Positions 1-64,000 of a DNA stretch of 64,000 nt are shown one piece after another. Made by a program: the position numbers and the translations under genes. The stretch comes from an uncultured bacterium (GTDB lineage Bacteria; Bacteroidota; Rhodothermia; Rhodothermales; Rubricoccaceae), in NCBI GenBank assembly GCA_947493945.1, contig CANLSR010000004.1, forward strand, positions 62,001 to 126,000, read 5' to 3'. Positions within the stretch are counted from its first letter, which is position 1, and each line of letters opens with the position of its first letter. The notes below the pieces were generated by a model. The model was not told the origin of the DNA and made no database searches. It saw only the letters and a list, made by a program, of their open reading frames with translations.

Positions 1-80
1 CTCTGTGCCCGCCAAATACGGTGCCACGCTTGGGGCCGCCCCGCCGGTGCCCGCCGCCGCGCCCCGCCAGCGGAGCGCAC

Positions 81-113
81 AAAAAAAGGGCGGCGGTCCA
101 AAGACCGCCGCCC
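81..113 (-). terminator. Rho-independent terminator of the RNA-binding protein gene
   Basis: Perfect 11-bp inverted repeat (88-98 with 103-113) with a 4-nt loop. On the minus strand the stem is followed directly by seven T (81-87 on the plus strand are A). It lies about 20 nt beyond the stop of the minus-strand gene at 136-534, so it is a textbook intrinsic terminator. Confidence 0.9.
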
Positions 114-135
114 CAGTGCGTTGGACGCTGCGTGG

Positions 136-534
136 CTAGTAGCCGCCGCCGTAGCCGCCACCGCCGCCGCGGTTGCCACCGCCGCCGCCGTAGCCGCCAC
201 CGCCGCCGCGGTTGCCACCGCCGCCGTAGCCGCCACCGCCGCCGCGGTTGCCACCGCCGCCGCCGTAGCCACCACCACCGCCGGAGCGCTCGCCGCGCGG
301 GCGGGCCTCGTTGACCGTGAGCGGGCGTCCGCCCATCTCCTGGCCGTTGAGCTCCTCGATGGCGGCCTTGGCCTCATCGTCGTTGCCCATCTCGACAAAG
401 CCGAAGCCGCGCGAGCGGCCGGTGTCGCGGTCCTTGATGACCGTAGCGCTGTCGACCGACCCGAAGGCCTCGAACTGGCTGCGGAGTTCGTCGTCACCCG
501 TGCTGTACGGGAGGTTTGCGACGTAGATATTCAT
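136..534 (-). CDS. RRM-type glycine-rich RNA-binding protein
   Basis: A 132-residue single-RRM protein of the bacterial/cyanobacterial Rbp type, expected to bind single-stranded RNA, often in cold or stress adaptation. RNP2 is visible as IYVANLP (residues 3-9) and RNP1 as RGFGFVEM (about 44-51). The C-terminal 45 residues are a low-complexity tail built from GGGGYGGGGGNRGG-like units, resembling RGG boxes that aid RNA binding or condensation. The start at 534 is chosen because the RRM begins at once; the open frame continues upstream to 690 but that extension is proline/arginine-rich and unlike the family. It is a single gene closed by the terminator at 81-113. The tail is encoded by near-perfect DNA repeats that could vary in number. 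Confidence 0.9.
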   Translation of the reverse strand: MNIYVANLPYSTGDDELRSQFEAFGSVDSATVIKDRDTGRSRGFGFVEMGNDDEAKAAIEELNGQEMGGRPLTVNEARPRGERSGGGGGYGGGGGNRGGGGGYGGGGNRGGGGGYGGGGGNRGGGGGYGGGY

Positions 535-811
535 AATACGGGGGTTGAAAAGGAGCGCCGACAGGGGAATACGAAAGACGGGTGGGCCAGATAGCTCGAC
601 TCGGATCTGTCGGCCCCGCGTGCTCCGGGAAAACGGAGAACCCGAACGACGTCCCAGAGAGGCCGTCGTCGCAGGCTCGATACGGGGCAACCTACCGCGA
701 GAACGGCCGGAGGATCCCTCCCGGGCCGCAAATTCGTATCGGCGAGGTCGCGGCGCGCCTCCGGCGGCCCGGCGCCGAGCGTCAGCGGGCCGCGGTCCCG
801 GCTCGTCTGGC

Positions 812-819
812 TAGCTTGG
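812..819 (+). promoter_or_regulatory. Candidate -7 promoter box (TAGCTTGG)
   Basis: Matches the Bacteroidota -7 consensus TAnnTTTG at 7 of 8 positions. It sits only 3 nt before the ATG of the GH13 gene, so a transcript started from it would have almost no leader. No TTTG-like -33 element is visible. Confidence 0.35.
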
Positions 820-822
820 GAC

Positions 823-2721
823 ATGCCTGGCCTCCGCACCGCCGCTCTGCTCGCCGTCGCCTTGCTCGCGGGGTGCGAGACGTCCGTCCCGGCCGACGCC
901 GACGTGGAGCTGGGCGGGCTCCCCGAGCCGTCTCGCGTCCCGCCGGCGTGGACCGCCGAGGCGGTCTGGTACCAGGTGTTCCCCGAGCGATTCCGCAACG
1001 GCGATCCCGCCAACGACCCCACGCCGGAGTCGATGGAGGGCGCCTGGCCCCAGGTCGGCGCCGACTCGCTGCGCGCGGCCGGCTGGGGGCCCCAGGGCTG
1101 GACCAGCGACTGGTACGCCCAGGCCGGCTGGGAGCAGGCGCTCCGGCCCGACGACGTCTACTTCACGGCCCAGGCCCGGCGCTACGGCGGCGACCTCCAG
1201 GGTGTGATGGACGCGCTCCCGTACCTGGACTCGCTGGGCGTCAACGCGCTCTACCTCAACCCCGTCAACGACGCGCCGAGCTTGCACAAGTACGACGCCC
1301 GCGCCTACCACCACGTCGACCCGCACTTTGGGCCGGACCCGGAGGGAGACCGCGAGATGATCGCGCTGGAGGACCCGGACAGCCCCGAGACGTGGTCCAC
1401 GACGGCCGCCGACGGCCTGCTCCTGGACCTGGTCGAGGCGGTCCACCAGCGGGGCATGCGCATCGTGCTCGACTACTCGTTCAACCACACCGGGACCCAG
1501 TTCTGGGCCTTCCAGGACGTGCTCGACAACGGCCAGGCCTCGCCCTACGCCGACTGGTACGCCATCGACGCCTGGGACGACCCGGCCACCCCAGCCGACG
1601 AGTTCGCCTACACCGGATGGGCGGGCGTGGCCGAGCTGCCCGAGTTCCGCAAAGTGGACCTGACGGGCGACGTAGGCGCGGGCGCCCCGCTCGACGGCAA
1701 CCTGGCGGCCGGCCCCAAGGACCACGCGCTGGCGGTCGTGCTCCGCTGGCTCGACCCGGACGGCGACGGCGACCCGGCCGACGGCGTCGACGGGTTCCGG
1801 CTGGACGTGGCCGAGCAGGTGCCGCTGGGCTTCTGGCGCGACTTGCGCCGCGTGACCAAGGCCGTCAACCCGGAGGCGGCGCTGATCGGCGAGATCTGGT
1901 GGCAGGACTGGCCCGAGACGATGTCGGACCCCGCGCCCTACCTCGGCGACACCTTCGACTCGGTGATGCACTACCGCCCGTTCCGGCCGCTCCGCCAGCT
2001 GCTCGACCCGTACGGCGCCCAGATCTCGCCGGTCGACGCCGCGGCCGAGATCGGGGACCTCTACGCCGGCCTGCCCGCCAGCCACCTGCCGTCGCTGATG
2101 TCGATGTCGGGCAGCCACGACACGCCCCGGCTGGCGACCACGATGCTCAACGCCGGCGTGCCGTACAAGGGCGAGGAGACGCCGCGCAACCGGACCGGCT
2201 ACGACATTTCCCGGCCGGACGCCGCGGCGTTCCAGGCCGCGCGGCTGTTCCGACTGCTCCAGGTCACGCTGCCGGGCGCGCCCCAGGTCTACTACGGCGA
2301 CGAGGTGGGCATGTGGGGCGCCGACGACCCCGACAACCGCAAGCCGATGGTGTGGCCGGACCTGGACTACGCCCCCGAAACGGCGATGCCGGACTCGACG
2401 ACGCGGCCGCCCGACCGCGTGGCGCCTGACGCCGACTTGCTGGCCTGGACGCGCCGCGCCCTCGCCCTGCGTCGCTCGCACGCGGACCTGTTTGCCCGGG
2501 GCACCCTGACGTGGCAGCCGACCGGCGACGTGCTCCGGTTCGTCCGCCAGTCGACGGGCCAAGCCGCGGTCGTGGTGGTCAACGTGTCGGACGGCCCGCA
2601 GCGCGTCGGCGTGCCGGCGGGGGCGCGACTGGCGCTGTCCGTCGGGCCGGTGCCGGAGCGCGTCGGCGGATCGGCCACCTTGGCCCCGCACGCGGGCGCG
2701 GTGTTTCTGGTCGGCTCCTGA
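823..2721 (+). CDS. GH13 alpha-amylase family lipoprotein
   Basis: A 632-residue glycoside hydrolase of family 13, probably hydrolysing alpha-1,4/1,6 glucans or cyclodextrin/pullulan-type substrates at the cell surface or in the periplasm. The N-terminus is a lipoprotein signal with lipobox LLAGC (Cys about 18). VWYQVFPERFRNGD (about 48-61) opens the (beta/alpha)8 barrel, as in cyclomaltodextrinase/neopullulanase-like enzymes. The catalytic triad is readable: nucleophile Asp328 in GFRLDVA, acid/base Glu357 in LIGEIWW, and Asp433 in SGSHDTPR. A C-terminal beta domain follows from about residue 540. The enzyme looks intact and active. It appears monocistronic and is followed by a GC-rich hairpin. 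The exact substrate cannot be told from sequence. Confidence 0.9.
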   Translation: MPGLRTAALLAVALLAGCETSVPADADVELGGLPEPSRVPPAWTAEAVWYQVFPERFRNGDPANDPTPESMEGAWPQVGADSLRAAGWGPQGWTSDWYAQAGWEQALRPDDVYFTAQARRYGGDLQGVMDALPYLDSLGVNALYLNPVNDAPSLHKYDARAYHHVDPHFGPDPEGDREMIALEDPDSPETWSTTAADGLLLDLVEAVHQRGMRIVLDYSFNHTGTQFWAFQDVLDNGQASPYADWYAIDAWDDPATPADEFAYTGWAGVAELPEFRKVDLTGDVGAGAPLDGNLAAGPKDHALAVVLRWLDPDGDGDPADGVDGFRLDVAEQVPLGFWRDLRRVTKAVNPEAALIGEIWWQDWPETMSDPAPYLGDTFDSVMHYRPFRPLRQLLDPYGAQISPVDAAAEIGDLYAGLPASHLPSLMSMSGSHDTPRLATTMLNAGVPYKGEETPRNRTGYDISRPDAAAFQAARLFRLLQVTLPGAPQVYYGDEVGMWGADDPDNRKPMVWPDLDYAPETAMPDSTTRPPDRVAPDADLLAWTRRALALRRSHADLFARGTLTWQPTGDVLRFVRQSTGQAAVVVVNVSDGPQRVGVPAGARLALSVGPVPERVGGSATLAPHAGAVFLVGS

Positions 2722-2724
2722 GCC

Positions 2725-2747
2725 GCTGGCGGAGGCCGTCCGCCAGC
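2725..2747. repeat. GCTGGCGG-type hairpin after the GH13 gene
   Basis: Inverted repeat GCTGGCGGA (2725-2733) / TCCGCCAGC (2739-2747) with a 5-nt loop, starting 4 nt after the stop. It belongs to a family of intergenic hairpins with the same core seen throughout the window. There is no T-run, so termination is uncertain. Confidence 0.6.
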
Positions 2748-2931
2748 CGGAGTCGTCGGAGGTCGCGCCTGCTGCGCAGCAGACGGGAGAGGCATGGCCA
2801 TTCTGAGTGCCCTCGCCTAAAGGGCTTCGTCCCACCTTCATCTTGGGAGGGCATCCTGCCCGGCAGCCTTCCCGCCTATTCGCCACTCTCCTCACGCCCG
2901 TTTCTCACCGTTCGCCTTCTGGTGGCCCCGC

Positions 2932-4227
2932 TTGGCGGGGCGGGGGATCCTCGCCGCCGTGCTCGCGCTCGGCCTCTACGGCTGCGACGCCAGCGGGCCG
3001 GAGCCGACCGGCAGCACCGAGCCGGCTGCTCTCCGCGCCTCGACCGACACTGTGTTGGGACCGGCTGGAGTGCGGACTCAGGGGATCGACGACGACTGCG
3101 ACGACGGCTTCCCGGAGCACCCCTACCCCCCAGGCTGGTTCGACCCTCCGCCGGACGACCCTCCGCCGGACGACCCGCCGTCAGGCCCCCCCGGCGGCGG
3201 AGGGCCTCCTGCGTGCAACCCGTACGACGACACCCTCGACTGCACGGAGCCTCCGCATGGTGATCCGGTGATCGTCGGCGGCCCGACGCCCGGCGGGTGC
3301 CAAGACGGCCCTGGCAGCGGCGGCGGCGGTGGTGGCGGAGGAGGCGGCGGCGGAGGTGGTGGCGGCGGCAACCCTCCGGATCTGCCGTGCGCCCAGGGCG
3401 GCGACGGGTGCCCCGTCCCCGGCGACCCGCCCGGCGACAGCGAGCAGATCGGGCCGACCCTTTCGAAGAGCGACATCCGGGATCTCTTCCTCGACGAGTG
3501 CCCGAGCATCGTCGATCCGAACCCGAGGAAGACCGACCAGAACATGTCGGAGAGCTACGAGCGGAGCCTCGCACGCTTCCTCAGGCTCGGCCGAGGGAGC
3601 GTGAGCGGTACGGCCCAGAAGCTCGACGGGTACCAAACGTTGTACTTCTCGCGATCCGGCGAACGGCTGACCGGCTACGTCTCGCTGATCTTCGAAGCGA
3701 AGCTAAAGGACAGGCAGCCATTCTCTGACCACCCAGGTGATCTCAGACAGGCCCTGGCGCACCTCCAGTTCCTCGCGGACGAGCGTAACCGGCTCCAGGC
3801 CGACTACCCCGGGCTCTGGATCGGCGCCCCGGTCTACGTCGTCGGCTCCCAGAACAGTCGGGGCGCCCGGCCGTGGCCGCTCCCCGAGGGCGACAAGGAG
3901 TGGGAGCTCGGGTCGACGGCGGTGATCGACGACGAGACGGTGGACACGCACCAGGCGATCTTGGACAAGGCACACGACCTGGGCATCGCCGTCGTCCACA
4001 TGAAGGTGGCCGGGTTCGCGTCCGACCTGACGCACAACCTGGAGTTCCGGTTCATGAACGACTTCCCCATCATCAGCACCGGCATCCCGTTCCTGGACTG
4101 GCTTGGCGAGCAGGCCCCGGTGGTCCCGCCGAAGTCGACCTTCACGTACCCGTGGCGGGTCGACCTCGACTGCTCGCTCTACCCGTACCCCGAGGGCGAG
4201 CCGCCCCCCGGCGGCGTCCGGCCCTAG
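2932..4227 (+). CDS. Lipoprotein with Pro/Gly linker and possible PD-(D/E)XK-like C-terminal domain
   Basis: A 431-residue protein of unknown function, starting at a TTG directly before a lipoprotein signal (lipobox LGLYGC). Residues about 20-165 are a low-complexity Pro/Asp and poly-Gly region, including a run of about 17 glycines. The folded C-terminal part begins near residue 178. It contains an IFEAKLK motif (Glu255, Lys257) after beta-strand-like segments and before an amphipathic helix (QALAHLQFL), the arrangement of the ExK motif in PD-(D/E)XK nucleases. A surface-anchored N-terminus, a flexible linker and a compact C-terminal domain followed 28 nt later by a small acidic gene resembles a polymorphic toxin with its immunity gene. 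This is inference: no toxin family was recognised. Its last 35 codons are duplicated at 4741-4845. Confidence 0.6.
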   Translation: MAGRGILAAVLALGLYGCDASGPEPTGSTEPAALRASTDTVLGPAGVRTQGIDDDCDDGFPEHPYPPGWFDPPPDDPPPDDPPSGPPGGGGPPACNPYDDTLDCTEPPHGDPVIVGGPTPGGCQDGPGSGGGGGGGGGGGGGGGGGNPPDLPCAQGGDGCPVPGDPPGDSEQIGPTLSKSDIRDLFLDECPSIVDPNPRKTDQNMSESYERSLARFLRLGRGSVSGTAQKLDGYQTLYFSRSGERLTGYVSLIFEAKLKDRQPFSDHPGDLRQALAHLQFLADERNRLQADYPGLWIGAPVYVVGSQNSRGARPWPLPEGDKEWELGSTAVIDDETVDTHQAILDKAHDLGIAVVHMKVAGFASDLTHNLEFRFMNDFPIISTGIPFLDWLGEQAPVVPPKSTFTYPWRVDLDCSLYPYPEGEPPPGGVRP

Positions 4228-4255
4228 AACAAGGCCGAGCCCCGCCGCCTCGCCC

Positions 4256-4702
4256 ATGTCCAGCAACCTCGTCCTTCACGCCGTCCCCTCCGGCACCTGC
4301 GCCCGCCTCGCTCGCTCCGACGAGCCGCCCCAATACAGCGACGTCGTCGCCGTTGAGCGCTTCGAGAGCTACGTCCCGTTCAGCGGTATCCTAGAGCTCT
4401 ACCAAACCCTGATCGGCCAGCGGTGGGGGCCGGGCAAGCCGACGAGCCTGTGGGGCCTCCCAGCCCGGGACCGGTTCCACCGCGCGCTCGTCGGCGACCG
4501 GCCCCTGGGCGGCGTGACCGGGAGCGACGCGATGGCCGTGGAGGAGGCGTTGTTGACGATGGAGGAGGTGGCGACGCTGGGCGGGCCGGCGATCGCGGCC
4601 GAGGACCTCGACGAGGGGCAGACATGGGCAATCAACCAGTACCGCACGTTCTACCGTAGTCTCGAACCAGGCGAGGAGGCCGTCTACACGTTGCTGTTGT
4701 GA
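4256..4702 (+). CDS. Small hypothetical protein, candidate immunity partner
   Basis: A 148-residue cytoplasmic-looking protein without signal peptide, membrane segment or recognised motif. It is moderately acidic and probably alpha/beta, with helix-forming stretches near residues 85-105. It starts 28 nt after the lipoprotein at 2932-4227 and is on the same strand, so the two are probably co-transcribed. Size, charge and position fit an immunity protein protecting against the C-terminal domain of the upstream lipoprotein, but that role is inferred only from context. The ATG at 4256 is the first that gives a compact protein; the longer open frame upstream overlaps the previous gene in another frame. 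Confidence 0.6.
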   Translation: MSSNLVLHAVPSGTCARLARSDEPPQYSDVVAVERFESYVPFSGILELYQTLIGQRWGPGKPTSLWGLPARDRFHRALVGDRPLGGVTGSDAMAVEEALLTMEEVATLGGPAIAAEDLDEGQTWAINQYRTFYRSLEPGEEAVYTLLL

Positions 4703-4740
4703 GAGGCGTCAGGACGCCCCTGTGCTTGTAACCGTGGTTA

Positions 4741-4845
4741 GCGAGCGGACCCCGGTGGTCCCGCCGAAGTCGACGTTCACCTACCCGTGGCGGGTCGACC
4801 TCGACTGCTCGCTCTACCCGTACCCCGAGGGCGAGCCGCCGCCCA
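4741..4845 (+). pseudogene. Duplicated 3' end of the upstream lipoprotein gene
   Basis: A second copy of bases 4106-4210, differing at only about 5 of 105 positions by eye and encoding the same PPKSTFTYPWRVDLDCSLYP stretch. It has no signal peptide, linker or nuclease-like body upstream, and the small partner gene lies between the two copies. It is best read as the leftover of a second lipoprotein cassette lost by recombination, or of a local tandem duplication. The reading frame stays open to about 4979 but there is no credible start. Confidence 0.75.
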
Positions 4846-4957
4846 CTGGAGCCGGGTTCCCGAGCTACTGCACACCCCGCGCCACTGGCGGAGGCCGCCC
4901 GCCAGCGGGCGGGTTCGAGGTCCGACGCGTCCGCGTGCGGGCGTATGCGATACGCCC

Positions 4958-5185
4958 CTACTTGCGCTGGCGGGCGTAGAGCCGGAGCGCGCCGCAACCC
5001 TCGCACCGCAGCGCCTCGGTGACGTAGACCGCTCGGCCCGACAGCTTGGTGCCGACCCAGAAGCTTTTCTCGGCCTCGCCCTCCACCCAATAGGTGGGGT
5101 GACGCCCGCCGTGGGTCTCGTCCATCAGCCAGCCGGCCGTCATCGGGCCGCCACACTCGGCGCAGGTCGGGATGGGCTCGGGCAT
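4958..5185 (-). CDS. Small zinc-ribbon protein (DUF6487-like)
   Basis: A 75-residue protein with two CxxC knuckles, CAECGGPM near the N-terminus and CEGCGALR near the C-terminus, around a central beta-rich segment. This fits the small zinc-ribbon family annotated as DUF6487 (family assignment from memory). Its start overlaps the stop of pcm by one base (TGATG), so it is translationally coupled to the pcm-cdaA-folP unit. No enzymatic function is suggested. Confidence 0.75.
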   Translation of the reverse strand: MPEPIPTCAECGGPMTAGWLMDETHGGRHPTYWVEGEAEKSFWVGTKLSGRAVYVTEALRCEGCGALRLYARQRK

Positions 5186-5862
5186 CAGGCGTCGCGGACC
5201 AGGGGCACGAACACGACGCCGTCGAACGACTCTTGGGTGGTCACGTCCGGGCCGGCCCCCGGACTTACTCGCGTGATCCGGTACAGCGTCTGATGGTTCG
5301 GCGGCCCGACCGGGATCAGCATCCGCGCGTCCGGCTTGCCCTCGACCGGCTCGCGCAGCTGGTCGACCAGTTCGGCCGGCACCTCCGGCCCGCCGGCGGT
5401 CACGATGATGGCGTCGAAGGGCGCGTAGCCGGGCCAGCCGTACGTGCCGTCGCCGGCCCGGGTGCGGATCCGCAGGCCGAGCGCCTTGAGCACCGGCTCG
5501 GTCCGCTTCAGGAGCGCGGCGTGGCGCTCGATGGAAAACACGCGCGCGCCCAGCTCGGCCAGGACCGCGGCCTGGTAGCCGCTGCCGGTCCCCACCTCCA
5601 GCACGCGCTCGCCGGGCTGGACCGCCAGAAGCTCGGTCATCCGGGCGACCGTCGACGGCTGGGAGATGGTCTGGCCCTGGCCGATGGGCAGCGCCACGTC
5701 GTCGTAGGCCTGGCGCAGCAGACTCGTGTCGGGCACGAAGCGGTGGCGCGGGACGGCGCCGACGGCGGCCAGCACGCGCTCGTCGGCGATGCCCTTGGCG
5801 CGCAAGGTGCGGACGAGGTCGGCGCGGCGGGCGGCCGCCTGGCGGTCGGTGAGCAGCGGCAC
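5185..5862 (-). CDS. pcm: Protein-L-isoaspartate O-methyltransferase
   Basis: A 225-residue class I SAM-dependent methyltransferase that starts repair of isoaspartyl residues in damaged proteins in the cytoplasm. Family hallmarks visible are PRHRFVP near residue 38, IGQGQTISQP (about 62-71), SAM motif I EVGTGSGYQAAVL (about 90-102), FSIERH, and the DAIIVTAGGPEVP segment. Length is normal for the family. The start is a GTG abutting the stop of cdaA with no gap, and the stop overlaps the next gene by one base, so it is embedded in a tightly packed operon with folP and cdaA upstream. Confidence 0.95.
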   Translation of the reverse strand: MPLLTDRQAAARRADLVRTLRAKGIADERVLAAVGAVPRHRFVPDTSLLRQAYDDVALPIGQGQTISQPSTVARMTELLAVQPGERVLEVGTGSGYQAAVLAELGARVFSIERHAALLKRTEPVLKALGLRIRTRAGDGTYGWPGYAPFDAIIVTAGGPEVPAELVDQLREPVEGKPDARMLIPVGPPNHQTLYRITRVSPGAGPDVTTQESFDGVVFVPLVRDA

Positions 5863-6705
5863 TCAGGCGGGGTCAGGGGTGAGCGCGGGGTCGTCGGCCT
5901 TGTCCTCGGCTCGGGCGCCGTCGGGCGAGAAGGCGTCCAGCAGGCGCGTCTCGGCCTCCTCCAGCGACAGGCCCACGTCCAGGCGGCCGTTCTCGGCGAC
6001 CGAGATCTTGCCCGTCTCCTCCGAGGTCACGATCACGAACGCGTCCGTCCGCTCGGTGAGCCCGACCGCGGCGCGGTGGCGCAGGCCCAGGTGCGGGTCG
6101 AGCCCGCGCGCGTCCGAGACGGGCAGGATGCAGCGCGCCGCCTCCACCTTCTGGCCCTGGATGATGACGGCGCCGTCGTGGAGCGGCGAGTTGGGGAAGA
6201 AGATGGACGTGAGTAGGTCGCGCTCGACGTCGGCCGAGAGCTGCGTGCCGGACTCGATGTAGTTGCGCAAGCCGGTCGAGCGCGCGAACGCGATGAGCGA
6301 CCCGACGCGCTGGCGGCTCATCTCCTCGATGGCGCCCATGATCTCGTCGGTGATCTTCTGGCGCGGCGGCTGCGTCACCAGGCGCCGCACGATGGGGTTG
6401 CGGCCCAGCAGGAACAGCGCCTGGCGGATCTCGGGCGCGAACAGGATCAGCACGGCCAGCACGAACACGTTGCTGAGCTCGCCGAACAGCGTGTCCAGCG
6501 TCGTCAGCCCGGCCGTGCGGACGATCTCGCCGACGGCGTAGAGGCCCAGCAACGCGACCGCCACCTGGACCGCGATCGTACCCCGGATCAGGCGGTAGAC
6601 CTGGTACACCAGGAACGCCGTCACCCCGATGTCGACCAAGTCGAGCCAGTTGACGGGCACGAACCCGACCCGGAACCCTTGTTGGAGGAGCAGCGCCGCC
6701 GTCAT
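5863..6705 (-). CDS. cdaA: Diadenylate cyclase CdaA
   Basis: A 280-residue membrane-bound diadenylate cyclase making cyclic di-AMP from two ATP. Three hydrophobic segments occupy about residues 10-95, followed by the DAC domain. The catalytic signatures are present: HDGAVII (about 178-184) and LGLRHRAAVGL (about 208-218), with TSEETGKISVA following. Its ATG overlaps the folP stop by four bases (ATGA), the conserved folP-cdaA arrangement common in Bacteroidota. This is the only c-di-AMP synthase in the window. The tail after the DAC domain is acidic and variable. Confidence 0.95.
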   Translation of the reverse strand: MTAALLLQQGFRVGFVPVNWLDLVDIGVTAFLVYQVYRLIRGTIAVQVAVALLGLYAVGEIVRTAGLTTLDTLFGELSNVFVLAVLILFAPEIRQALFLLGRNPIVRRLVTQPPRQKITDEIMGAIEEMSRQRVGSLIAFARSTGLRNYIESGTQLSADVERDLLTSIFFPNSPLHDGAVIIQGQKVEAARCILPVSDARGLDPHLGLRHRAAVGLTERTDAFVIVTSEETGKISVAENGRLDVGLSLEEAETRLLDAFSPDGARAEDKADDPALTPDPA

Positions 6706-7634
6706 CGGCCGTCCCCCCCGCGCGTGGCCGTCGTCGAGCGGCCGGCGCCGGCCACCAGCGCGGCCTGGAGCACGCGCACGGTCTCGACCGTGGCCCGGAC
6801 GTCGTGGGCGCGCACGATCGACGCGCCGCGCACGACCGCCAGCGCGGCCAGCGCCAGCGACCCGTAGAGCCGCTCGCCGACGGGCGCCGGCGCGCCGGGC
6901 TCGCCCAGGACCGTCCCGACCGTGCTCTTGCGCGACACGCCGACCAGCACCGGCCAGCCCTCGGCCGCCAGCGCGCCGAGCCGGTCGATCAGGCGCAGGT
7001 TCTGGCCCGGCGTCTTGCCGAACCCGAAGCCGGGGTCCACGACCACGTCCGCCACGCCGGCGCTCCGGGCGCGCGCCACCGACTGGCGCAGGCTGGCGAC
7101 GACGTCGTCCACGACGTCGGCGTAGGCGTACTCGGGCGCCGAGCCGCCCGTCCGGCCGAGCGCGTGCATCACGATCAGCGGCGCGCCGGCCTCGGCGGCA
7201 GCCGTGGCCGTGCCCAGTCCGTCGCGGAGGCCCGTCACGTCGTTGACCAGGTGGGCGCCGGCCCGCAACGCCGCGCGCGCCACGTCGCCCTTCGACGTGT
7301 CGACCGAGATCAGGACCTGGGGCACGGCCCGGGCGATGGCCTCCACGACCGGCACCACGCGCGCCAGCTCTTGGTCCAGCCCGACCGGCTGCGCGCCCGG
7401 CCGCGTCGACTCGCCGCCGACGTCCACCAAGGCCGCGCCCTCTCGGGCCATCTCGGCGGCGCGCGCCACGGCGGCCTCGACGGTGGGCGCCTGGCCGCCG
7501 TCCGAGAACGAGTCCGGCGTGACGTTCAAGATCCCCATCACGTGCGCCTGCCCCGCGCCGACCGCCAGCGCGCGGCCACGGCAGTCGAGCACCGTGGGGG
7601 CCGGTGGAGGGGCGGGGACGGGGGCTGGGGGCAT
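6702..7634 (-). CDS. folP: Dihydropteroate synthase
   Basis: A 310-residue enzyme joining p-aminobenzoate to dihydropterin pyrophosphate in folate synthesis, the sulfonamide target. All TIM-barrel signatures are readable: [49 protein letters not shown] and GVSRKS. The start at 7634 gives a short proline-rich leader then the barrel; the open frame continues to 8051 but that part overlaps the divergent rpoD gene. It heads the folP-cdaA-pcm-zinc-ribbon operon, with a TAGCTTTG box 18 nt upstream. Confidence 0.95.
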
Positions 7635-7652
7635 GGGGCGAGGGCGGTCGGC

Positions 7653-7660
7653 CAAAGCTA
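7653..7660 (-). promoter_or_regulatory. Candidate -7 promoter box of the folP operon (TAGCTTTG)
   Basis: Exact match to TAnnTTTG on the minus strand, 18 nt before the folP ATG. No -33 TTTG is seen at the expected spacing, so this rests on the -7 element and its position. Confidence 0.5.
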
Positions 7661-7833
7661 CGACGCGACTCTTCCGCGCCTTCAGCGGAACCCGACCCCC
7701 TTCATGCTTCGTACACATAGGGTCCCGCCTGCGAGCGCGCCTCGCCAAGGCACGGACGGCCCCCTCTGTTGGCTCCACCCCGACCCCGCCGCCTCTCGAC
7801 CCCTCGCCCGCCACCGCCCCAGGCACCCGCGCC

Positions 7834-8676
7834 ATGTTCGTGCCCCGCAGCCAGCAGATGCTGGACCAGTACCTCCAGGAGATCGGGAGGCTCCCGCTCT
7901 TGACGGCCGAGCAGGAGGTGGAGTTGGCGGTCCGCATCAAGGCCGGCGACGAGGCCGCGCTGCACCAGATGGTCCGGGGCAACTTGCGGTTCGTGGTCTC
8001 GGTCGCCAAAAAGTACCAGGGCCAGGGGCTGTCCCTCGCCGACCTCATCAACGAGGGGAACTACGGGCTCATCAAGGCGGCCCAGCGGTTCGACGAGACG
8101 CGCGGCTTCAAGTTCATCTCGTACGCCGTGTGGTGGATCCGGCAGGCCATCCTGCAGGCGCTCGCCGAGCAGGCCCGGGTGGTGCGGCTGCCCCTGAACC
8201 GGATCGGGACCATCTCCAAGGTCCGCAAGGCGTCGGCGCGGCTGGCCCAGGCCTACCGGCGCCTGCCCAACGCCGCCGAGCTGGCGGCCGAGCTGGACCT
8301 GCCCGAGCACAAGGTCGAGGACGCGCTCCGGCACCAGGCCCGCCACCTGTCCGTCGACGCCCCCTTCGGCGACGAGGACGACGGCACGCTCCTCGACGTC
8401 CTCGCCGACGCCGCGAGCCTCGACCCCGACGACGCGCTGGTGGACGAGAGCGTCCGCGCCGACGTCCAGCGCGCGCTGTCGCTCCTGACGCCTCGCGAGG
8501 CCGAGATCACGCGGCTGTACTTCGGCATCGGCCGCGAGACGCCGATGACGTTGGAGGAGATCGGCGGCGAGTACGAGCTCACGCGCGAGCGCGTGCGCCA
8601 GATCAAGGAGAAGGCGCTCCGCAAGCTGAGGCAGAAGAGCCGGCGCCAGGAGCTGGGCGACCACGCGAGGCTGTAG
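7834..8676 (+). CDS. rpoD: RNA polymerase primary sigma factor, RpoD/SigA type
   Basis: A 280-residue sigma-70 factor of the short Bacteroidota type without region 1.1. Region 1.2 is [15 protein letters not shown] (about 10-24), region 2 contains [30 protein letters not shown] and [21 protein letters not shown], region 3 follows LPLNRIG, and region 4.2 has [20 protein letters not shown] as the -35 recognition helix. The start at 7834 is the ATG directly before region 1.2. It is probably the housekeeping sigma that reads the TAnnTTTG-like boxes noted in this window. It is divergent from folP. Confidence 0.92.
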
Positions 8677-8726
8677 GGCGGACGGCGCCCCGCTCCGCTG
8701 GCGCCTCGCGCCGCTGACGCCCCGCT

Positions 8727-8749
8727 CCGCTGGCGGTGACCGCCAGCGG
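8727..8749. repeat. Perfect palindrome with GCTGGCGG core
   Basis: CCGCTGGCGGT / ACCGCCAGCGG, 11-bp arms around a single central base, 50 nt after rpoD. It is a member of the recurrent intergenic hairpin family and may terminate rpoD transcription, although no T-run follows. Confidence 0.65.
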
Positions 8750-8790
8750 CAAAGCGGAGGGCGCGGGCACTGCCCCCGGCCGGGCCCCGT

Positions 8791-8798
8791 TACTTTTG
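8791..8798 (+). promoter_or_regulatory. Candidate -7 promoter box of the M13 peptidase gene (TACTTTTG)
   Basis: Exact TAnnTTTG match 32 nt before the ATG at 8831. No clear -33 element. Confidence 0.5.
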
Positions 8799-8830
8799 GG
8801 TCCCCCCTGTACGCCCTCCCCCCCCTATCT

Positions 8831-10858
8831 ATGCGACGACTGCTTCTCTCGGCCCTCGTGCTCGTGGCCGCGCCCGCGTTCGCCCAGGACGCCCTCGGCA
8901 TCGACACCGAGGCCATGGACCGCGAGGTCCGCCCCCAGGACGACCTGTTCCGCTACGTCAACGGCCACTGGCTCGAGACCACCCCGATCCCGGCCGACCG
9001 GTCCCGCTACGGCTCGTTCGACCTGCTCCGGGAGCGGTCCGAGGAGGACGTCCGCCGGGTGATCGAGGACGCCGCTGCCGGGCGCGTTGAGGACCCCGAC
9101 GCCCGCAAGATCGGCGACTACTACACGGCCTACATGGACTCGGCGCGCGTCGAGGCGCTGGGCATCGCGCCGCTCCAGCCCGACCTCGACCGGATCGACG
9201 CCGTGGGCTCGACCGACGACCTGGTCCGCTACTTTGCCGAGAACCGGCGCTCGTTCGGCCCCTCCCCGCTGGCGGGGTTCGTCGGGACCGACTCCAAAAA
9301 CTCCAACCGCAACGTGCTGACCCTGTGGCAGTCCGGGACCGGGCTCCCCGACCGGAGCTACTACCTGGAGGACCGCTTCGCCGACGCCCGCGCCGGCTAC
9401 CTCGGCTACATCGAGACGCTCTACGACCTGGCCGGGTGGCCCGACGGCGCCGCCGCGGCCCAGACGGTCCTGGACCTGGAGACCCAGCTGGCCCAGGCCC
9501 AGTGGACGCGGATCCAGCTCCGCGACCCCGAGGCCCGCTACAACCCGACGGCCACCGCCGACCTGGCGACGCTGTACCCGCGCCTCGGGCTGGCGGACAT
9601 GATGCGCACGATGGGCATCGAGACGCTGCCCGACACCGTGATCGTGGGCCAGCCGACCTACCTCGCGTCGCTCGACAGCCTGATGGCCGAGGTCCCGCTC
9701 GCCGACTGGAAAACCTACGCCAAGGCGCGGACGCTGAGCGAGGCCGCCGGCCTGCTCCCGGCCGCCTACGGCGCCGCCAACTTCGAGTTCTACGGCCGGA
9801 CGCTGAGCGGGCAGCAAGAGGACCGGCCGCGCTGGAAAAAGGCCGTCGGCGCCACGTCCGGCACGCTGGGTGAGTCCATCGGGCGGATCTACGTCGACCG
9901 CCACTACCCCCAGGCCGCCGCCGACCGGATGGCGGAGTTGATCGAGAACCTCCGCGAGGCCTTCCGCCAGTCGATCGACGACAACCCGTGGATGACCGAC
10001 GCCACCAAGGCCGAGGCCTCGGACAAGCTCGAGAACTACGTCTACAAGATCGGCTACCCCGACGAGTGGGAGGACTACTCCGGCATCGCCGTCTCGCCCA
10101 CCGACCTGGCCGGCAACGTCCGCGCCGCGGCGTCCTGGGCCGTCGACGACAACCTGGCGGACCTGGACCAGGCCCCGGACCGGACCGAGTGGGGCATGAC
10201 GCCCCAGACCGTCAACGCGTACTACAACCCGGCCTTCAACGAGATCGTGTTCCCGGCCGCCATCCTGCAGCCGCCGTTCTTCAACGTCGAGGCCGACGAC
10301 GCGGTCAACTACGGCGGCATCGGGGCCGTGATCGGCCACGAGTTCTCGCACGGCTTCGACGACTCGGGCAGCCAGTACGACGCCGCCGGCAACCTCCGCA
10401 ACTGGTGGACCGAGCGCGACCGCGCCGAGTTCGAGGCCCGCGCCGACCAGCTGGTGGCCCAGTACGACGCCTACGCGCCGTTCCCGGACGCCAACGTCCA
10501 GGGCCGCCTGACCCTGGGCGAGAACATCGGCGACCTGTCGGGGCTCACGATGGCCTACCGCGCCTACCGGATCGCCCTCGACGACGACGGCGACGGCGTG
10601 GTCTCGACCGACGAGGAGCCGCCGGTGATCGACGGGTTCACGGGCGACCAGCGGTTCTTCATGGGCTGGGCGCAGGTGTGGCGGATCATCAGCCGCGAGC
10701 CGGCCCTGCGCCAGCAGCTCCAGGTGGACTCCCACAGCCCGGGCGAGTACCGCGCCAACGGCCCGCTCGCGCACATCCCGGCCTTCTACACGGCCTTCGA
10801 CGTCCAGCCGGGCGACGACCTCTACCTCGCGCCCGAGGACCGGATCGTGCTCTGGTAG
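8831..10858 (+). CDS. M13 family zinc metallopeptidase (neprilysin/PepO-like)
   Basis: A 675-residue exported peptidase. The signal peptide ends at AFA-QD (about residue 18). The large N-terminal M13 domain starts with DLFRYVNGHWLETTPIP. The catalytic half has NAYYNP, the zinc site HEFSH (His503, Glu504, His507) and the third ligand in ENIGD (Glu564, Asp568). The C-terminus (PLAHIPAFYTAFDVQPGD) is typical of the family. All catalytic residues are present, so it should be active on peptides in the periplasm or outside. It is flanked by a promoter-like box and an intrinsic terminator and appears monocistronic. Confidence 0.95.
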   Translation: MRRLLLSALVLVAAPAFAQDALGIDTEAMDREVRPQDDLFRYVNGHWLETTPIPADRSRYGSFDLLRERSEEDVRRVIEDAAAGRVEDPDARKIGDYYTAYMDSARVEALGIAPLQPDLDRIDAVGSTDDLVRYFAENRRSFGPSPLAGFVGTDSKNSNRNVLTLWQSGTGLPDRSYYLEDRFADARAGYLGYIETLYDLAGWPDGAAAAQTVLDLETQLAQAQWTRIQLRDPEARYNPTATADLATLYPRLGLADMMRTMGIETLPDTVIVGQPTYLASLDSLMAEVPLADWKTYAKARTLSEAAGLLPAAYGAANFEFYGRTLSGQQEDRPRWKKAVGATSGTLGESIGRIYVDRHYPQAAADRMAELIENLREAFRQSIDDNPWMTDATKAEASDKLENYVYKIGYPDEWEDYSGIAVSPTDLAGNVRAAASWAVDDNLADLDQAPDRTEWGMTPQTVNAYYNPAFNEIVFPAAILQPPFFNVEADDAVNYGGIGAVIGHEFSHGFDDSGSQYDAAGNLRNWWTERDRAEFEARADQLVAQYDAYAPFPDANVQGRLTLGENIGDLSGLTMAYRAYRIALDDDGDGVVSTDEEPPVIDGFTGDQRFFMGWAQVWRIISREPALRQQLQVDSHSPGEYRANGPLAHIPAFYTAFDVQPGDDLYLAPEDRIVLW

Positions 10859-10912
10859 CCGCCCGCTGGCGGCGGCCGTCGCCGGGCCTTTCCCGGTGCC
10901 GCAGATAGACAG

Positions 10913-10952
10913 GCCGAGGCCGTCCGCTAGCCGGGCGGCCTCGGCGTTTTTT
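10913..10952 (+). terminator. Rho-independent terminator of the M13 peptidase gene
   Basis: Perfect 10-bp stem GCCGAGGCCG / CGGCCTCGGC (10913-10922 with 10936-10945), 13-nt loop, then G and six T (10947-10952). Confidence 0.85.
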
Positions 10953-11119
10953 GGGGCCGCCCGCTGGCGGGAGCCGTCGGGAGGGCGCGCCGCCCGGCCC
11001 GGTCGCGCTGGGCCCCCGCGGCGACGGCCAGGGCCGCCCGACCTGAGGCCCGGCGAGCGCGCGCGGACGGCCGCCGGGCAGCGCGCTCGTAGGGCCTCGG
11101 ATCTGGGAGCGCCGGGAGT

Positions 11120-11127
11120 TAGGTTGC
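11120..11127 (+). promoter_or_regulatory. Candidate -7 promoter box (TAGGTTGC)
   Basis: TAnnTT-type box 30 nt before the ATG of the DUF2911 gene; differs from TAnnTTTG at the last two positions. Confidence 0.35.
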
Positions 11128-11157
11128 AGCCCTTCCGGCTCTGACTTCCCCCACCCC

Positions 11158-11784
11158 ATGACCCGCTTTCTGCTCCCGCTCCTCGGCGTGTTCGTTGCCG
11201 CCTCCGCCTGCGCCCAGGACATGGACCACTCCGGCGCGGACCCCGAGGGCACGATGGCCCCGATGCGCTCCACCGAGGAGGCCCGCGTCAGCCCCAACGC
11301 CGGCGTCATGACCACCGTGGGCACGACCAACGTCATGGTCCACTACGGCCGGCCCAGCCTGCGTGGCCGCGAGGCGTTCGGGCCGGGCTCGGAGCTGGCG
11401 CCGCGCGACTCGGTCTGGCGCACCGGCGCCAACGAGGCCCCCACCTTCACCGCCTCCGCCGACCTGAGGGTCGAGGGCCAGGTGCTCCCCGCCGGCACCT
11501 ACGGCCTGTTCACCATCCCCGGCGACGAGTGGGCGGTGATCTTTAGCCAGAACCCCCGCCAGTGGGGCGCCTTCCGCTACGCCGAGGCCGAGGACCAGCT
11601 CCGCGTGACCGTCGAGCCGCTCGCGGGCGCCCCGATGCAAGAGCAGTTCGAGATCCGCTTCGAGGACGTGAACGAGGAGGAGGCCACCATGGTCTTGCAC
11701 TGGGGCACCACCGGCGTGCCGGTCGTGATCGCCGAGGCGGCCGGCACGGACGGGGACCAGGAGATGGACGAGGGCGACCTGTAG
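11158..11784 (+). CDS. DUF2911 domain protein, exported
   Basis: A 208-residue secreted protein with a short signal peptide ending near ACAQD. The body matches DUF2911: a VHYGRPSLRGREAFG core (about 60-75), then VWRTGANEAPTF and LPAGTYGLFTIPG, then a strand-rich C-terminal half with WAVIFSQNPRQWG. DUF2911 proteins are widespread in Bacteroidota and have no established function. It has its own promoter-like box and sits convergent with the aldo/keto reductase, only 15 nt away. A Met/Asp/Glu-rich tail ends the protein. Confidence 0.85.
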   Translation: MTRFLLPLLGVFVAASACAQDMDHSGADPEGTMAPMRSTEEARVSPNAGVMTTVGTTNVMVHYGRPSLRGREAFGPGSELAPRDSVWRTGANEAPTFTASADLRVEGQVLPAGTYGLFTIPGDEWAVIFSQNPRQWGAFRYAEAEDQLRVTVEPLAGAPMQEQFEIRFEDVNEEEATMVLHWGTTGVPVVIAEAAGTDGDQEMDEGDL

Positions 11785-11799
11785 GCGCCGGCTCGGCCG

Positions 11800-12618
11800 C
11801 TAGGCGTCCCAGTCGGGCGCGAAGTCCGGGTCCACCAGCCGGCGGTCTTTGGGGAGGGCGTCCAGCCGGGCGCGCTCCTCGTCTGTGAGCGCGAGGTCGG
11901 CGGCGGCCAGGTTCGAGGCCCGGTGCTCGGCCGACGACGCCTTGGGGATGGCGACCACGCGGTCCTGGCCCAAGAGCCACGCCAGCGCCACCTGGGCCGG
12001 GCCGGCGCCGTGGGCGTCCGCGATCTCCCGGACGGTCTCGTTCTGGAGCACCTCGCCCTGAGCCAGCGGGCTGTACGCCGTCAGCACCATGCCGCGCTGG
12101 CGGACGAGGTCGGCGAGGCGGTCCTGGCCCAAGAGCGGGTGGTACTCGACCTGGTCGGTCGCCAGCGCCGGGTCGATCTCCAGCGCCCGGCGCAGCATCC
12201 CAGCCGGGAAGTTGCTCACGCCCACCAGCCGCGTTTTGCCCGCCTCGCGGACGCGGCCGAGCGCGCCCAGCGTCTCCGCCAGCGGCACGTCGGGGGTGGG
12301 CCAGTGGACCAGGAGCAGGTCCACGTAGTCCGTCCCGAGCTTCCGCAGGCTCTCGTCGACCGACGCCGCCAGCGCGTCGGGGGCGAGCGCGTCGCGCCAC
12401 ACCTTGGTGGTCAAGAACACGTCGGCGCGCGGGACGCCCGAGGCCGCCAGCCCGGCGCCGACCTCGGCCTCGTTCTCGTACACTTGGGCGGTGTCGATGT
12501 GGCGGTAGCCCAGCGCGAGCGCCTGCTCGACGCCGTCGCGGGCGTCGTCGCCGCGCATCTGCCAGGTGCCGAACCCGAGCGCGGGGATGGACACGTCTTG
12601 AACGTCGTAGTGAGTCAT
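11800..12618 (-). CDS. Aldo/keto reductase
   Basis: A 272-residue NADPH-dependent carbonyl reductase of the AKR superfamily, 2,5-diketogluconate reductase-like. The catalytic tetrad segments are visible: YRHIDTAQVYENE (Asp and Tyr), LTTKVW (Lys) and LLLVHWP (His). The NADPH-binding end carries AIPKASSAEHRASNL. The start at 12618 is preceded by a C/T-rich leader, as elsewhere in the window; the longer frame to 12906 is an unlikely extension. It is a stand-alone gene. The substrate cannot be inferred. Confidence 0.93.
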   Translation of the reverse strand: MTHYDVQDVSIPALGFGTWQMRGDDARDGVEQALALGYRHIDTAQVYENEAEVGAGLAASGVPRADVFLTTKVWRDALAPDALAASVDESLRKLGTDYVDLLLVHWPTPDVPLAETLGALGRVREAGKTRLVGVSNFPAGMLRRALEIDPALATDQVEYHPLLGQDRLADLVRQRGMVLTAYSPLAQGEVLQNETVREIADAHGAGPAQVALAWLLGQDRVVAIPKASSAEHRASNLAAADLALTDEERARLDALPKDRRLVDPDFAPDWDA

Positions 12619-12724
12619 GGGAGAGGGTAGAGGAGAGGGGACGCCGATCACGCCTCGCTGACGCCCGAAGTTCTGCGTCTGTGCGGCCGAGCATCCGTAG
12701 CCTCTGACTTTACCCGCCGATGCC

Positions 12725-12922
12725 GTGACTCCGTCCCTCGCGCGTCCCGTGTGGCCGCTCCTCGCGTTCGGAGCCTTCGCGACCCTCGTCGTTCTCGCGG
12801 CCCTGTTTGCCGTCGTCCCCGCCCTGGCGACGGTGCCCAATCCGGCGGTTCTGGCATCGGCACTCGTGGCGGACTTTGTGGTGCGGAGATCTCTGAAGTC
12901 ACGCAAGGGTCATCGCCTGTGA
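12725..12922 (+). CDS. Possible small membrane protein
   Basis: A 65-residue open frame from a GTG, with a hydrophobic stretch of about 25 residues (PLLAFGAFATLVVLAALFAV) followed by a second weaker one and a basic tail (RRSLKSRKGHRL). This fits a one- or two-span inner-membrane protein with cytoplasmic positive end. There is no homology evidence, and its existence rests on the hydrophobic pattern and the lack of a competing gene. Confidence 0.35.
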   Translation: MTPSLARPVWPLLAFGAFATLVVLAALFAVVPALATVPNPAVLASALVADFVVRRSLKSRKGHRL

Positions 12923-12977
12923 GGAACGACGCTGCGCAAACCCGGTACCCACGTCCCCCTATCTCCCTACCCCTCCA

Positions 12978-13469
12978 ATGTCCAAGATCACCGACCTCCG
13001 CGGCCTCTTCCTCCACGGCCTCAAAGACCTCTACTACGCCGAGAAGCAGTCCAAGAAGATGCTCTCGACCATGGCCGACAAGGCCTCGAACAGCGAGCTC
13101 AAGTCGCAGCTCAAGGAGCACGGCGACCACTCCCAGACCCACATCGACCGCTTGGACCAGGTGTTCGAGATGATCGGCGAGAAGGCCGAGGGCGTGACGT
13201 GCGAGGCCATGGACGGCATCCTGAAGGAGGCCAAGCACCTGATGGACGAGGTCGAGGACGCCGAGACCCGGGACGCGGCCATCGTGTTCTCGGCCCAGGC
13301 CATCGACCACTACGAGATCACCCGCTACGGCAGCCTGGCCACGTTCGCCGAGCGCCTGGGCCACCAGGACGCCGCCGACCTGCTGGCGGACTCGCTGGGA
13401 GAGGAGGAGGACGCCGACGAGCGGCTCTCGATGCTGGCGGAGGACACGCTGAACAAGGACGCGATGTAG
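12978..13469 (+). CDS. Ferritin-like YciE/DUF892 family protein
   Basis: A 163-residue four-helix protein of the YciE family (DUF892, PF05974), cytoplasmic and stress-related in other bacteria. The opening LRGLFLHGLKDLYYAEKQ (about 6-23) is diagnostic. Helix-borne Glu/His residues in EHGDHSQTH and FSAQAIDHYEITRYGSL provide a ferritin-like di-metal site. Length is normal. It is preceded by a pyrimidine-rich leader and closed by a strong terminator, so it forms a single-gene unit. Confidence 0.9.
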   Translation: MSKITDLRGLFLHGLKDLYYAEKQSKKMLSTMADKASNSELKSQLKEHGDHSQTHIDRLDQVFEMIGEKAEGVTCEAMDGILKEAKHLMDEVEDAETRDAAIVFSAQAIDHYEITRYGSLATFAERLGHQDAADLLADSLGEEEDADERLSMLAEDTLNKDAM

Positions 13470-13496
13470 GTCGCCCAGCGCGGCTTATAGCCCGTC

Positions 13497-13536
13497 CCGC
13501 GCCCCGCCTCCACGCCGGAGGTGGGGCGCGGCTTTT
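13497..13536 (+). terminator. Rho-independent terminator of the YciE-like gene
   Basis: 15-bp stem (13497-13511 with 13517-13531, one G-T pair), 5-nt loop, then C and four T. It starts 28 nt after the stop codon. Confidence 0.85.
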
Positions 13537-13612
13537 CCGCCCCGCTGGCGGCCGGCGCGCGCGGGGCTCTGGACGAGGAACGGCCCGACTCCCGGTCCGT
13601 CGGCCGTCGTTC

Positions 13613-16600
13613 CTAGAACGGGACGGCGGCCTGGATGCGGTAGTACAGGTCGGCGTCGCCGAACTCGAAGGCGCCGTCGGCGACCTCGCCGAGCCGGCTG
13701 GCCGGCACCGCCAGCCCCACGGCGTGGCGGATCTCGAAGCCGCCCACGCTGAGCACGTTCGCCAGCTCGGCGCCGACGCCCACGCGCCGCGCGGCGCCGT
13801 CCAGGCTGGAGCCGGTCCAGACCAGCCCGCCGTCGGCGAACAGGACCGGCGCGACGGGGCCCAAGCGGGCCAAGCCCAAGAGCGAGGTCTGGAGGTCGAA
13901 CAGGATCGGGAGCCGGTACTCGGCCGACCCGAACAGCGCGCGCGTGCCGACGGCGTAGCTGCGGTAGCCGCGCACGCGCTCGGCGTCGTCCAGCGTCAGG
14001 CTGCCGATAAACGGGACTTGGACGTCGACGTCGTCGAAGCGCGCCAGCCCGACGTAGTCCTGGGCCAGCGTCTCGCCAAAGGTGGCCGTCGCGCGGCCCT
14101 TGACGAAGAGCCGCCCGCCGAACAGCGACGGCGAGACCCAGTAGCCCAGCGCGTCCGGCCGCACGAATGTGTCGCCGCCCAGCGCCGGCACGCCCACCGT
14201 GACGCGCGCGCGCAGGCCCGTCCCGTCGAGCGGCGTGATGACGTTCCAGCGGTAGGGCCGCTGGAACTTGTAGGCGGCCCCGACCTGAACGTCGAACCGC
14301 GTGCCGGCCTCTGGAGTGCCCAGGCCGGTGTCTTCGAGGTCGTCGAAGCGGTCGAGCGCCAGCGGCTCGGCGTAGGCGTAGCGCAGCCGCGCGGCGACGG
14401 CGGTGGTGGTGTAGGGCCGGTCGATCAGGTCGAGCGGCAGGTCGGCCGCGACGTCCCCGCCGGTCAGGTCCTCGACCAGGATGCTGGAGCCGTAGAAGCT
14501 CGACGGCGACGGGAAGCGGTAGCCCGTCAGCGTGATCGTCGGCGCCAGCTGGCGGTTGACGTAGCTCAGCAACAGGAACGACTTGTCGAGCGGACGGGTG
14601 ACCGACACGCCGGCCAGCACCGCCAGCTGGTGCTTGCCGAGCGGCTCCATGAACAGCGAGTTGGCGAACACGCCCCAGTCGTCGTCGCCGGTGAACAGCT
14701 TGCCGTCCTCGCCGGGGTCGCCGTACGGGAGGCCGAGCGTGATCGCGTGGGTGACGTTGCGGAGCGAGTTGTAGCCGCGCCGCTGGCGGATCAGGCCGGG
14801 CCCGGGCTCGATGCGGTCGGGGACGGTGACCGGCGGCCGGTGCGTGGTCCAGGCCGCGTAGGCCGGCGGCACGGTCACTGAGTCGGGCGCGACCGTCGGT
14901 CGCCGGGCGGCGTCGACCACGAACACGCGGTCGCGGCGCTTGGTCTCGGTCGAGACCAGCACCAGCCGCCCGGCCGGGTGGAGCGAGTCCGGCGGCAGCC
15001 AGTCGTGGACCGTCGCGCCGTCGTAGAGGAACGTGACGCGGGATTCGGGGCTCGGCGGAGGGGGCCCGCCGAGCGGTCCGGCGTTGCCGCTGGCGGTGGG
15101 CGTCGACGGGTCGAGGCTCGCCGCCAGGCCCGCGGAAGCCGTGATCGTAGGGTCCCGCATCCCAAGTCCCACGCCCCGCATCCCACCCACGAACACGTTG
15201 GGCGCGCGGTCGCGGAGCGAGGTCCAGGCCAGCGAGTCGCCGGCGGCGTTCCAGACCGGCGCCCGGTCGTCGCGCTCCCACGCCGCCCCGCCGGCGCCGG
15301 TCGCCAGTCGCTCGACCGCGCCGCTGGCGACGTCGACGGTGGCGAGGTCGCGCACGCCGTCGGGGTCGAACACGGCGAAGGCGACGCGCTGGCCGTCGGG
15401 GCTCCAGCGCGCCGTCGTGATCTGGGTCTCGCCGGAGAACCTCGTCAGCGCCCGCTCGGCGCCGCCCGCCAGGTCCAGCACGAACACGTTGGCCGTCTCG
15501 CCGTCCACGCCGACGAACGCCAGCCGCTGGCCGTCGGGCGCGAACGACGGCGAGACGGCGCGGCGGTCCGTCGTCAGCCGGCGGAGACCTCCGCCCAGCG
15601 CGTCCACCAGGTAGAGGTCGTTGACGAGCGAGCCGTAGCGCCCGCGGCGCGTCCGCGCGAACGCGATCCGGGTCCCGTCGGGGCTCCACGAGACCGGCCC
15701 GGTGATGGCGCCCTCGGCGACGATGCGCAGGTCGCGGGCTGCCGTCGAGTCGGCGCCGGGGTTGGAGACCGTGATGAGGCGCCGCACCGGCCGCGTCAGG
15801 CTCGGCAGCACGACGGCCGCCACGCGCGACGTGTCGGGGCTGAACGCGACGTCGTAGACCACCTGGCCCGGGAGCGAGAACGGCTCGACGCCGAGCGAGT
15901 CCAGCCGCTCCATCTGGCCCGCCTGGGTGTTGTAGTACACGTTGACGTGCTTCCGCCACTCCTCGTTAAAGTCGCGGTACGGCACCCCGACGACCGAGCG
16001 GAAGGCCGACTGGAAGTCGTGGACCTCGCCCAGCCCGAACAGCGCGGGGCGGCGGTGGGCCAGGATCTGAGCGATCGTCGAGTCGCCGCGTGTCTGGGCC
16101 AGGTACCGCACCTGGCTGTTGCCGACGGCGTACTTGAGGCGCCCGTTCTGGGGGCTCGTGCCGTCGTCGTAGTTGAGGCGGTCCTCGAAGGTGGCCGTCC
16201 TCAGCCAGCGGTCGCCGCGCTGGGCGTCCCAGCGCTCGGTCTCGTACTGCGCCAGCCCCTCGGCCCAGAAGCTGGGCAGCGGGTCGCCGAAAAACACGCC
16301 CAGCAGCCCCAGGTTGGAGCGGACGGCGCGGTAGTGGATGAGGTGCCCGATCTCGTGCGCCAGCACCTTGCGCAGCCACTTGACGTCGCCGGTCCAGATC
16401 TCGGCCACGTCGTTGACGTGGACCCAGATGGTCGAGAAGCCGCTCGGCCCGACGTTGTAGGCCAGCCCGTTGGCGATCTCGTCCTCGTCGGAGAGATAGA
16501 TCCGGATCGGATCGTCAAAGCTCAGCGCGGTAGAATCGGCGCTGAGGTTGACCGTCAGCGCGTCGTAGGCCTCCTCGGCCACGGCCGCCGCCTGGGCCTC

Positions 16601-16795
16601 GATGCCCGCCAGCCGGGCCGGGTAGATGATCTCGAAGTGCTCCGTCGTGGCCACCTGCCAGTCGATCTCGGGGTGGTTGCGGCCGTTGAAGGCGTTGAAC
16701 CCGATCTGGGCCGCGGCCGTCCCGCTGGCGGCGAGCGCGAGCAGCGCGACGAGAACGGCCGCCAGCGAGAGGCGGGGGGGCAGCGGTCGAGGCAT
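13613..16795 (-). CDS. Outer-membrane protein with gluzincin, TolB-like propeller and BamA-like barrel
   Basis: A 1060-residue exported protein joining three modules. After a signal peptide (about residues 1-30), a peptidase-like domain carries a zinc motif LAHEIGHLIH (about 150-160) and the downstream helix FWAEGLAQYE (about 178-187), giving the third ligand, as in gluzincins. Residues about 310-600 hold repeated PDG blades (WSPDGTRIAFA, FAPDGQRLAFVG, WSPDGQRVAFA), a TolB/PD40 beta-propeller. The last 400 residues are strand-rich and end in QAAVPF, typical of a BamA/surface-antigen outer-membrane barrel. Similar fusions occur in Bacteroidota; the role is unknown. The start at 16795 begins the signal peptide. 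A TACCTTCC box lies 20 nt upstream. Confidence 0.85.
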   Translation of the reverse strand: MPRPLPPRLSLAAVLVALLALAASGTAAAQIGFNAFNGRNHPEIDWQVATTEHFEIIYPARLAGIEAQAAAVAEEAYDALTVNLSADSTALSFDDPIRIYLSDEDEIANGLAYNVGPSGFSTIWVHVNDVAEIWTGDVKWLRKVLAHEIGHLIHYRAVRSNLGLLGVFFGDPLPSFWAEGLAQYETERWDAQRGDRWLRTATFEDRLNYDDGTSPQNGRLKYAVGNSQVRYLAQTRGDSTIAQILAHRRPALFGLGEVHDFQSAFRSVVGVPYRDFNEEWRKHVNVYYNTQAGQMERLDSLGVEPFSLPGQVVYDVAFSPDTSRVAAVVLPSLTRPVRRLITVSNPGADSTAARDLRIVAEGAITGPVSWSPDGTRIAFARTRRGRYGSLVNDLYLVDALGGGLRRLTTDRRAVSPSFAPDGQRLAFVGVDGETANVFVLDLAGGAERALTRFSGETQITTARWSPDGQRVAFAVFDPDGVRDLATVDVASGAVERLATGAGGAAWERDDRAPVWNAAGDSLAWTSLRDRAPNVFVGGMRGVGLGMRDPTITASAGLAASLDPSTPTASGNAGPLGGPPPPSPESRVTFLYDGATVHDWLPPDSLHPAGRLVLVSTETKRRDRVFVVDAARRPTVAPDSVTVPPAYAAWTTHRPPVTVPDRIEPGPGLIRQRRGYNSLRNVTHAITLGLPYGDPGEDGKLFTGDDDWGVFANSLFMEPLGKHQLAVLAGVSVTRPLDKSFLLLSYVNRQLAPTITLTGYRFPSPSSFYGSSILVEDLTGGDVAADLPLDLIDRPYTTTAVAARLRYAYAEPLALDRFDDLEDTGLGTPEAGTRFDVQVGAAYKFQRPYRWNVITPLDGTGLRARVTVGVPALGGDTFVRPDALGYWVSPSLFGGRLFVKGRATATFGETLAQDYVGLARFDDVDVQVPFIGSLTLDDAERVRGYRSYAVGTRALFGSAEYRLPILFDLQTSLLGLARLGPVAPVLFADGGLVWTGSSLDGAARRVGVGAELANVLSVGGFEIRHAVGLAVPASRLGEVADGAFEFGDADLYYRIQAAVPF

Positions 16796-16815
16796 CGGGC
16801 GTCCGGGGGGCGGGC

Positions 16816-16823
16816 GGAAGGTA
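16816..16823 (-). promoter_or_regulatory. Candidate -7 promoter box (TACCTTCC)
   Basis: TAnnTT-type box on the minus strand, 20 nt before the ATG of the outer-membrane protein gene. Weak match to TAnnTTTG at the 3' end. Confidence 0.3.
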
Positions 16824-16980
16824 GGCCGCGCAGGCGGGGCCGGGAACGGGTCGCGGTGCGGCGCCGGCCGCGTTCTACCCCAGACGTTCCGTGCCGGGGG
16901 CGTATTGCAACCCGACCCCAAGCGCCACGGCACCCGCCGCTGGCGATGCCGGCCGCCAGCGGGACGGCCGAAACGGACGA

Positions 16981-17008
16981 GCCCTCCGGTCCGCTCTGGC
17001 CGGAGGGC
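16981..17008 (-). terminator. Hairpin after dnaN, probable terminator
   Basis: Perfect 9-bp stem GCCCTCCGG / CCGGAGGGC with a 10-nt loop, 24 nt beyond the dnaN stop. The minus-strand tail has only a short broken T-run, so termination efficiency is uncertain. Confidence 0.55.
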
Positions 17009-17032
17009 TCCGAGACCTGTCGGCGCGCGGCG

Positions 17033-18181
17033 CTAGGCGTACGTGTTGAGCATCACCGGCATGATGAGCATCAGCAGCTCCTCGCCGTCCGGCCCCTCGG
17101 TCGGAGAGACGACGCCGGCGCGGTTGGGCGACGAGAACTCGAACGTCACGTCCTCGCCGTCGATGTTGGAGAGCACCTCCTGGAGGTACTGCGAGTTGAA
17201 CCCGATCTCCATCGGCTCGGCGTCGTAGTCGCACAGCACGCGCTCGCGCGCCTCGCTCGCTCGCTCGATGTCCTCGGCCGAGACCGTCAGAGCGTCCGAC
17301 TCCAGGGCCAGCCGGATCTGGTGCGTCATCGACGACGAGTACAGCGCCACGCGCCGGACCGCCGCCAGCATGGCGTCGCGGCCGACCGTCAGCCGCTTCT
17401 CGTTCTCGACCGGGATGACGGCCTCGTAGTTCGGGTACTGCTCCTCGATCAACCGGCCGATGACCTGGGTGTCGCCAAAGTCGAACCCGACGTAGCCCGA
17501 CGCGATGCGGATGGTGCACGTCCCGTCGCCGGCCGCCTTGGCCGCCAGCGACAGCGCCGCCGCCGGCACGATCACGTCGACCGGCTCGGCCGCCGTCAGC
17601 CCGTCGGCGACCAGCTTGACCAGCCGGTGGCCGTCGGTCGCGACGATGGTCGCGTTCTCGGGGCGGACCTGGAACAGCACGCCCATCATGGCCGGCCGCA
17701 GCGCGTCCTTGGACGCGGCGAACCCGGTCTTGTCGATGGCGTGCTTGACGAGCGCGCCCTCGGCCGTGATCGCCTGGGCGTCCTCCAGCGCCGGCAGCGC
17801 CGGGTAGTCGCCGCCGTCGAACCCGACCATCTTGTACCGGCCCTGGTCGGTGGTCAGCTCCACGTTGAACTCGGCGTCGGTGGCGACGGTCACCGACAGG
17901 TCGGGCAGCGCGCGGAGCGTGTCGAGCAGGCGCCGGGCCGGGACCGCGATCCGCTGCTTCTCGTCCGTCCCGTTCTGCTCGAACGAGACCGCGAGCCGCT
18001 GGACGATGGAGATCTCGAGGTCAGTGGCCGCGATCTTGAGCCGGTCGCTCCCGCCGTCGGCGGCGGGGTCGCGCTCGAACAGCACGCACTCCAGGATGGG
18101 CAGCGTGCTCTTGGACGGCACGGCCCCGTTGACGGTCGATAGGGCGCGGAGGAGGTCGGCGCTGGAGACGGTAAACTTCAT
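17033..18181 (-). CDS. dnaN: DNA polymerase III sliding clamp, beta subunit
   Basis: A 382-residue DNA polymerase III beta clamp, which encircles DNA and tethers the polymerase. It begins MKFTVSSADLLRALSTVNGA, with PSKSTLPILECVLFE next and the C-terminal PTEGPDGEELLMLIMPVML, the signature end of the family. Length is normal for three clamp domains. It lies 2 kb from dnaA with a MscS-type gene between and reads the same way as dnaA, away from the candidate origin. A TAGGTTCT box lies 50 nt upstream of the start. Confidence 0.97.
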   Translation of the reverse strand: MKFTVSSADLLRALSTVNGAVPSKSTLPILECVLFERDPAADGGSDRLKIAATDLEISIVQRLAVSFEQNGTDEKQRIAVPARRLLDTLRALPDLSVTVATDAEFNVELTTDQGRYKMVGFDGGDYPALPALEDAQAITAEGALVKHAIDKTGFAASKDALRPAMMGVLFQVRPENATIVATDGHRLVKLVADGLTAAEPVDVIVPAAALSLAAKAAGDGTCTIRIASGYVGFDFGDTQVIGRLIEEQYPNYEAVIPVENEKRLTVGRDAMLAAVRRVALYSSSMTHQIRLALESDALTVSAEDIERASEARERVLCDYDAEPMEIGFNSQYLQEVLSNIDGEDVTFEFSSPNRAGVVSPTEGPDGEELLMLIMPVMLNTYA

Positions 18182-18231
18182 GGTCGTAGAGAGATGCGGC
18201 CCGAGAGTCGGCGCGGTCGGCCGGGGGAGTC

Positions 18232-18239
18232 AGAACCTA
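18232..18239 (-). promoter_or_regulatory. Candidate -7 promoter box of dnaN (TAGGTTCT)
   Basis: TAnnTT-type box on the minus strand, about 50 nt before the dnaN ATG. Confidence 0.3.
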
Positions 18240-18409
18240 CGCCGGAGATCGGAAATCGGTCCGCCCCACGTCGCGGAAAACCGCCGCCCCGCACGGCTGG
18301 CGGTCCGTCTCGGCAGTGGCCGCCAGCGGGCCGGGCGGCGCCGGCTTCACCCGACGTGCGAACCATCCGCGCGATCCGCCGGGTACGAACGCGCCCCCCC
18401 TGCCTGCCC

Positions 18410-20194
18410 ATGCCGTTTGCCCGCGCGCTGCTCGCCGCCCTCGTCCTCGCCACCCTCGTCCCCGCCGCCGCGCAGGACGCCCCGCCGCCCGACTCGTCGG
18501 TCGTCGCCGTGCCCGACTCGGCCTCGGCGCAGGACCGGGCCGACCGCCTGTCCGCGACGGGCGGCGCGCTCGGTGGCTACCAGGACGCGTACTACGTGCT
18601 CCAGGCGCTCAACGCCGGGCTGGAGGCGCCCGCCGAGCCGGCCAACCTCCAGACGCCCCAGGCGGCGCTCGAGCACTTTGTCCGCGCCGGCCGGGACCAC
18701 CAGTGGGCCGACGCGGCCCAGGCGCTCAACCTCAACTTGGTCGCCCAAGACCGCCAGCCGGCCGTGGCCCCAGCGCTGGCGGAGCAGCTCTTCTACGTGC
18801 TCGACACCCAGCTCGGCTTCGACTGGGAAGGGCTCCCGGACCGGCCCGACGGCGCCAGCGACCCGGCGCCCGGACAAGACGGGCCGCTTGTTGGCGCGCC
18901 GCGCCGCAGCTTGCGCCTGGGCGCGCTGGAGGTCGACGGCCGCGACGTGGCGGTCCGGCTCCAGCGGGTCAGGGTCGGCGAAGAGCCTCCGGTGTGGGTC
19001 TTCTCGCCGCAGACGGTCGAGAACGTGCCGGCGCTGTACCACGCGTTCGGGCCCGGCCCCATCGACCGGGCCGTGCCGGCGTGGGCGCGCGTCGATTTCC
19101 TGGGCCAGACGCCGGTCTGGACCTGGCTCGCCTTGCTGCTGGCGGCGGCCGTGTTCGGGTCGCTCGCCTGGGCGTCGGGCCGGTGGGCCAAGCGCGCGCT
19201 CGACCGGTCCGACTCGCACTGGGTCCGGGGGCTGGGCGAGCGCGTGGCCGTGCCCATCGCGTTCGTCGTCGGGCTGCTCGCGCTCAGCCTGTTCGCCGGC
19301 CTGGCGCTCTCGGTGCCTGGCCCCGTCACCACGACCCTGACGGTTTTGCTCGTGGGCGCCGTGATGTGGCTCGCGTCTCGGGCCATCGCTGGCGTCACCG
19401 AGGAGCTGGCGCAGGACCAGGACGTCGAGGACCTCCAGTCGCTCTCGGGCGACGAGGGGACGCAGACGCAGCACTGGCTCACGTACCTCTCGGTTGGCCG
19501 CCGGGTCCTCCTGTTCGTGGTGTTCGTGCTGGGCCTGGGCATCGTGCTCGGCGAGTTCGACTCATTCCAGTCGCTCGGGCTCTCGCTGATGGCGTCGGCC
19601 GGCGTGGCGACGGTTCTCCTGGGGATCGCGGCGCAGCCCGTGCTCGGCAACCTGGTTGCCGGCCTCCAGATCGCGCTCTCGAAGCCCGTCCGCATCGGCG
19701 ACAGCGTGGTCTACGACGGTGAGTGGGGCTACGTCGAGTCGATCACCTACACCTACGTCCTGATCCAGACCTGGGACCAGCGGCGGCTGGTGGTCCCGCT
19801 CCGGCACCTGATCACGCACCCGTTCGAGAACTGGACGATCCGCAACGCCCACCTCGTCAAGCCCATCGTGATCCACGCCGACTACACGCTCGACGTCGAC
19901 CGCGTCCGCGACAAGTTTGCCGAGCTGCTGCGCGCCGACGACGACTGGGACGAGGAGAACGAGCCGACGGTGCAGGTCACGGAGGCCGGCGACGAGACGA
20001 TCTCCGTCCGCGCCCTGTGCAGCGCTAGGGACCCGTCGACGGCGTGGGACCTCCACTGCCGCCTGCGCGAGCAGCTGGTGGCGTTCGTGCGCGACCTCGA
20101 CGGCGGGGCCTACCTCCCGCGCCGGCGCGTCTCGCTCGGCGACGCGCGCGACGACCGCCAGCCGGCGAACGGAGCCTCCCAAGCCGCCGCCTGA
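18410..20194 (+). CDS. MscS-family mechanosensitive channel with exported N-terminal domain
   Basis: A 594-residue protein. A signal peptide (MPFARALLAALVLATLVPAAAQ) is followed by a soluble, probably periplasmic, helical domain to about residue 235. Four to five hydrophobic segments lie between about 240 and 420. The pore-lining MscS helix and beta domain are recognisable: SLMASAGVATVLLGIAAQPVLGNLVAGLQIA, split here as SLMASAGVATVLLGIA and QPVLGNLVAGLQIA, then PVRIGDSVVY and GYVESITYTYVLIQTWDQRR. The last 100 residues form the C-terminal alpha/beta domain. It should open under membrane tension to release solutes. It faces dnaA convergently, with a GCTGGCGG hairpin between. Confidence 0.9.
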   Translation: MPFARALLAALVLATLVPAAAQDAPPPDSSVVAVPDSASAQDRADRLSATGGALGGYQDAYYVLQALNAGLEAPAEPANLQTPQAALEHFVRAGRDHQWADAAQALNLNLVAQDRQPAVAPALAEQLFYVLDTQLGFDWEGLPDRPDGASDPAPGQDGPLVGAPRRSLRLGALEVDGRDVAVRLQRVRVGEEPPVWVFSPQTVENVPALYHAFGPGPIDRAVPAWARVDFLGQTPVWTWLALLLAAAVFGSLAWASGRWAKRALDRSDSHWVRGLGERVAVPIAFVVGLLALSLFAGLALSVPGPVTTTLTVLLVGAVMWLASRAIAGVTEELAQDQDVEDLQSLSGDEGTQTQHWLTYLSVGRRVLLFVVFVLGLGIVLGEFDSFQSLGLSLMASAGVATVLLGIAAQPVLGNLVAGLQIALSKPVRIGDSVVYDGEWGYVESITYTYVLIQTWDQRRLVVPLRHLITHPFENWTIRNAHLVKPIVIHADYTLDVDRVRDKFAELLRADDDWDEENEPTVQVTEAGDETISVRALCSARDPSTAWDLHCRLREQLVAFVRDLDGGAYLPRRRVSLGDARDDRQPANGASQAAA

Positions 20195-20210
20195 CCGCCG
20201 GCCCTCCGCC

Positions 20211-20246
20211 CCGCTGGCGGCCTGGCCCGGCGCGCGCCGCCAGCGG
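20211..20246. repeat. GCTGGCGG-type inverted repeat between convergent genes
   Basis: CCGCTGGCGG (20211-20220) / CCGCCAGCGG (20237-20246), perfect 10-bp arms with a 16-nt loop, lying between the converging stops of the MscS-type gene and dnaA. A bidirectional terminator role is plausible. Confidence 0.65.
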
Positions 20247-20254
20247 ACGGCGGG

Positions 20255-21859
20255 CTACCGCTGGTGCAGCTCCATCTTTTTGCGCACCGCCGTCACCATC
20301 TCGCGGAACTGGGGGTCGGTGTCCACCTGGTTCTCGACGCTCCGCACGGCGTGGATCACCGTCGAGTGGTCGCGGCCGCCGAAGTGCAGCCCGATGGTCT
20401 TGAGGCTGTGGCTCGTGATCTCCTTGGAGAAGAACATGGCCACCTGGCGCGCCTGGACCACCTCGCGCTTGCGCGTCCGCGCGCGCACCAGGTCCTCGGA
20501 GATGCCGAGGTAGTCGCACACGACCGACTGGATGGCCTCGATGGTCAGCACCGGCCGGGCCTCCTTGATCAGGTCGCGGAGCACCTCGCGCGCCAGCTCC
20601 TGGTCGATCTCGCGCCCGGTCAGCGCCGCGTGCGCCTGCAACCGGATCAGCGCGCCCTCCAACTCGCGGATGTTGCGCTTGACGTGCGTCGCGATGTACT
20701 CGATCACTTCGGGCTTGACGCGCGTGCCGTCGTCCTTGGCGCGGCGGTTCAAGATGGCGACGCGCGTCTCGTAGTCCGGCGACTGGACGTCGGCGGCCAG
20801 GCCCCAGGAGAAGCGCGAGATCAGGCGCTCCTCGATGCCGGCGATGTCCTTGGGTGGCCGGTCGGCCGAGAGCACCAACTGCTTGCCCAGCTGGTGGAGC
20901 TCGTTGAAGATGTGGAAAAACTCCTCCTGGGTCTTTTCCTTGCCCCCGAAAAACTGGACGTCGTCCACGATCAGGATGTCGACGCCGCGGTAGAACTGGC
21001 TGAACTCGGCGATCCGGTTGGTCTGGATCGACTGCACGAACTCGGCGGTGAACATCTCCGACGACACGTAGCGCACCGTCTTGGCGTGCCCGTTGGCGAG
21101 GGCGTAGTTGCCGATGGCCTGGATCAGGTGCGTCTTGCCCAGCCCCACGCCGCCGTAGATCAGGAACGGGTTGAACGACGTGCCGCCCGGGTCCTGGGCG
21201 ATGGCCCAGGAGGCGGAGCGCGCCAGCCGGTTGCAGTCGCCCTCGATAAACCGCTCGAACGTGTACGACTCGTTGAGGTGCGGGTCCACCTCGATGGGCT
21301 TGACGCCGGGCAGCGCGAACGGGTTGGCCATCGGGACCGTCGGGCGGTCCGGCTGGGTCCGGCTCGTCGGGGCCGGGTTGTAGCCGCGCGTCCGGTCGAC
21401 GGCGCGGCCGGCGGGGCTGGGCACGCCGGGGTCGGCGACGTCGCGGGGCCGGGGCGGCGTGACGCCCGGCGGGAGCTCGACCTGGGGCGGCCGCTGGCCG
21501 GCCGGCGGCGGCACGTTCGACGGCTGCCGCGCCGGGAGCTCCATCGACGCCCCGCGCCGGCCGCCCCCTGCGGGCTCGCCCGGCGAGCTGTCGCGCTCGA
21601 TCACGATGTCGTAGTAGAGCCGCCCGCCCGGCCCCAGCACCTTGGTGATCGTCTTGCGCAGGAGCGCGAAGTAGTGCTCCTCCAGCCACTCGTAGTAGAA
21701 CCGGCTCGGGAGCTGGACGGTCAGCTTGAGGGCCCCCTCCTCCTCGTCCAGCCCGACCGCCCGTAGCGGCTCGAACCACGTGCGGAAGCTCTGCCGGCTG
21801 ATGTTGTCCCGGATGATCCCGAGGCACTCGTCCCAGACGTCGTCGCGCGAGCGGTCCAT
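20255..21859 (-). CDS. dnaA: Chromosomal replication initiator protein DnaA
   Basis: A 534-residue initiator ATPase. Domain I (about 1-90) begins DVWDECLGIIRDNISRQSFR; domain II is a long Pro/Arg-rich linker (about 95-190); domain III contains NPFLIYGGVGLGKTHLIQAIG-type Walker A (GGVGLGKTH), Walker B ILIVDDVQFFGGK and sensor motifs SADRPPKDI; domain IV ends with the DNA-binding signature GGRDHSTVIHAV. The start at 21859 is chosen because domain I begins at once and a C/T-rich leader precedes it. The adjacent gene-free region carries DnaA boxes, so it is located beside its probable origin. Confidence 0.97.
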   Translation of the reverse strand: MDRSRDDVWDECLGIIRDNISRQSFRTWFEPLRAVGLDEEEGALKLTVQLPSRFYYEWLEEHYFALLRKTITKVLGPGGRLYYDIVIERDSSPGEPAGGGRRGASMELPARQPSNVPPPAGQRPPQVELPPGVTPPRPRDVADPGVPSPAGRAVDRTRGYNPAPTSRTQPDRPTVPMANPFALPGVKPIEVDPHLNESYTFERFIEGDCNRLARSASWAIAQDPGGTSFNPFLIYGGVGLGKTHLIQAIGNYALANGHAKTVRYVSSEMFTAEFVQSIQTNRIAEFSQFYRGVDILIVDDVQFFGGKEKTQEEFFHIFNELHQLGKQLVLSADRPPKDIAGIEERLISRFSWGLAADVQSPDYETRVAILNRRAKDDGTRVKPEVIEYIATHVKRNIRELEGALIRLQAHAALTGREIDQELAREVLRDLIKEARPVLTIEAIQSVVCDYLGISEDLVRARTRKREVVQARQVAMFFSKEITSHSLKTIGLHFGGRDHSTVIHAVRSVENQVDTDPQFREMVTAVRKKMELHQR

Positions 21860-22398
21860 GGGCGAGGGTGCGACGGGGAGGGGGGGCGGGAGAGGGGGGA
21901 CCGAATATCGGGACGCTCGGCGGAAAAGCGAGGGCGCCGGAGCCGCCTGTACCCGAGTTGTCCACATGTTCGATTGCGGCCGGCGGCCCAGACGCTCCGC
22001 CAGCGGCGATTGCGGCCGAACGTTGTCCACCGCCCGCCCACCGTGAGCCGCACGCGCGCGATCGTTGCCGGACAGCTAGATAACGCGTCTGGATTCGCCC
22101 GGTGGATCGCCTTGGGACGGCGAGGCTGGCTGGGCAGCGTGGGGCGTCATGATTTCGAAATCCGGTTGTCCACACGTTGCGAACACCGGGGCTCGCGTGA
22201 TGGTGGAGGTCGCTCAGGGAGGTCCCTCCCCGCGTTCGGAGGCTGTTCCTGGGGCCGTCCTCCGACGCCGCCTCCACACCGGGCGGCCCGCCCCGCCAGC
22301 CGGCGCGCGCCGCTGGCGGGGCGGGGTGGGAGCCCGGGGCCCGGGGGCGGACGCGTCAACATCTCGTGAGGCCCTTGCCGGCGGATCGGGCCGGTCTC
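21860..22398. other. Candidate chromosomal replication origin (oriC)
   Basis: Gene-free stretch between divergent dnaA and the DUF177-rpmF-fab operon. It holds two exact high-GC DnaA boxes TTGTCCACA (21958-21966 and 22166-22174) and one variant TTGTCCACC (22023-22031), all on the plus strand. Locally AT-richer segments follow: around 22072-22096 (CTAGATAACG) and 22146-22165, the latter with a perfect 12-bp palindrome GATTTCGAAATC (22151-22162) just before the third box. Genes on each side read mostly away from the region, as expected at an origin. No experimental or skew data were computed. Confidence 0.75.
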
Positions 22399-22406
22399 TA
22401 CCTTCG
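22399..22406 (+). promoter_or_regulatory. Candidate -7 promoter box of the DUF177-rpmF operon (TACCTTCG)
   Basis: TAnnTT-type box with matching final G (7 of 8 to TAnnTTTG), 76 nt before the chosen GTG start, at the origin-distal end of the gene-free region. Confidence 0.4.
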
Positions 22407-22482
22407 CGGGCTACCGGGCGTGTGCGCTCGGCGTGGGAGGGCCTCCGGCCGTCCACGTTCCTTGACGACTGCCGCTCGACCC

Positions 22483-22980
22483 GTGCTCCGAGTTCGCCTC
22501 GCCTCCCTTCCCGACGGCCTCCACCACGAGGTCCTCCACCCCTCGGCGGACGACCTGGGGCTGGACCCCGACGTGTTCTCGGACGTCGAGGTGGACCTTC
22601 GGCTCGACGTGGCCGAGCGGCGCGTGCTGGCCGCCTTTACGGCTCGCGCCACGGCGCGGCTGGCCTGCGACCGCACGCTCGACCTCTACGACCAGCCGGT
22701 CGAGGGCAGCCACTCCGTCCTGTTCTCGGCCGACGCCCCGCCGGCCGACGACGGCGACTCCGACGACGACGTCCAGCCGCTGCCCGACGACGCCCAGGAC
22801 CTCGACCTCACCGCGCCGGTCTACGACACGCTCTTGCTCGCGCTGCCGCTCCGGCGCGTGAGCCCGGCCGCCCAGGCGGCCGAGATCCCGACCGAGTTCG
22901 GCGGCCCGTCCGAGGGCGAGCCCGCCGACGACCGCTGGGCGGCGCTCCAGGCGCTCCGCGACGCGGGCGACTCCGACTAA
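22483..22980 (+). CDS. YceD/DUF177 family 23S rRNA accumulation protein
   Basis: A 165-residue protein of the DUF177 (YceD) family, linked to 23S rRNA/large-subunit accumulation and almost always encoded just before rpmF, as here. The region ARLACDRTLDLYDQPVEG (about 60-77) corresponds to the family's central conserved segment, with one of the usual cysteines. The rest is strongly acidic. The GTG at 22483 gives a natural start (MLRVRLASLPDG); an in-frame TTG at 22462 would add 7 residues. rpmF begins 38 nt after its stop. Confidence 0.8.
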   Translation: MLRVRLASLPDGLHHEVLHPSADDLGLDPDVFSDVEVDLRLDVAERRVLAAFTARATARLACDRTLDLYDQPVEGSHSVLFSADAPPADDGDSDDDVQPLPDDAQDLDLTAPVYDTLLLALPLRRVSPAAQAAEIPTEFGGPSEGEPADDRWAALQALRDAGDSD

Positions 22981-23018
22981 AACACCGGCCCCCCGGGCCC
23001 CTCCAACACCCTCCTCCG

Positions 23019-23207
23019 ATGGCCAACCCCAAACGCCGGCACTCCAAGGCCCGCACGCGCACGCGCCGCTCGACCTACAAGGTCAAGCACGTGCCCACGA
23101 CGCACGAGTGCCCCAACTGCAGCAACGCCAAGCTGATGCACCGGGCCTGCCCGACCTGCGGCCACTACCGCGGCCGCGCCGTGATCGAGACCGAGGACTA
23201 CGCCTAG
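23019..23207 (+). CDS. rpmF: 50S ribosomal protein L32
   Basis: A 62-residue ribosomal protein starting MANPKRRHSKARTRTRR, followed by a zinc ribbon with CPNC and CPTCG. Position between DUF177 and plsX is the classical bacterial order. The cysteine-containing (zinc-binding) form of L32 is encoded, rather than the C-minus paralogue. Confidence 0.97.
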   Translation: MANPKRRHSKARTRTRRSTYKVKHVPTTHECPNCSNAKLMHRACPTCGHYRGRAVIETEDYA

Positions 23208-23262
23208 CGCGTCCGCCCCGTCAGGCAGGGCGGCGTGTGCCTGAGCGCCGCCGGCGCGGGAG

Positions 23263-23270
23263 TATCTTGA
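23263..23270 (+). promoter_or_regulatory. Candidate -7 promoter box before plsX (TATCTTGA)
   Basis: TAnnTT-type box 31 nt before the plsX ATG, suggesting an internal promoter for the lipid genes. Confidence 0.3.
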
Positions 23271-23301
23271 CGCGCCCCTCTCGTCCCAGCCGCCCGCCTC
23301 A

Positions 23302-24336
23302 ATGCCCGTCCGAGTCGCCGTCGACGCCATGGGCGGGGATTACGCGCCGTCGGTCGTGGTCGAGGGCGCGGTCGAGGCGGCCGCCGAGGCGGGCGACCGG
23401 CTGGCGGTGCTGCTGGTCGGGCGCGCGGCCGAGATCGAGGCCGAGATCGACCGGCTGGGCGGCGCCGGCGACCGCGTCCGGGTCGTGGACGCGCCCGAGG
23501 TCATCGGGATGGGCGAGAGCCCGACGGTGGCCCTCAAGTCCAAGCCCCAGTCGTCGATCCACGTCGGCGTGGGGACCGTCAAGCAGGGCAAGGCCGACGC
23601 GTTCGCCTCCGCCGGGAACACCGGCGCCGTGATGGCGGCGGCGTTGTTCGGCCTGGGACGGCTGCCGGGCGTCCTCCGGCCCGCCCTGCCGGGCTACCTC
23701 CCCACGCCGACGGGCACGTGCGTGCTGCTCGACGTGGGCGCCAACGTCGAGGTCCGCGCCGAGCACCTGGTCCAGTTTGCCCGGATGGGCGCCGTGTTCG
23801 GCGAGTTCTTCCTCCAGACCGACGCCCCGACGGTCGGGCTGGTCAACGTGGGCGAGGAGCCGGGCAAGGGCACCGACACCGTCAAGGAGGCGCACGCCAC
23901 GCTGGCGGCGCTGGGCGAGCGCGGCTCGATCCACTTCGTGGGCAACGTCGAGGGCCGCGACATCCTGCAGCACGCCGCCGACGTGTGCGTCTGCGACGGG
24001 TTCGTGGGCAACGTGGTGCTCAAGCTGGCCGAGTCGGTGGCCACCATCCTGCCCCAGATGGTCAAGGCCGAGATCGGGCGCCAGCAGCTCGGCCCGGACT
24101 CGGCCGGCCTGGTCGGCGGCGTCCTCAAGGGGATGCTGGCGCCGTTCGACTACCAGGCGTTCGGCGGCGTGCCGATGCTGGGCATCGACGGCATCGTGAC
24201 CATCGGCCACGGCGGGTCGTCGGCACGGGCCGTCAAGCAGATGGTGCTGAGCTCGGCCGGGCTGGTCGAGCAGAACCTGACCGCCCGCATCGCCCGGGCG
24301 CTCCAGGAGCCCCTCCCCGAGCCGCCCTCCGCCTAG
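23302..24336 (+). CDS. plsX: Phosphate acyltransferase PlsX
   Basis: A 344-residue peripheral-membrane enzyme converting acyl-ACP to acyl-phosphate for phosphatidic acid synthesis. Family signatures are RVAVDAMGGDYAP at the start, SAGNTGAVMAAAL (about 97-109), and the conserved C-terminal block GIDGIVTIGHGGSSARA (about 294-310). Length is normal. It is followed by fabH 69 nt downstream, the usual plsX-fabH coupling of phospholipid and fatty-acid synthesis. Confidence 0.97.
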   Translation: MPVRVAVDAMGGDYAPSVVVEGAVEAAAEAGDRLAVLLVGRAAEIEAEIDRLGGAGDRVRVVDAPEVIGMGESPTVALKSKPQSSIHVGVGTVKQGKADAFASAGNTGAVMAAALFGLGRLPGVLRPALPGYLPTPTGTCVLLDVGANVEVRAEHLVQFARMGAVFGEFFLQTDAPTVGLVNVGEEPGKGTDTVKEAHATLAALGERGSIHFVGNVEGRDILQHAADVCVCDGFVGNVVLKLAESVATILPQMVKAEIGRQQLGPDSAGLVGGVLKGMLAPFDYQAFGGVPMLGIDGIVTIGHGGSSARAVKQMVLSSAGLVEQNLTARIARALQEPLPEPPSA

Positions 24337-24405
24337 CGGACGGCCCGCTGGGGCTCGCGCCTGCCCCGCCCCGCCTCCTCCACCCCCCCCACCCCAACGG
24401 CCCGG

Positions 24406-25416
24406 ATGCCCGACTCGCCCCGCACGACCGCCGCCATCACGTCGGTCGGGACCTACCTGCCGCCCGACCGGCTCACCAACGCCGACCTGGAGAAGATGGT
24501 CGACACCAACGACGAGTGGATCCGGTCGCGCACCGGGATCTCGGAGCGCCGCATCCTGCGCGACCCCGACAAGGCGACGGCCTTTATGGCGACCGAGGCC
24601 GCCCGCCAGTGCCTCGACAAGGCCGGCGTCGCGCCCGACCAGGTGGACTGCATCTTGGTGGCGACGGTCACGCCGGACATGCTCTTCCCGGCCACGGCCT
24701 GCCTGGTCCAGGACGCGCTGGGCGCAACCAAGGCCTGGGGCTACGACATCTCGGCGGCCTGCTCCGGCTTCCTGTTCGCCCTGACGACGGGGGCCAAGCT
24801 GGTCGAGTCCGGCATGCACCAGCGCGTGCTGGTGATCGGCGCCGACACCATGTCGCGGATCGTCGACTACACCGACCGGGCGACGTGCGTGATCTTCGGC
24901 GACGGCGCCGGCGCGGTGCTCCTGGAGGCGGCCACCGACGGCACGGGCCTGCTCGACGCCGTCCACCACGTCGACGGGACCGGCGCCGGCTCGCTCCGCC
25001 AGCCGGGCGGAGGGTCGATGCGCCCGGCCACGCACGAGACGGTCGACGCCCGGCTCCACTACCTGAAGCAGGACGGCCGGGCCGTGTTCAAGCGGGCCGT
25101 GGTGGGCATGGCCGAGGCGGCGGCCGAGATCATGGAGCGCAACGACCTCGCGCCCGACGACATCCGCTACCTCGTGCCGCACCAGGCCAACCTGCGCATC
25201 ATCGAGGCCACGGCCCGGCGGATGGGGCTGGGGGCGGACAAGGTGATGGTCAACATCGAGCACTACGGCAACACGACCGCGGCCACGCTCCCGCTCTGCC
25301 TCGGCGACTGGGAGGGCCAGCTCCGCGCCGGCGACAACCTGGTGCTGGCGGCCTTTGGTGGCGGCTTCACCTGGGGCGCGACCTGGCTCAAGTGGGCCTA
25401 CGACGGCTCTGAATGA
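24406..25416 (+). CDS. fabH: Beta-ketoacyl-ACP synthase III
   Basis: A 336-residue condensing enzyme starting fatty-acid synthesis from acetyl- or branched acyl-CoA and malonyl-ACP. The catalytic triad is complete: Cys119 in SAACSGF, His259 in VPHQAN and Asn289 in HYGNTTA. The N-terminal [16 protein letters not shown] is typical. It lies between plsX and fabD and is separated from fabD by 91 nt containing an imperfect inverted repeat. Confidence 0.97.
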
Positions 25417-25427
25417 TGGAAGAGGAG

Positions 25428-25488
25428 GGCGGAATAGGGAAGGGAGTCCTGCCTGACCGCCTCGTGCACTTCCTTTCCTCGTTCCGCC
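25428..25488. other. Imperfect inverted repeat between fabH and fabD
   Basis: GGCGGAA (25428-25434) pairs with TTCCGCC (25482-25488), and purine-rich sequence inside the left arm is roughly complementary to the pyrimidine-rich right arm. It could be an attenuator, processing site or weak terminator; nothing in it is diagnostic. Confidence 0.3.
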
Positions 25489-25507
25489 TTCAACACTCCT
25501 CGCTCTC

Positions 25508-26431
25508 ATGACTGCCTTTCTGTTCCCCGGCCAGGGCTCCCAGGCGCCCGGCATGGCCGCCGACCTGACGGATCTCCCCGAGGCCAAGGCCCTGCTGGAC
25601 CAGGCCGACGACGTGCTCGGCTTCGCCCTGACGGAGCTCATGTTCGGCGAGGACCCGGAGGCGCTCAAGCCGACCGAGATCACCCAGCCGGCGCTCTACG
25701 TCCACAGCCTGGCGGCGACCGCGGCGCTGGCGGCGCGCGGCGTCCGGCCCGACGTGGCGGCCGGCCACAGCCTGGGCGAGTGGAGCGCGCTGGCGGCCGT
25801 CGGCGCCGTGGGGTTTGCCGACGGGCTGCGGGCCGTCCGGCGCCGGGGCGAGCTGATGGCCCAGGCCGGCGACGTCCGCCCAGGCGCCATGTCGGCCGTT
25901 CTGGGACTGGACGCCGAGGCGCTGGAGGACGTGTGCCGCCAGGCGGCCGCCAGCGGCGACGGCGAGGTGGTGCCGGCCAACTACAACGACCCGGGCCAGA
26001 TCGTGATCTCGGGCGACGCGCCCGCTGTCGAGCGCGCGGGGGCGCTGGCGACCGAGGCCGGCGCCAAGCGCGTGATCCCGCTGCCGGTGAGCGGCGCCTT
26101 CCACAGCCCGCTGATGGCGTTCGCTAAGGACGGGCTGGCGGCGACGCTAGACGCGCTGGAGATCACGGCCCCGTCGTGCCCGGTCGTCTTGAACGTGACC
26201 GCCGGGCCCACCACCGATCCCGACGAGATCCGCCAGCGGCTCTTGGACCAGCTCACCGCGCCGGTCCGCTGGGCCCAGTCGCTGGAGCGGATGGCCGCCG
26301 ACGGCGCGACGCGCTTTGTGGAGGTCGGGACGGGCAAGGTGCTGTCTGGGCTCGTCAGGCGCACGCTGGGCCGCGACGCCCAGACGGCGCAGGCGGGCAC
26401 GGCCGCCGAGATCGAGGCGCTAGCGGGCTAG
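25508..26431 (+). CDS. fabD: Malonyl CoA-acyl carrier protein transacylase
   Basis: A 307-residue enzyme transferring malonyl from CoA to ACP. GQGSQ near the N-terminus (about 8-12), the nucleophile elbow GHSLGEWSA (Ser88), the substrate-binding Arg region, and His199 in SGAFHSPLM are all present, as is the terminal FVEVGTGKVLSGL block. Length is normal. The usual next gene, fabG, follows only after an extra membrane-protein gene. Confidence 0.97.
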   Translation: MTAFLFPGQGSQAPGMAADLTDLPEAKALLDQADDVLGFALTELMFGEDPEALKPTEITQPALYVHSLAATAALAARGVRPDVAAGHSLGEWSALAAVGAVGFADGLRAVRRRGELMAQAGDVRPGAMSAVLGLDAEALEDVCRQAAASGDGEVVPANYNDPGQIVISGDAPAVERAGALATEAGAKRVIPLPVSGAFHSPLMAFAKDGLAATLDALEITAPSCPVVLNVTAGPTTDPDEIRQRLLDQLTAPVRWAQSLERMAADGATRFVEVGTGKVLSGLVRRTLGRDAQTAQAGTAAEIEALAG

Positions 26432-26462
26432 CGACTGGCGGTCCGACTCGGCGAGAGGTCCC

Positions 26463-26478
26463 GGCGGTGCGCACCGCC
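26463..26478. repeat. Perfect 16-bp palindrome after fabD
   Basis: GGCGGTGC / GCACCGCC with no spacer, 31 nt after the fabD stop; the wider sequence also pairs CTGGCGG (near 26435) with CCGCCAG. It may separate fabD from the following gene transcriptionally. Confidence 0.5.
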
Positions 26479-26492
26479 AGCGGGGCACGAGC

Positions 26493-26500
26493 TAGCTTCC
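26493..26500 (+). promoter_or_regulatory. Candidate -7 promoter box (TAGCTTCC)
   Basis: TAnnTT-type box 34 nt before the ATG at 26535, just after the palindrome at 26463-26478. Confidence 0.3.
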
Positions 26501-26534
26501 TGGGGTGGCCACCGCGGCCGGCTCCCAACCCGCC

Positions 26535-27389
26535 ATGACCGAGCGCACGTACTCCGAAGACGAGATCGCCGACCTGATCGCCCGCGCGGCCGAGCGCCAG
26601 CGGGACGCCCGCCAGCGCGACGACAGCCCGGGGCTCACACTGACCGAGATCGAGCGGATCGGCCGGGACACGGGCATCGACCCGGAGCACCTGCGCGCGG
26701 CGGCGGCCGAGATGGACGCCGGCGGCCGGACGCTCGCGCGCCAGTCCGGCCACACCCGGACGCACGTCACCGTCGAGCGCTGGGTCGACGCGCCGCTGAC
26801 GCCCGAGGCGTGGGAGGAGGCCGTCGCCGAGCTCCAGGGGCGCCACGGCGTCGACGCCTCGTTCTGGCTCGGGCAGAACTCGGGCGGGACGGTCCGGCAG
26901 ATCGGCAACGCCTACGAGTGGCGCCACACGAGCAGCCTGGGCGTCCAGACGACCGTCACGGCCAGCCCGCGCGGCGACCAGACGCGGCTCCGGCTCCGCC
27001 AGCTGGTCGGGCTGGCGTCGCCGACGGCCGAGGGCATCGGCTACGGAGCGGTCTTGGCCGGCGTGGCGGGGATGTTCGGAGGCATCATCTCTGGTGCCGC
27101 TCTGGGGGCCGTACTAGTGTTCTTGCTGACCTGGGCAGGCGCCGCTCTGCTGATCACCGCGCTCGACCGGCGCTGGCGCGCCGGAAAGCTCCGCGACCTG
27201 GAGGCGCTCGCCGACGACCTCGCGCCCCTGCTGGCGGCGCCGGTCGGCGGAGCGGCAATGGCCGACGGGGCCGCGGCCACTGCGCCGAGCTCCCCTACGC
27301 CCCCCGCTCGGCTCGACCTCGGCGCGCTGGACGACGAGCCTCTCGGCACGGAGCCCGCCGCCGAGAGACGCCGCCAGCGGGCGGGGTAG
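26535..27389 (+). CDS. Hypothetical membrane protein in the fab cluster
   Basis: A 284-residue protein of unknown function. The N-terminal third is helical and charged (YSEDEIADLIARAAERQR, then LTEIERIGRDTGIDPEHL), resembling small regulatory helical modules placed before a membrane part in Bacteroidota proteins. A beta-rich middle (VTVERWVDAPLTPEAWEE to QLVGL) precedes two adjacent membrane spans (about 165-215), then an acidic/Ala-Pro tail. It interrupts the usual fabD-fabG order, has its own promoter-like box, and fabG starts 53 nt after its stop. The ATG at 26535 is preferred over a GTG at 26505. No function is proposed. Confidence 0.75.
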   Translation: MTERTYSEDEIADLIARAAERQRDARQRDDSPGLTLTEIERIGRDTGIDPEHLRAAAAEMDAGGRTLARQSGHTRTHVTVERWVDAPLTPEAWEEAVAELQGRHGVDASFWLGQNSGGTVRQIGNAYEWRHTSSLGVQTTVTASPRGDQTRLRLRQLVGLASPTAEGIGYGAVLAGVAGMFGGIISGAALGAVLVFLLTWAGAALLITALDRRWRAGKLRDLEALADDLAPLLAAPVGGAAMADGAAATAPSSPTPPARLDLGALDDEPLGTEPAAERRRQRAG

Positions 27390-27442
27390 CCGAGCCGGCG
27401 GGCGCGGACGGTGCGATCTTGGCGGCCCCCCTGCCCGATCCC

Positions 27443-28189
27443 ATGACCCTCGACCTGACCGACAAGACCATCCTCGTCACCGGCGGCACGCGCGGCATCG
27501 GCCGCGCCACCGTCGAAGCGGCCGCCGCCGCCGGCGCTCGCGTCGCCTTCACCTACCGCGCCTCCGCCGACACCGCCGACCAGCTGGCGGCCGAGTTGGG
27601 CGGGCCGGACCGCGCGCTCGCCATCCAGGCCGACGCCGCCAGCCGGGACGACGCCCAGGCCGCCGTCCAAGCCGTGCTCGACGCTTGGGGCACCATCGAC
27701 GGGCTGGTGGTCAACGCCGGGATCACGCGCGACGGGCTGATGATCCGGATGGACGAGGGCGCGTGGCAGGACGTGATCGACACCAACCTGACGGGCGCCT
27801 TCCACGTGTGCAAGGCGGCCTACCGGCCGATGATGAAGCAGCGCGGCGGCTCCATCGTGACCGTCTCGTCGGTGGTGGGCGTGACCGGCAACGCGGGCCA
27901 GGCCAACTACGCCGCGTCCAAGGCCGGCGTGATCGGGCTCACCAAGAGCCTGGCGCGCGAGCTGGGCGGGCGCGGCGTGCGCGCCAACGTGGTCGCGCCG
28001 GGCTACGTCGACACCGACATGACGGCGGACCTGGGCGACAAGGCGACGGAGGCCATGCAGGGCCAGATCCCGCTCGGCCGCACCGGGCGGCCCGACGAGA
28101 TCGCCGGGGCCGTCCTGTTCCTGCTCTCCGACGCCGCCAGCTACGTCACCGGCCACGTGCTCCACGTCGACGGCGGCATGGCGATGTAA
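27443..28189 (+). CDS. fabG: 3-oxoacyl-ACP reductase
   Basis: A 248-residue SDR enzyme reducing 3-oxoacyl-ACP with NADPH in fatty-acid elongation. The cofactor motif TGGTRGIG (about 13-20), NAG (about 91-93), the catalytic Ser143, Tyr156 and Lys160 in NYAASKAG, and the C-terminal GHVLHVDGGMAM are those of FabG. The start at 27443 is preceded by a C-rich leader; the long open frame upstream is a shadow of the previous gene. No acpP follows, as it often does elsewhere. Confidence 0.95.
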   Translation: MTLDLTDKTILVTGGTRGIGRATVEAAAAAGARVAFTYRASADTADQLAAELGGPDRALAIQADAASRDDAQAAVQAVLDAWGTIDGLVVNAGITRDGLMIRMDEGAWQDVIDTNLTGAFHVCKAAYRPMMKQRGGSIVTVSSVVGVTGNAGQANYAASKAGVIGLTKSLARELGGRGVRANVVAPGYVDTDMTADLGDKATEAMQGQIPLGRTGRPDEIAGAVLFLLSDAASYVTGHVLHVDGGMAM

Positions 28190-28223
28190 CGAGGGGCAGG
28201 GCCTAGGCGCGCGGCGCCGGAGC

Positions 28224-28448
28224 CTAGGCCTCCGTCCGGGCCGGGAGCTGGAGCAGGTTGCTCCGGCCGCACGCCGGGCACGGGTAGGCCACGATGGGGC
28301 CGTCGTCGGCCTCGGCGACGACGCCGGCTCGCAGGTGGTCGGACTGGGCGTGGGGCGGGGCGCCGTCGGGCGTGAACGGGGCGTCGCCGGAGTGGTAGAC
28401 GCCGACGCGCTCGCGGCACCAGTTGCAGTAGAAGGGCGTGGCAGGCAT
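28224..28448 (-). CDS. Small zinc-ribbon protein
   Basis: A 74-residue protein with two zinc knuckles, YCNWCRE at the N-terminus and YPCPACGRSN near the C-terminus. It starts MPATPFYCNWC. The family was not recognised. It converges on fabG with a 34-nt gap and is transcribed alone. A nucleic-acid- or protein-binding role is possible, but nothing shows it. Confidence 0.65.
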   Translation of the reverse strand: MPATPFYCNWCRERVGVYHSGDAPFTPDGAPPHAQSDHLRAGVVAEADDGPIVAYPCPACGRSNLLQLPARTEA

Positions 28449-28679
28449 GGTGGGGAGGGGGAGAGCCCGCTCCAACGGCACCCGGGCCGGCAGGCTCCCC
28501 GCGCCCAGGCGGCCCACGGCCGCCGGGCCGTCTCTGTGTCCTAGGCCGGGCCCCGTGAGTATCCTGTGGGCCGCCCGCCCGGCGGGCGGCCGCGACGCGC
28601 GCCCGCGACCCGCCAGCGCGGCGAGGCGGCAGGCGCGCCGCTGGCGGCCCGCCTCCGCGCGCGCCATGCTCTCTACCCC

Positions 28680-33896
<5,217 letters not shown>

Positions 33897-33982
33897 GACG
33901 TTCCCTGAGTCGGCGGGTGTGCGTTCCCTCATTCGACGGGGCCGAGCAAGAGAGGGGGGGCGTCGCGCGTACGTTGCGGACG

Positions 33983-34360
33983 ATGGCTCACCACCTGTTT
34001 CTGGTCGAAGACCACCCCGTCATGCGCGAGGCCTACGCCCGCGTGCTCACCGCCGAGCCCGACCTGCTCTTGTGCGGCGAGGCCGAGTCGGCCGAGGCCG
34101 CGCTCGTGGCCCTCGCCGGCATCGAGTGCGACCTCGTGATCACCGACGTGCGGCTGCCCGGGCAGAGCGGCATCGACCTCGCCGGAGAGATCCGCCAGCG
34201 GTGGCCGGAGCTGCCGGTCGTGGTCATCACCGGCCACGAGGACAGCGTGTTCGCCCGTCGGGCCGAGGAGGCCGGCGCGGCGGCGTTCCTGCCCAAGCGG
34301 TTGGCGGCCACCCACCTCCTCGATACCATCCGGGGCGTGCTCCAGCCGGAGGCGGGCTAG
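33983..34360 (+). CDS. Single-domain response regulator
   Basis: A 125-residue receiver domain only. Acidic pocket Glu9/Asp10, phospho-acceptor Asp55 in LVITDVRLPG, Thr in VVVITGHEDS and Lys in FLPKRL are all present. Its sequence (LVEDHPVMREAYARVL) is of the NarL/FixJ type, yet no HTH output domain follows. It starts 86 nt after the hybrid kinase, whose NarL-type catalytic core fits this receiver. Output is probably through protein contact or phosphotransfer. Confidence 0.9.
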   Translation: MAHHLFLVEDHPVMREAYARVLTAEPDLLLCGEAESAEAALVALAGIECDLVITDVRLPGQSGIDLAGEIRQRWPELPVVVITGHEDSVFARRAEEAGAAAFLPKRLAATHLLDTIRGVLQPEAG

Positions 34361-34454
34361 GCGCCGGCCGCTGGCGCCCCCGCTGCGGGGCGCGCGCCAG
34401 GGGGCGCGAACCGTGGGCCGACTGCGGGGTTGGCTCGGCCCCGCCCGACGCCCG

Positions 34455-35054
34455 ATGGACCTCACGCTCTCCGACCTGTCGCCCCGCGACACCTACAAGC
34501 TGCTGAGCGCGCTCGTGGTGCCGCGCCCCATCGCCTGGGTCACGACGCTCCACGCCGACGGGTCGGTCAACGCGGCGCCGTATAGCTTCTTCAACCTGAT
34601 GGGCTCGCGCCCGCCCGTAGTCGCCATCGGGCCGGACGGCTTGGAGAAGGACACGCCGCGCCACGTCCGCCAGCGGGGCGCGTTCGTGGTCAACGTGGTG
34701 AGCGAGGCCGTGGCGCCGGCCATGCACGCCACCTCGGCGCCGCTCCCGCCGGGCGTCAGCGAGGCGGAGGCGGGGGGCCTGGCGACGGCCGCCATCCCGG
34801 GCTGGGACGTGCCCCGCATCGCCGACGCGCCGGCGGCCCTCGCCTGCCGCGAGCACACGGCGCTCCGGATCGGCGAGACGCACGTGGTCCTGGGCGTGGT
34901 GGAGCGGCTCTACGTCCGCGACGACCTGGTGGACGCTGGCCGCTGGCGGATCGACCAGGACGCGCTCCGGCCCGTCGGGCGGTTGGGCGGCGGGCTCTAC
35001 GCCCGCACGCGCGACCACCTGGACCTGGGACCGAGGCCCTCAGCGGACGCGTAG
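34455..35054 (+). CDS. Flavin reductase-like FMN-binding split-barrel protein
   Basis: A 199-residue protein of the flavin reductase/DIM6-NTAB split-barrel family, expected to bind FMN in the cytoplasm. The conserved opening RPIAWVTTLHADGSVNAAPYS (here RPIAWVTTLHADG then VNAAPYSFFN) and the GAFVVNVVSE strand are typical. The start at 34455 avoids a non-conserved leader. It stands alone after the two-component pair, and its electron acceptor is unknown. Confidence 0.88.
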   Translation: MDLTLSDLSPRDTYKLLSALVVPRPIAWVTTLHADGSVNAAPYSFFNLMGSRPPVVAIGPDGLEKDTPRHVRQRGAFVVNVVSEAVAPAMHATSAPLPPGVSEAEAGGLATAAIPGWDVPRIADAPAALACREHTALRIGETHVVLGVVERLYVRDDLVDAGRWRIDQDALRPVGRLGGGLYARTRDHLDLGPRPSADA

Positions 35055-35093
35055 GGCAGGGGCCAGGCTGCAGAAAGAAAGGGCGGAATTCTG

Positions 35094-35101
35094 TACATTT
35101 G
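35094..35101 (+). promoter_or_regulatory. Candidate -7 promoter box before the decayed Fic gene (TACATTTG)
   Basis: Exact TAnnTTTG match 30 nt before the ATG at 35132, in a stretch distinctly more AT-rich than its surroundings. Confidence 0.45.
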
Positions 35102-35131
35102 AGAGCTCCCAATGATGAAGCCTTTCATTCT

Positions 35132-36284
35132 ATGACCCGCCGCACCGGCACGTACCGCGAGACCTCGATCTAGGGCGAGACGGTTCGCGCCTTCATCCCC
35201 GCTCCGCTTCCGCCCGCGCTCGACCTCGGGCCGGCTGACTTCGACCTAATGGAGCGGGCCAACCGAGCGCTCGGCCGGCTCGACGGAATCTCGACGCTGC
35301 TTCCAGACCGAGACCTGTTCCTCTACCTCTACGTCCGCAAGGAAGCTCTGCTGTCCTCACAGATCGAAGGGACCCAATCCTCTCTGTCGGAGCTCCTGCT
35401 GTTCGAAGACGACCGTGCGCCGTCGATTCCCACCGACGATGTCCGAGAGGTCTCGAACTACGTGGCGGCTCTGAACCACGGACTGGCTCGCCTCCAAGAT
35501 GGGCTCCCCCTTTCCCTCCGGCTGATCCGCGAGATCCACAGCGTTCTGCTTCGGGAGGGCCGCGGTGCGGACAAGACGCCCGGGGAGTTCCGTCGCTCTC
35601 AGGTGTGGCTGGGGGGCAGTCGCCCTGGCAAGGCCCAATTCGTGCCGCCACCCCAGCTAATGAGGTGATGCCGTGCCTGGACCGTTTCGAGCGGTTCCTC
35701 TACGAGCCGGGCACGCCCGTACTGATCAAGGCGGCGCTCGCGCACGTTCAGTTCGAGACCATCCACCCGTTTCTGGACGGAAACGGCCGCGTGGGCCGGC
35801 TCCTCATCACGTTCCTGCTGTGCGCCGAGGATGTCTTGGCTGACCCCATTCTGTACCTCTCGCTCTACTTCAAGACGCACCGTGAGGAGTACTACGAGCG
35901 ACTCCAGCGCGTGCGGACACACGGCGAATGGGAGGAGTGGCTTCGGTTCTTTCTAGAAGGCGTGCGTGAGACCTCGGCGCAGGCTGTCCAGACGGCCCGC
36001 GAGATCCTGACTCTGTTCGAGCACGACCGTGGGCGGATTCGGGAGTCGCTAGGCGGGCGAGCCGGTTCCACGTTGCGCGTTCACGAGGTTATGCAGCGGC
36101 GCCCGCTGCTGACCATCAAGGAGGCTGAACGGCGCAGCGGCGTCTCCCGCCCGACGGCGCAGAAGTCGCTGGAGCGGATGGCGCAGCTCGGGATCACGCG
36201 CGAGGTGACAGGCAGTAGGTATGGAATGACCTGCCTCTACGAGCCTACATGGAGATCCTGGAGCGCGGGGCCGAGCCGCTCTAG
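35132..36284 (+). pseudogene. Fic-family protein gene, inactivated by a stop and two frameshifts
   Basis: A Fic-domain gene whose full product would be about 380 residues: an N-terminal helical domain (ALGRLDGISTLLPD; SSQIEGTQSSLSELLLFE, the inhibitory/Fic-N region), the Fic core with an intact HPFLDGNGRVGR motif, and a C-terminal winged helix (SGVSRPTAQKSLERM). Three lesions are seen. An in-frame TAG follows ETSI at codon 14. The frame shifts near 35650, between FVPPP and NEVMPCLDRF. It shifts again near 36240, so that the natural end YMEILERGAEPL lies in a third frame, closing at 36284. Base composition is less GC-rich than its neighbours. It may be a transferred gene that has decayed. Confidence 0.85.
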
Positions 36285-36428
36285 CCGCGCGCTGGCGGAG
36301 GGCGTCGGCGAGCCGCGCGCGAGGGCGGCCCGCCAGTCGGGCGCGGGGGCCATCCGACGAGCCGTGAACCCGCCTGCGGAGCCCGGCGCGCGCTGGCGGG
36401 TAGGCACCCTCCCCCACACCCGCTCCCC

Positions 36429-37361
36429 ATGACGTCCGTCGCCGACAGCCTGGTCCTGCTCCGAACCGCCATCGTCAACGTGCTGATGAGCGGCCCGCCG
36501 GGCGCCGGCGACCGCGGCTGGGTGCTGGTCGACACCGGCCTGCCCGGCTCTGCCGACGCCATCGTGGACGCCGCGGCGCGCCGGTTTGGGCACGGCGCCC
36601 GGCCCTCGGGCATCGTGCTCACGCACGGCCACTTCGACCACGTGGGGACCGTCGAGGCGCTGGCCGAGCGGTGGGACGCGCCCGTCTACGCCCACCCGTT
36701 GGAGCACCCCTACCTGACCGGCCGCTCGGCGTACCCGCCGCCCGACCCGACCGTCGGCGGCGGGGCGATGTCGGCGTTGTCGTTCCTCTACCCCAAAAAG
36801 CCCGTGGACCTGGGCGGCCGCGTCCGGGCGCTGCCCGACGACGGCACGGTGCCAGGGATGCCCGGCTGGCGCTGGATCTGGACGCCCGGCCACTCGCCGG
36901 GCCACGTCTCGCTGTGGCGCGAGGCCGACCGCGCGGTGGTGGCCGGCGACGCGTTCGTGACCACCAAGCAGGAGTCGGCGCTCTCGGTGCTGGTCCAGCG
37001 GGCCGCCGTCCATGGGCCGCCGTCCTACTTTACGCCCGACTGGCCGGCCGCTCGGCGCTCGGTCCAGCGGCTAGCGGCGCTCCGGCCCGAGGCCGCCGCG
37101 ACGGGGCACGGGCCGGTGATGCGAGGGGACGACCTCCGGCGCGGGCTGGCCCGGCTGGTCAAGGAGTTCGACCGACGCGCCGTCCCGTCGCACGGCCGCT
37201 ACGTCGGCGCGCCGGCCGTGACCGACGCGGGCGGCGTGGTGTCGGTGCCTCCGCCGGACCCCCGCGAGCGGGTCGCCGTCGGGATCGTGGCCGCCGCCGG
37301 GGGGGCCGCCGTCGCGAAGGCGCTCGGGGGCCGCGCCCTGCGCCGTGTGACGGGGCGCTAA
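36429..37361 (+). CDS. Metallo-beta-lactamase-fold hydrolase
   Basis: A 310-residue MBL-fold protein. The zinc motif THGHFDHVG (about 58-66) follows LVDTGLPGSADAI; later ligands are in TPGHSPGHVSLW (about 155-166) and VVAGDAFVTT (about 174-183). The C-terminal extension carries a second HGP motif (ATGHGPVM) and a hydrophobic alanine/glycine end. It is of the glyoxalase II-like hydrolase group; the substrate is unknown. It converges on recG, with a 14-bp-arm inverted repeat between. Confidence 0.9.
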   Translation: MTSVADSLVLLRTAIVNVLMSGPPGAGDRGWVLVDTGLPGSADAIVDAAARRFGHGARPSGIVLTHGHFDHVGTVEALAERWDAPVYAHPLEHPYLTGRSAYPPPDPTVGGGAMSALSFLYPKKPVDLGGRVRALPDDGTVPGMPGWRWIWTPGHSPGHVSLWREADRAVVAGDAFVTTKQESALSVLVQRAAVHGPPSYFTPDWPAARRSVQRLAALRPEAAATGHGPVMRGDDLRRGLARLVKEFDRRAVPSHGRYVGAPAVTDAGGVVSVPPPDPRERVAVGIVAAAGGAAVAKALGGRALRRVTGR

Positions 37362-37370
37362 CCGCCCCGC

Positions 37371-37428
37371 CCCGCTGGCGGCCGCCGTCGCCAGGGTGTC
37401 GCTCCCGCCCAGGCCGGCCGCCAGCGGG
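37371..37428. repeat. Long GCTGGCGG-type inverted repeat between convergent genes
   Basis: Perfect 14-bp arms CCCGCTGGCGGCCG (37371-37384) and its complement (37415-37428), 30-nt loop. It ends exactly at the recG stop and begins 10 nt after the MBL gene stop; it may terminate both. Confidence 0.7.
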
Positions 37429-39555
37429 TCAGCCGACGCGGGCGAAGCCCAGGCTCTTGGGGGCCGTCCGGCCAAAGTGGGCGCGCATCTCGGCCAGCTC
37501 CGGCGCCTTGAGCTCGGGGTCGGCCTCGGCGATGGCGAAGGCGGCCTCGCGCGCGACCTCCAGGATCTCGGCGTCCTTGACGATGTCGGCGATCTGGAGG
37601 TCGGGCAGGCCCGACTGCCTCGTGCCGAAAAAGTCGCCGGCGCCCCTCAGGCGCAGGTCGATCTCCGAGATCTCGAACCCGTCCGTCGTGCCCTCCATGG
37701 CCTCCAGCCGCTCCGTCGACTCGGCGGAGCGCTTGTAGGACGCCATCAGAAAGCAGTAGCTCTGGTCGGCCCCGCGGCCGACGCGCCCGCGCAGCTGGTG
37801 GAGCTGGGCGAGCCCGAACCGCTCGGCGTGCTCGATCACCATGACGGTCGCGTTGGGCACGTCGACGCCCACCTCGATGACCGTCGTCGCCACCAGCACG
37901 TCGGCCTCGCCGCCCTTGAAGCGGTCCATCGCCTCCTCCTTTTCGTAGGCCAGCATCCGGCCGTGGACCAGCTCTACGCGGTAGGGCCGGAGCGCCTCCG
38001 CCAGCTCGGCGGCCCCGTTCTCGGCGTCCTTGACGTCCGCCAGCGTCTCGGACTCGGACTCCTCGACCAGCGGGTAGACCACGTAGGCCTGGCGCCCCTC
38101 GCGCAGCTGGCGCTTGACGAAGTCGAGCATCTCGTCGCGGCGCTTCTCGCTGTAGACGCGCGTGTCGATGGGCTTGCGGCCGGCCGGCAGCTCGTCGATG
38201 GCCGAGACGTCGAGGTCGCCGTAGGCCGTCATCGCGAGCGAGCGCGGGATGGGCGTGGCCGTCATCATGAGCACGTGCGGCCGCTGGCCCTTTTTGAACA
38301 TCCGGGCCCGCTGGACGACGCCGAACCGGTGCTGCTCGTCCACGACGGCCAGCCCCAGGTTCTGGAACGCCACCTTGTCCTCGATGATCGCGTGCGTGCC
38401 CACGACCACGTGCGCCGTCCCGTCGGCGATCTCGGCTAGGATCTCCTCGCGCAGCGCCTTGCGCTGGCCGCCGATCAGGAGGCGCACCTGCAATCCCAGC
38501 GGCTCCAGGTAGCGGCGGATGGTGGCGTAGTGCTGCTCGGTCAGGATCTCGGTCGGCGCCATAAAGGCGGCCTGGCGGCCGGCGTCGACGGCCATCAGCA
38601 TGGCCGCGATGCCCACGACGGTTTTGCCCGAGCCGACGTCGCCCTGGACCAAGCGGTTCATCTGGTGCCCTGAGGCGGTGTCGGCCGCGACCGTGTCCAG
38701 CACGCGCTGCTGGGCGCCGGTGAGCGCGAACGGCAGCGACTCCAGAAACGCCCGGGTGACGGGCCCGGCGCCGTCCAGCACCACGCCCGCGCGGCGCTCC
38801 TGGCGGCCCTTGGTCAGCGCTAGGAGCAGTTGGAGAAAGAAGAACTCCTCGAACTTGAGCCGGTAGCGCGCCCGCCCCCGCTCGGCGGCGTCCTTGGGAA
38901 AGTGCACCGCCCGCAGCGCCACGTTCCCCTCGATCAGCCCGTGCTGCTGGCGGACCGAACCGGGCAGCACCTCGGGGATCGCCAGCCCGTGGCTCTTGAA
39001 CAGGCCGTAGATCAGCTTGCGGAACGTCCGGTTGACCAGCCCGACCTTCTCCAGCGCCGCCGTGCCGCGGTAGACCGGGATGATGCGGCCGGTCGCGAGC
39101 GCCGCCCGCTCGTCGCTCAGCGCGTCCGACTCGGGGTGGGCCATCGAAAACTGGCTCCCGTACTTTTCGGCCTTGCCGTGGAAGGCGTAGAGGTCACCCT
39201 TGTTGTACAGCCGGTGGATGTAGTTGGCGCCCCGGAACCAGACGCACTTTAGGGTGCCGCCGTCCTCGTCGGTCACGCGCAGCTCGAAGCGGCTCTTGCC
39301 GCCGCGCCCCGGCACCAGCCCCTTCGACGTCACGGTCCCGACGACGGTGATCGGGCCCATGCCCTCGGCGATCTGGCGGATGGGCGTGATCGTGCTCCGG
39401 TCGAGGTAGGCGCGCGGGTAGTACCGGAACAGGTCGCCGGCCGTCTTGACGCCGACCTTGCGCAGCGGCTCGGCCCGGCGCTCGCCGATGCCGGGGAGCT
39501 GCTCCACGTCGGTGTCGAGGACGGAGGGGTCGGTTTGGGGGGCGGTCTCGGCCAT
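37429..39555 (-). CDS. recG: ATP-dependent DNA helicase RecG
   Basis: A 708-residue branch-migration helicase acting on stalled forks and Holliday junctions. The N-terminal wedge has the OB fold (about 60-170). The helicase core has Walker A GDVGSGKTVV (about 306-315), MAPTEILTEQHY, DEQHRFGVVQR, MTATPIPRSL and the C-terminal ATTVIEVGVDVPNATVM and QLHQLRGRVGRG. Length is normal. A TAGCTTTC box lies 24 nt upstream, and a 15-bp-arm inverted repeat separates it from the lipoprotein gene upstream. Confidence 0.96.
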   Translation of the reverse strand: MAETAPQTDPSVLDTDVEQLPGIGERRAEPLRKVGVKTAGDLFRYYPRAYLDRSTITPIRQIAEGMGPITVVGTVTSKGLVPGRGGKSRFELRVTDEDGGTLKCVWFRGANYIHRLYNKGDLYAFHGKAEKYGSQFSMAHPESDALSDERAALATGRIIPVYRGTAALEKVGLVNRTFRKLIYGLFKSHGLAIPEVLPGSVRQQHGLIEGNVALRAVHFPKDAAERGRARYRLKFEEFFFLQLLLALTKGRQERRAGVVLDGAGPVTRAFLESLPFALTGAQQRVLDTVAADTASGHQMNRLVQGDVGSGKTVVGIAAMLMAVDAGRQAAFMAPTEILTEQHYATIRRYLEPLGLQVRLLIGGQRKALREEILAEIADGTAHVVVGTHAIIEDKVAFQNLGLAVVDEQHRFGVVQRARMFKKGQRPHVLMMTATPIPRSLAMTAYGDLDVSAIDELPAGRKPIDTRVYSEKRRDEMLDFVKRQLREGRQAYVVYPLVEESESETLADVKDAENGAAELAEALRPYRVELVHGRMLAYEKEEAMDRFKGGEADVLVATTVIEVGVDVPNATVMVIEHAERFGLAQLHQLRGRVGRGADQSYCFLMASYKRSAESTERLEAMEGTTDGFEISEIDLRLRGAGDFFGTRQSGLPDLQIADIVKDAEILEVAREAAFAIAEADPELKAPELAEMRAHFGRTAPKSLGFARVG

Positions 39556-39579
39556 GCGTCGTCGCGTGTTCGGGAGACG

Positions 39580-39587
39580 GAAAGCTA
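39580..39587 (-). promoter_or_regulatory. Candidate -7 promoter box of recG (TAGCTTTC)
   Basis: Seven of eight match to TAnnTTTG on the minus strand, 24 nt before the recG ATG. Confidence 0.45.
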
Positions 39588-39617
39588 GGCCGCCCGGCCG
39601 CCAGCGGTGTGTCTCGC

Positions 39618-39682
39618 CCCGCCCCGCTGGCGGAGGCGGCGAGCAGCAACGACCCGCTGGCCAGCGGCGCCAGCGGGGCGGG
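39618..39682. repeat. GCTGGCGG-type inverted repeat, 15-bp perfect arms
   Basis: CCCGCCCCGCTGGCG (39618-39632) and its exact complement (39668-39682), loop 35 nt that itself contains another GCTGG/CCAGC pair. It starts at the stop of the minus-strand lipoprotein gene. Confidence 0.7.
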
Positions 39683-40519
39683 CTAGCGGCTGGCGGCGAC
39701 GCCCTCGGCCCAGCGCCGCGGCGCGAACAGGACCGGGTCGAGTGGAGGGTCGGCCACCAGGTCCGCGTAGGTCTCCCAGAACACGATCCGGTCGTCCTGG
39801 CGGACCGAGACGTAGGGGGCCACCCAGCCTCCGCCCAGCCGCTGGTAGTTCTCGAACCGGACGTCCTGGAGCGCGCCGTCTTGGCCCGGCTCCACCAGGC
39901 GGACGAACAGGAGCCGGTCGCGCTCGATCCAGACCTCGCCCGTCTCGGGCACGCCCAGCACGTAGGCCCGCTTCCCGTCCCAGACGTCCTCCCGGAACGC
40001 CGCCAGGTCGACGCCCTCAGCCTCCAGGATGCGCAGCGTCTCGGCCGGCGGCTGGGCGTAGACGTCGAAGCCCCACAGCAGCAGCGGGTTGCGCTCGGCG
40101 CGCGCCGCCGCCAGCCGGCCGTCGCGGTAGAGGTAGGTCGAGTCCTCCACGAACAGGGCGCCGCGGCCCTCCGTCGGGTCGCCCATCTCGATGCGGAGCC
40201 GGCCGGGCAGCGCGGCCCACTCGCGCCAGGTCTCGGTCGAGACCGAGCCGTCGGGCCGGCGCCGGTGCGTCTGCTGGGCGAACGAGATCGTGCGGTACCA
40301 CGAGTCCGCGTGCCGCTGGTGCATCGCGTCGACGAGCGTGGCCGCGTCGTAGACCGGGTCGGCGCGCATAGGACCGGCGAAGATCGGACCGGCCGTCTCG
40401 ACCCGCACCGTCGAGTCGGGGCGGGCGTCGGCGGTCTCGGCCGGCCGCGGCTGGCTGCACGCGGAGACGGCGAGCAGGAGCGGGAGCAGGGCGCGTCTCG
40501 TGATCGGGGTCAGGGGCAT
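39683..40519 (-). CDS. LolA-like outer-membrane lipoprotein-sorting-type lipoprotein
   Basis: A 278-residue predicted lipoprotein (lipobox LLAVSAC, Cys about 21). The mature part resembles the LolA/LolB beta fold: DAATLVDAMHQRHADSWYRTI, then LPGRLRIEMGDPTEGRGALFVEDSTYLYRDGRL, VYVLGVPETGEVWIERDRLLFVRL in part, and a strand-rich C-terminus. Such proteins bind lipids or lipoprotein acyl chains in the periplasm, but this copy is itself lipid-anchored and its role is unknown. The start at 40519 begins the signal peptide. It is transcribed alone. Confidence 0.75.
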   Translation of the reverse strand: MPLTPITRRALLPLLLAVSACSQPRPAETADARPDSTVRVETAGPIFAGPMRADPVYDAATLVDAMHQRHADSWYRTISFAQQTHRRRPDGSVSTETWREWAALPGRLRIEMGDPTEGRGALFVEDSTYLYRDGRLAAARAERNPLLLWGFDVYAQPPAETLRILEAEGVDLAAFREDVWDGKRAYVLGVPETGEVWIERDRLLFVRLVEPGQDGALQDVRFENYQRLGGGWVAPYVSVRQDDRIVFWETYADLVADPPLDPVLFAPRRWAEGVAASR

Positions 40520-40868
40520 GGGTCGGGGCCGAGGGCGAACTCGGGCAGTGGGGTCGGGGGCCGAGGGCACGGCGGCCGTTGGGCTCTGGAACGAACCCTC
40601 GCCCCCGTTCTGATGCGCGGCCCCTCGTCTCGGGCCGGCCGGTCTCGACCGCCAGCCGGCAGGGCCGGCCGGCGGGCGCGGGGACCACGGGGTGTCGGGC
40701 GGCGGAGGCGGGCACGTGGGGGCGCTGGGGGCACGAATGGTAACCCCCGCGTTCCATCTCGCCGGTCCGCTAGGCCCGAACCGGCGCTCGGCGGGCGGAT
40801 TCGGCCTCCGGCTGGCCGGTTGGCACGCCGCTTGAAGAGGACCGGGTCAGGCCCACACTCCCCCTCCC
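40520..40868. other. Divergent intergenic region without a visible gene
   Basis: 349 nt between a minus- and a plus-strand gene. It is very GC-rich with several GCCGGC self-complementary stretches and no convincing start codon or promoter box. It presumably holds both promoters; I see nothing more specific. Confidence 0.4.
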
Positions 40869-41108
40869 ATGACGCAGACGCTCCCTTCCACCTCGCTCGC
40901 GCCGCTCCTCGCCGGCTACCTGTCCGGCGACGTCTCCCACGACACCATGTGCCGCTTCGACGACCTGTTCGAGGACGCCCCCGCGACGGCGGCCGAGCGC
41001 GAGGCCTTCGCCCACTTCTACCTCGACGCGCTGGCGATGGACGAGACCGCCGACGCGTTGCCGGAACGGGCCGAGGTCGGCGGCATCCTGAACGTCGCAC
41101 GGGCGTAA
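40869..41108 (+). CDS. Small hypothetical protein
   Basis: A 79-residue acidic, probably all-helical protein with no recognised motif (a FDDLFEDAPATAAEREAFAHFY segment is split here as FDDLFEDAPATAA and EREAFAHFY). It starts after a CTCCCCCTCCC leader like many real genes here. The next small gene follows 24 nt later on the same strand, so the two are probably co-transcribed. Confidence 0.5.
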   Translation: MTQTLPSTSLAPLLAGYLSGDVSHDTMCRFDDLFEDAPATAAEREAFAHFYLDALAMDETADALPERAEVGGILNVARA

Positions 41109-41132
41109 GGCCGGGGCACCACGCCCCCACCT

Positions 41133-41480
41133 GTGTCTCGCTGCCCCGACCACCTGCCGTCCACGCCCGACGGCCGCTTCTTCGTCCACGGCGGCCGCCT
41201 GTGGCGCTGCGCCAACCCCGACCTGTCCGACCAAGACTACCAGCGCCACGTCGACGCGCTGATGGACGCCCGGCGCGCCGTCGGAGCGGCCAAGCGCGCC
41301 GACGACACGGACGCCGAGAAGCAGGCGCGCAAGCAGGTCGACAAGGCCAAGCGCGCCCTGGGCGAGCGCGGCCCGACGTGGTGGGGCGGCCCCGACTACA
41401 ACCGGAAGGCGCCCGAGAACACGCCCTACGGCCGGTGGTGGGCGGCGCTCGACGCCGACGAGCGCGCGCCCGGCGAGTAG
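41133..41480 (+). CDS. Conserved hypothetical protein with Trp-rich end
   Basis: A 115-residue protein from a GTG start. It has the pattern of a widespread small family: MSRCP, a TPDGRFFV segment, GRLWRCANP, a charged helical middle (MDARRAVGAAKRADDTDAE), and ALGERGPTWWGGPDYNR with NTPYGRWWAAL at the end. Family members are sometimes mislabelled as biopolymer transporter Tol (from memory). No membrane segment is present and no function is known. Confidence 0.75.
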   Translation: MSRCPDHLPSTPDGRFFVHGGRLWRCANPDLSDQDYQRHVDALMDARRAVGAAKRADDTDAEKQARKQVDKAKRALGERGPTWWGGPDYNRKAPENTPYGRWWAALDADERAPGE

Positions 41481-41486
41481 CCCCCA

Positions 41487-41529
41487 CCCCGCTGGCGGGG
41501 GCCGCCGCCGAGGGGGACCGCCAGCGGGG
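41487..41529. repeat. GCTGGCGG-type inverted repeat
   Basis: CCCCGCTGGCGG (41487-41498) / CCGCCAGCGGGG (41518-41529), perfect 12-bp arms, starting 6 nt after a stop codon. Confidence 0.7.
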
Positions 41530-41536
41530 CGGACAC

Positions 41537-41571
41537 AAAAGGGGCCGCCCGGTGCTGGACCCGGGCGACCC
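41537..41571 (-). terminator. Terminator of the PRC-barrel gene
   Basis: 11-bp stem with one mismatch (41542-41552 with 41561-41571), 8-nt loop, followed on the minus strand by CTTTTG. It lies 38 nt beyond the PRC-barrel stop. Confidence 0.65.
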
Positions 41572-41609
41572 GTTTGCGCCCGTCTATAGGGCGCGACTCT
41601 CAGGCGCGC

Positions 41610-41990
41610 TTAGTTGGACAGCGCGGGGGCGTTGACGCGCGTCCTCAGGTAGGTGTCGCGCTGGCCGTAGTAGTCGTAGACGCCTTCGGTAAAGGTGGCG
41701 TCGGCCGTCGAGGGCCAGTCGTTCTTGTCGAAGCCGGGGGCGTTTTCCAAGCGCTCCTTGGTGACGTCGAGCACGAACTGCTCCTTGTCACGGTCGATGG
41801 TGAAGGCCTGGAGCGGCACGGCGAACAGCTTGTCGCCGATCCCGAGGAAGCCCCCAAAGTCGAGCACGGCGTATTCGACCGAGCCCATCTGCGGGTCGAT
41901 CATGAGGTCCTTGATGTCGCCGAGAGTGGTGCCCTCCGTGTTGGCGACGGTGGTGTTCTGGATGCTGGAAGTCGAGAGAAGTGTATTCAT
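41610..41990 (-). CDS. PRC-barrel domain protein
   Basis: A 126-residue PRC-barrel protein. The barrel signature is IGDIKDLMIDPQMGSVEYAVLDF in outline (here TLGDIKDLMIDPQ then YAVLDFGGFLGIGDKLFAVP), followed by a short helical tail with DWPSTADATF and TYLRTR. Stand-alone PRC-barrel proteins are often stress- or storage-associated in bacteria, but the function is not established. The start at 41990 is the first that begins the domain. It is divergent from an M23 peptidase gene across an unusually AT-rich gap. Confidence 0.85.
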   Translation of the reverse strand: MNTLLSTSSIQNTTVANTEGTTLGDIKDLMIDPQMGSVEYAVLDFGGFLGIGDKLFAVPLQAFTIDRDKEQFVLDVTKERLENAPGFDKNDWPSTADATFTEGVYDYYGQRDTYLRTRVNAPALSN

Positions 41991-42180
41991 TGTAGAGGGG
42001 AATAGATATGTGGAAGGGCGGTCCTCCCTTGTGTTATTTGTATGTGACAAAGTGTGTGATGTTTTAAAGGAAGCAAGAAGTCCGGAAATTGATCTGCGGA
42101 GCGGCTCGCCGTTTCCGGCCGAGGCCTCTTGCCTCCGGTCGCCTCCATTCCGATACTTCCGGCCCCCCGATGATCGCCTT
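41991..42180. other. AT-rich divergent promoter region
   Basis: 190 nt between divergent genes; about 42005-42085 is among the most AT-rich sequence in the window, with TTATTTGTATGTGACAAAG and GTTTTAAAGG. It presumably holds the promoters of the PRC-barrel and M23 genes, but no box matches the TAnnTTTG pattern at good spacing. Confidence 0.45.
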
Positions 42181-42813
42181 ATGTACCGCCCGCTCGCCCT
42201 GGTCGCCGTCTCCCTGTCGTTGTCCGCCTGCGCCGCCATCGGCGGCTCCGCACCCCGAGGGTGGGCCGCAGCGCCGGCCCCACGCGCCGAGTCGCGGCCG
42301 GCCGCACGTGTCGAGAAGGCCGGCGGCGGGCGTCCGTCGCCGCGCTTCGAAGCCGCCCGCGACCGGCGTCCGGCGGTCGCGTCCGGCCTGATGATCCCCG
42401 TCGTGGGGGTCTCCGCAGCCGACCTCCGGGACTCGTTCGCGGCGGGGCGCTCGGGCGGGCGCACCCACAACGCCATCGACATCATGGCGCCGCGCGGCAC
42501 GCCGCTGGTGGCCATCACCGACGGCACGGTCACCCGGCGCCATTGGAACCGGCTGGGCGGCAACACGCTCTACCTGACCTCGGCCGACGGCCAGACGGAC
42601 TACTACTACGCGCACCTCGACGAGTACGCGGCCGGCATCGAGGTGGGCACGCGCGTGCGCCGAGGCGAGACCATCGGGACGGTCGGCTCGACGGGCAACG
42701 CCCAGGGCGCGCACCTCCACCTCCAGATCCTGGACAAGCGCGGCGGAGGCCGAGGGGCGCCCGTCAACCCCTACGCGCTGCTGCGCGCCGCCGAGCTGGC
42801 GCAGTCGCGCTAG
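42181..42813 (+). CDS. M23 family peptidase lipoprotein
   Basis: A 210-residue predicted lipoprotein (lipobox LSLSAC) with a LytM/M23 zinc endopeptidase domain, expected to cut peptidoglycan cross-bridges. Zinc ligands are visible in THNAIDIMAPRGTP (His and Asp) and GAHLHLQI (HLH motif). Between them, YYYAHLDEY and GETIGTVGSTGNAQG are typical. A Pro/Arg-rich linker separates lipid anchor and enzyme. All ligands are intact, so activity is likely. It converges on the M16 pair. Confidence 0.92.
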   Translation: MYRPLALVAVSLSLSACAAIGGSAPRGWAAAPAPRAESRPAARVEKAGGGRPSPRFEAARDRRPAVASGLMIPVVGVSAADLRDSFAAGRSGGRTHNAIDIMAPRGTPLVAITDGTVTRRHWNRLGGNTLYLTSADGQTDYYYAHLDEYAAGIEVGTRVRRGETIGTVGSTGNAQGAHLHLQILDKRGGGRGAPVNPYALLRAAELAQSR

Positions 42814-42865
42814 CCTCGCCCGGCTGGCGGCGGCCGCCCGCGAGCGGGACGAGGGCCGGCGAGGG

Positions 42866-44305
42866 CTACTCGCCCAGCACGTCCTCGATGGTCATCACCT
42901 CGACCGGGCCGAGGTCCAGCGCCCGGACGTCGGCCTCGATCGTGGCGCGGTCGCCCACCACCACGACCACCATCTCGTCCGGCACGACGTACTGGCGGGC
43001 CACGCGCGCCAGGTCGTCGGCGGACACCGAGCGGACGCCGGCCGAGTAGCGGTCGTAGGTGTCCGCCGGCAGGCCGTCGAGCCACAGGTCGCCCACCATC
43101 GCCGCCGTCCCGCGGACGGTCGCGAACGGGGCCGGGAACGAGAGCGCGAGGTAGTCGCGCGACTTGGTCAGCTCCTCGCTAGGGACGGGCTCCGAGATGG
43201 CCGCCAGCTCGTGGAAGAACTCCGAGAGGGCGGGCGCCGTGACGTCGGTCTGGACGTCGGAGGAGGCCGTGAAGGGGCCGGCGACGGGGCGGAAGCTGAA
43301 CCCCGAGCCGGCGCCGTAGCTGTAGCCGTTGCGCTCGCGCAGGTTCTGGTTGAGGCGGCTGGTGAAGCTGCCGCCCAAGATCGTGTTGAGCACCTCGAGC
43401 GCGTAGTAGTCCGGCGTCGACCGCGCCGCGCCGATGCGCGCCACGCGGACGACCGACTGGGCCGCGCCGGGCTTGTCGACCAAGAGCACGCGCGTGGCGC
43501 CGACCTGGGCCGGCTCCGCCAGGTCTGCGTGCGCCGGCGCCGGACGGCTAGGCCAGGCGTCGGCGCCGAACGCTGCCTCTAGTTTGGGTTGGACCTCGGC
43601 CCAGTCGAGCGCGCCCACCACCACCAGCGCCGCGTTCGTCGGCCGGACGGCGCGGTCGTGGAAGTCGACCAGCTCCTGGCGCGTCAGGGCCCGGACCGTG
43701 GCCGGCTCGCCCGTCCCCAGCCGCCCGTACGGGTGGTCGGCGCCGTAGAGCGCGCGCGCGAGCGCGACCGCGGCGACGGCGCGCGGCTGGTCGCCGCGCT
43801 GGCTCAGCCCCGTGAGCCGGCTCGTGCGGACCCGCTCCAGGTCCTCGGCGGGGAACGTCGGCCGGAGCGCCACGTCGGCCATCAGCGCCAGCGCGTCGTC
43901 CAGCTTCGAGGCCGGCGTGTGGAGCTGGACCTGCAAGCTGTGCAAGCCGGCGGCGGTGCCGAGGTCGATGCCCAGGAAGTCGACGGCGTCGGCCAGCTCC
44001 AGCGCGCTGAGGTCGCCGGCGCCCTCGTCCATCATGTCGGCCGCGAGCGAGGCCAGGCCGTCGCGGTCGCCGTCGTCCACCGAGCCGGTCTTGACCAGCA
44101 GGTTGACCTGGGCCAGCGGCACGCCGGGCTTGTCGACGAACAGCACCGGCAGCCCGTTCGAGAGCTCGTGGCGCTGGACCTGGGGCGCGGCGAACGCGGG
44201 CGCGGGGCCCAGGGCCGGCCGCTCCCAGACGGGCGCGGTCTGCGCCGAGACCGGCGCGCTGGCGGCGGCCGCCAGCAGGACGAGAACGGAGAGGAGTCGC
44301 TTCAT
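42866..44305 (-). CDS. M16 family peptidase-like protein, non-catalytic type
   Basis: A 479-residue exported protein with signal peptide (MKRLLSVLVLLAAAASAPVSA) and two M16 halves. Where active enzymes have HxxEH it reads GLASLAADMMDEG, so the zinc site is missing. The second half carries the substrate-binding R/Y segment (NLRERNGYSYG). This is the pattern of the non-catalytic partner of a heterodimeric M16 peptidase, as in mitochondrial processing peptidase. The catalytic partner is encoded 120 nt upstream on the same strand. Confidence 0.9.
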   Translation of the reverse strand: MKRLLSVLVLLAAAASAPVSAQTAPVWERPALGPAPAFAAPQVQRHELSNGLPVLFVDKPGVPLAQVNLLVKTGSVDDGDRDGLASLAADMMDEGAGDLSALELADAVDFLGIDLGTAAGLHSLQVQLHTPASKLDDALALMADVALRPTFPAEDLERVRTSRLTGLSQRGDQPRAVAAVALARALYGADHPYGRLGTGEPATVRALTRQELVDFHDRAVRPTNAALVVVGALDWAEVQPKLEAAFGADAWPSRPAPAHADLAEPAQVGATRVLLVDKPGAAQSVVRVARIGAARSTPDYYALEVLNTILGGSFTSRLNQNLRERNGYSYGAGSGFSFRPVAGPFTASSDVQTDVTAPALSEFFHELAAISEPVPSEELTKSRDYLALSFPAPFATVRGTAAMVGDLWLDGLPADTYDRYSAGVRSVSADDLARVARQYVVPDEMVVVVVGDRATIEADVRALDLGPVEVMTIEDVLGE

Positions 44306-44425
44306 GAGGATAGACGTCTTGGTTGTCCGCGCCTTCGCTGCGCGGTCCGGGTTCGGGGTGCAAGGTCCGCCGCCTGCGAGTCTGCGGCCTCGCTCTTGCG
44401 AACCCTGACCCTCTGAACCCTGCCC

Positions 44426-45823
44426 CTAAAACAGAGGGACGGCGGTCTCGGAGTCCGAGACGGCCAGCTCGGGCTGGTCCTCGGGCACGACCGAGAGGAC
44501 CACGCGGTCGCCGGTCAAGAACGACATCGCGGCGTCCGACAGGTCGCGGGGCGAGAGCGCGCGGAAGCGCGCGAGGTCCTCCTCGAAGTAGTCCGGCGTG
44601 CCGGTGTTGACGAGGTAGGCGTTGAGCTGGTCGGCCTTGCCGCGGAAGCCGTCGACGGTCTCCAGCCCGTCCAGGAACGAGGCCTCGATGCCGTTGACCA
44701 CGCGGGCCAGCTCGCGCGCGTCGGGCGCGTCGTTCTGGACGCGCGCGATCTCGGCGTCGATCTCGGCCTCCAGCCGGTCCAGGCCGATGCCCGGCCGCGC
44801 CGTGGCCTGGACGTAGAAGGCGCCGCCCAACCCGTTGCCGTCCTGGAAGGCCGCCACGTCCTGGGCGATCTCCAGGTCGTAGACCAGGCGCTTGTACAGG
44901 CGGCTGTTCTTGCCGCCCGAGAGCACCTGGGCCAGCGCCGTCATGGCGGCGTCGGCCGGGGCGTAGGCGGCCGGGCTGTGCCAGGCGAGGTACAGGCGCG
45001 GAAGTTGGACGGCGTCGGTGTGAACGAGTCGCGTCTCGCCGTCGAGGTGGGGCCGCGACACCGGCTGCTCGGGCAGCGCCGGCCCGCGCGGGATCGAGCC
45101 GTACCACTTCTCGACCAACTGGCGGGCCTCGCCCAGGTCGAGGTCGCCGGCCACGACCAGGCTGGCGTTGTTGGGCGTGTAGTAGGTGCGGTAGAACTCG
45201 ACCACGTCGTCGTAGGACGCCGCCGACAAGTCGGCCATCGACCCGATCACGGGCCAGTGGTAGGGGTGGCCGGCGGGGTAGAGCGTCTGGCCCAGGAGCG
45301 AGTAGGCGAGCCCGTAGGGCCGGTTCTCGTAGCTCTGGCGCCGCTCGTTCTTGACCACGTCGCGCTGGCCGTCGACGCTCTCCAGGTCCATCGCGTCCAA
45401 GAGCGACGCCATGCGGTCGGCGTCGAGGAAGAGGGCCAGGTCGAGCGCGTTCGAGGCGGCGTCGACGTAGTAGTTGGTCCGGTCGGTCGTGGTGGAGCCG
45501 TTGGTGCTCCCGCCGGCGGCCTCGATCCAGGTGTCGATGGCGCCCTCGGGCACGTGGCCCGAGCCCTCGAACATCAGGTGCTCGAACAGGTGCGCAAAGC
45601 CCGTCCGCCCCGGCGATTCGCGCGCGCTCCCGACGTGGTACCACGTGTTGACGGTGATCACCGGCGTCGAGGCGTCGCGGTGCAGGATCACGTCGAGCCC
45701 GTTGTCCAGCCGGAACCGCTCGTAGTCGACGGTGATGGCTTGCTCGGACGGCGCGGCCTGGGAGTGAACCGAGGGAGGGGTGGCGAGGACCGCCAGCGCG
45801 GCGGCGGCGAGGGAGAGGCGCAT
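44426..45823 (-). CDS. M16 family zinc peptidase, catalytic type
   Basis: A 465-residue exported peptidase. After the signal peptide (to about residue 22), the active site HLFEH is seen in TGFAHLFEHLMFEG (about 75-88), with the distal Glu expected in VVKNERRQSYENRP. The C-terminal half has SGGKNSRLYKRLVYD. It should degrade peptides in the periplasm, probably as a pair with the non-catalytic homologue downstream. The start at 45823 begins the signal peptide; a TACCTTGC box lies 45 nt upstream. Confidence 0.93.
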   Translation of the reverse strand: MRLSLAAAALAVLATPPSVHSQAAPSEQAITVDYERFRLDNGLDVILHRDASTPVITVNTWYHVGSARESPGRTGFAHLFEHLMFEGSGHVPEGAIDTWIEAAGGSTNGSTTTDRTNYYVDAASNALDLALFLDADRMASLLDAMDLESVDGQRDVVKNERRQSYENRPYGLAYSLLGQTLYPAGHPYHWPVIGSMADLSAASYDDVVEFYRTYYTPNNASLVVAGDLDLGEARQLVEKWYGSIPRGPALPEQPVSRPHLDGETRLVHTDAVQLPRLYLAWHSPAAYAPADAAMTALAQVLSGGKNSRLYKRLVYDLEIAQDVAAFQDGNGLGGAFYVQATARPGIGLDRLEAEIDAEIARVQNDAPDARELARVVNGIEASFLDGLETVDGFRGKADQLNAYLVNTGTPDYFEEDLARFRALSPRDLSDAAMSFLTGDRVVLSVVPEDQPELAVSDSETAVPLF

Positions 45824-45867
45824 GGCGTGGGGGAGACCGGGCGGAACAACCGGGCGGCGGATCCCGA

Positions 45868-45875
45868 GCAAGGTA
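45868..45875 (-). promoter_or_regulatory. Candidate -7 promoter box of the M16 pair (TACCTTGC)
   Basis: TAnnTT-type box on the minus strand, 45 nt before the ATG of the catalytic M16 gene, in the short gap to the divergent gene. Confidence 0.3.
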
Positions 45876-45901
45876 CACGGCGCGCGGTGCGATCTTGCAC
45901 C

Positions 45902-47176
45902 ATGCCCGACGTTCCGCCCGTCTCCGATCTGCCACGTCCCGAGGCCGCCGATCTTGGGGCCGACGCTGGAGGCGCGCCCGTGGCCAAGCCCGACGTGGTG
46001 GTTGGCTGGGTCCAGGCCGGCCCGCTCGACGACGACCAGCGCGAGGCGTTCCGCCAGGCGCGCGAGCGGTTCCGCGAGGCGCTCCGGGCCGAGCTGCCTG
46101 ACTTTGCGTGGGCCTTCCCGTTCGTCCGCCGGAGAGACCTGACCTCGGGCGAGGCCGAGGTCGAGCCCGTGGACTTGCTCGACATCGGGGCGACCGAGCG
46201 CAGGGTGCTCGGGTGGGACTTCGCCATCGTCGTGTCGGCGTCCGACCTCCACGCCTGGTTCCGGCCGTTCGCGCTCGCCGCGCCGTCCCAGGCCCTCGAC
46301 GTGGCGGCGCTGTCGCTGGCCCGCCTGGACCCGGTCACGCGCGAGCGCGGCCTGTCGCCGGAGCAGCGGACGTCCCGGTTCGCCCACCGCATCGCCGCGC
46401 TGGCGCTTCACACCTTCGGGCATCTCAATGGGCTCGACCACAGCGACACGCCGGGCGCGGTGATGACCCCGCCCCACAACTCCGCCGACCTCGACGCCTC
46501 GACGCTGGCGTTCACCGCCGCCAACCGCGCCGAGATCAAGGCCGAGATCGCCGACGTCGCCGACCCGCGGATGGAGGAGGAGCGGGCCTTCGAGCGCCTG
46601 GGCGACGTCGCCTTCGCCGTCCGCGCCGTGCTGCTCAACTGGTCCGACGTGGCCGACACGGTGCTCCAGATCCGCCCGTGGCGCTTCCCGTTCCAGCTGT
46701 CCAAGCTGACCACGGCCGCGTTCTCGACGCTGGTGGTGCTGGTGATGACGGCCGAGGCCTGGGACCTCGGCACCCGCCAGCCGCTGGCGGTCGTGGCGGC
46801 GCTCTCGGCGGCGGCCATCGCGGGCACGAGCGCCTACCTCGTGAGGAAACAGGGGCTCTTGGCCCGGCGGCATGGTCACGCCCGGACCGAGCAGCAGGTG
46901 GTCCAGGCCGCCTCGATCCTGCTCGCCCTAGGACTGGGCATGTCCACGACCTGGGTGCTGCTGTTCGGCACGACCGTGCTGGTGCGGCTGTTGTTTTTCG
47001 ATTCCGCGATCCTAAGCGGCTGGGCGGCCTCGCTGGACGGGCCGGTCGAGATGCTCAACGTGTTCGCGTTCGCCGGCTTCGTGGCCGCGCTGGGCCTGGG
47101 CGTCGGCGCGCTGGGCGGCAGCTTCGAAGACCAGACCTACTTCCGCCACGTCGCCTACGTGGATGAGGAGACGTAA
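45902..47176 (+). CDS. Membrane protein with metzincin-like site lacking the catalytic Glu
   Basis: A 424-residue protein. The cytoplasmic N-terminal half ends in a metzincin-like zinc site HTFGHLNGLDH (residues 170-180), the arrangement HExxHxxGxxH but with Thr171 in place of the catalytic Glu, followed by a Met-turn-like AVMTPP. Archaemetzincin is the closest type I can name. The C-terminal half has four or five hydrophobic segments (about residues 275-405). All three histidines remain, so metal binding is possible, but normal peptidase chemistry is not. It is divergent from the M16 genes. The start at 45902 is the first plausible one. The function is unknown. Confidence 0.7.
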   Translation: MPDVPPVSDLPRPEAADLGADAGGAPVAKPDVVVGWVQAGPLDDDQREAFRQARERFREALRAELPDFAWAFPFVRRRDLTSGEAEVEPVDLLDIGATERRVLGWDFAIVVSASDLHAWFRPFALAAPSQALDVAALSLARLDPVTRERGLSPEQRTSRFAHRIAALALHTFGHLNGLDHSDTPGAVMTPPHNSADLDASTLAFTAANRAEIKAEIADVADPRMEEERAFERLGDVAFAVRAVLLNWSDVADTVLQIRPWRFPFQLSKLTTAAFSTLVVLVMTAEAWDLGTRQPLAVVAALSAAAIAGTSAYLVRKQGLLARRHGHARTEQQVVQAASILLALGLGMSTTWVLLFGTTVLVRLLFFDSAILSGWAASLDGPVEMLNVFAFAGFVAALGLGVGALGGSFEDQTYFRHVAYVDEET

Positions 47177-47268
47177 CGCCGCCGCGCCTTCCGCGGCGAC
47201 AGCGGCGGACTCGGCCTGACAGGTTCTCGTTGTCTAGCGAACCGTTCGGAATGCTGCACGCCCTTCTT

Positions 47269-47401
47269 GTCATCCTGACCGCGAAGCGATGGCGCAGCCA
47301 GCTTGTCGAAGGATCTCAACGCAGACGCTTAGCCTGTCGGCACCGGTACCAGTGGCTTGGAGGATCGGCGCTGAGATCCTTCGCATTCGCTCAGGATGAC
47401 A
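47269..47401. repeat. REP/MITE-like inverted repeat (TCATCCTGA...GAAGGATCTCA type)
   Basis: A 133-bp element with two-part inverted termini: TGTCATCCTGA (47269-47279) pairs with TCAGGATGACA (47391-47401), and GAAGGATCTCA (47308-47318) pairs with TGAGATCCTTC (47372-47382). This GTCATCCTGAGCGAAGCGAAGGATCT-type unit, given in pieces here, is a short repeat met in many bacterial genomes (from memory). It is less GC-rich than its surroundings and has no coding capacity. Confidence 0.8.
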
Positions 47402-47513
47402 CCAACTTGAGCTCTGAACTATCCGCCCTTGTCTCGCCCTCGTCGCGGCCGATACCTCCTGGAATCGTTTCCATCGTCGCCTCCAGACCGTGTCTCCTGC
47501 TGACCCTCGACCC

Positions 47514-48845
47514 ATGATGCGCGTTCGGCCGAACGCCCGACGCCCCGTCGCCCCGATGCTGCTCGTCGCCGCGCTGGCGCTCGTGCTGGGCGCGTGCGAG
47601 ACGGGGTGCGCCTCGGCGCCGGGCGCCTCGACGGCCGGCCCGTTCTCGGAGGCGCCCGACGACGCCGACCGCCAGCGCGCGGCGCGGCTGGCGGCGCTCG
47701 ACCGCGAGTTCTCGCCCGCCCAGACGTTGGGCTACGCCCGGGCGCGCGACGCGCTCTACGCCTGGGAAAACGGCCGCGACGGCGTCTGCGGCATCTACTC
47801 CGGCTGGTGCGTCCGCCTGGGGCCGGGCGACCCGTCGATCGCGGCCGGCGAGCTGGGGATGAACGCCGAGCACGTCTGGCCCCAGTCGATGGGCGCCCGC
47901 GCCGAGCCGCTCAAGAGCGACCTCCACCACCTGTTCCCCGAGCGCGAGGGCGTCAACTCGTCGCGCAGCAACCTGCCCTTCGGCGACGTCCCCGACGCAC
48001 GCGCCCAGGCGTGGTACCGCGCCGACGCCAGCCAGTCGCGCCCGCCGCGCGCCGACGCCGACGCCTGGAGCGAGCGCGGCGACGGCCGGTGGGAGCCGCG
48101 CGCCGCGCGCAAGGGCGACGTGGCCCGAGCCGTGTTCTACGTGGTCGCGGTCTATCCCGAGGTCGTCGACCCGGCGTTCTTCCCGCCCATGCGCGAGACG
48201 CTGCTCGACTGGAACCGCCGCGACCCGCCCGACGCCGCCGAGCACGCGCGCAGCGACTGGATCGCCGGCCTCCAAGGGACCCCCAACCCGTTCGTCCGCA
48301 CGCCGGCGCTGGCCGACGAGGTCTGGGGCGGCGGCCGGCCGCGCCCAGACGGCGGGCCCCGGGCGCCGGGCCGCCCCCCGGCACCCAACGGCCCCGCGGG
48401 CGGGGAGCCGCCGCCAGCGGCCGGCGCGCTCTCGGTCTCGGAGGTCCACTACGACAACGCCGGCGCGGACGAGGGCGAGGGCGTCGAGATCGCCGGCCCG
48501 GCCGGGGCTCGGCTGGACGGCTGGTCGCTCAGGCTCGTCAACGGCACCGACGGCGCGGCCTACCGGACGCTGCCGCTGGCGGGCCCGTTGGACGGCGGCG
48601 CGCGCTGGGTCCCCGTCCCGGGCTTGCAGAACGGGTCGCCCGACGGGCTGGCCCTCGTCGACCCGTCGGGCCGCGTGGTGGAGGCGTGGTCTTGGGAGGG
48701 CCCACTGACCGGCGCCGATGGCACGGTTTTTCGAGACCTCGGCGTGGCCGAGGGCTCCGACACCCCCGTCGGCACCTCGCTCCAGCGCGTCGGCGGCCGC
48801 TGGCAGGCGGGGCGTCCCGCCTCCCCCGGCCGGCCCAACGACTAA
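47514..48845 (+). CDS. Endonuclease I family lipoprotein with lamin-tail domain
   Basis: A 443-residue predicted lipoprotein (lipobox LVLGAC). The N-terminal domain is the EndA/endonuclease I His-metal nuclease: MNAEHVWPQSMGA (about 116-128) with the catalytic His, then LKSDLHHLFPEREGVNSSRSN (in part LHHLFP and NSSRSNLPFG). A Pro/Gly-rich linker (about 265-310) leads to a C-terminal lamin-tail (LTD) beta-sandwich (SVSEVHYDNAGADEGEGVEI; WVPVPG). Such surface nucleases degrade extracellular DNA for nutrient or biofilm turnover. csgE follows 57 nt later, so it may share the curli transcript. Confidence 0.88.
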   Translation: MMRVRPNARRPVAPMLLVAALALVLGACETGCASAPGASTAGPFSEAPDDADRQRAARLAALDREFSPAQTLGYARARDALYAWENGRDGVCGIYSGWCVRLGPGDPSIAAGELGMNAEHVWPQSMGARAEPLKSDLHHLFPEREGVNSSRSNLPFGDVPDARAQAWYRADASQSRPPRADADAWSERGDGRWEPRAARKGDVARAVFYVVAVYPEVVDPAFFPPMRETLLDWNRRDPPDAAEHARSDWIAGLQGTPNPFVRTPALADEVWGGGRPRPDGGPRAPGRPPAPNGPAGGEPPPAAGALSVSEVHYDNAGADEGEGVEIAGPAGARLDGWSLRLVNGTDGAAYRTLPLAGPLDGGARWVPVPGLQNGSPDGLALVDPSGRVVEAWSWEGPLTGADGTVFRDLGVAEGSDTPVGTSLQRVGGRWQAGRPASPGRPND

Positions 48846-48902
48846 CCCCGCCCAGCACCACCGCCACGTCGCGCGCGACCGGACGCCGGCGGCCCCCCGC
48901 CC

Positions 48903-49379
48903 ATGCGAGCCCTCCTCCTTTTCGCGCTGGCGCTGCCCGTCGCCGCCCAGACGCCCGCCGCCCAAGCGGACGCGAGCCGACCGGACTCGTCGGGCGTTTG
49001 GCCCTACGGGCAGGCGCGGACCTACCGCGCGGTCCTCGCCGAGACCCGCCAGCTCCGGGCCGCCGCGCCGGACACGGCCGCCTCCGCCCCCGCCGACCCC
49101 GTGTTGGGGCTCGGCCAGCTGGTCGTCGACGAGACCGTGTCTCGCACCGGGAGCTACTGCTACGACGTGTTCTACCGGCTCTGGCGGCCCCCGGCCGACG
49201 CCCGGTTCGTCAGCGTGGTCCTGTCGGAGCAGCCGCTGCCGGGCCAGGGCACGCTCGTCGCGGTCCGGCTCGACGGCGAGGTCGTGTTCCAGGGCCGCCT
49301 GACACCCAGCGAGGAGGCCGCCGAGGCGCTGGCGCGCCGGGCCGTCGTCGCCACGCTCCAGCGGTTGCCGAGAGGCTAG
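48903..49379 (+). CDS. csgE: Curli assembly protein CsgE
   Basis: A 158-residue exported protein with a signal peptide ending at AQT (about 16). The CsgE fold is seen in LGQLVVDETVSRTGSYCYDVFYRLW (in parts VVDETVSRTG and DVFYRLW), then the strand LVAVRLDGEVVFQGRL and the helical end. CsgE caps the periplasmic vestibule of the CsgG pore and delivers curlin subunits. An extra 50-residue Ala/Pro-rich stretch precedes the core. It opens a csgE-csgF-csgG run on the same strand. Confidence 0.88.
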   Translation: MRALLLFALALPVAAQTPAAQADASRPDSSGVWPYGQARTYRAVLAETRQLRAAAPDTAASAPADPVLGLGQLVVDETVSRTGSYCYDVFYRLWRPPADARFVSVVLSEQPLPGQGTLVAVRLDGEVVFQGRLTPSEEAAEALARRAVVATLQRLPRG

Positions 49380-49444
49380 ACGCCCCCGGCCCTTATGGCG
49401 TCGGAGAACCGGACGATACCGGCCGCGTCCTCCCCTCGCCCCTT

Positions 49445-49864
49445 ATGCGCCCGCTCCTGTTCTCGCTCGCCGCGCTGGCCGCGTGCGTGCTCGCCCCCCA
49501 GGCCACGGCCCAGCAGCTGACCTACCAGCCCACGAACCCGGCCTTCGGCGGGTCCCCGCTCAACTACAGCTGGCTCCTGCAGTCGGCCCAGCTCCAGAAC
49601 GAGCACCAGGAGACCGGGGCCGACCGCTTCAGCCGCGACCCGCTGGCGGACTTCGAGTCCAGCCTGCAGCGCCAGATCCTCAGCCAGCTCTCGCGCGAAC
49701 TGATCTCGGACCGCTTTGGCGACCTCGACCTGACCCAGCCCGGCACGTTTAGCCTGGGCGACTTCCAGGTCGAGGTCGTGCCCGGCCTGGACGGCGTCTC
49801 GGTCCGCATTTTCAACCTGCTGAGCGGGGAGGAGACCACCGTCAGCGTGCCCAGCGGGTTCTAG
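49445..49864 (+). CDS. csgF: Curli assembly protein CsgF
   Basis: A 139-residue exported protein. After the signal peptide (to about residue 22) the mature N-terminus QQLTYQPTNPAFGGSPLNYS is the conserved segment that plugs into the CsgG pore and extends it, including the NPxFGGxPLN motif. The rest is a helical neck and small beta head. CsgF couples secretion to nucleation of curli on the cell surface. It sits 65 nt after csgE. Confidence 0.95.
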   Translation: MRPLLFSLAALAACVLAPQATAQQLTYQPTNPAFGGSPLNYSWLLQSAQLQNEHQETGADRFSRDPLADFESSLQRQILSQLSRELISDRFGDLDLTQPGTFSLGDFQVEVVPGLDGVSVRIFNLLSGEETTVSVPSGF

Positions 49865-49971
49865 CCCGGTCCGGACGCCGCCGCCGGGCCGCCCGGGCAA
49901 GGTGCCCAGGGCGGGCGGCCGCCTCTCGCCGTCGCCCGCGCGCCTGATCTACCCCCCACTCCGCCTCCGCC

Positions 49972-51333
49972 GTGCGCATTCTCTGGGTCCTCGTCCTCCT
50001 CGTTCTCGCCGGGTGCTCGCCCCGCTTTGCCCGCCCCTTCGACGTGGAGGCCGCGCGGACGGCCGCGCCCCGCACGGCGGCCACCGACCTGCTCGAAGCC
50101 GTCCCCCGGCCGGTGGACCCCGTCGTGGTGGCCGTCTACCGGTTCCGCGACCAGACGGGCCAGTACCGCGCGCTCGAGAACCTCTCGACGTTCTCGACCT
50201 CCGTGACCCAGGGCGCCACGAGCATCCTGATGCGCGCGCTGGAGGACTCGGGCTTTTTCGTGCCCATCGAGCGCGAGGGGCTGTCGAACCTGCTCAACGA
50301 GCGCCAGATCATCACGTCGACGCGCCAGCAGTTTACGGGGCCGGACGGCGAGGAGCTGGGGGGGCTCCCGCCGCTGCTCTACGCCGGCGTGCTGCTCGAG
50401 GGCGGCATCATCGGCTACGACTCCAACGTGATCACCGGCGGGGCCGGCGCGCGGCTCTTGGGCGGCGGCGTCAGCGGCCAGTTCCGGCAGGACCAGGTCA
50501 CGGTCTACCTGCGCGCGGTCTCGGTCCAGACCGGCCGCGTGCTCAAGACCGTCCACACGACCAAGACCATCGTCTCGCAAAAGCTGGACGGCGGGCTGTT
50601 CCGGTTTGTCGACACCAAGGCGCTGCTGGAGGCCGAGGCCGGCTACTCCACGAACGAGCCGCCCGTGCTGGCGGTCACGGCCGCCGTCGAGGAGGCCGTG
50701 GTGGCGTTGGTGGTCGAGGGCGTCCGCGACGACCTGTGGGCCTTCGCCGGCCCCGGCGACACCGTCACCACCGACTTCCTCGCCGGCTACGACCGGCGCC
50801 AGTCGCGCGACACCAGCCGCGACGTGTTCGACCGGCTCCCGGCCTCCACCGGTCCTCGCCGGGCGTCGCTGGGCCTCGGCGCCGGCCTCGGCCGCATCCA
50901 GAGCGACTACGCGTCGCCGGGCGCCCAGCCGGTCGGCGAGGCCTGGCTCGACGTCCCGGTCGCGGGCGGGCTGTCGCTCGGGCTCCGCGGCGAGGGCGGG
51001 TTCCTGGACGTCGCCGGGCGGGCCGAGACGTTCTTCGGCGGCGCGGTGCTCGTGCGGGGGCGGCTCCTGCCCTCGGCACGGGTCACGCCGACGCTGACCG
51101 CCGGCGTGGGGGCCCTGGGCGTGCCGGGCGTCCCCGGCGTCCCCGGCGCGCTGGTCTACGGGACGGCCACGGTCGGCGTCGAGTCGCGGCTGTCGCGGGG
51201 CCTGGGGCTGTTCCTGGAGACCGGCGTGGACTACCCGTTCCGCGAGGGCCTCGACGGGCTCCGCGGGAGCGGGTCGGTCAACGACAACCTGTGGGTCGGG
51301 CGCGGAGGGGTCGTGATCTACAACCCGTTCTAG
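49972..51333 (+). CDS. csgG: Curli secretion channel CsgG with C-terminal extension
   Basis: A 453-residue lipoprotein (lipobox LVLAGC, GTG start). Residues about 40-275 are the CsgG domain: VVVAVYRFRDQTGQY, the SFST-like SVTQGATSILMRALEDSGFF, EREGLSNLLNERQII, then LLYAGVLLEGGIIGYDSN and the terminal AEEAVVALV-type helix. E. coli CsgG is about 277 residues; here about 150 further residues follow (about 300-453) with alternating short strands and aromatic turns ending in VVIYNPF, resembling an outer-membrane or membrane-inserted beta module. The pore should export the curlins encoded downstream. Confidence 0.9.
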   Translation: MRILWVLVLLVLAGCSPRFARPFDVEAARTAAPRTAATDLLEAVPRPVDPVVVAVYRFRDQTGQYRALENLSTFSTSVTQGATSILMRALEDSGFFVPIEREGLSNLLNERQIITSTRQQFTGPDGEELGGLPPLLYAGVLLEGGIIGYDSNVITGGAGARLLGGGVSGQFRQDQVTVYLRAVSVQTGRVLKTVHTTKTIVSQKLDGGLFRFVDTKALLEAEAGYSTNEPPVLAVTAAVEEAVVALVVEGVRDDLWAFAGPGDTVTTDFLAGYDRRQSRDTSRDVFDRLPASTGPRRASLGLGAGLGRIQSDYASPGAQPVGEAWLDVPVAGGLSLGLRGEGGFLDVAGRAETFFGGAVLVRGRLLPSARVTPTLTAGVGALGVPGVPGVPGALVYGTATVGVESRLSRGLGLFLETGVDYPFREGLDGLRGSGSVNDNLWVGRGGVVIYNPF

Positions 51334-52055
51334 AGGACGCGCCACGTCCCAGAAGGGCGGTGCCGGCCCTCGCTGAGAAGAACGACGCGCGTGCCAAGGG
51401 GCCGCGGCAGCGGCGGGGCCGGCGCGCCGACGTCGGGCGCCAGCGGGACGATAGGCCAGTCGCGGCGCCCCCCTGGGCCGCTGGCGCGTAGGGACGGCGC
51501 GGCGTCCCTATGCTCAGGCCAGACGACGGGAGGCCACGCGCGAGGCTGGGTGGCGGGGGTGAGTCCGGCCCATCCCCAGGCCGGACATCCCGCCCTGGAC
51601 CGGTACGGGCCCGCCGTTCCCGCTGGGTGTCGGGGTGGGCAAACGAGGACGGTTCGGGGGGGAGGCCCCCGGCTCAACGTTTAGGTCTCCGTCTGGGTAC
51701 CGATTCGTTACACATGAGCAAGGTGTACGGTTGGGGAGGCGGGAAAGGCACGGCGCTGTAAAGCACTGTCTGCCGTCCGCTTCGGTGGACCCTCGCGCTC
51801 AGAGCGGTCACCCGCTCCCACCACCTGAGGCTGCCGACGGACGCGCCACGGCGCGCCGCACCCCTTTTCAAAGGCCCAGCTCTCATGTTCTTGCTACCTC
51901 GCGCCCTCCCCGACGTGCACGCGCCGACCGCCAGGCGCAGCCCGACCGCACGCTTCTAAGCCGGCCGGGTCGGCCTCTGGCTGGGGTGCCCTCGGAGCCG
52001 TCACGGTTGGCGGCGGGGCAGGACCGTGCCACTGGCGTGCGACCCGGCGCTCTCC
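51334..52055. other. 722-nt gap between csgG and the first curlin gene
   Basis: No credible gene. The first half is GC-rich with open frames only by composition. Around 51675-51770 the sequence becomes less GC-rich (GTTTAGGTCTCC, GATTCGTTACACATGAGC), and a CCCCTTTTCAAAGG stretch lies at about 51870. It probably contains the promoter and long leader of the curlin subunit genes; no box is convincing. Confidence 0.4.
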
Positions 52056-52553
52056 ATGCGCCACCTCCTCCCCCTTCTCCCCCTTCTCCTCGTCCTGCTG
52101 GCGGTCTCCGCGTCGGCCCAGTCGGTCGCCACCGTCGAGCAGGTCGGGTCCCAGAACCTGGCCGTGCTGGCGCAGAGCGCGTCGGCCGGAGGGCTCAACG
52201 ACGCCCGGATCGTCCAGGTCGGGGCCGGCCGCCACGTGGCCCGGCTCGACCAGCGCGGCGGGAGCACCGCGAGCGTCGAGCAGGACGGCGAGGGACACCG
52301 GCTCGCGGGCTTCGCCGGCGGCGCCCCCGACCCCGCCGCCGCCGCGCGCTCCTTCGACGGGAGCGGGCTGGTGCTGCGCCAGGGCGGCGTGGGCAACCAG
52401 GCGTTCGTGGAGCAGCACGGCGGGGCGTTCGCCGAGGTCCTCCAGTCGGGCTCGGGCAACGTCGCCGCACTCCGCCAGTCGGGCGGCGGCCTCGCCCGGA
52501 TCGCCCAGACCGGCGTGGACAACGTCGCGCGCGTCACCCAGATAGGCTTCTGA
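52056..52553 (+). CDS. Curlin-repeat protein, CsgB-like candidate
   Basis: A 165-residue exported protein with signal peptide MRHLLPLLPLLLVLLAVSAS. It has about five imperfect curlin units of the QxGxxNxAxxxQ type (VEQVGSQNLAVLAQ; VLRQGGVGNQAFVEQ; LQSGSGNVAALRQ), with a degenerate centre (FAGGAPDPAAAARSF). The last unit ends RVTQIGF at the very C-terminus. Small size, imperfect repeats and first position suggest the surface nucleator (CsgB role), but this is inference. It is closed by a strong terminator. Confidence 0.85.
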   Translation: MRHLLPLLPLLLVLLAVSASAQSVATVEQVGSQNLAVLAQSASAGGLNDARIVQVGAGRHVARLDQRGGSTASVEQDGEGHRLAGFAGGAPDPAAAARSFDGSGLVLRQGGVGNQAFVEQHGGAFAEVLQSGSGNVAALRQSGGGLARIAQTGVDNVARVTQIGF

Positions 52554-52558
52554 CCTCG

Positions 52559-52591
52559 GCGGGCGGCCGGTAAAACGGCCGTCCGCTTTTT
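52559..52591 (+). terminator. Terminator 1 of the curlin genes (GTAAAA loop)
   Basis: 11-bp stem with one G-T pair (52559-52569 with 52576-52586), 6-nt loop GTAAAA, then five T. It lies 6 nt after the stop. Related hairpins follow the next two curlin genes. Confidence 0.9.
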
Positions 52592-52700
52592 CTGCCAGGC
52601 CCCCCCGCGCGCCTGGCGGCTTCTCTAAGCGGGACTGCGGCACTCGGCCGCGCTCACAACCACCGCCCTTCCGGGGCACGCTCACCCACTCCCAAGCACC

Positions 52701-53798
52701 ATGAGGAACCTCCTCCTTCTCGCAGCCCTCGCACTGCTCGCCACGCCCGCCTTCGCGCAGAACGACGCGTCCGTCGACCAGGACGGAACCGGCAACGCCG
52801 CCGCCATCAGCCAGACCGGTCCAAAGTCGACCGCGCAGATCGACCAGAGCGGAACGTCCAACAGCGGCACTGTCGACCAGGTCGGGCGGGACACCGACTC
52901 CCCGGTGACCAACGAGACGTTCCTCCAGCAGGTCGGCGAGCGGAACACGGCCGAGATCACGCAGCGCTTCAACACGGGCGCGCGCCGCGGCTCGAACGAC
53001 GTGGACGTGCGCCAGGACGGCGTGGACAACGGCGCCCGCGTCCGCCAGCCGGGCGGGTTCAACTCTGAGGTGGACGTCCGCCAGAGCGGGAACGAGAACC
53101 GCGCCGACGTCCTCCAGAACAACCAGAACCAGTCCGTGGCCGACGTCAACCAGACGGGCGAGCGGAACCGGGCCTTCACCGTCCAGAGCAAGGGCACGGG
53201 CGGGATGATCGACGTCGACCAGGACGGGACGGACAACCTGGCCGACGTGTCGCAGAGCCGGACGGACGGCAACTCCCCGGTCTTCACGATGGCGACGGTG
53301 TTCCAGCAGGGCACCTCGAACACGGCCACCGTGGACCAGGTCTCGTCGAGCAACGGGCAGGCGGACGTTCGCCAGGACGGGGACCTCAACGAGGCCACCG
53401 TGACCCAGTTCAACAAGACGAGCTTCGACCCGAACCACCAGGCGTCCGTTCGCCAGCAGGGCACCTCGAACCTCGCGGTCGTGGACCAGAGCGCCGACCA
53501 GGTCGCTGCTCAGAACGTCGCGGACATCCAGCAGGTGGGCACCTCGAACGCGGCGCGCCTTGACCAGGACGGCGCCGAGGGCGGCCACACCGCCGACGTC
53601 CGCCAGGACGGCGTGGGCAACGTGCTGGAGGGCGTCGGCGGCAGCGCGTTCGCGCTCCAGGCCGGCGACGGCCAGTCGCTCACGGTGGACCAGGCCGGCG
53701 ACATGAACCGGGCGCAGGTGAGCCAGATCGGCACGGGCCACACGGCGAGCGTGAGCCAAGCCGGCACCGGCAACACGGCCGTCGTCACCCAGCAGTAG
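52701..53798 (+). CDS. Curlin-repeat protein, major-subunit candidate
   Basis: A 365-residue exported amyloid-type protein. After the signal peptide (to AFAQ, about 20), about fourteen curlin units of roughly 22-24 residues fill the whole chain (for example VDQDGTGNAAAISQTG and VRQSGNENRADVLQNN). Stacked beta-turn-beta units with Gln/Asn ladders should form a surface amyloid. Several units carry QQGTSN- or VRQDG-type variants. It should be secreted through CsgG and nucleated at the surface. A hairpin follows. Confidence 0.92.
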   Translation: MRNLLLLAALALLATPAFAQNDASVDQDGTGNAAAISQTGPKSTAQIDQSGTSNSGTVDQVGRDTDSPVTNETFLQQVGERNTAEITQRFNTGARRGSNDVDVRQDGVDNGARVRQPGGFNSEVDVRQSGNENRADVLQNNQNQSVADVNQTGERNRAFTVQSKGTGGMIDVDQDGTDNLADVSQSRTDGNSPVFTMATVFQQGTSNTATVDQVSSSNGQADVRQDGDLNEATVTQFNKTSFDPNHQASVRQQGTSNLAVVDQSADQVAAQNVADIQQVGTSNAARLDQDGAEGGHTADVRQDGVGNVLEGVGGSAFALQAGDGQSLTVDQAGDMNRAQVSQIGTGHTASVSQAGTGNTAVVTQQ

Positions 53799-53839
53799 CG
53801 CTCCAAAAGCGGGGCTTAAACGCCCCGAGACGGACCTCG

Positions 53840-53870
53840 GCTGGTGGTCGGTAATGCGACCACCAGCTCT
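53840..53870 (+). terminator. Terminator 2 of the curlin genes (GTAATG loop)
   Basis: 11-bp stem (53840-53850 with 53857-53867), loop GTAATG, then TCTTCC. The T-run is weak. Another small hairpin, CGGGGC-TTAAAC-GCCCCG, precedes it just after the stop. Confidence 0.65.
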
Positions 53871-53920
53871 TCCACCGCCGGCTGCGCGACCGTCTCGCGC
53901 GACCCCTACCTCCAGATCGC

Positions 53921-55726
53921 ATGAACCGCTTCCTTCTTGCCTTCGCACTCGCCTTCGGCTTGGCCGCCAGCGCCAGCGCGCAGAGCGCCGCGTCGACCAC
54001 CCAGTCGGGCGACCTCAACGACGCCGTCGTAACCCAGACCGGGGCCAACGAGGCCACCATCGTGCAGGGCCAGGCCGGCACGGCCAACTCGTCCGACAAC
54101 GAGGCCACCGTCACCCAGGACGGCGCCGGCAACAACGGCCGGATCCTCCAGGGCACCAACGTCGACGGCGCCGCGACCGGCACCGGCCTCGGCACGGGCG
54201 AGAGCACCAACGGCCGCGCGACTCTAGTCCAGAGCGGCCAGAACAACGACGCCGAGCTCCGCCAGGGCACCGACGGCGGCGACGGCGACCAGAACCGGGC
54301 CTCCGTCACCCAGCAGGGCGACGGCAACCGGGCCCAGGTCGAGCAGGCCGACTTCGGCGGCGACGGCTCCGGCAACGTCTCGACGGTGAGCCAGCGCAAC
54401 GCGCTCGGCGAGGCCGGCAACCGGGTCTACGTCGAGCAGGCCGACGCCGACGGCGACGGCGACGCCAACATGGTGACCGTGCTCCAGGACGGCGCCGGCA
54501 ACGGGGTCACGGCCAAGCAGGCCGAGGACGGGACCGGAAGCGGCAACATGGCCACGGCCGTCCAGACCGGCGACGGCAACACCGGCGACTTCCAGCAGGG
54601 CGACGACGGCGGCGCCGGCTCGGGCAACGTCGCCTCGCTCGTGCAGACGGGCGACGACAACGAGGCCCAGTTTGACCAGGCCTCCGAGGGCGGCGTCGGC
54701 GACAACAACCTCTCGACGATGGTCCAGACCGGCGACGGCAACTTTGCCCGCACCGAGCAGGCCGACGACGACGGCGTGGGCTCGGGCAACGCCGCGACGG
54801 TGCTCCAGACCGGCGACGACAACGACGCCGAGATCGACCAGGCCGACCAGTTCGGCAACGGCTCGGGCAACGTCGCCACGGCGGTCCAGACCGGCGACGG
54901 CAACCGCGCGACGATCTTGCAGGCCGACGACGGCGCGGCCGGGTCCGACAACCTCGCCACGGTGGCGCAGGCGGGCGACGACAACCAGGCGGACTCCGAT
55001 CAGGCCGGCACCGGCAACACCGCGACCATCCTCCAGGGCGTTTCGCTCGGGGGCTCCACGACGTCGCTCAACCCGGTCGAGGGCAACGCGGCCGAGGTCC
55101 GCCAGGACGGCGGCGGCAACCGGGCGCTGGTCAACCAGGGCGGCGAGCTCTTGGGCGGCAACGCCAGCGCCACGGACAACGAGGCGAGCATCGACCAGCT
55201 CGGAAGCGACAACGACGCCACGGTGACGCAGGGCGCCGCCGGCGGCCCGTTCGTGGGCGGCGCGGCCTCCGGCAACGACGTGGACGTGGACCAGGACGGC
55301 GACGCCAACGCCGCCTCCATCACGCAGGGCTCGGCCGCTGGCGGCTTCCTCCGGGCCACCGCCCGGACCAACACGGCCGACGTGGACCAGGGCGGCACCT
55401 CGAACGAGGCGACGATCACCCAGGCCGCCGCCGTCGGCTTTTTCGGAGGCTCGGTCACGGCCGTCGAGAACCAGGCGAGCGTCCAGCAGGACGGCTCGTT
55501 CAACGCCGCCACGGTCGACCAGATCGGCGTGGGCAACATCGGCGACGCGGGGCAGATCGGCGACGACAACGCGCTGTCCCTCGAGCAGTTTGGAGACACG
55601 AACCGGGCCACGATGCTGCAGGACGGCGTCGGCAACCGGGCCGACGTGTTCCAGATGGGCAACGAGGCGACGGCGACGGTGACCCAGATGGGCACCGCCA
55701 ACACGGCCACGGTCTCGCAGAACTAG
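53921..55726 (+). CDS. Large acidic curlin-repeat protein
   Basis: A 601-residue exported protein with a signal peptide ending ASAQ (about 21) and curlin units throughout. The central third (about 185-365) uses an enlarged unit of 27 residues in which the normal QTGDGN strand pair is followed by an Asp/Gly loop such as ADDDGVGSGN or ADQFGNGSGN. The flanks have ordinary units (VRQDGGGNRALVNQG), some with longer insertions (GAAGGPFVGGAASGN). The protein is far more acidic than CsgA. It may be a second amyloid fibre subunit or a spacer between subunits; calcium binding by the Asp loops is possible but untested. Confidence 0.92.
   Translation: MNRFLLAFALAFGLAASASAQSAASTTQSGDLNDAVVTQTGANEATIVQGQAGTANSSDNEATVTQDGAGNNGRILQGTNVDGAATGTGLGTGESTNGRATLVQSGQNNDAELRQGTDGGDGDQNRASVTQQGDGNRAQVEQADFGGDGSGNVSTVSQRNALGEAGNRVYVEQADADGDGDANMVTVLQDGAGNGVTAKQAEDGTGSGNMATAVQTGDGNTGDFQQGDDGGAGSGNVASLVQTGDDNEAQFDQASEGGVGDNNLSTMVQTGDGNFARTEQADDDGVGSGNAATVLQTGDDNDAEIDQADQFGNGSGNVATAVQTGDGNRATILQADDGAAGSDNLATVAQAGDDNQADSDQAGTGNTATILQGVSLGGSTTSLNPVEGNAAEVRQDGGGNRALVNQGGELLGGNASATDNEASIDQLGSDNDATVTQGAAGGPFVGGAASGNDVDVDQDGDANAASITQGSAAGGFLRATARTNTADVDQGGTSNEATITQAAAVGFFGGSVTAVENQASVQQDGSFNAATVDQIGVGNIGDAGQIGDDNALSLEQFGDTNRATMLQDGVGNRADVFQMGNEATATVTQMGTANTATVSQN
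54473..55015 (+). repeat. 81-bp tandem coding repeats in the large curlin gene
   Basis: Units start at 54473 (78 bp) and then at exact 81-bp steps: 54551, 54632, 54713, 54794, 54875 and 54956, the last degenerating. Each encodes ATxxQTGDxNxAxxxQADDxGxGSGN in outline. DNA identity is only moderate, so the units are old rather than newly duplicated. Confidence 0.9.
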
Positions 55727-55764
55727 CGCCTAGCCGCGCATCGCTCGGGCGCCTGGGCGCCACC

Positions 55765-55796
55765 GGCTGGCGGTCGGTAACACGGCCGCCAGTCTT
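55765..55796 (+). terminator. Terminator 3 of the curlin genes (GTAACA loop)
   Basis: 10-12-bp stem with two wobble pairs (core 55767-55776 with 55783-55792), loop GTAACA, then TCTTTC. Position and form match the two earlier curlin hairpins. Confidence 0.7.
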
Positions 55797-55895
55797 TCGG
55801 GCCTCTCCTGGTCCTCCTCGGGGTTGCCAACCGGCCCCTCTCCTCCCGGTGGCCCGCTCGGCCTTTCCGCTCGGCGCCTCCGCTCTCCTGACCCC

Positions 55896-56453
55896 ATGCG
55901 ACTCTTCCTTCTCGCGGCGCTGCTCGGTGCGGCGCCGCTGGCCTCGGCGCAGCAGAGCGAGGTGTTTGTCGAGCAGGCCGAGCCGTCGCTGCGGGCGCCC
56001 GCCGAGGCGCTGGCGGGTACGGCGGCCGGGCGGGCGCTGAGCGGCGCCGTCTTGGGGGCCGGCATCGGCACCAACGTGGCCGTCGTGTCTCAGCAGGGCG
56101 CGGGCAACGAGGTGGACCTGGTCCAGGACGGGGCCGGCAACCAGTTCGGCCTGTCGGTGATGGGCCAGGGCAACGCCCTCGTCCTCCGCCAGCTTGGCGA
56201 CGGCAACCGGTTCGTCGGCGAGGTGGTGGGGGACCGGAACACGCTCGCCGGCCCGAACGCGACGTCCGCGGGGTCGGTCCAGGAGGGCGGCGTCAACATC
56301 TACGAGTTGCGGCTCGACGGCGTCGACGACACGTCCCACACGGTCCGCCAGCTGGGCGGCCACAACACGGCGTTCCAGGCGGTCGGGGCCGGGATGCAGC
56401 CGGCCTCCATCGAGCAGCTGGGCGGGGCGACGGTCACGGTCGTGCGCCGGTAG
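55896..56453 (+). CDS. Curlin-repeat minor protein
   Basis: A 185-residue exported protein with signal peptide (to about 19) and three to four clear curlin units in the centre (VSQQGAGNEVDLVQDGAGN; LRQLGDGNRFVG, quoted in parts), flanked by non-repeat regions. The C-terminus (SIEQLGGATVTVVRR) is one half-unit and basic. Few repeats and non-repeat ends suggest a minor, capping or anchoring subunit. No curlin-type hairpin follows it, unlike the previous three genes. Confidence 0.85.
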   Translation: MRLFLLAALLGAAPLASAQQSEVFVEQAEPSLRAPAEALAGTAAGRALSGAVLGAGIGTNVAVVSQQGAGNEVDLVQDGAGNQFGLSVMGQGNALVLRQLGDGNRFVGEVVGDRNTLAGPNATSAGSVQEGGVNIYELRLDGVDDTSHTVRQLGGHNTAFQAVGAGMQPASIEQLGGATVTVVRR

Positions 56454-56842
56454 CGCCGTCGCTGGTCGGCTCGCCTGGGGCCGTCGCGGTGGGGCGTGCC
56501 GACCCGCAGGATCCGACGCTGTCCGTCCGGCTGGCGGCGACACCGGGGCCGGGCTACAAGGTCGCGGCCGGCACGAGCGGCGCGCCCGCTGCGTCGCGCG
56601 CCGACGCGGCCCACGGAGACGCCTGGCGCCCGAGCCGGACGCGGGGATCGTGCCGGGCACCGCGGCCCGGGATAAGGTTGAGGCGACAGCGGCCGATACA
56701 CCGGGTCACTAGAGCCGGCGGCGCCGTGTTCGGGGGTCCGGTAGATCCGGGCCACCGGCGCCGCGCCGCCCGAGAACGACCGTCCCACCGACCCGCCGAG
56801 TCGCGGTGCAAACCGCTCCCGCGCCGGCCATCCCCCCGTCCC
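56454..56842. other. Gene-free stretch after the last curlin gene
   Basis: 389 nt, GC-rich, with many short inverted repeats of GGCGCC/GGCGGC type. Open frames here are compositional. I see no promoter box or gene. Confidence 0.4.
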
Positions 56843-57481
56843 ATGCGCGTTTCTGCTGTCGCCGCCCTTGCCGTGCTCGTCCTCGCCGGTTGCAAAGACG
56901 GGCTGGTCGAGCCCGAGCGGTTCGGCTCGATCCAGGGCTCGGTGGTCGCCTTCGACACCGGCGCGCCGGTCGCCCGGGCCGGCATCACTACGAGCCCGGC
57001 CTCCGACGCCATCACCGCCGGCGACGACGGCACGTTCGTGGTCGACGACGTGCTGGCGGGGACGTACACGATCACCGCCACGCGGTCGGGCTACAGCCCC
57101 AGCACCGCGACCGTCTCGGTGCGCGACGGCCGGACGGCCCAGGCCACTCTCTTTCTGCGAGACGCCGACGACGAGGACGCCGCCGGCACCCGGTTCGGCG
57201 CCGAGGTGCTGGGATTCACCAACGAGGTCTCCGCCTCCGACAGCTCGTTCGTGACCGTCGAGTACCGGGCGATCAACAACGGCGAGGAGGCCGTGGCTCG
57301 GTACGAGGTCTACTTCCGCATCGACACCGACCGGGGGCCGTTCTACCAGGAGATCCGGGGGACGGACTTGGGCGCCGGCGAGCGCGACCTGGGGACGTTC
57401 CGCAAGCGGCTGATCGGGGCGACGGCGGAGGCGGTGATCATCGAGGGCACGGTCGCCGGGACGGGCGGCGGCGGAACGTGA
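56843..57481 (+). CDS. Lipoprotein with carboxypeptidase-regulatory-like domain
   Basis: A 212-residue lipoprotein (lipobox LVLAGC). Residues about 28-100 form a CarboxypepD-regulatory-like beta-sandwich: GSIQGSVVAFDTGAPVARAGI, AGDDGTFVVDDVLAGTYTITA (both quoted in part: QGSVVAFDTGAPV, GTYTITATRSGYSP). A second beta-rich domain (about 110-205) follows with TNEVSASDSSFVTVEYRAINN-type strands. Such proteins act as surface adhesion or binding modules. Its place just after the curlins suggests it could bind the fibre, but nothing proves it. Confidence 0.8.
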   Translation: MRVSAVAALAVLVLAGCKDGLVEPERFGSIQGSVVAFDTGAPVARAGITTSPASDAITAGDDGTFVVDDVLAGTYTITATRSGYSPSTATVSVRDGRTAQATLFLRDADDEDAAGTRFGAEVLGFTNEVSASDSSFVTVEYRAINNGEEAVARYEVYFRIDTDRGPFYQEIRGTDLGAGERDLGTFRKRLIGATAEAVIIEGTVAGTGGGGT

Positions 57482-57710
57482 GACCGCCCGCGACGGGCGC
57501 CTAGGGCGGGGGGATCCGCGATCCGGGGCGCCCGTAGACCCGGACAGCCGGCGCCGCGGCACTCGGGGGCGCCCGCCTCACCAGGTTGGTTTGGTGTCGA
57601 GGCCGGTGCCCAGTCACAGAAGCTCTGGCGGCCCCGCCACAAGCCGCGTATCCGCCGCGAGTCGCCCGCCTGTGACGTCACGCCACCCCCGGACGGGCGC
57701 CGCTCCAAAG

Positions 57711-58454
57711 ATGACCCGACTGCCCACCGTCCGCGCCGTGGCCGACCACCTGGCGCCTGCGCTCGACCGCGAGCGGTACCACCGCGAGGGCGACCCGGCC
57801 GGCGTCTGGGTCGCCTCCGACCGGCCCGTGCGCCGTCTGGGGCTAAGGTTGGAGGCCGGGCGCCCCCCCTACGACTGGGCCGACGACCTCGACGCGCTCC
57901 TGGTCCACCGGCCGTTCGGCCTGTGGCCGGCCCGGCTTCCCGCCGGCCTGGGCGTGGTCGCCGTCCACCGCGCCCTCGACGACCGGTTCTCGGTGGGCCA
58001 CGCGCCCGCGCTGGCCGCCGCCCTCGGCCTGACGCCGGACCCCGAGCCGCTGACCCGCGACGGGAAGCCCGTCGGGCTCGTCGGCCGCTGCGCCCGCCAG
58101 CCGCTGGCGGGCGTGATCGGCCGCGTCGAGACCGAGCTGGGAGGTGTGCACGAGGCGTCGGGCGGAGAGCCCGAGACGGTCGCGGCCGTCGCGCTGGTCG
58201 GGGCCATGACCGACGCGCTGGTGCGGGAGGCGGCGGCGCGCGGGGCCGGCGTCTACGTCACCGGCCAGCTCCGCCAGCCGGCGCGGGCGGCCGTCGAGGC
58301 GACCGGGCTCCGCGTGCTCGCCGTCGGCCAAGACCGGGCCGAGGCGTGGGGGCTCCGCCACCTCGGCCGGCTCGTGCAGGCCGAGTGGCCCGACGTGGAA
58401 CTCGCGGAGTTGGACCTCCCGCCCGCGACGGCCGCCAGCGGCGCGGATCTCTGA
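57711..58454 (+). CDS. Nif3-like dinuclear metal centre protein, degenerate metal site
   Basis: A 247-residue protein resembling the Nif3/NIF3L1 family. The family blocks are recognisable: LDALLVHRPFGLWP (normally THHP), GVVAVHRALDDRFSVGHAPALAA (normally SAHTNLD), and the C-terminal VTGQLRQPAR and AVGQDRAEAWGLRHL (normally TGE-RHH and GH-x2-E). Several usual metal ligands are replaced (HH to HR, GH to GQ), so metal binding may be altered. The role is unknown. The ATG at 57711 starts the conserved part. It precedes the antiporter gene by 23 nt. Confidence 0.7.
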   Translation: MTRLPTVRAVADHLAPALDRERYHREGDPAGVWVASDRPVRRLGLRLEAGRPPYDWADDLDALLVHRPFGLWPARLPAGLGVVAVHRALDDRFSVGHAPALAAALGLTPDPEPLTRDGKPVGLVGRCARQPLAGVIGRVETELGGVHEASGGEPETVAAVALVGAMTDALVREAAARGAGVYVTGQLRQPARAAVEATGLRVLAVGQDRAEAWGLRHLGRLVQAEWPDVELAELDLPPATAASGADL

Positions 58455-58477
58455 CGGGGGCGGGGCGTGGGCCGCCC

Positions 58478-59794
58478 ATGAGCCCACGAATCCTGATGTT
58501 CGTCCTGGCCGGCGTGGGCCTCTGGGGCGCCGTCGCGCTGGAGCGACCCCTCAAGAAACTGCCCTTCTCGCTCCCGATGGTCTACGTGACCCTGGGGTGG
58601 CTGGTGTTCGCGCTGCCGCTGGGGCTCCCCCGGCTGGACCCGGTCGGCATCGAGACGCACACGGTCGTGGCCGAGGTGCTAACCGAGTTTATCGTGATCG
58701 TCTCGCTGGTGGGCGCCGGAATCGCCATCGACCGGCCGTTCTCGTGGCGCGGCTGGGGCCAGGTGTGGCCACTGCTGGGCGTCACGATGCCGCTCTCGAT
58801 TGCTGCGGTGGCCTGGCTCGGGTGGGCGTGGCTGGGCCTGGTCCCCGCGTCGGCGCTGCTGCTGGCGGCGGCGCTGAGCCCGACCGACCCGGTTCTGGCA
58901 GGGAGCGTCCAGGTCGGCCCGCCGGGCGAGAGCGAACGCGACGATGTCCGGTTCGACCTGACCGTCGAGGCGGGCCTCAACGACGGGCTCGCCTTCCCGT
59001 TCACCTACCTCGCCATCGCCGCGGTCGGCATGACCGGGCTCGGCCCGTGGATCGCCGAGTGGGCCGCCGTGGACCTGCTGTGGCGCGTCGCGGCGGGCGT
59101 CGGCGTGGGCCTGGCCATCGGGTGGGCCGGCGGCTGGTACGTGTTCAAGCGCACGAGCGAGACCGACGACGAGGGGCACGCCGACGACGACACCGACGGC
59201 CACACCAACGAGGGCCTGGTGGTGATGGGCACGCTGCTGGCCGCCTACGGACTGGCCGAGATCGCCGAGGGCTACGGGTTCCTGGCCGTGTTCGTCGCCG
59301 CCGTCGCCGCCCGCCAGCAGGCGCTCCAGAGCGACTACCACGAGCGCGCCCACCAATTCGTGGACCAGGTCGAGAAGATCGTGCTGGTCGGGATGCTGCT
59401 CGGGTTCGGCGGGCTGCTGGCGGGCGGCGTGCTCGCGCCGTTGAGTTGGCCGATGGTCGGCGTGGCGCTGCTCGTCGTGCTCGTCGTGCGCCCGCTGGCG
59501 GGGATCGTGGGCATGCTCCGGAGCTCGCTGCCCTGGGCCGGCCGCTGGGCCGTCGCGTTCCTGGGCATCCGCGGGATGGGCTCGATCTACTACCTCGCCT
59601 ACGGCCAGGCCCACGCCGACTTCGAGCAGGCCGACGTGTTCTGGGCCACGGCCGCCTTCGCCATCCTGGTGTCGATCGTCGTCCACGGCGTGGCCGCCCA
59701 GCCGATCATGAACTGGCTGGAGGCGCACGACGCCAACGTGATCCCGGACGCGCCGCCCATTGACCACGACCAGGGAGCGGCGGCCGAGTCGTGA
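58478..59794 (+). CDS. CPA1-family sodium/proton antiporter
   Basis: A 438-residue integral membrane protein with about 12 hydrophobic segments. The transport core reads LLLAAALSPTDPVLAGSVQ (about 122-140) and FDLTVEAGLNDGLAFPFTYL (about 150-169), the SPTDPV and EAGLNDG motifs of NhaP/CPA1 exchangers containing the ion-binding Asp residues. An acidic/His loop (DDEGHADDDTDGHTNEG) separates the halves and may sense pH or ions. Further spans include GIRGMGSIYYLAYG. Length is normal. It follows the Nif3-like gene closely and is the last plus-strand gene. Confidence 0.93.
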   Translation: MSPRILMFVLAGVGLWGAVALERPLKKLPFSLPMVYVTLGWLVFALPLGLPRLDPVGIETHTVVAEVLTEFIVIVSLVGAGIAIDRPFSWRGWGQVWPLLGVTMPLSIAAVAWLGWAWLGLVPASALLLAAALSPTDPVLAGSVQVGPPGESERDDVRFDLTVEAGLNDGLAFPFTYLAIAAVGMTGLGPWIAEWAAVDLLWRVAAGVGVGLAIGWAGGWYVFKRTSETDDEGHADDDTDGHTNEGLVVMGTLLAAYGLAEIAEGYGFLAVFVAAVAARQQALQSDYHERAHQFVDQVEKIVLVGMLLGFGGLLAGGVLAPLSWPMVGVALLVVLVVRPLAGIVGMLRSSLPWAGRWAVAFLGIRGMGSIYYLAYGQAHADFEQADVFWATAAFAILVSIVVHGVAAQPIMNWLEAHDANVIPDAPPIDHDQGAAAES

Positions 59795-59991
59795 GAGCTT
59801 GAGCCCGTGCCTGGTCGCTGAAAAGATGTCTCGTCCGAAGTCGTAGGGGCTCGCCGTTGGCGTGCCCGTGACGAGAGCTGGCCCAGGCCGGGCGCGCCGC
59901 CGGCGAGCGCCTGCGCGGCCCAGGAATTCAGCGACCTGGCACGACAAAGGATCCAGACCCGCCGGCAGCCGTCGCCAGCGGGGCAGCACGT

Positions 59992-61032
59992 CTAGCCCTC
60001 CAGCGCGTCGGGACTGCGGCCGCGGAGCTCGTTGTTCTCGACCGTCTCCCGGTCCGAGAGCGCCGTCAGGGCGCTCGGCGCCGCGCCGGAAAAGCTGTCC
60101 CAGCCCGACTGGCGGCGGTCGCCGGCGGGGCCGACGGCGTCGGGCAGGAGCCGGTTGGCCAGGGCCGCGAGCCGCCCGGCGACGCCGGGCGCCAGCCCGT
60201 CTAGGGCGGCGCCCAGCCGGGCGGTGAGCGTCAACGTGAGCGCTGGGTCGCCGTGGCGGAGGGCGTCCAGGATCTTGGCCGCCGCCCGCTCGGCGTCCAT
60301 CGAGACGAGGGGGTTGGCGTCGGAGAGGGCGAACCAGGCGTACTCCTTTTCGTGGTCGCCCTTGACGGTGACGTTGGGCGGCGAGCCGGTCCGCATCAGG
60401 CCGGGCGTGATCGTGGTCACGCGGACGCCGTCGGCCGCCAGCTCGGCGCGGACGGCGTCGGCGTAGCCGACCAGCGCGTGCTTCGAGGCCGAGTACGGCC
60501 CGAGGTGCGGCACGGCCACGCGCCCGGCCACCGACGACACGTAGCCGATCCGCCCGGACCCGTCGCGCGGCAGGTGGGGGCGGACGGCCTCGGTAAGGTA
60601 GTAGGCGCCCCAAAAGTGGACGCCCAGCGCCTCGCGGTAGTCGGCCTCGTCCATGTGCTCCAGCGGCCCGACCTCGATCACGCCCGCGTCGTGGACCAGC
60701 ACCGACGGCGGCCCGACCTCCGCCGCGATCCGGGTCACCGCCGCCTCCACCGCGTCCCGCTGGCGGACATCGCAGGCGGCGACGAACGGGCGGCGTCCGG
60801 TCCGGGTCTCCAGGTCGTCGGCGGCCGCCTCCAGGTCTTGGGCCGTGCGCGCGACGAGCGCCAGCCGGGCGCCCCCGTCGGCGAGTTGGCGGGCCAGCAA
60901 GAGGCCCAGGCCGCGGCTTCCGCCCGAGATCACGACGGTCTGGTCCCGGAAGGAGACGGCGCGGCGGGAGCGGAGCGCCCGAGCGCCGGCCAAGGTCAGG
61001 CCGCCCAAGGCGAGGAGTGCGGTGCGGTTCAT
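59992..61032 (-). CDS. Short-chain dehydrogenase/reductase
   Basis: A 346-residue SDR. A hydrophobic N-terminus (ALLALGGLTLAGARAL) may anchor it. The cofactor motif SGGSRGLG (about 36-43) and catalytic YSASKHALV (Tyr about 183, Lys about 187) are present, with the C-terminal helix bundle extended beyond the classical length. Such long SDRs with N-terminal anchors oxidise or reduce lipid or quinone-like substrates; the substrate is unknown. It converges on the antiporter gene. Confidence 0.9.
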   Translation of the reverse strand: MNRTALLALGGLTLAGARALRSRRAVSFRDQTVVISGGSRGLGLLLARQLADGGARLALVARTAQDLEAAADDLETRTGRRPFVAACDVRQRDAVEAAVTRIAAEVGPPSVLVHDAGVIEVGPLEHMDEADYREALGVHFWGAYYLTEAVRPHLPRDGSGRIGYVSSVAGRVAVPHLGPYSASKHALVGYADAVRAELAADGVRVTTITPGLMRTGSPPNVTVKGDHEKEYAWFALSDANPLVSMDAERAAAKILDALRHGDPALTLTLTARLGAALDGLAPGVAGRLAALANRLLPDAVGPAGDRRQSGWDSFSGAAPSALTALSDRETVENNELRGRSPDALEG

Positions 61033-61179
61033 GGGGTTGGGGGTTCGCGGTCAGGAGTTGCTTCGACGAAGCGATGTGCTCGGATGGGAAGGCGCCTCAC
61101 CCGCCGGGCTCGCGCGTGAGAACAGATGAGTTCGGTCCTCAAGCACTCGAACCCTGAACCGAGAACTCGGAACCCTCTG

Positions 61180-61947
61180 TCATCCACACCGGAGGGGGCC
61201 GGGCTGCCACGGCCGCCCCGGCTCCAAAAAAAGCTCCCACGGGCGGTCAAAGTGGGCCAGCATCTCGGGCGCGAGCCGGAAGCCGTCCGGGTCGTCGTCG
61301 ATGAGCGCGGTAAGCTGGGAGCGGTGGGCGGCGACGGCGCGGCGTTTGGCGGGCAGCACGCCGCCGATGTCGAGGCGCCAGGCCGTGGCCTCGCCCTCCT
61401 GGGGCGCGATGTCGGTCGCGGCATGGGGCCAGGCCCAGACCGGGTACTCGATCCAGCGCGGCGGGTCGTCCAGGCGCGCGGCGGCGGCGGCGGCCAGCTC
61501 CCACGTGGCCACGTGGTCGCAGTGCGGGTCCCGGCGCCACGGCACGACGACGGCCTCGGCCCGTCCGAGCACCTCCGCCAGTCGGTCGGCGGCCCGGTCG
61601 AAGGCGTCGGTGCCGGGCGCTGGCAGCCCACAGTCGGGGTGGCGCAGGAAGGTGACGTCGTCGGGGCTCAGGCCCAACGCGGCCACGGCCTCGGTCGCCT
61701 CGGCCTCGCGGAGCTGGCGGAGCCGGTCGGCGGGGTAGGACGCCGAGCCGGGGTGGGACTGGGTCCCGTCGGTCACGACCACCACGTGGGCCGGGACGCC
61801 GGCCGCGGCGAGCGTGGCGAGCAGGCCCCCGCAGCCCAGCGACTCGTCGTCGGGGTGGGGCGCCAGCACGACCGTCCGGCCCCACGAGCGGACGGCGTCG
61901 GCGGGGCGCAGCGGGTGGCGCTCGGGGCGGTCGAGGAGGGACGGCAC
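61180..61947 (-). CDS. PIG-L family deacetylase (LmbE-like)
   Basis: A 255-residue zinc-dependent N-deacetylase of the LmbE/PIG-L superfamily. The zinc motif PHPDDESLGCGG (about 31-42) and the third ligand in CDHVATWEL (about 147-155) are intact, with the VVVTDG loop between. It probably removes acetyl from GlcNAc-type sugars. It is followed, on the same strand, by an acyl-CoA dehydrogenase-like gene and a glycosyltransferase with gaps of 7 and 4 nt. Confidence 0.93.
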   Translation of the reverse strand: MPSLLDRPERHPLRPADAVRSWGRTVVLAPHPDDESLGCGGLLATLAAAGVPAHVVVVTDGTQSHPGSASYPADRLRQLREAEATEAVAALGLSPDDVTFLRHPDCGLPAPGTDAFDRAADRLAEVLGRAEAVVVPWRRDPHCDHVATWELAAAAAARLDDPPRWIEYPVWAWPHAATDIAPQEGEATAWRLDIGGVLPAKRRAVAAHRSQLTALIDDDPDGFRLAPEMLAHFDRPWELFLEPGRPWQPGPLRCG

Positions 61948-61954
61948 GGCGGGT

Positions 61955-63115
61955 CTAGAGTGCGGAGCCGACGGGGGCGCCGGCGTGCTCGAAGGCGTAG
62001 GCGCCGGCGGCCTCGATGGCGCCGTCGGGGTTGGGCTGGCGGAGGTAGAGCCGGAGGTCGCGGCCGACGCGCTCCAACGCGCCGGGCTGGCCCAGTCCGC
62101 GCGCGCCCACGGCCCGGTCGGCGCGCGCCATCACGCCTAGGCAGACGTGCTCGATGGCCGTCCGCGTCATCTGCGCGTAGGCCCGGACGGCGTCGGCGTC
62201 GGGCGTGCCGACGGGCGGGTCCATCAGCCGGGCGGCGCCCAGGAGCCACAGCGCGCCGGTCTCCACGAGGGTGGCCACCTCACCGGCGCGGATCTGCTGC
62301 GTTGGGTGGTCGGTCCGGCCCAAGAGGCGGAGGTGGCCGGCCATGGCCTCCGCCAGCGCGTCGGCGCCGCCCAGCTGGACGGCGGCAAACCGGACGCTGC
62401 CGCCGGTGAACGCGGGCTCGCGGAGGTAATCGCCCGGCGCGCCCAGCAGCACGTCGGCGTCGAGCGCGGCGCCCGAGAAGTCGACGCGGCCGCTCATCGA
62501 GGCCCGCATCCCCTCGGCCCGCCACGTTTCGGGCTGGTCGACGGTCTCGAACTGGTCGGTCGGGAGCACGGCCATTTGCCAGCCGTCGCCCAGCGCACCG
62601 GGCACGAGTGGTCGCGTGACGTGGGCGCAGCCGGTCGCGAACGTCTTGGCGCCCTCGACCCGGACCGTGTCGCCGTCACGCGTGTAGCGGACGCCGTCGG
62701 CCGGGATCTCGGTATTCCACACGCCGAACAGGTGGCCCGCCTGGACGTCCGCCGCCCACCGCTGGCGCTGCGCGTCGGCGGCGTAGCGGTCGATGAGCAG
62801 GAGCGCGTTGACGTGGCCCTCGTAGAGACGGCCCAGCGGCAGGCTGCCGCGCCCGACCGTGCGCAGGACCGTCAGCAGGGCGTGGAGCGAGCCGCGCTCC
62901 GAGCCCAGCCCGAGCCCGCCGTCGGCCTCGCGCAACGGCGCCGCCAGCAGCCCGGCGTCGTGGAGCGCCCGGACGTCGTCGGTGGGGAAGCCGCCGGGCC
63001 GATCCACCTCGCGCGCGCGGGCGGCGGCTCGTTCAGCGACGTCGCGAGCCGCGTCGAGGGCGGCGGTCCAGTCGGCGCGGCCGTCGCCCTGGGCGATGGA
63101 AAGGGAGGGGAGCAT
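61955..63115 (-). CDS. Acyl-CoA dehydrogenase-like protein
   Basis: A 386-residue protein with the acyl-CoA dehydrogenase fold, which binds FAD. ADGGLGLGSE-type N-terminal helices (ALHDAGLLAAPLREADGGLG in part), the middle beta domain (VRVEGAKTFATG; FSGAALDADVLLG, split) and the C-terminal helical domain (MARADRAVGARGLG) are visible. No clear catalytic base was located. The start at 63115 is preceded by a CCCTTTCC leader. It is packed between a PIG-L deacetylase and a glycosyltransferase, an unusual partner set for a fatty-acid oxidation enzyme. Confidence 0.88.
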   Translation of the reverse strand: MLPSLSIAQGDGRADWTAALDAARDVAERAAARAREVDRPGGFPTDDVRALHDAGLLAAPLREADGGLGLGSERGSLHALLTVLRTVGRGSLPLGRLYEGHVNALLLIDRYAADAQRQRWAADVQAGHLFGVWNTEIPADGVRYTRDGDTVRVEGAKTFATGCAHVTRPLVPGALGDGWQMAVLPTDQFETVDQPETWRAEGMRASMSGRVDFSGAALDADVLLGAPGDYLREPAFTGGSVRFAAVQLGGADALAEAMAGHLRLLGRTDHPTQQIRAGEVATLVETGALWLLGAARLMDPPVGTPDADAVRAYAQMTRTAIEHVCLGVMARADRAVGARGLGQPGALERVGRDLRLYLRQPNPDGAIEAAGAYAFEHAGAPVGSAL

Positions 63116-63119
63116 GGCG

Positions 63120-64000
63120 TCAGGCAGCAAGCGAAAGGTCCGTCTGTTCAGTGAGCGTGGGGACGGCCAGCGGCGGCCCGTCGCGAGCCACCAGCGCGGC
63201 GGCCCGGGCCAGGCGTTGGGGCGGAGACAGCGGGCGCAGACGGGCGATCCGGGTGCGAAGATCGGCGATGGCCTGCGACAACGGTTGGGCACGGCCGTCG
63301 GTCGGCGGCGGGGTTGTCCGCCAGCACGACGGATGGGGCGCGTCGGGGTCGGCGGCAGCCCACAGGGCGAGGGCGGCCAGCCGGCGCTCGGCGTCCTCGG
63401 CCGGCTCGACGTGGGGCTCGCGCCGCGCTTGGGCTTCGTCGGCCCACCATGCGAAGGCATCCGCCAGCCCGCCTTCGGCGCGGCCGACAGCGCGGGCCGA
63501 CGTTCGCACCTGAACGGCCGGACTGTGACGGAGCCGCGCGCCCGACTGGCGGAGCGCGTCGACGAGTGCCACGTCCTCGGACGTCCGCTCGGCCGGCAGC
63601 CCGCCGACGTGGGCGTACGCGCGGGCGGTGACGGCCAGGCTGGCGCCGAACTGGTGGTGGTGGCGCGGGAACGGGTCCCAGGCCTCAGGCGCGTACAACG
63701 CGCACAGCTCCTCCAGCGCCCGTCGGTAGCCGATGTCGAGCAGGTAGAGCCGGCGCACGCCCGGCGCCAGCGCGCCGCGCTCGTCGGCGTGCAGCATGGC
63801 CCGGCCGCCCACAGCGTCGGCCCGCTCGGCCTCGCGCGTGTTCGCCGCCAGCCAATCGGGCGCGGGCTCCGTGTCGGCGTCGGTCGACAGGATCAGCCCG
63901 TCCTCGGCGGCCACCAGGCGGGCGCACGCCGCGTCCATCGCCAGCTGGCGGGCGCGGCCGACGTGGGCTTGAGCGCCGGTCAGCGTGACGTGCGTCCAGC
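63120..64000 (-). CDS. Glycosyltransferase family 2, partial at the window end
   Basis: The visible C-terminal part (294 codons) of a GT-A glycosyltransferase. The donor-binding DxD-type motif is ILSTDADTEPAPDWL, preceded by VGRARQLAMDAAC, the usual GT2 segment before it. FGASLAVTARAYAHVGG and ERTSEDVALV are the acceptor-side motifs. The frame is open to the edge of the window, so the N-terminus lies beyond 64000. It precedes the acyl-CoA dehydrogenase-like gene by 4 nt and is probably in the same operon. Confidence 0.88.
   Translation of the reverse strand, partial: WTHVTLTGAQAHVGRARQLAMDAACARLVAAEDGLILSTDADTEPAPDWLAANTREAERADAVGGRAMLHADERGALAPGVRRLYLLDIGYRRALEELCALYAPEAWDPFPRHHHQFGASLAVTARAYAHVGGLPAERTSEDVALVDALRQSGARLRHSPAVQVRTSARAVGRAEGGLADAFAWWADEAQARREPHVEPAEDAERRLAALALWAAADPDAPHPSCWRTTPPPTDGRAQPLSQAIADLRTRIARLRPLSPPQRLARAAALVARDGPPLAVPTLTEQTDLSLAA

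Follow-up and report, generated by a model that had tools for sequence, protein, structure and literature searches.

A lipoprotein and its adjacent small gene as a candidate nuclease toxin and immunity pair in an uncultured member of the Rubricoccaceae

Does a lipoprotein gene that is followed closely by a small signal-less gene in an uncultured bacterium of the Rubricoccaceae (Rhodothermales) encode a surface toxin together with its immunity protein? The two genes lie in a 64,000-nucleotide stretch of contig CANLSR010000004.1 (GenBank assembly GCA_947493945.1, positions 62,001 to 126,000), which is referred to as the window; all positions given below are those of the window unless a genome is named. 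From comparisons at the level of sequence, we consider it likely that the two genes are a nuclease toxin and immunity pair of the polymorphic type, and that the toxin domain is new.

The candidate toxin ORF (2932..4227; + strand, as are all parts of the pair) starts with TTG and encodes a protein of 431 amino acids. Its first 18 codons (2932..2985) specify a predicted lipoprotein signal peptide, in which a short n-region with Arg and a hydrophobic stretch precede the lipobox LYGC that ends at Cys18. With an Arg within the first seven residues and six positions without charge ahead of the box, this N-terminus, when inspected by eye, agrees with the PROSITE rule for lipoproteins. Cys18 is followed by a ~160-residue spacer with a high content of Pro, Gly and Asp (2986..3459), including a poly-Gly run of 17 codons (3319-3369); a linker of such low complexity says little on its own. 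The C-terminal domain (CTD; 3460..4227), which begins at about residue 177, is of ordinary composition, and the stop codon is separated by 28 nt from the ATG of the small gene (4256..4702), which encodes a 148-residue, signal-less protein. The GC contents at codon positions 1/2/3 are 0.64/0.44/0.92 in the CTD and 0.68/0.49/0.91 in the small gene, similar to those of the flanking conserved genes for an amylase (0.74/0.51/0.97) and PCMT (0.78/0.50/0.96), and the codon-position periodicity shifts frame at the boundary between the lipoprotein gene and the small gene. Thus, both ORFs are real genes, and the layout given in the preliminary description, i.e., a lipoprotein with a Pro/Gly linker and a separate CTD followed by a small gene, agrees with the ORFs and their base composition. 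A perfect GC hairpin (GCCCCGC-TTG-GCGGGGC, 2920-2950) has the TTG start codon in its loop and might reduce translation of the toxin gene.

Neither the lipoprotein nor the small protein of the window matched any family in Pfam, NCBIfam, PHROGs, PADLOC or the PDB sequences. The Pfam Tox-REase models matched none of the CTDs, whether of the window or of its relatives, at E ≤ 10, and the CTD is therefore not assigned to a named Tox-REase family. The family of the toxin domain is apparently undescribed in the family libraries and the open-access literature subset that were searched, as is at least one of the candidate immunity families; descriptions may exist elsewhere.

A search of the order with the whole protein returned one true relative, a 562-residue lipoprotein of genome G046 that has a poly-Gly linker and a CTD with the sequence ILEVKF. 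A profile of two sequences detected the CTD in G431 (two loci) and G039, and a profile of five sequences detected it in G016, together with C-terminal fragments in G430 and G411. The CTD homology thus crosses genera, with five other full-length or frameshifted homologues in four genomes of the same order (G046, G431, G039 and G016), whose identity to the window CTD is 21-24%. One of the two G431 genes (G431:C83) has lost its 5' start at a contig end. In the leave-one-out profile search, the window CTD scored 40.9 bits, compared to a maximum of 3.3 bits among 1,200 shuffled decoys, and the G016 CTD scored 60.6 bits; when both were omitted from the profile, they still scored 32.8 and 47.4 bits, respectively. 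Profiles of this kind confirm every member of the CTD family. The search covered 245 genomes of the class; matches at E ≤ 0.1 came from eight of them, of which one (G043) gave chance-level matches only. Early weak matches from genome searches (L004, L009, L010, L017 and others; E 0.003-0.1) were inspected or judged to be chance.

Profile searches found no homologous CTD in three relatives of the same genus. The PCMT-DacA-sigma block beside the window locus was conserved in two same-genus relatives and one genome of the same family in which the blocks were read, and in those three the amylase and toxin pair do not adjoin the block. A gene on the minus strand of the window (136-690) encodes a protein that is RNA-binding (RRM-like) and has a long tail of Gly-Gly-Tyr repeats; its homologue in G007 likewise lies near the amylase homologue. 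No homologue of the CTD was returned when genome contigs, viral contigs, phages and plasmids were searched with the alignments, the relatives and the CTD of the window; as pattern pre-filters made the contig scans insensitive, the absence of the CTD outside the order is weak evidence.

Domain order is alike in the window protein and its relatives, the CTD coming last in a protein that is exported. Only 14 of the 255 columns in the alignment of the six CTDs are invariant, among them Lys179, Cys190, Asp232, Gly233, Glu255, Lys257, Gln273, His277, Gly298, Pro300, Tyr302 and His356. Glu255 (3694-3696) and Lys257 (3700-3702), which belong to an IFEAKLK segment, had been named from the window sequence as the ExK core of a PD-(D/E)XK nuclease before any relative was aligned, and the small number of invariant columns makes the chance that both would fall on invariant positions ~0.003. 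The ExK proposal gained further from their invariant companions: Asp232 (3625-3627) precedes Glu255 by 17-25 residues and Gln273 (3748-3750) follows Lys257 by 11-15 residues in the six sequences, which is the order D ... [DE]-x-K then Q of the PD-(D/E)XK nucleases. A D...ExK...Q arrangement is listed for toxin families with the restriction-endonuclease fold (Zhang et al., 2012; PMC3482391).

The two genes could also form a toxin/immunity pair in which D, E, K, Q and H, invariant as they are, have a different catalytic or binding role, e.g., in another nuclease fold or a different hydrolase. Such a reading, which we regard as rather unlikely, draws on the lack of a profile match to any nuclease family, on the invariant His277 (3760-3762), His356 and GxPxY motif that lie outside the classical signature, and on two single-sequence AlphaFold models with pLDDT values of 41 and 45, which are too poor to use and gave no meaningful match in two Foldseek searches. 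The Glu of the first helix that is common in the PD-(D/E)XK fold is also not conserved in the CTDs. Against it, the D-x17-25-ExK-x11-15-Q spacing, the hydrophobic stretches ahead of ExK and the helix-like stretch behind it fit the classical core, and the model with a pLDDT of 45, its low confidence notwithstanding, has the element order alpha-beta-beta-beta-alpha-beta that is expected for that core. We describe the CTD as PD-(D/E)XK-like.

A small gene in this position is not peculiar to the window. A small gene on the same strand lies directly 3' of the CTD at all five other full-length or frameshifted homologues, the opposite of a CTD that always stands alone, so that the adjacency on which the preliminary description relied recurs throughout the family. 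The gaps between the CTD and the partner gene are 28 nt in the window, 19 nt in G046, 9 nt in G431:C83, 5 nt in G039 and 1 nt in G016, and ~25-61 nt, depending on the choice of start codon, at the frameshifted copy G431:C2; in G039, two partner genes are arranged in tandem. Contrary to simple expectation, the partner genes are not a single family. Seven of the partner proteins constitute one family by leave-one-out profile (93 bits or more). The partners of the window and G016 fall outside it, and no significant similarity was seen between these two, so that at least three groups unrelated in sequence stand behind one CTD family. Several immunity families per toxin family are the norm in polymorphic systems; for instance, Imm-HEAT, Imm23 and Imm54 are given as immunity families of Tox-REase-7 (Zhang et al., PMC3482391).

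The window partner itself is a sequence orphan. Its score with the leave-one-out profile of the partner family was below those of decoys, and an E-value of 6e-24 against the partner alignment was discarded as circular, its own sequence having been in the alignment. A C-terminal motif, FYR..(A)...GE.VV..L, that appeared to be common to the window small protein and the partner family was rejected after evaluation with leave-one-out and tail-only profiles, as it ranked 167 among tails. With no detectable homologue, the candidate immunity role of the window small protein is deduced from its position and from the layout of the relatives.

One partner group appears to be remotely similar to DUF1877 (PF08974). 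Of the eight aligned partner proteins, three matched the Pfam model, as did a ninth protein, from G444; the E-values ranged from 0.0012 to ~0.02, and the matches displayed fell in one and the same half of the model. The best score was 19.4 bits, compared to a curated cut-off of 22, so all four matches are sub-threshold. A comparison of the partner family with Escherichia coli YfbM by hhalign gave a probability of 1%, although the aligned segment was that seen with Pfam. This sub-threshold likeness to DUF1877/YfbM concerns the partner set of G046, G431, G039, G430, G411 and G444, to which the window small protein, itself without a match to PF08974, is unrelated. Text searches of the open-access literature subset found no link between DUF1877 and toxins. 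The DUF1877-like gene of G444 (L101, 166-744, + strand) has no recognisable toxin tail in the 165 nt before the contig end, and is either an orphan immunity gene or the partner of another toxin.

The N-termini vary as well, and the CTD is found behind at least three unrelated ones. The N-terminal part in the window is a short linker; the G016 CTD lies behind a different lipoprotein region; that of G039 is attached to a large, unrelated, Sec-exported ectodomain without a lipobox; and the lipoproteins of G046 and both G431 loci share an N-terminal domain that the proteins of the window, G016 and G039 lack, these lipoproteins being the only ones with N-termini that align with each other, which makes them the only N-termini that align with each other. 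The shared domain (L074, L077 and L078) carries a YGC ... ATC.IP motif, and could be a delivery module. Searching the family by N-terminus yielded weak signal-peptide-like matches only. The same CTD was found behind different N-termini and beside different partners; the hallmark of polymorphic toxins is the converse, one N-terminus with swapped C-termini, which these loci do not show.

Decayed 3' fragments of toxin genes lie beside small genes at three loci, i.e., those of the window, G430 and G411. In the window, a fragmentary second copy of the 3' end of the toxin gene (4738..4844, + strand) begins 35 nt past the small gene; its 107 nt are 94% identical to the original, with three synonymous codon differences and three residue-changing ones at its 5' edge. 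This fragment, the only further copy of the toxin 3' end in the window genome, fits a picture in which toxin tails are shuffled. The DNA of G430 is 88% identical to that of G431:C2 and collinear with it for ~6 kb, from inside the CTD, of which the last third is included, through the partner gene and the flank; upstream of the breakpoint, the two are almost wholly unrelated, with short weak matches near the toxin 5' end. G430 has no intact toxin gene, and the differences between its partner gene and that of G431 comprise 20 nt in synonymous versus 11 nt in nonsynonymous codons. In the place that the toxin body occupies in G431, immediately upstream of the toxin fragment, G430 has a 113-codon gene with no known family (L093, 7443-7784, - strand), which could be another displaced immunity gene. 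In G411, the toxin fragment is accompanied by two partner genes in tandem, one intact and one broken. A palindrome-like sequence, CTGGCGGAGGCCG(T/C)CCGCCAG, is present at exactly two places in the window (2726-2746 and 4885-4905), one on either side of the module of lipoprotein and small gene, with 0.09 matches expected when up to three mismatches are allowed; the CTGGCGGAGGCCG repeat may form a hairpin of the terminator type or delimit a cassette.

The same observations bear on a second explanation, namely that the lipoprotein is an ordinary surface or periplasmic nuclease that scavenges DNA or acts on the DNA of biofilms. The gene behind it would then encode an inhibitor or be unrelated to it, and the lipoprotein would not be an intercellular weapon. 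Lipid anchoring together with a nuclease-like domain could serve nutrition as well, and gene loss could explain the sparse distribution of the family. Such an enzyme would, however, have no need for a downstream cytoplasmic partner at every locus, let alone partners from several unrelated families that are sometimes duplicated; nor would it account for partner genes retained beside a broken enzyme gene or for the exchange of N-termini, one of which is without a lipobox. We consider this explanation improbable.

The pair is better read as an antibacterial toxin, dependent on contact or proximity, and its immunity gene. Export and lipidation would anchor the toxin in the envelope, at what we infer to be the cell surface, and the Pro/Gly spacer would keep the CTD off the membrane. 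After delivery to a neighbouring cell, the CTD would act there as a metal-dependent, restriction-endonuclease-like nuclease on DNA or RNA. Its Asp232 and Glu255 would bind Mg2+, Lys257 would be the third residue of catalysis, and the active site would be supported by Gln273 from the helix that follows. The small cytoplasmic protein would bind and neutralise the CTD, by which the producer and its kin would be shielded. Recombination would reassort toxin tails and immunity genes, with 3' fragments as its remnants.

Among the working systems that are known, SitA/SitI of Myxococcus xanthus is the nearest; in it, lipoproteins with C-terminal nuclease domains pass between kin by outer-membrane exchange and the downstream gene is protective (PMC5562445). 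The shared features are a lipoprotein signal, a C-terminal nuclease or nuclease-like domain, a gene immediately downstream and recombining cassettes (PMC5562445, PMC8546572). The window has the SitA layout, i.e., a lipoprotein signal and a downstream small gene, and the likeness is one of layout; the G039 relative differs in not being a lipoprotein. SitA homologues have been reported only in myxobacteria with traAB (PMC5562445). The Tox-REase-1 to -10 families (PMC3482391) resemble the CTD in their C-terminal placement, adjoining immunity gene and D...ExK...Q arrangement. Closest by motif is Tox-REase-5, in which FDG, EAK, Q and W (PMC3482391) compare with [LV]DG, E[AVS]K and Q in the CTDs. 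The proteins described here differ from those families in having a lipoprotein or Sec-type signal and in containing no T5SS, T6SS, T7SS or Rhs parts, and no machinery for their delivery was found.

Effectors that are anchored by a lipobox and vary at the C-terminus are also described in Amoebophilus (Zhang et al., PMC3482391), which would suit an effector directed at eukaryotic predators rather than bacteria. Those with eukaryotic hosts as targets are said to lack immunity genes (PMC3482391), in contrast to the candidate immunity gene that is always present here, and we regard a eukaryotic target as highly improbable.

As a bacterial toxin and immunity pair, the window locus has a place in a wider proposal to which we would give about an even chance: an undescribed family of nuclease toxins, spread within one order, is carried by surface lipoproteins and secreted proteins and is paired with several unrelated partner groups, one of them a divergent DUF1877 group and the orphan of the window a new immunity family, so that delivery of toxins by lipoproteins would extend beyond the myxobacteria. 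The open-access literature subset searched contained no mention of polymorphic toxins in the Rhodothermales. With the CTDs, a family of toxin domains is added for which the searched libraries have no entry. If the proposal is true, DUF1877, a domain without known function, would gain an explanation, and DUF1877-like proteins would have a function that can be tested. The Rhodothermales would also provide a second lineage for asking how lipid-anchored toxins enter the cytoplasm of a neighbour, and a single family of CTDs whose partners fall into at least three unrelated groups would offer a natural series for the study of immunity exchange.
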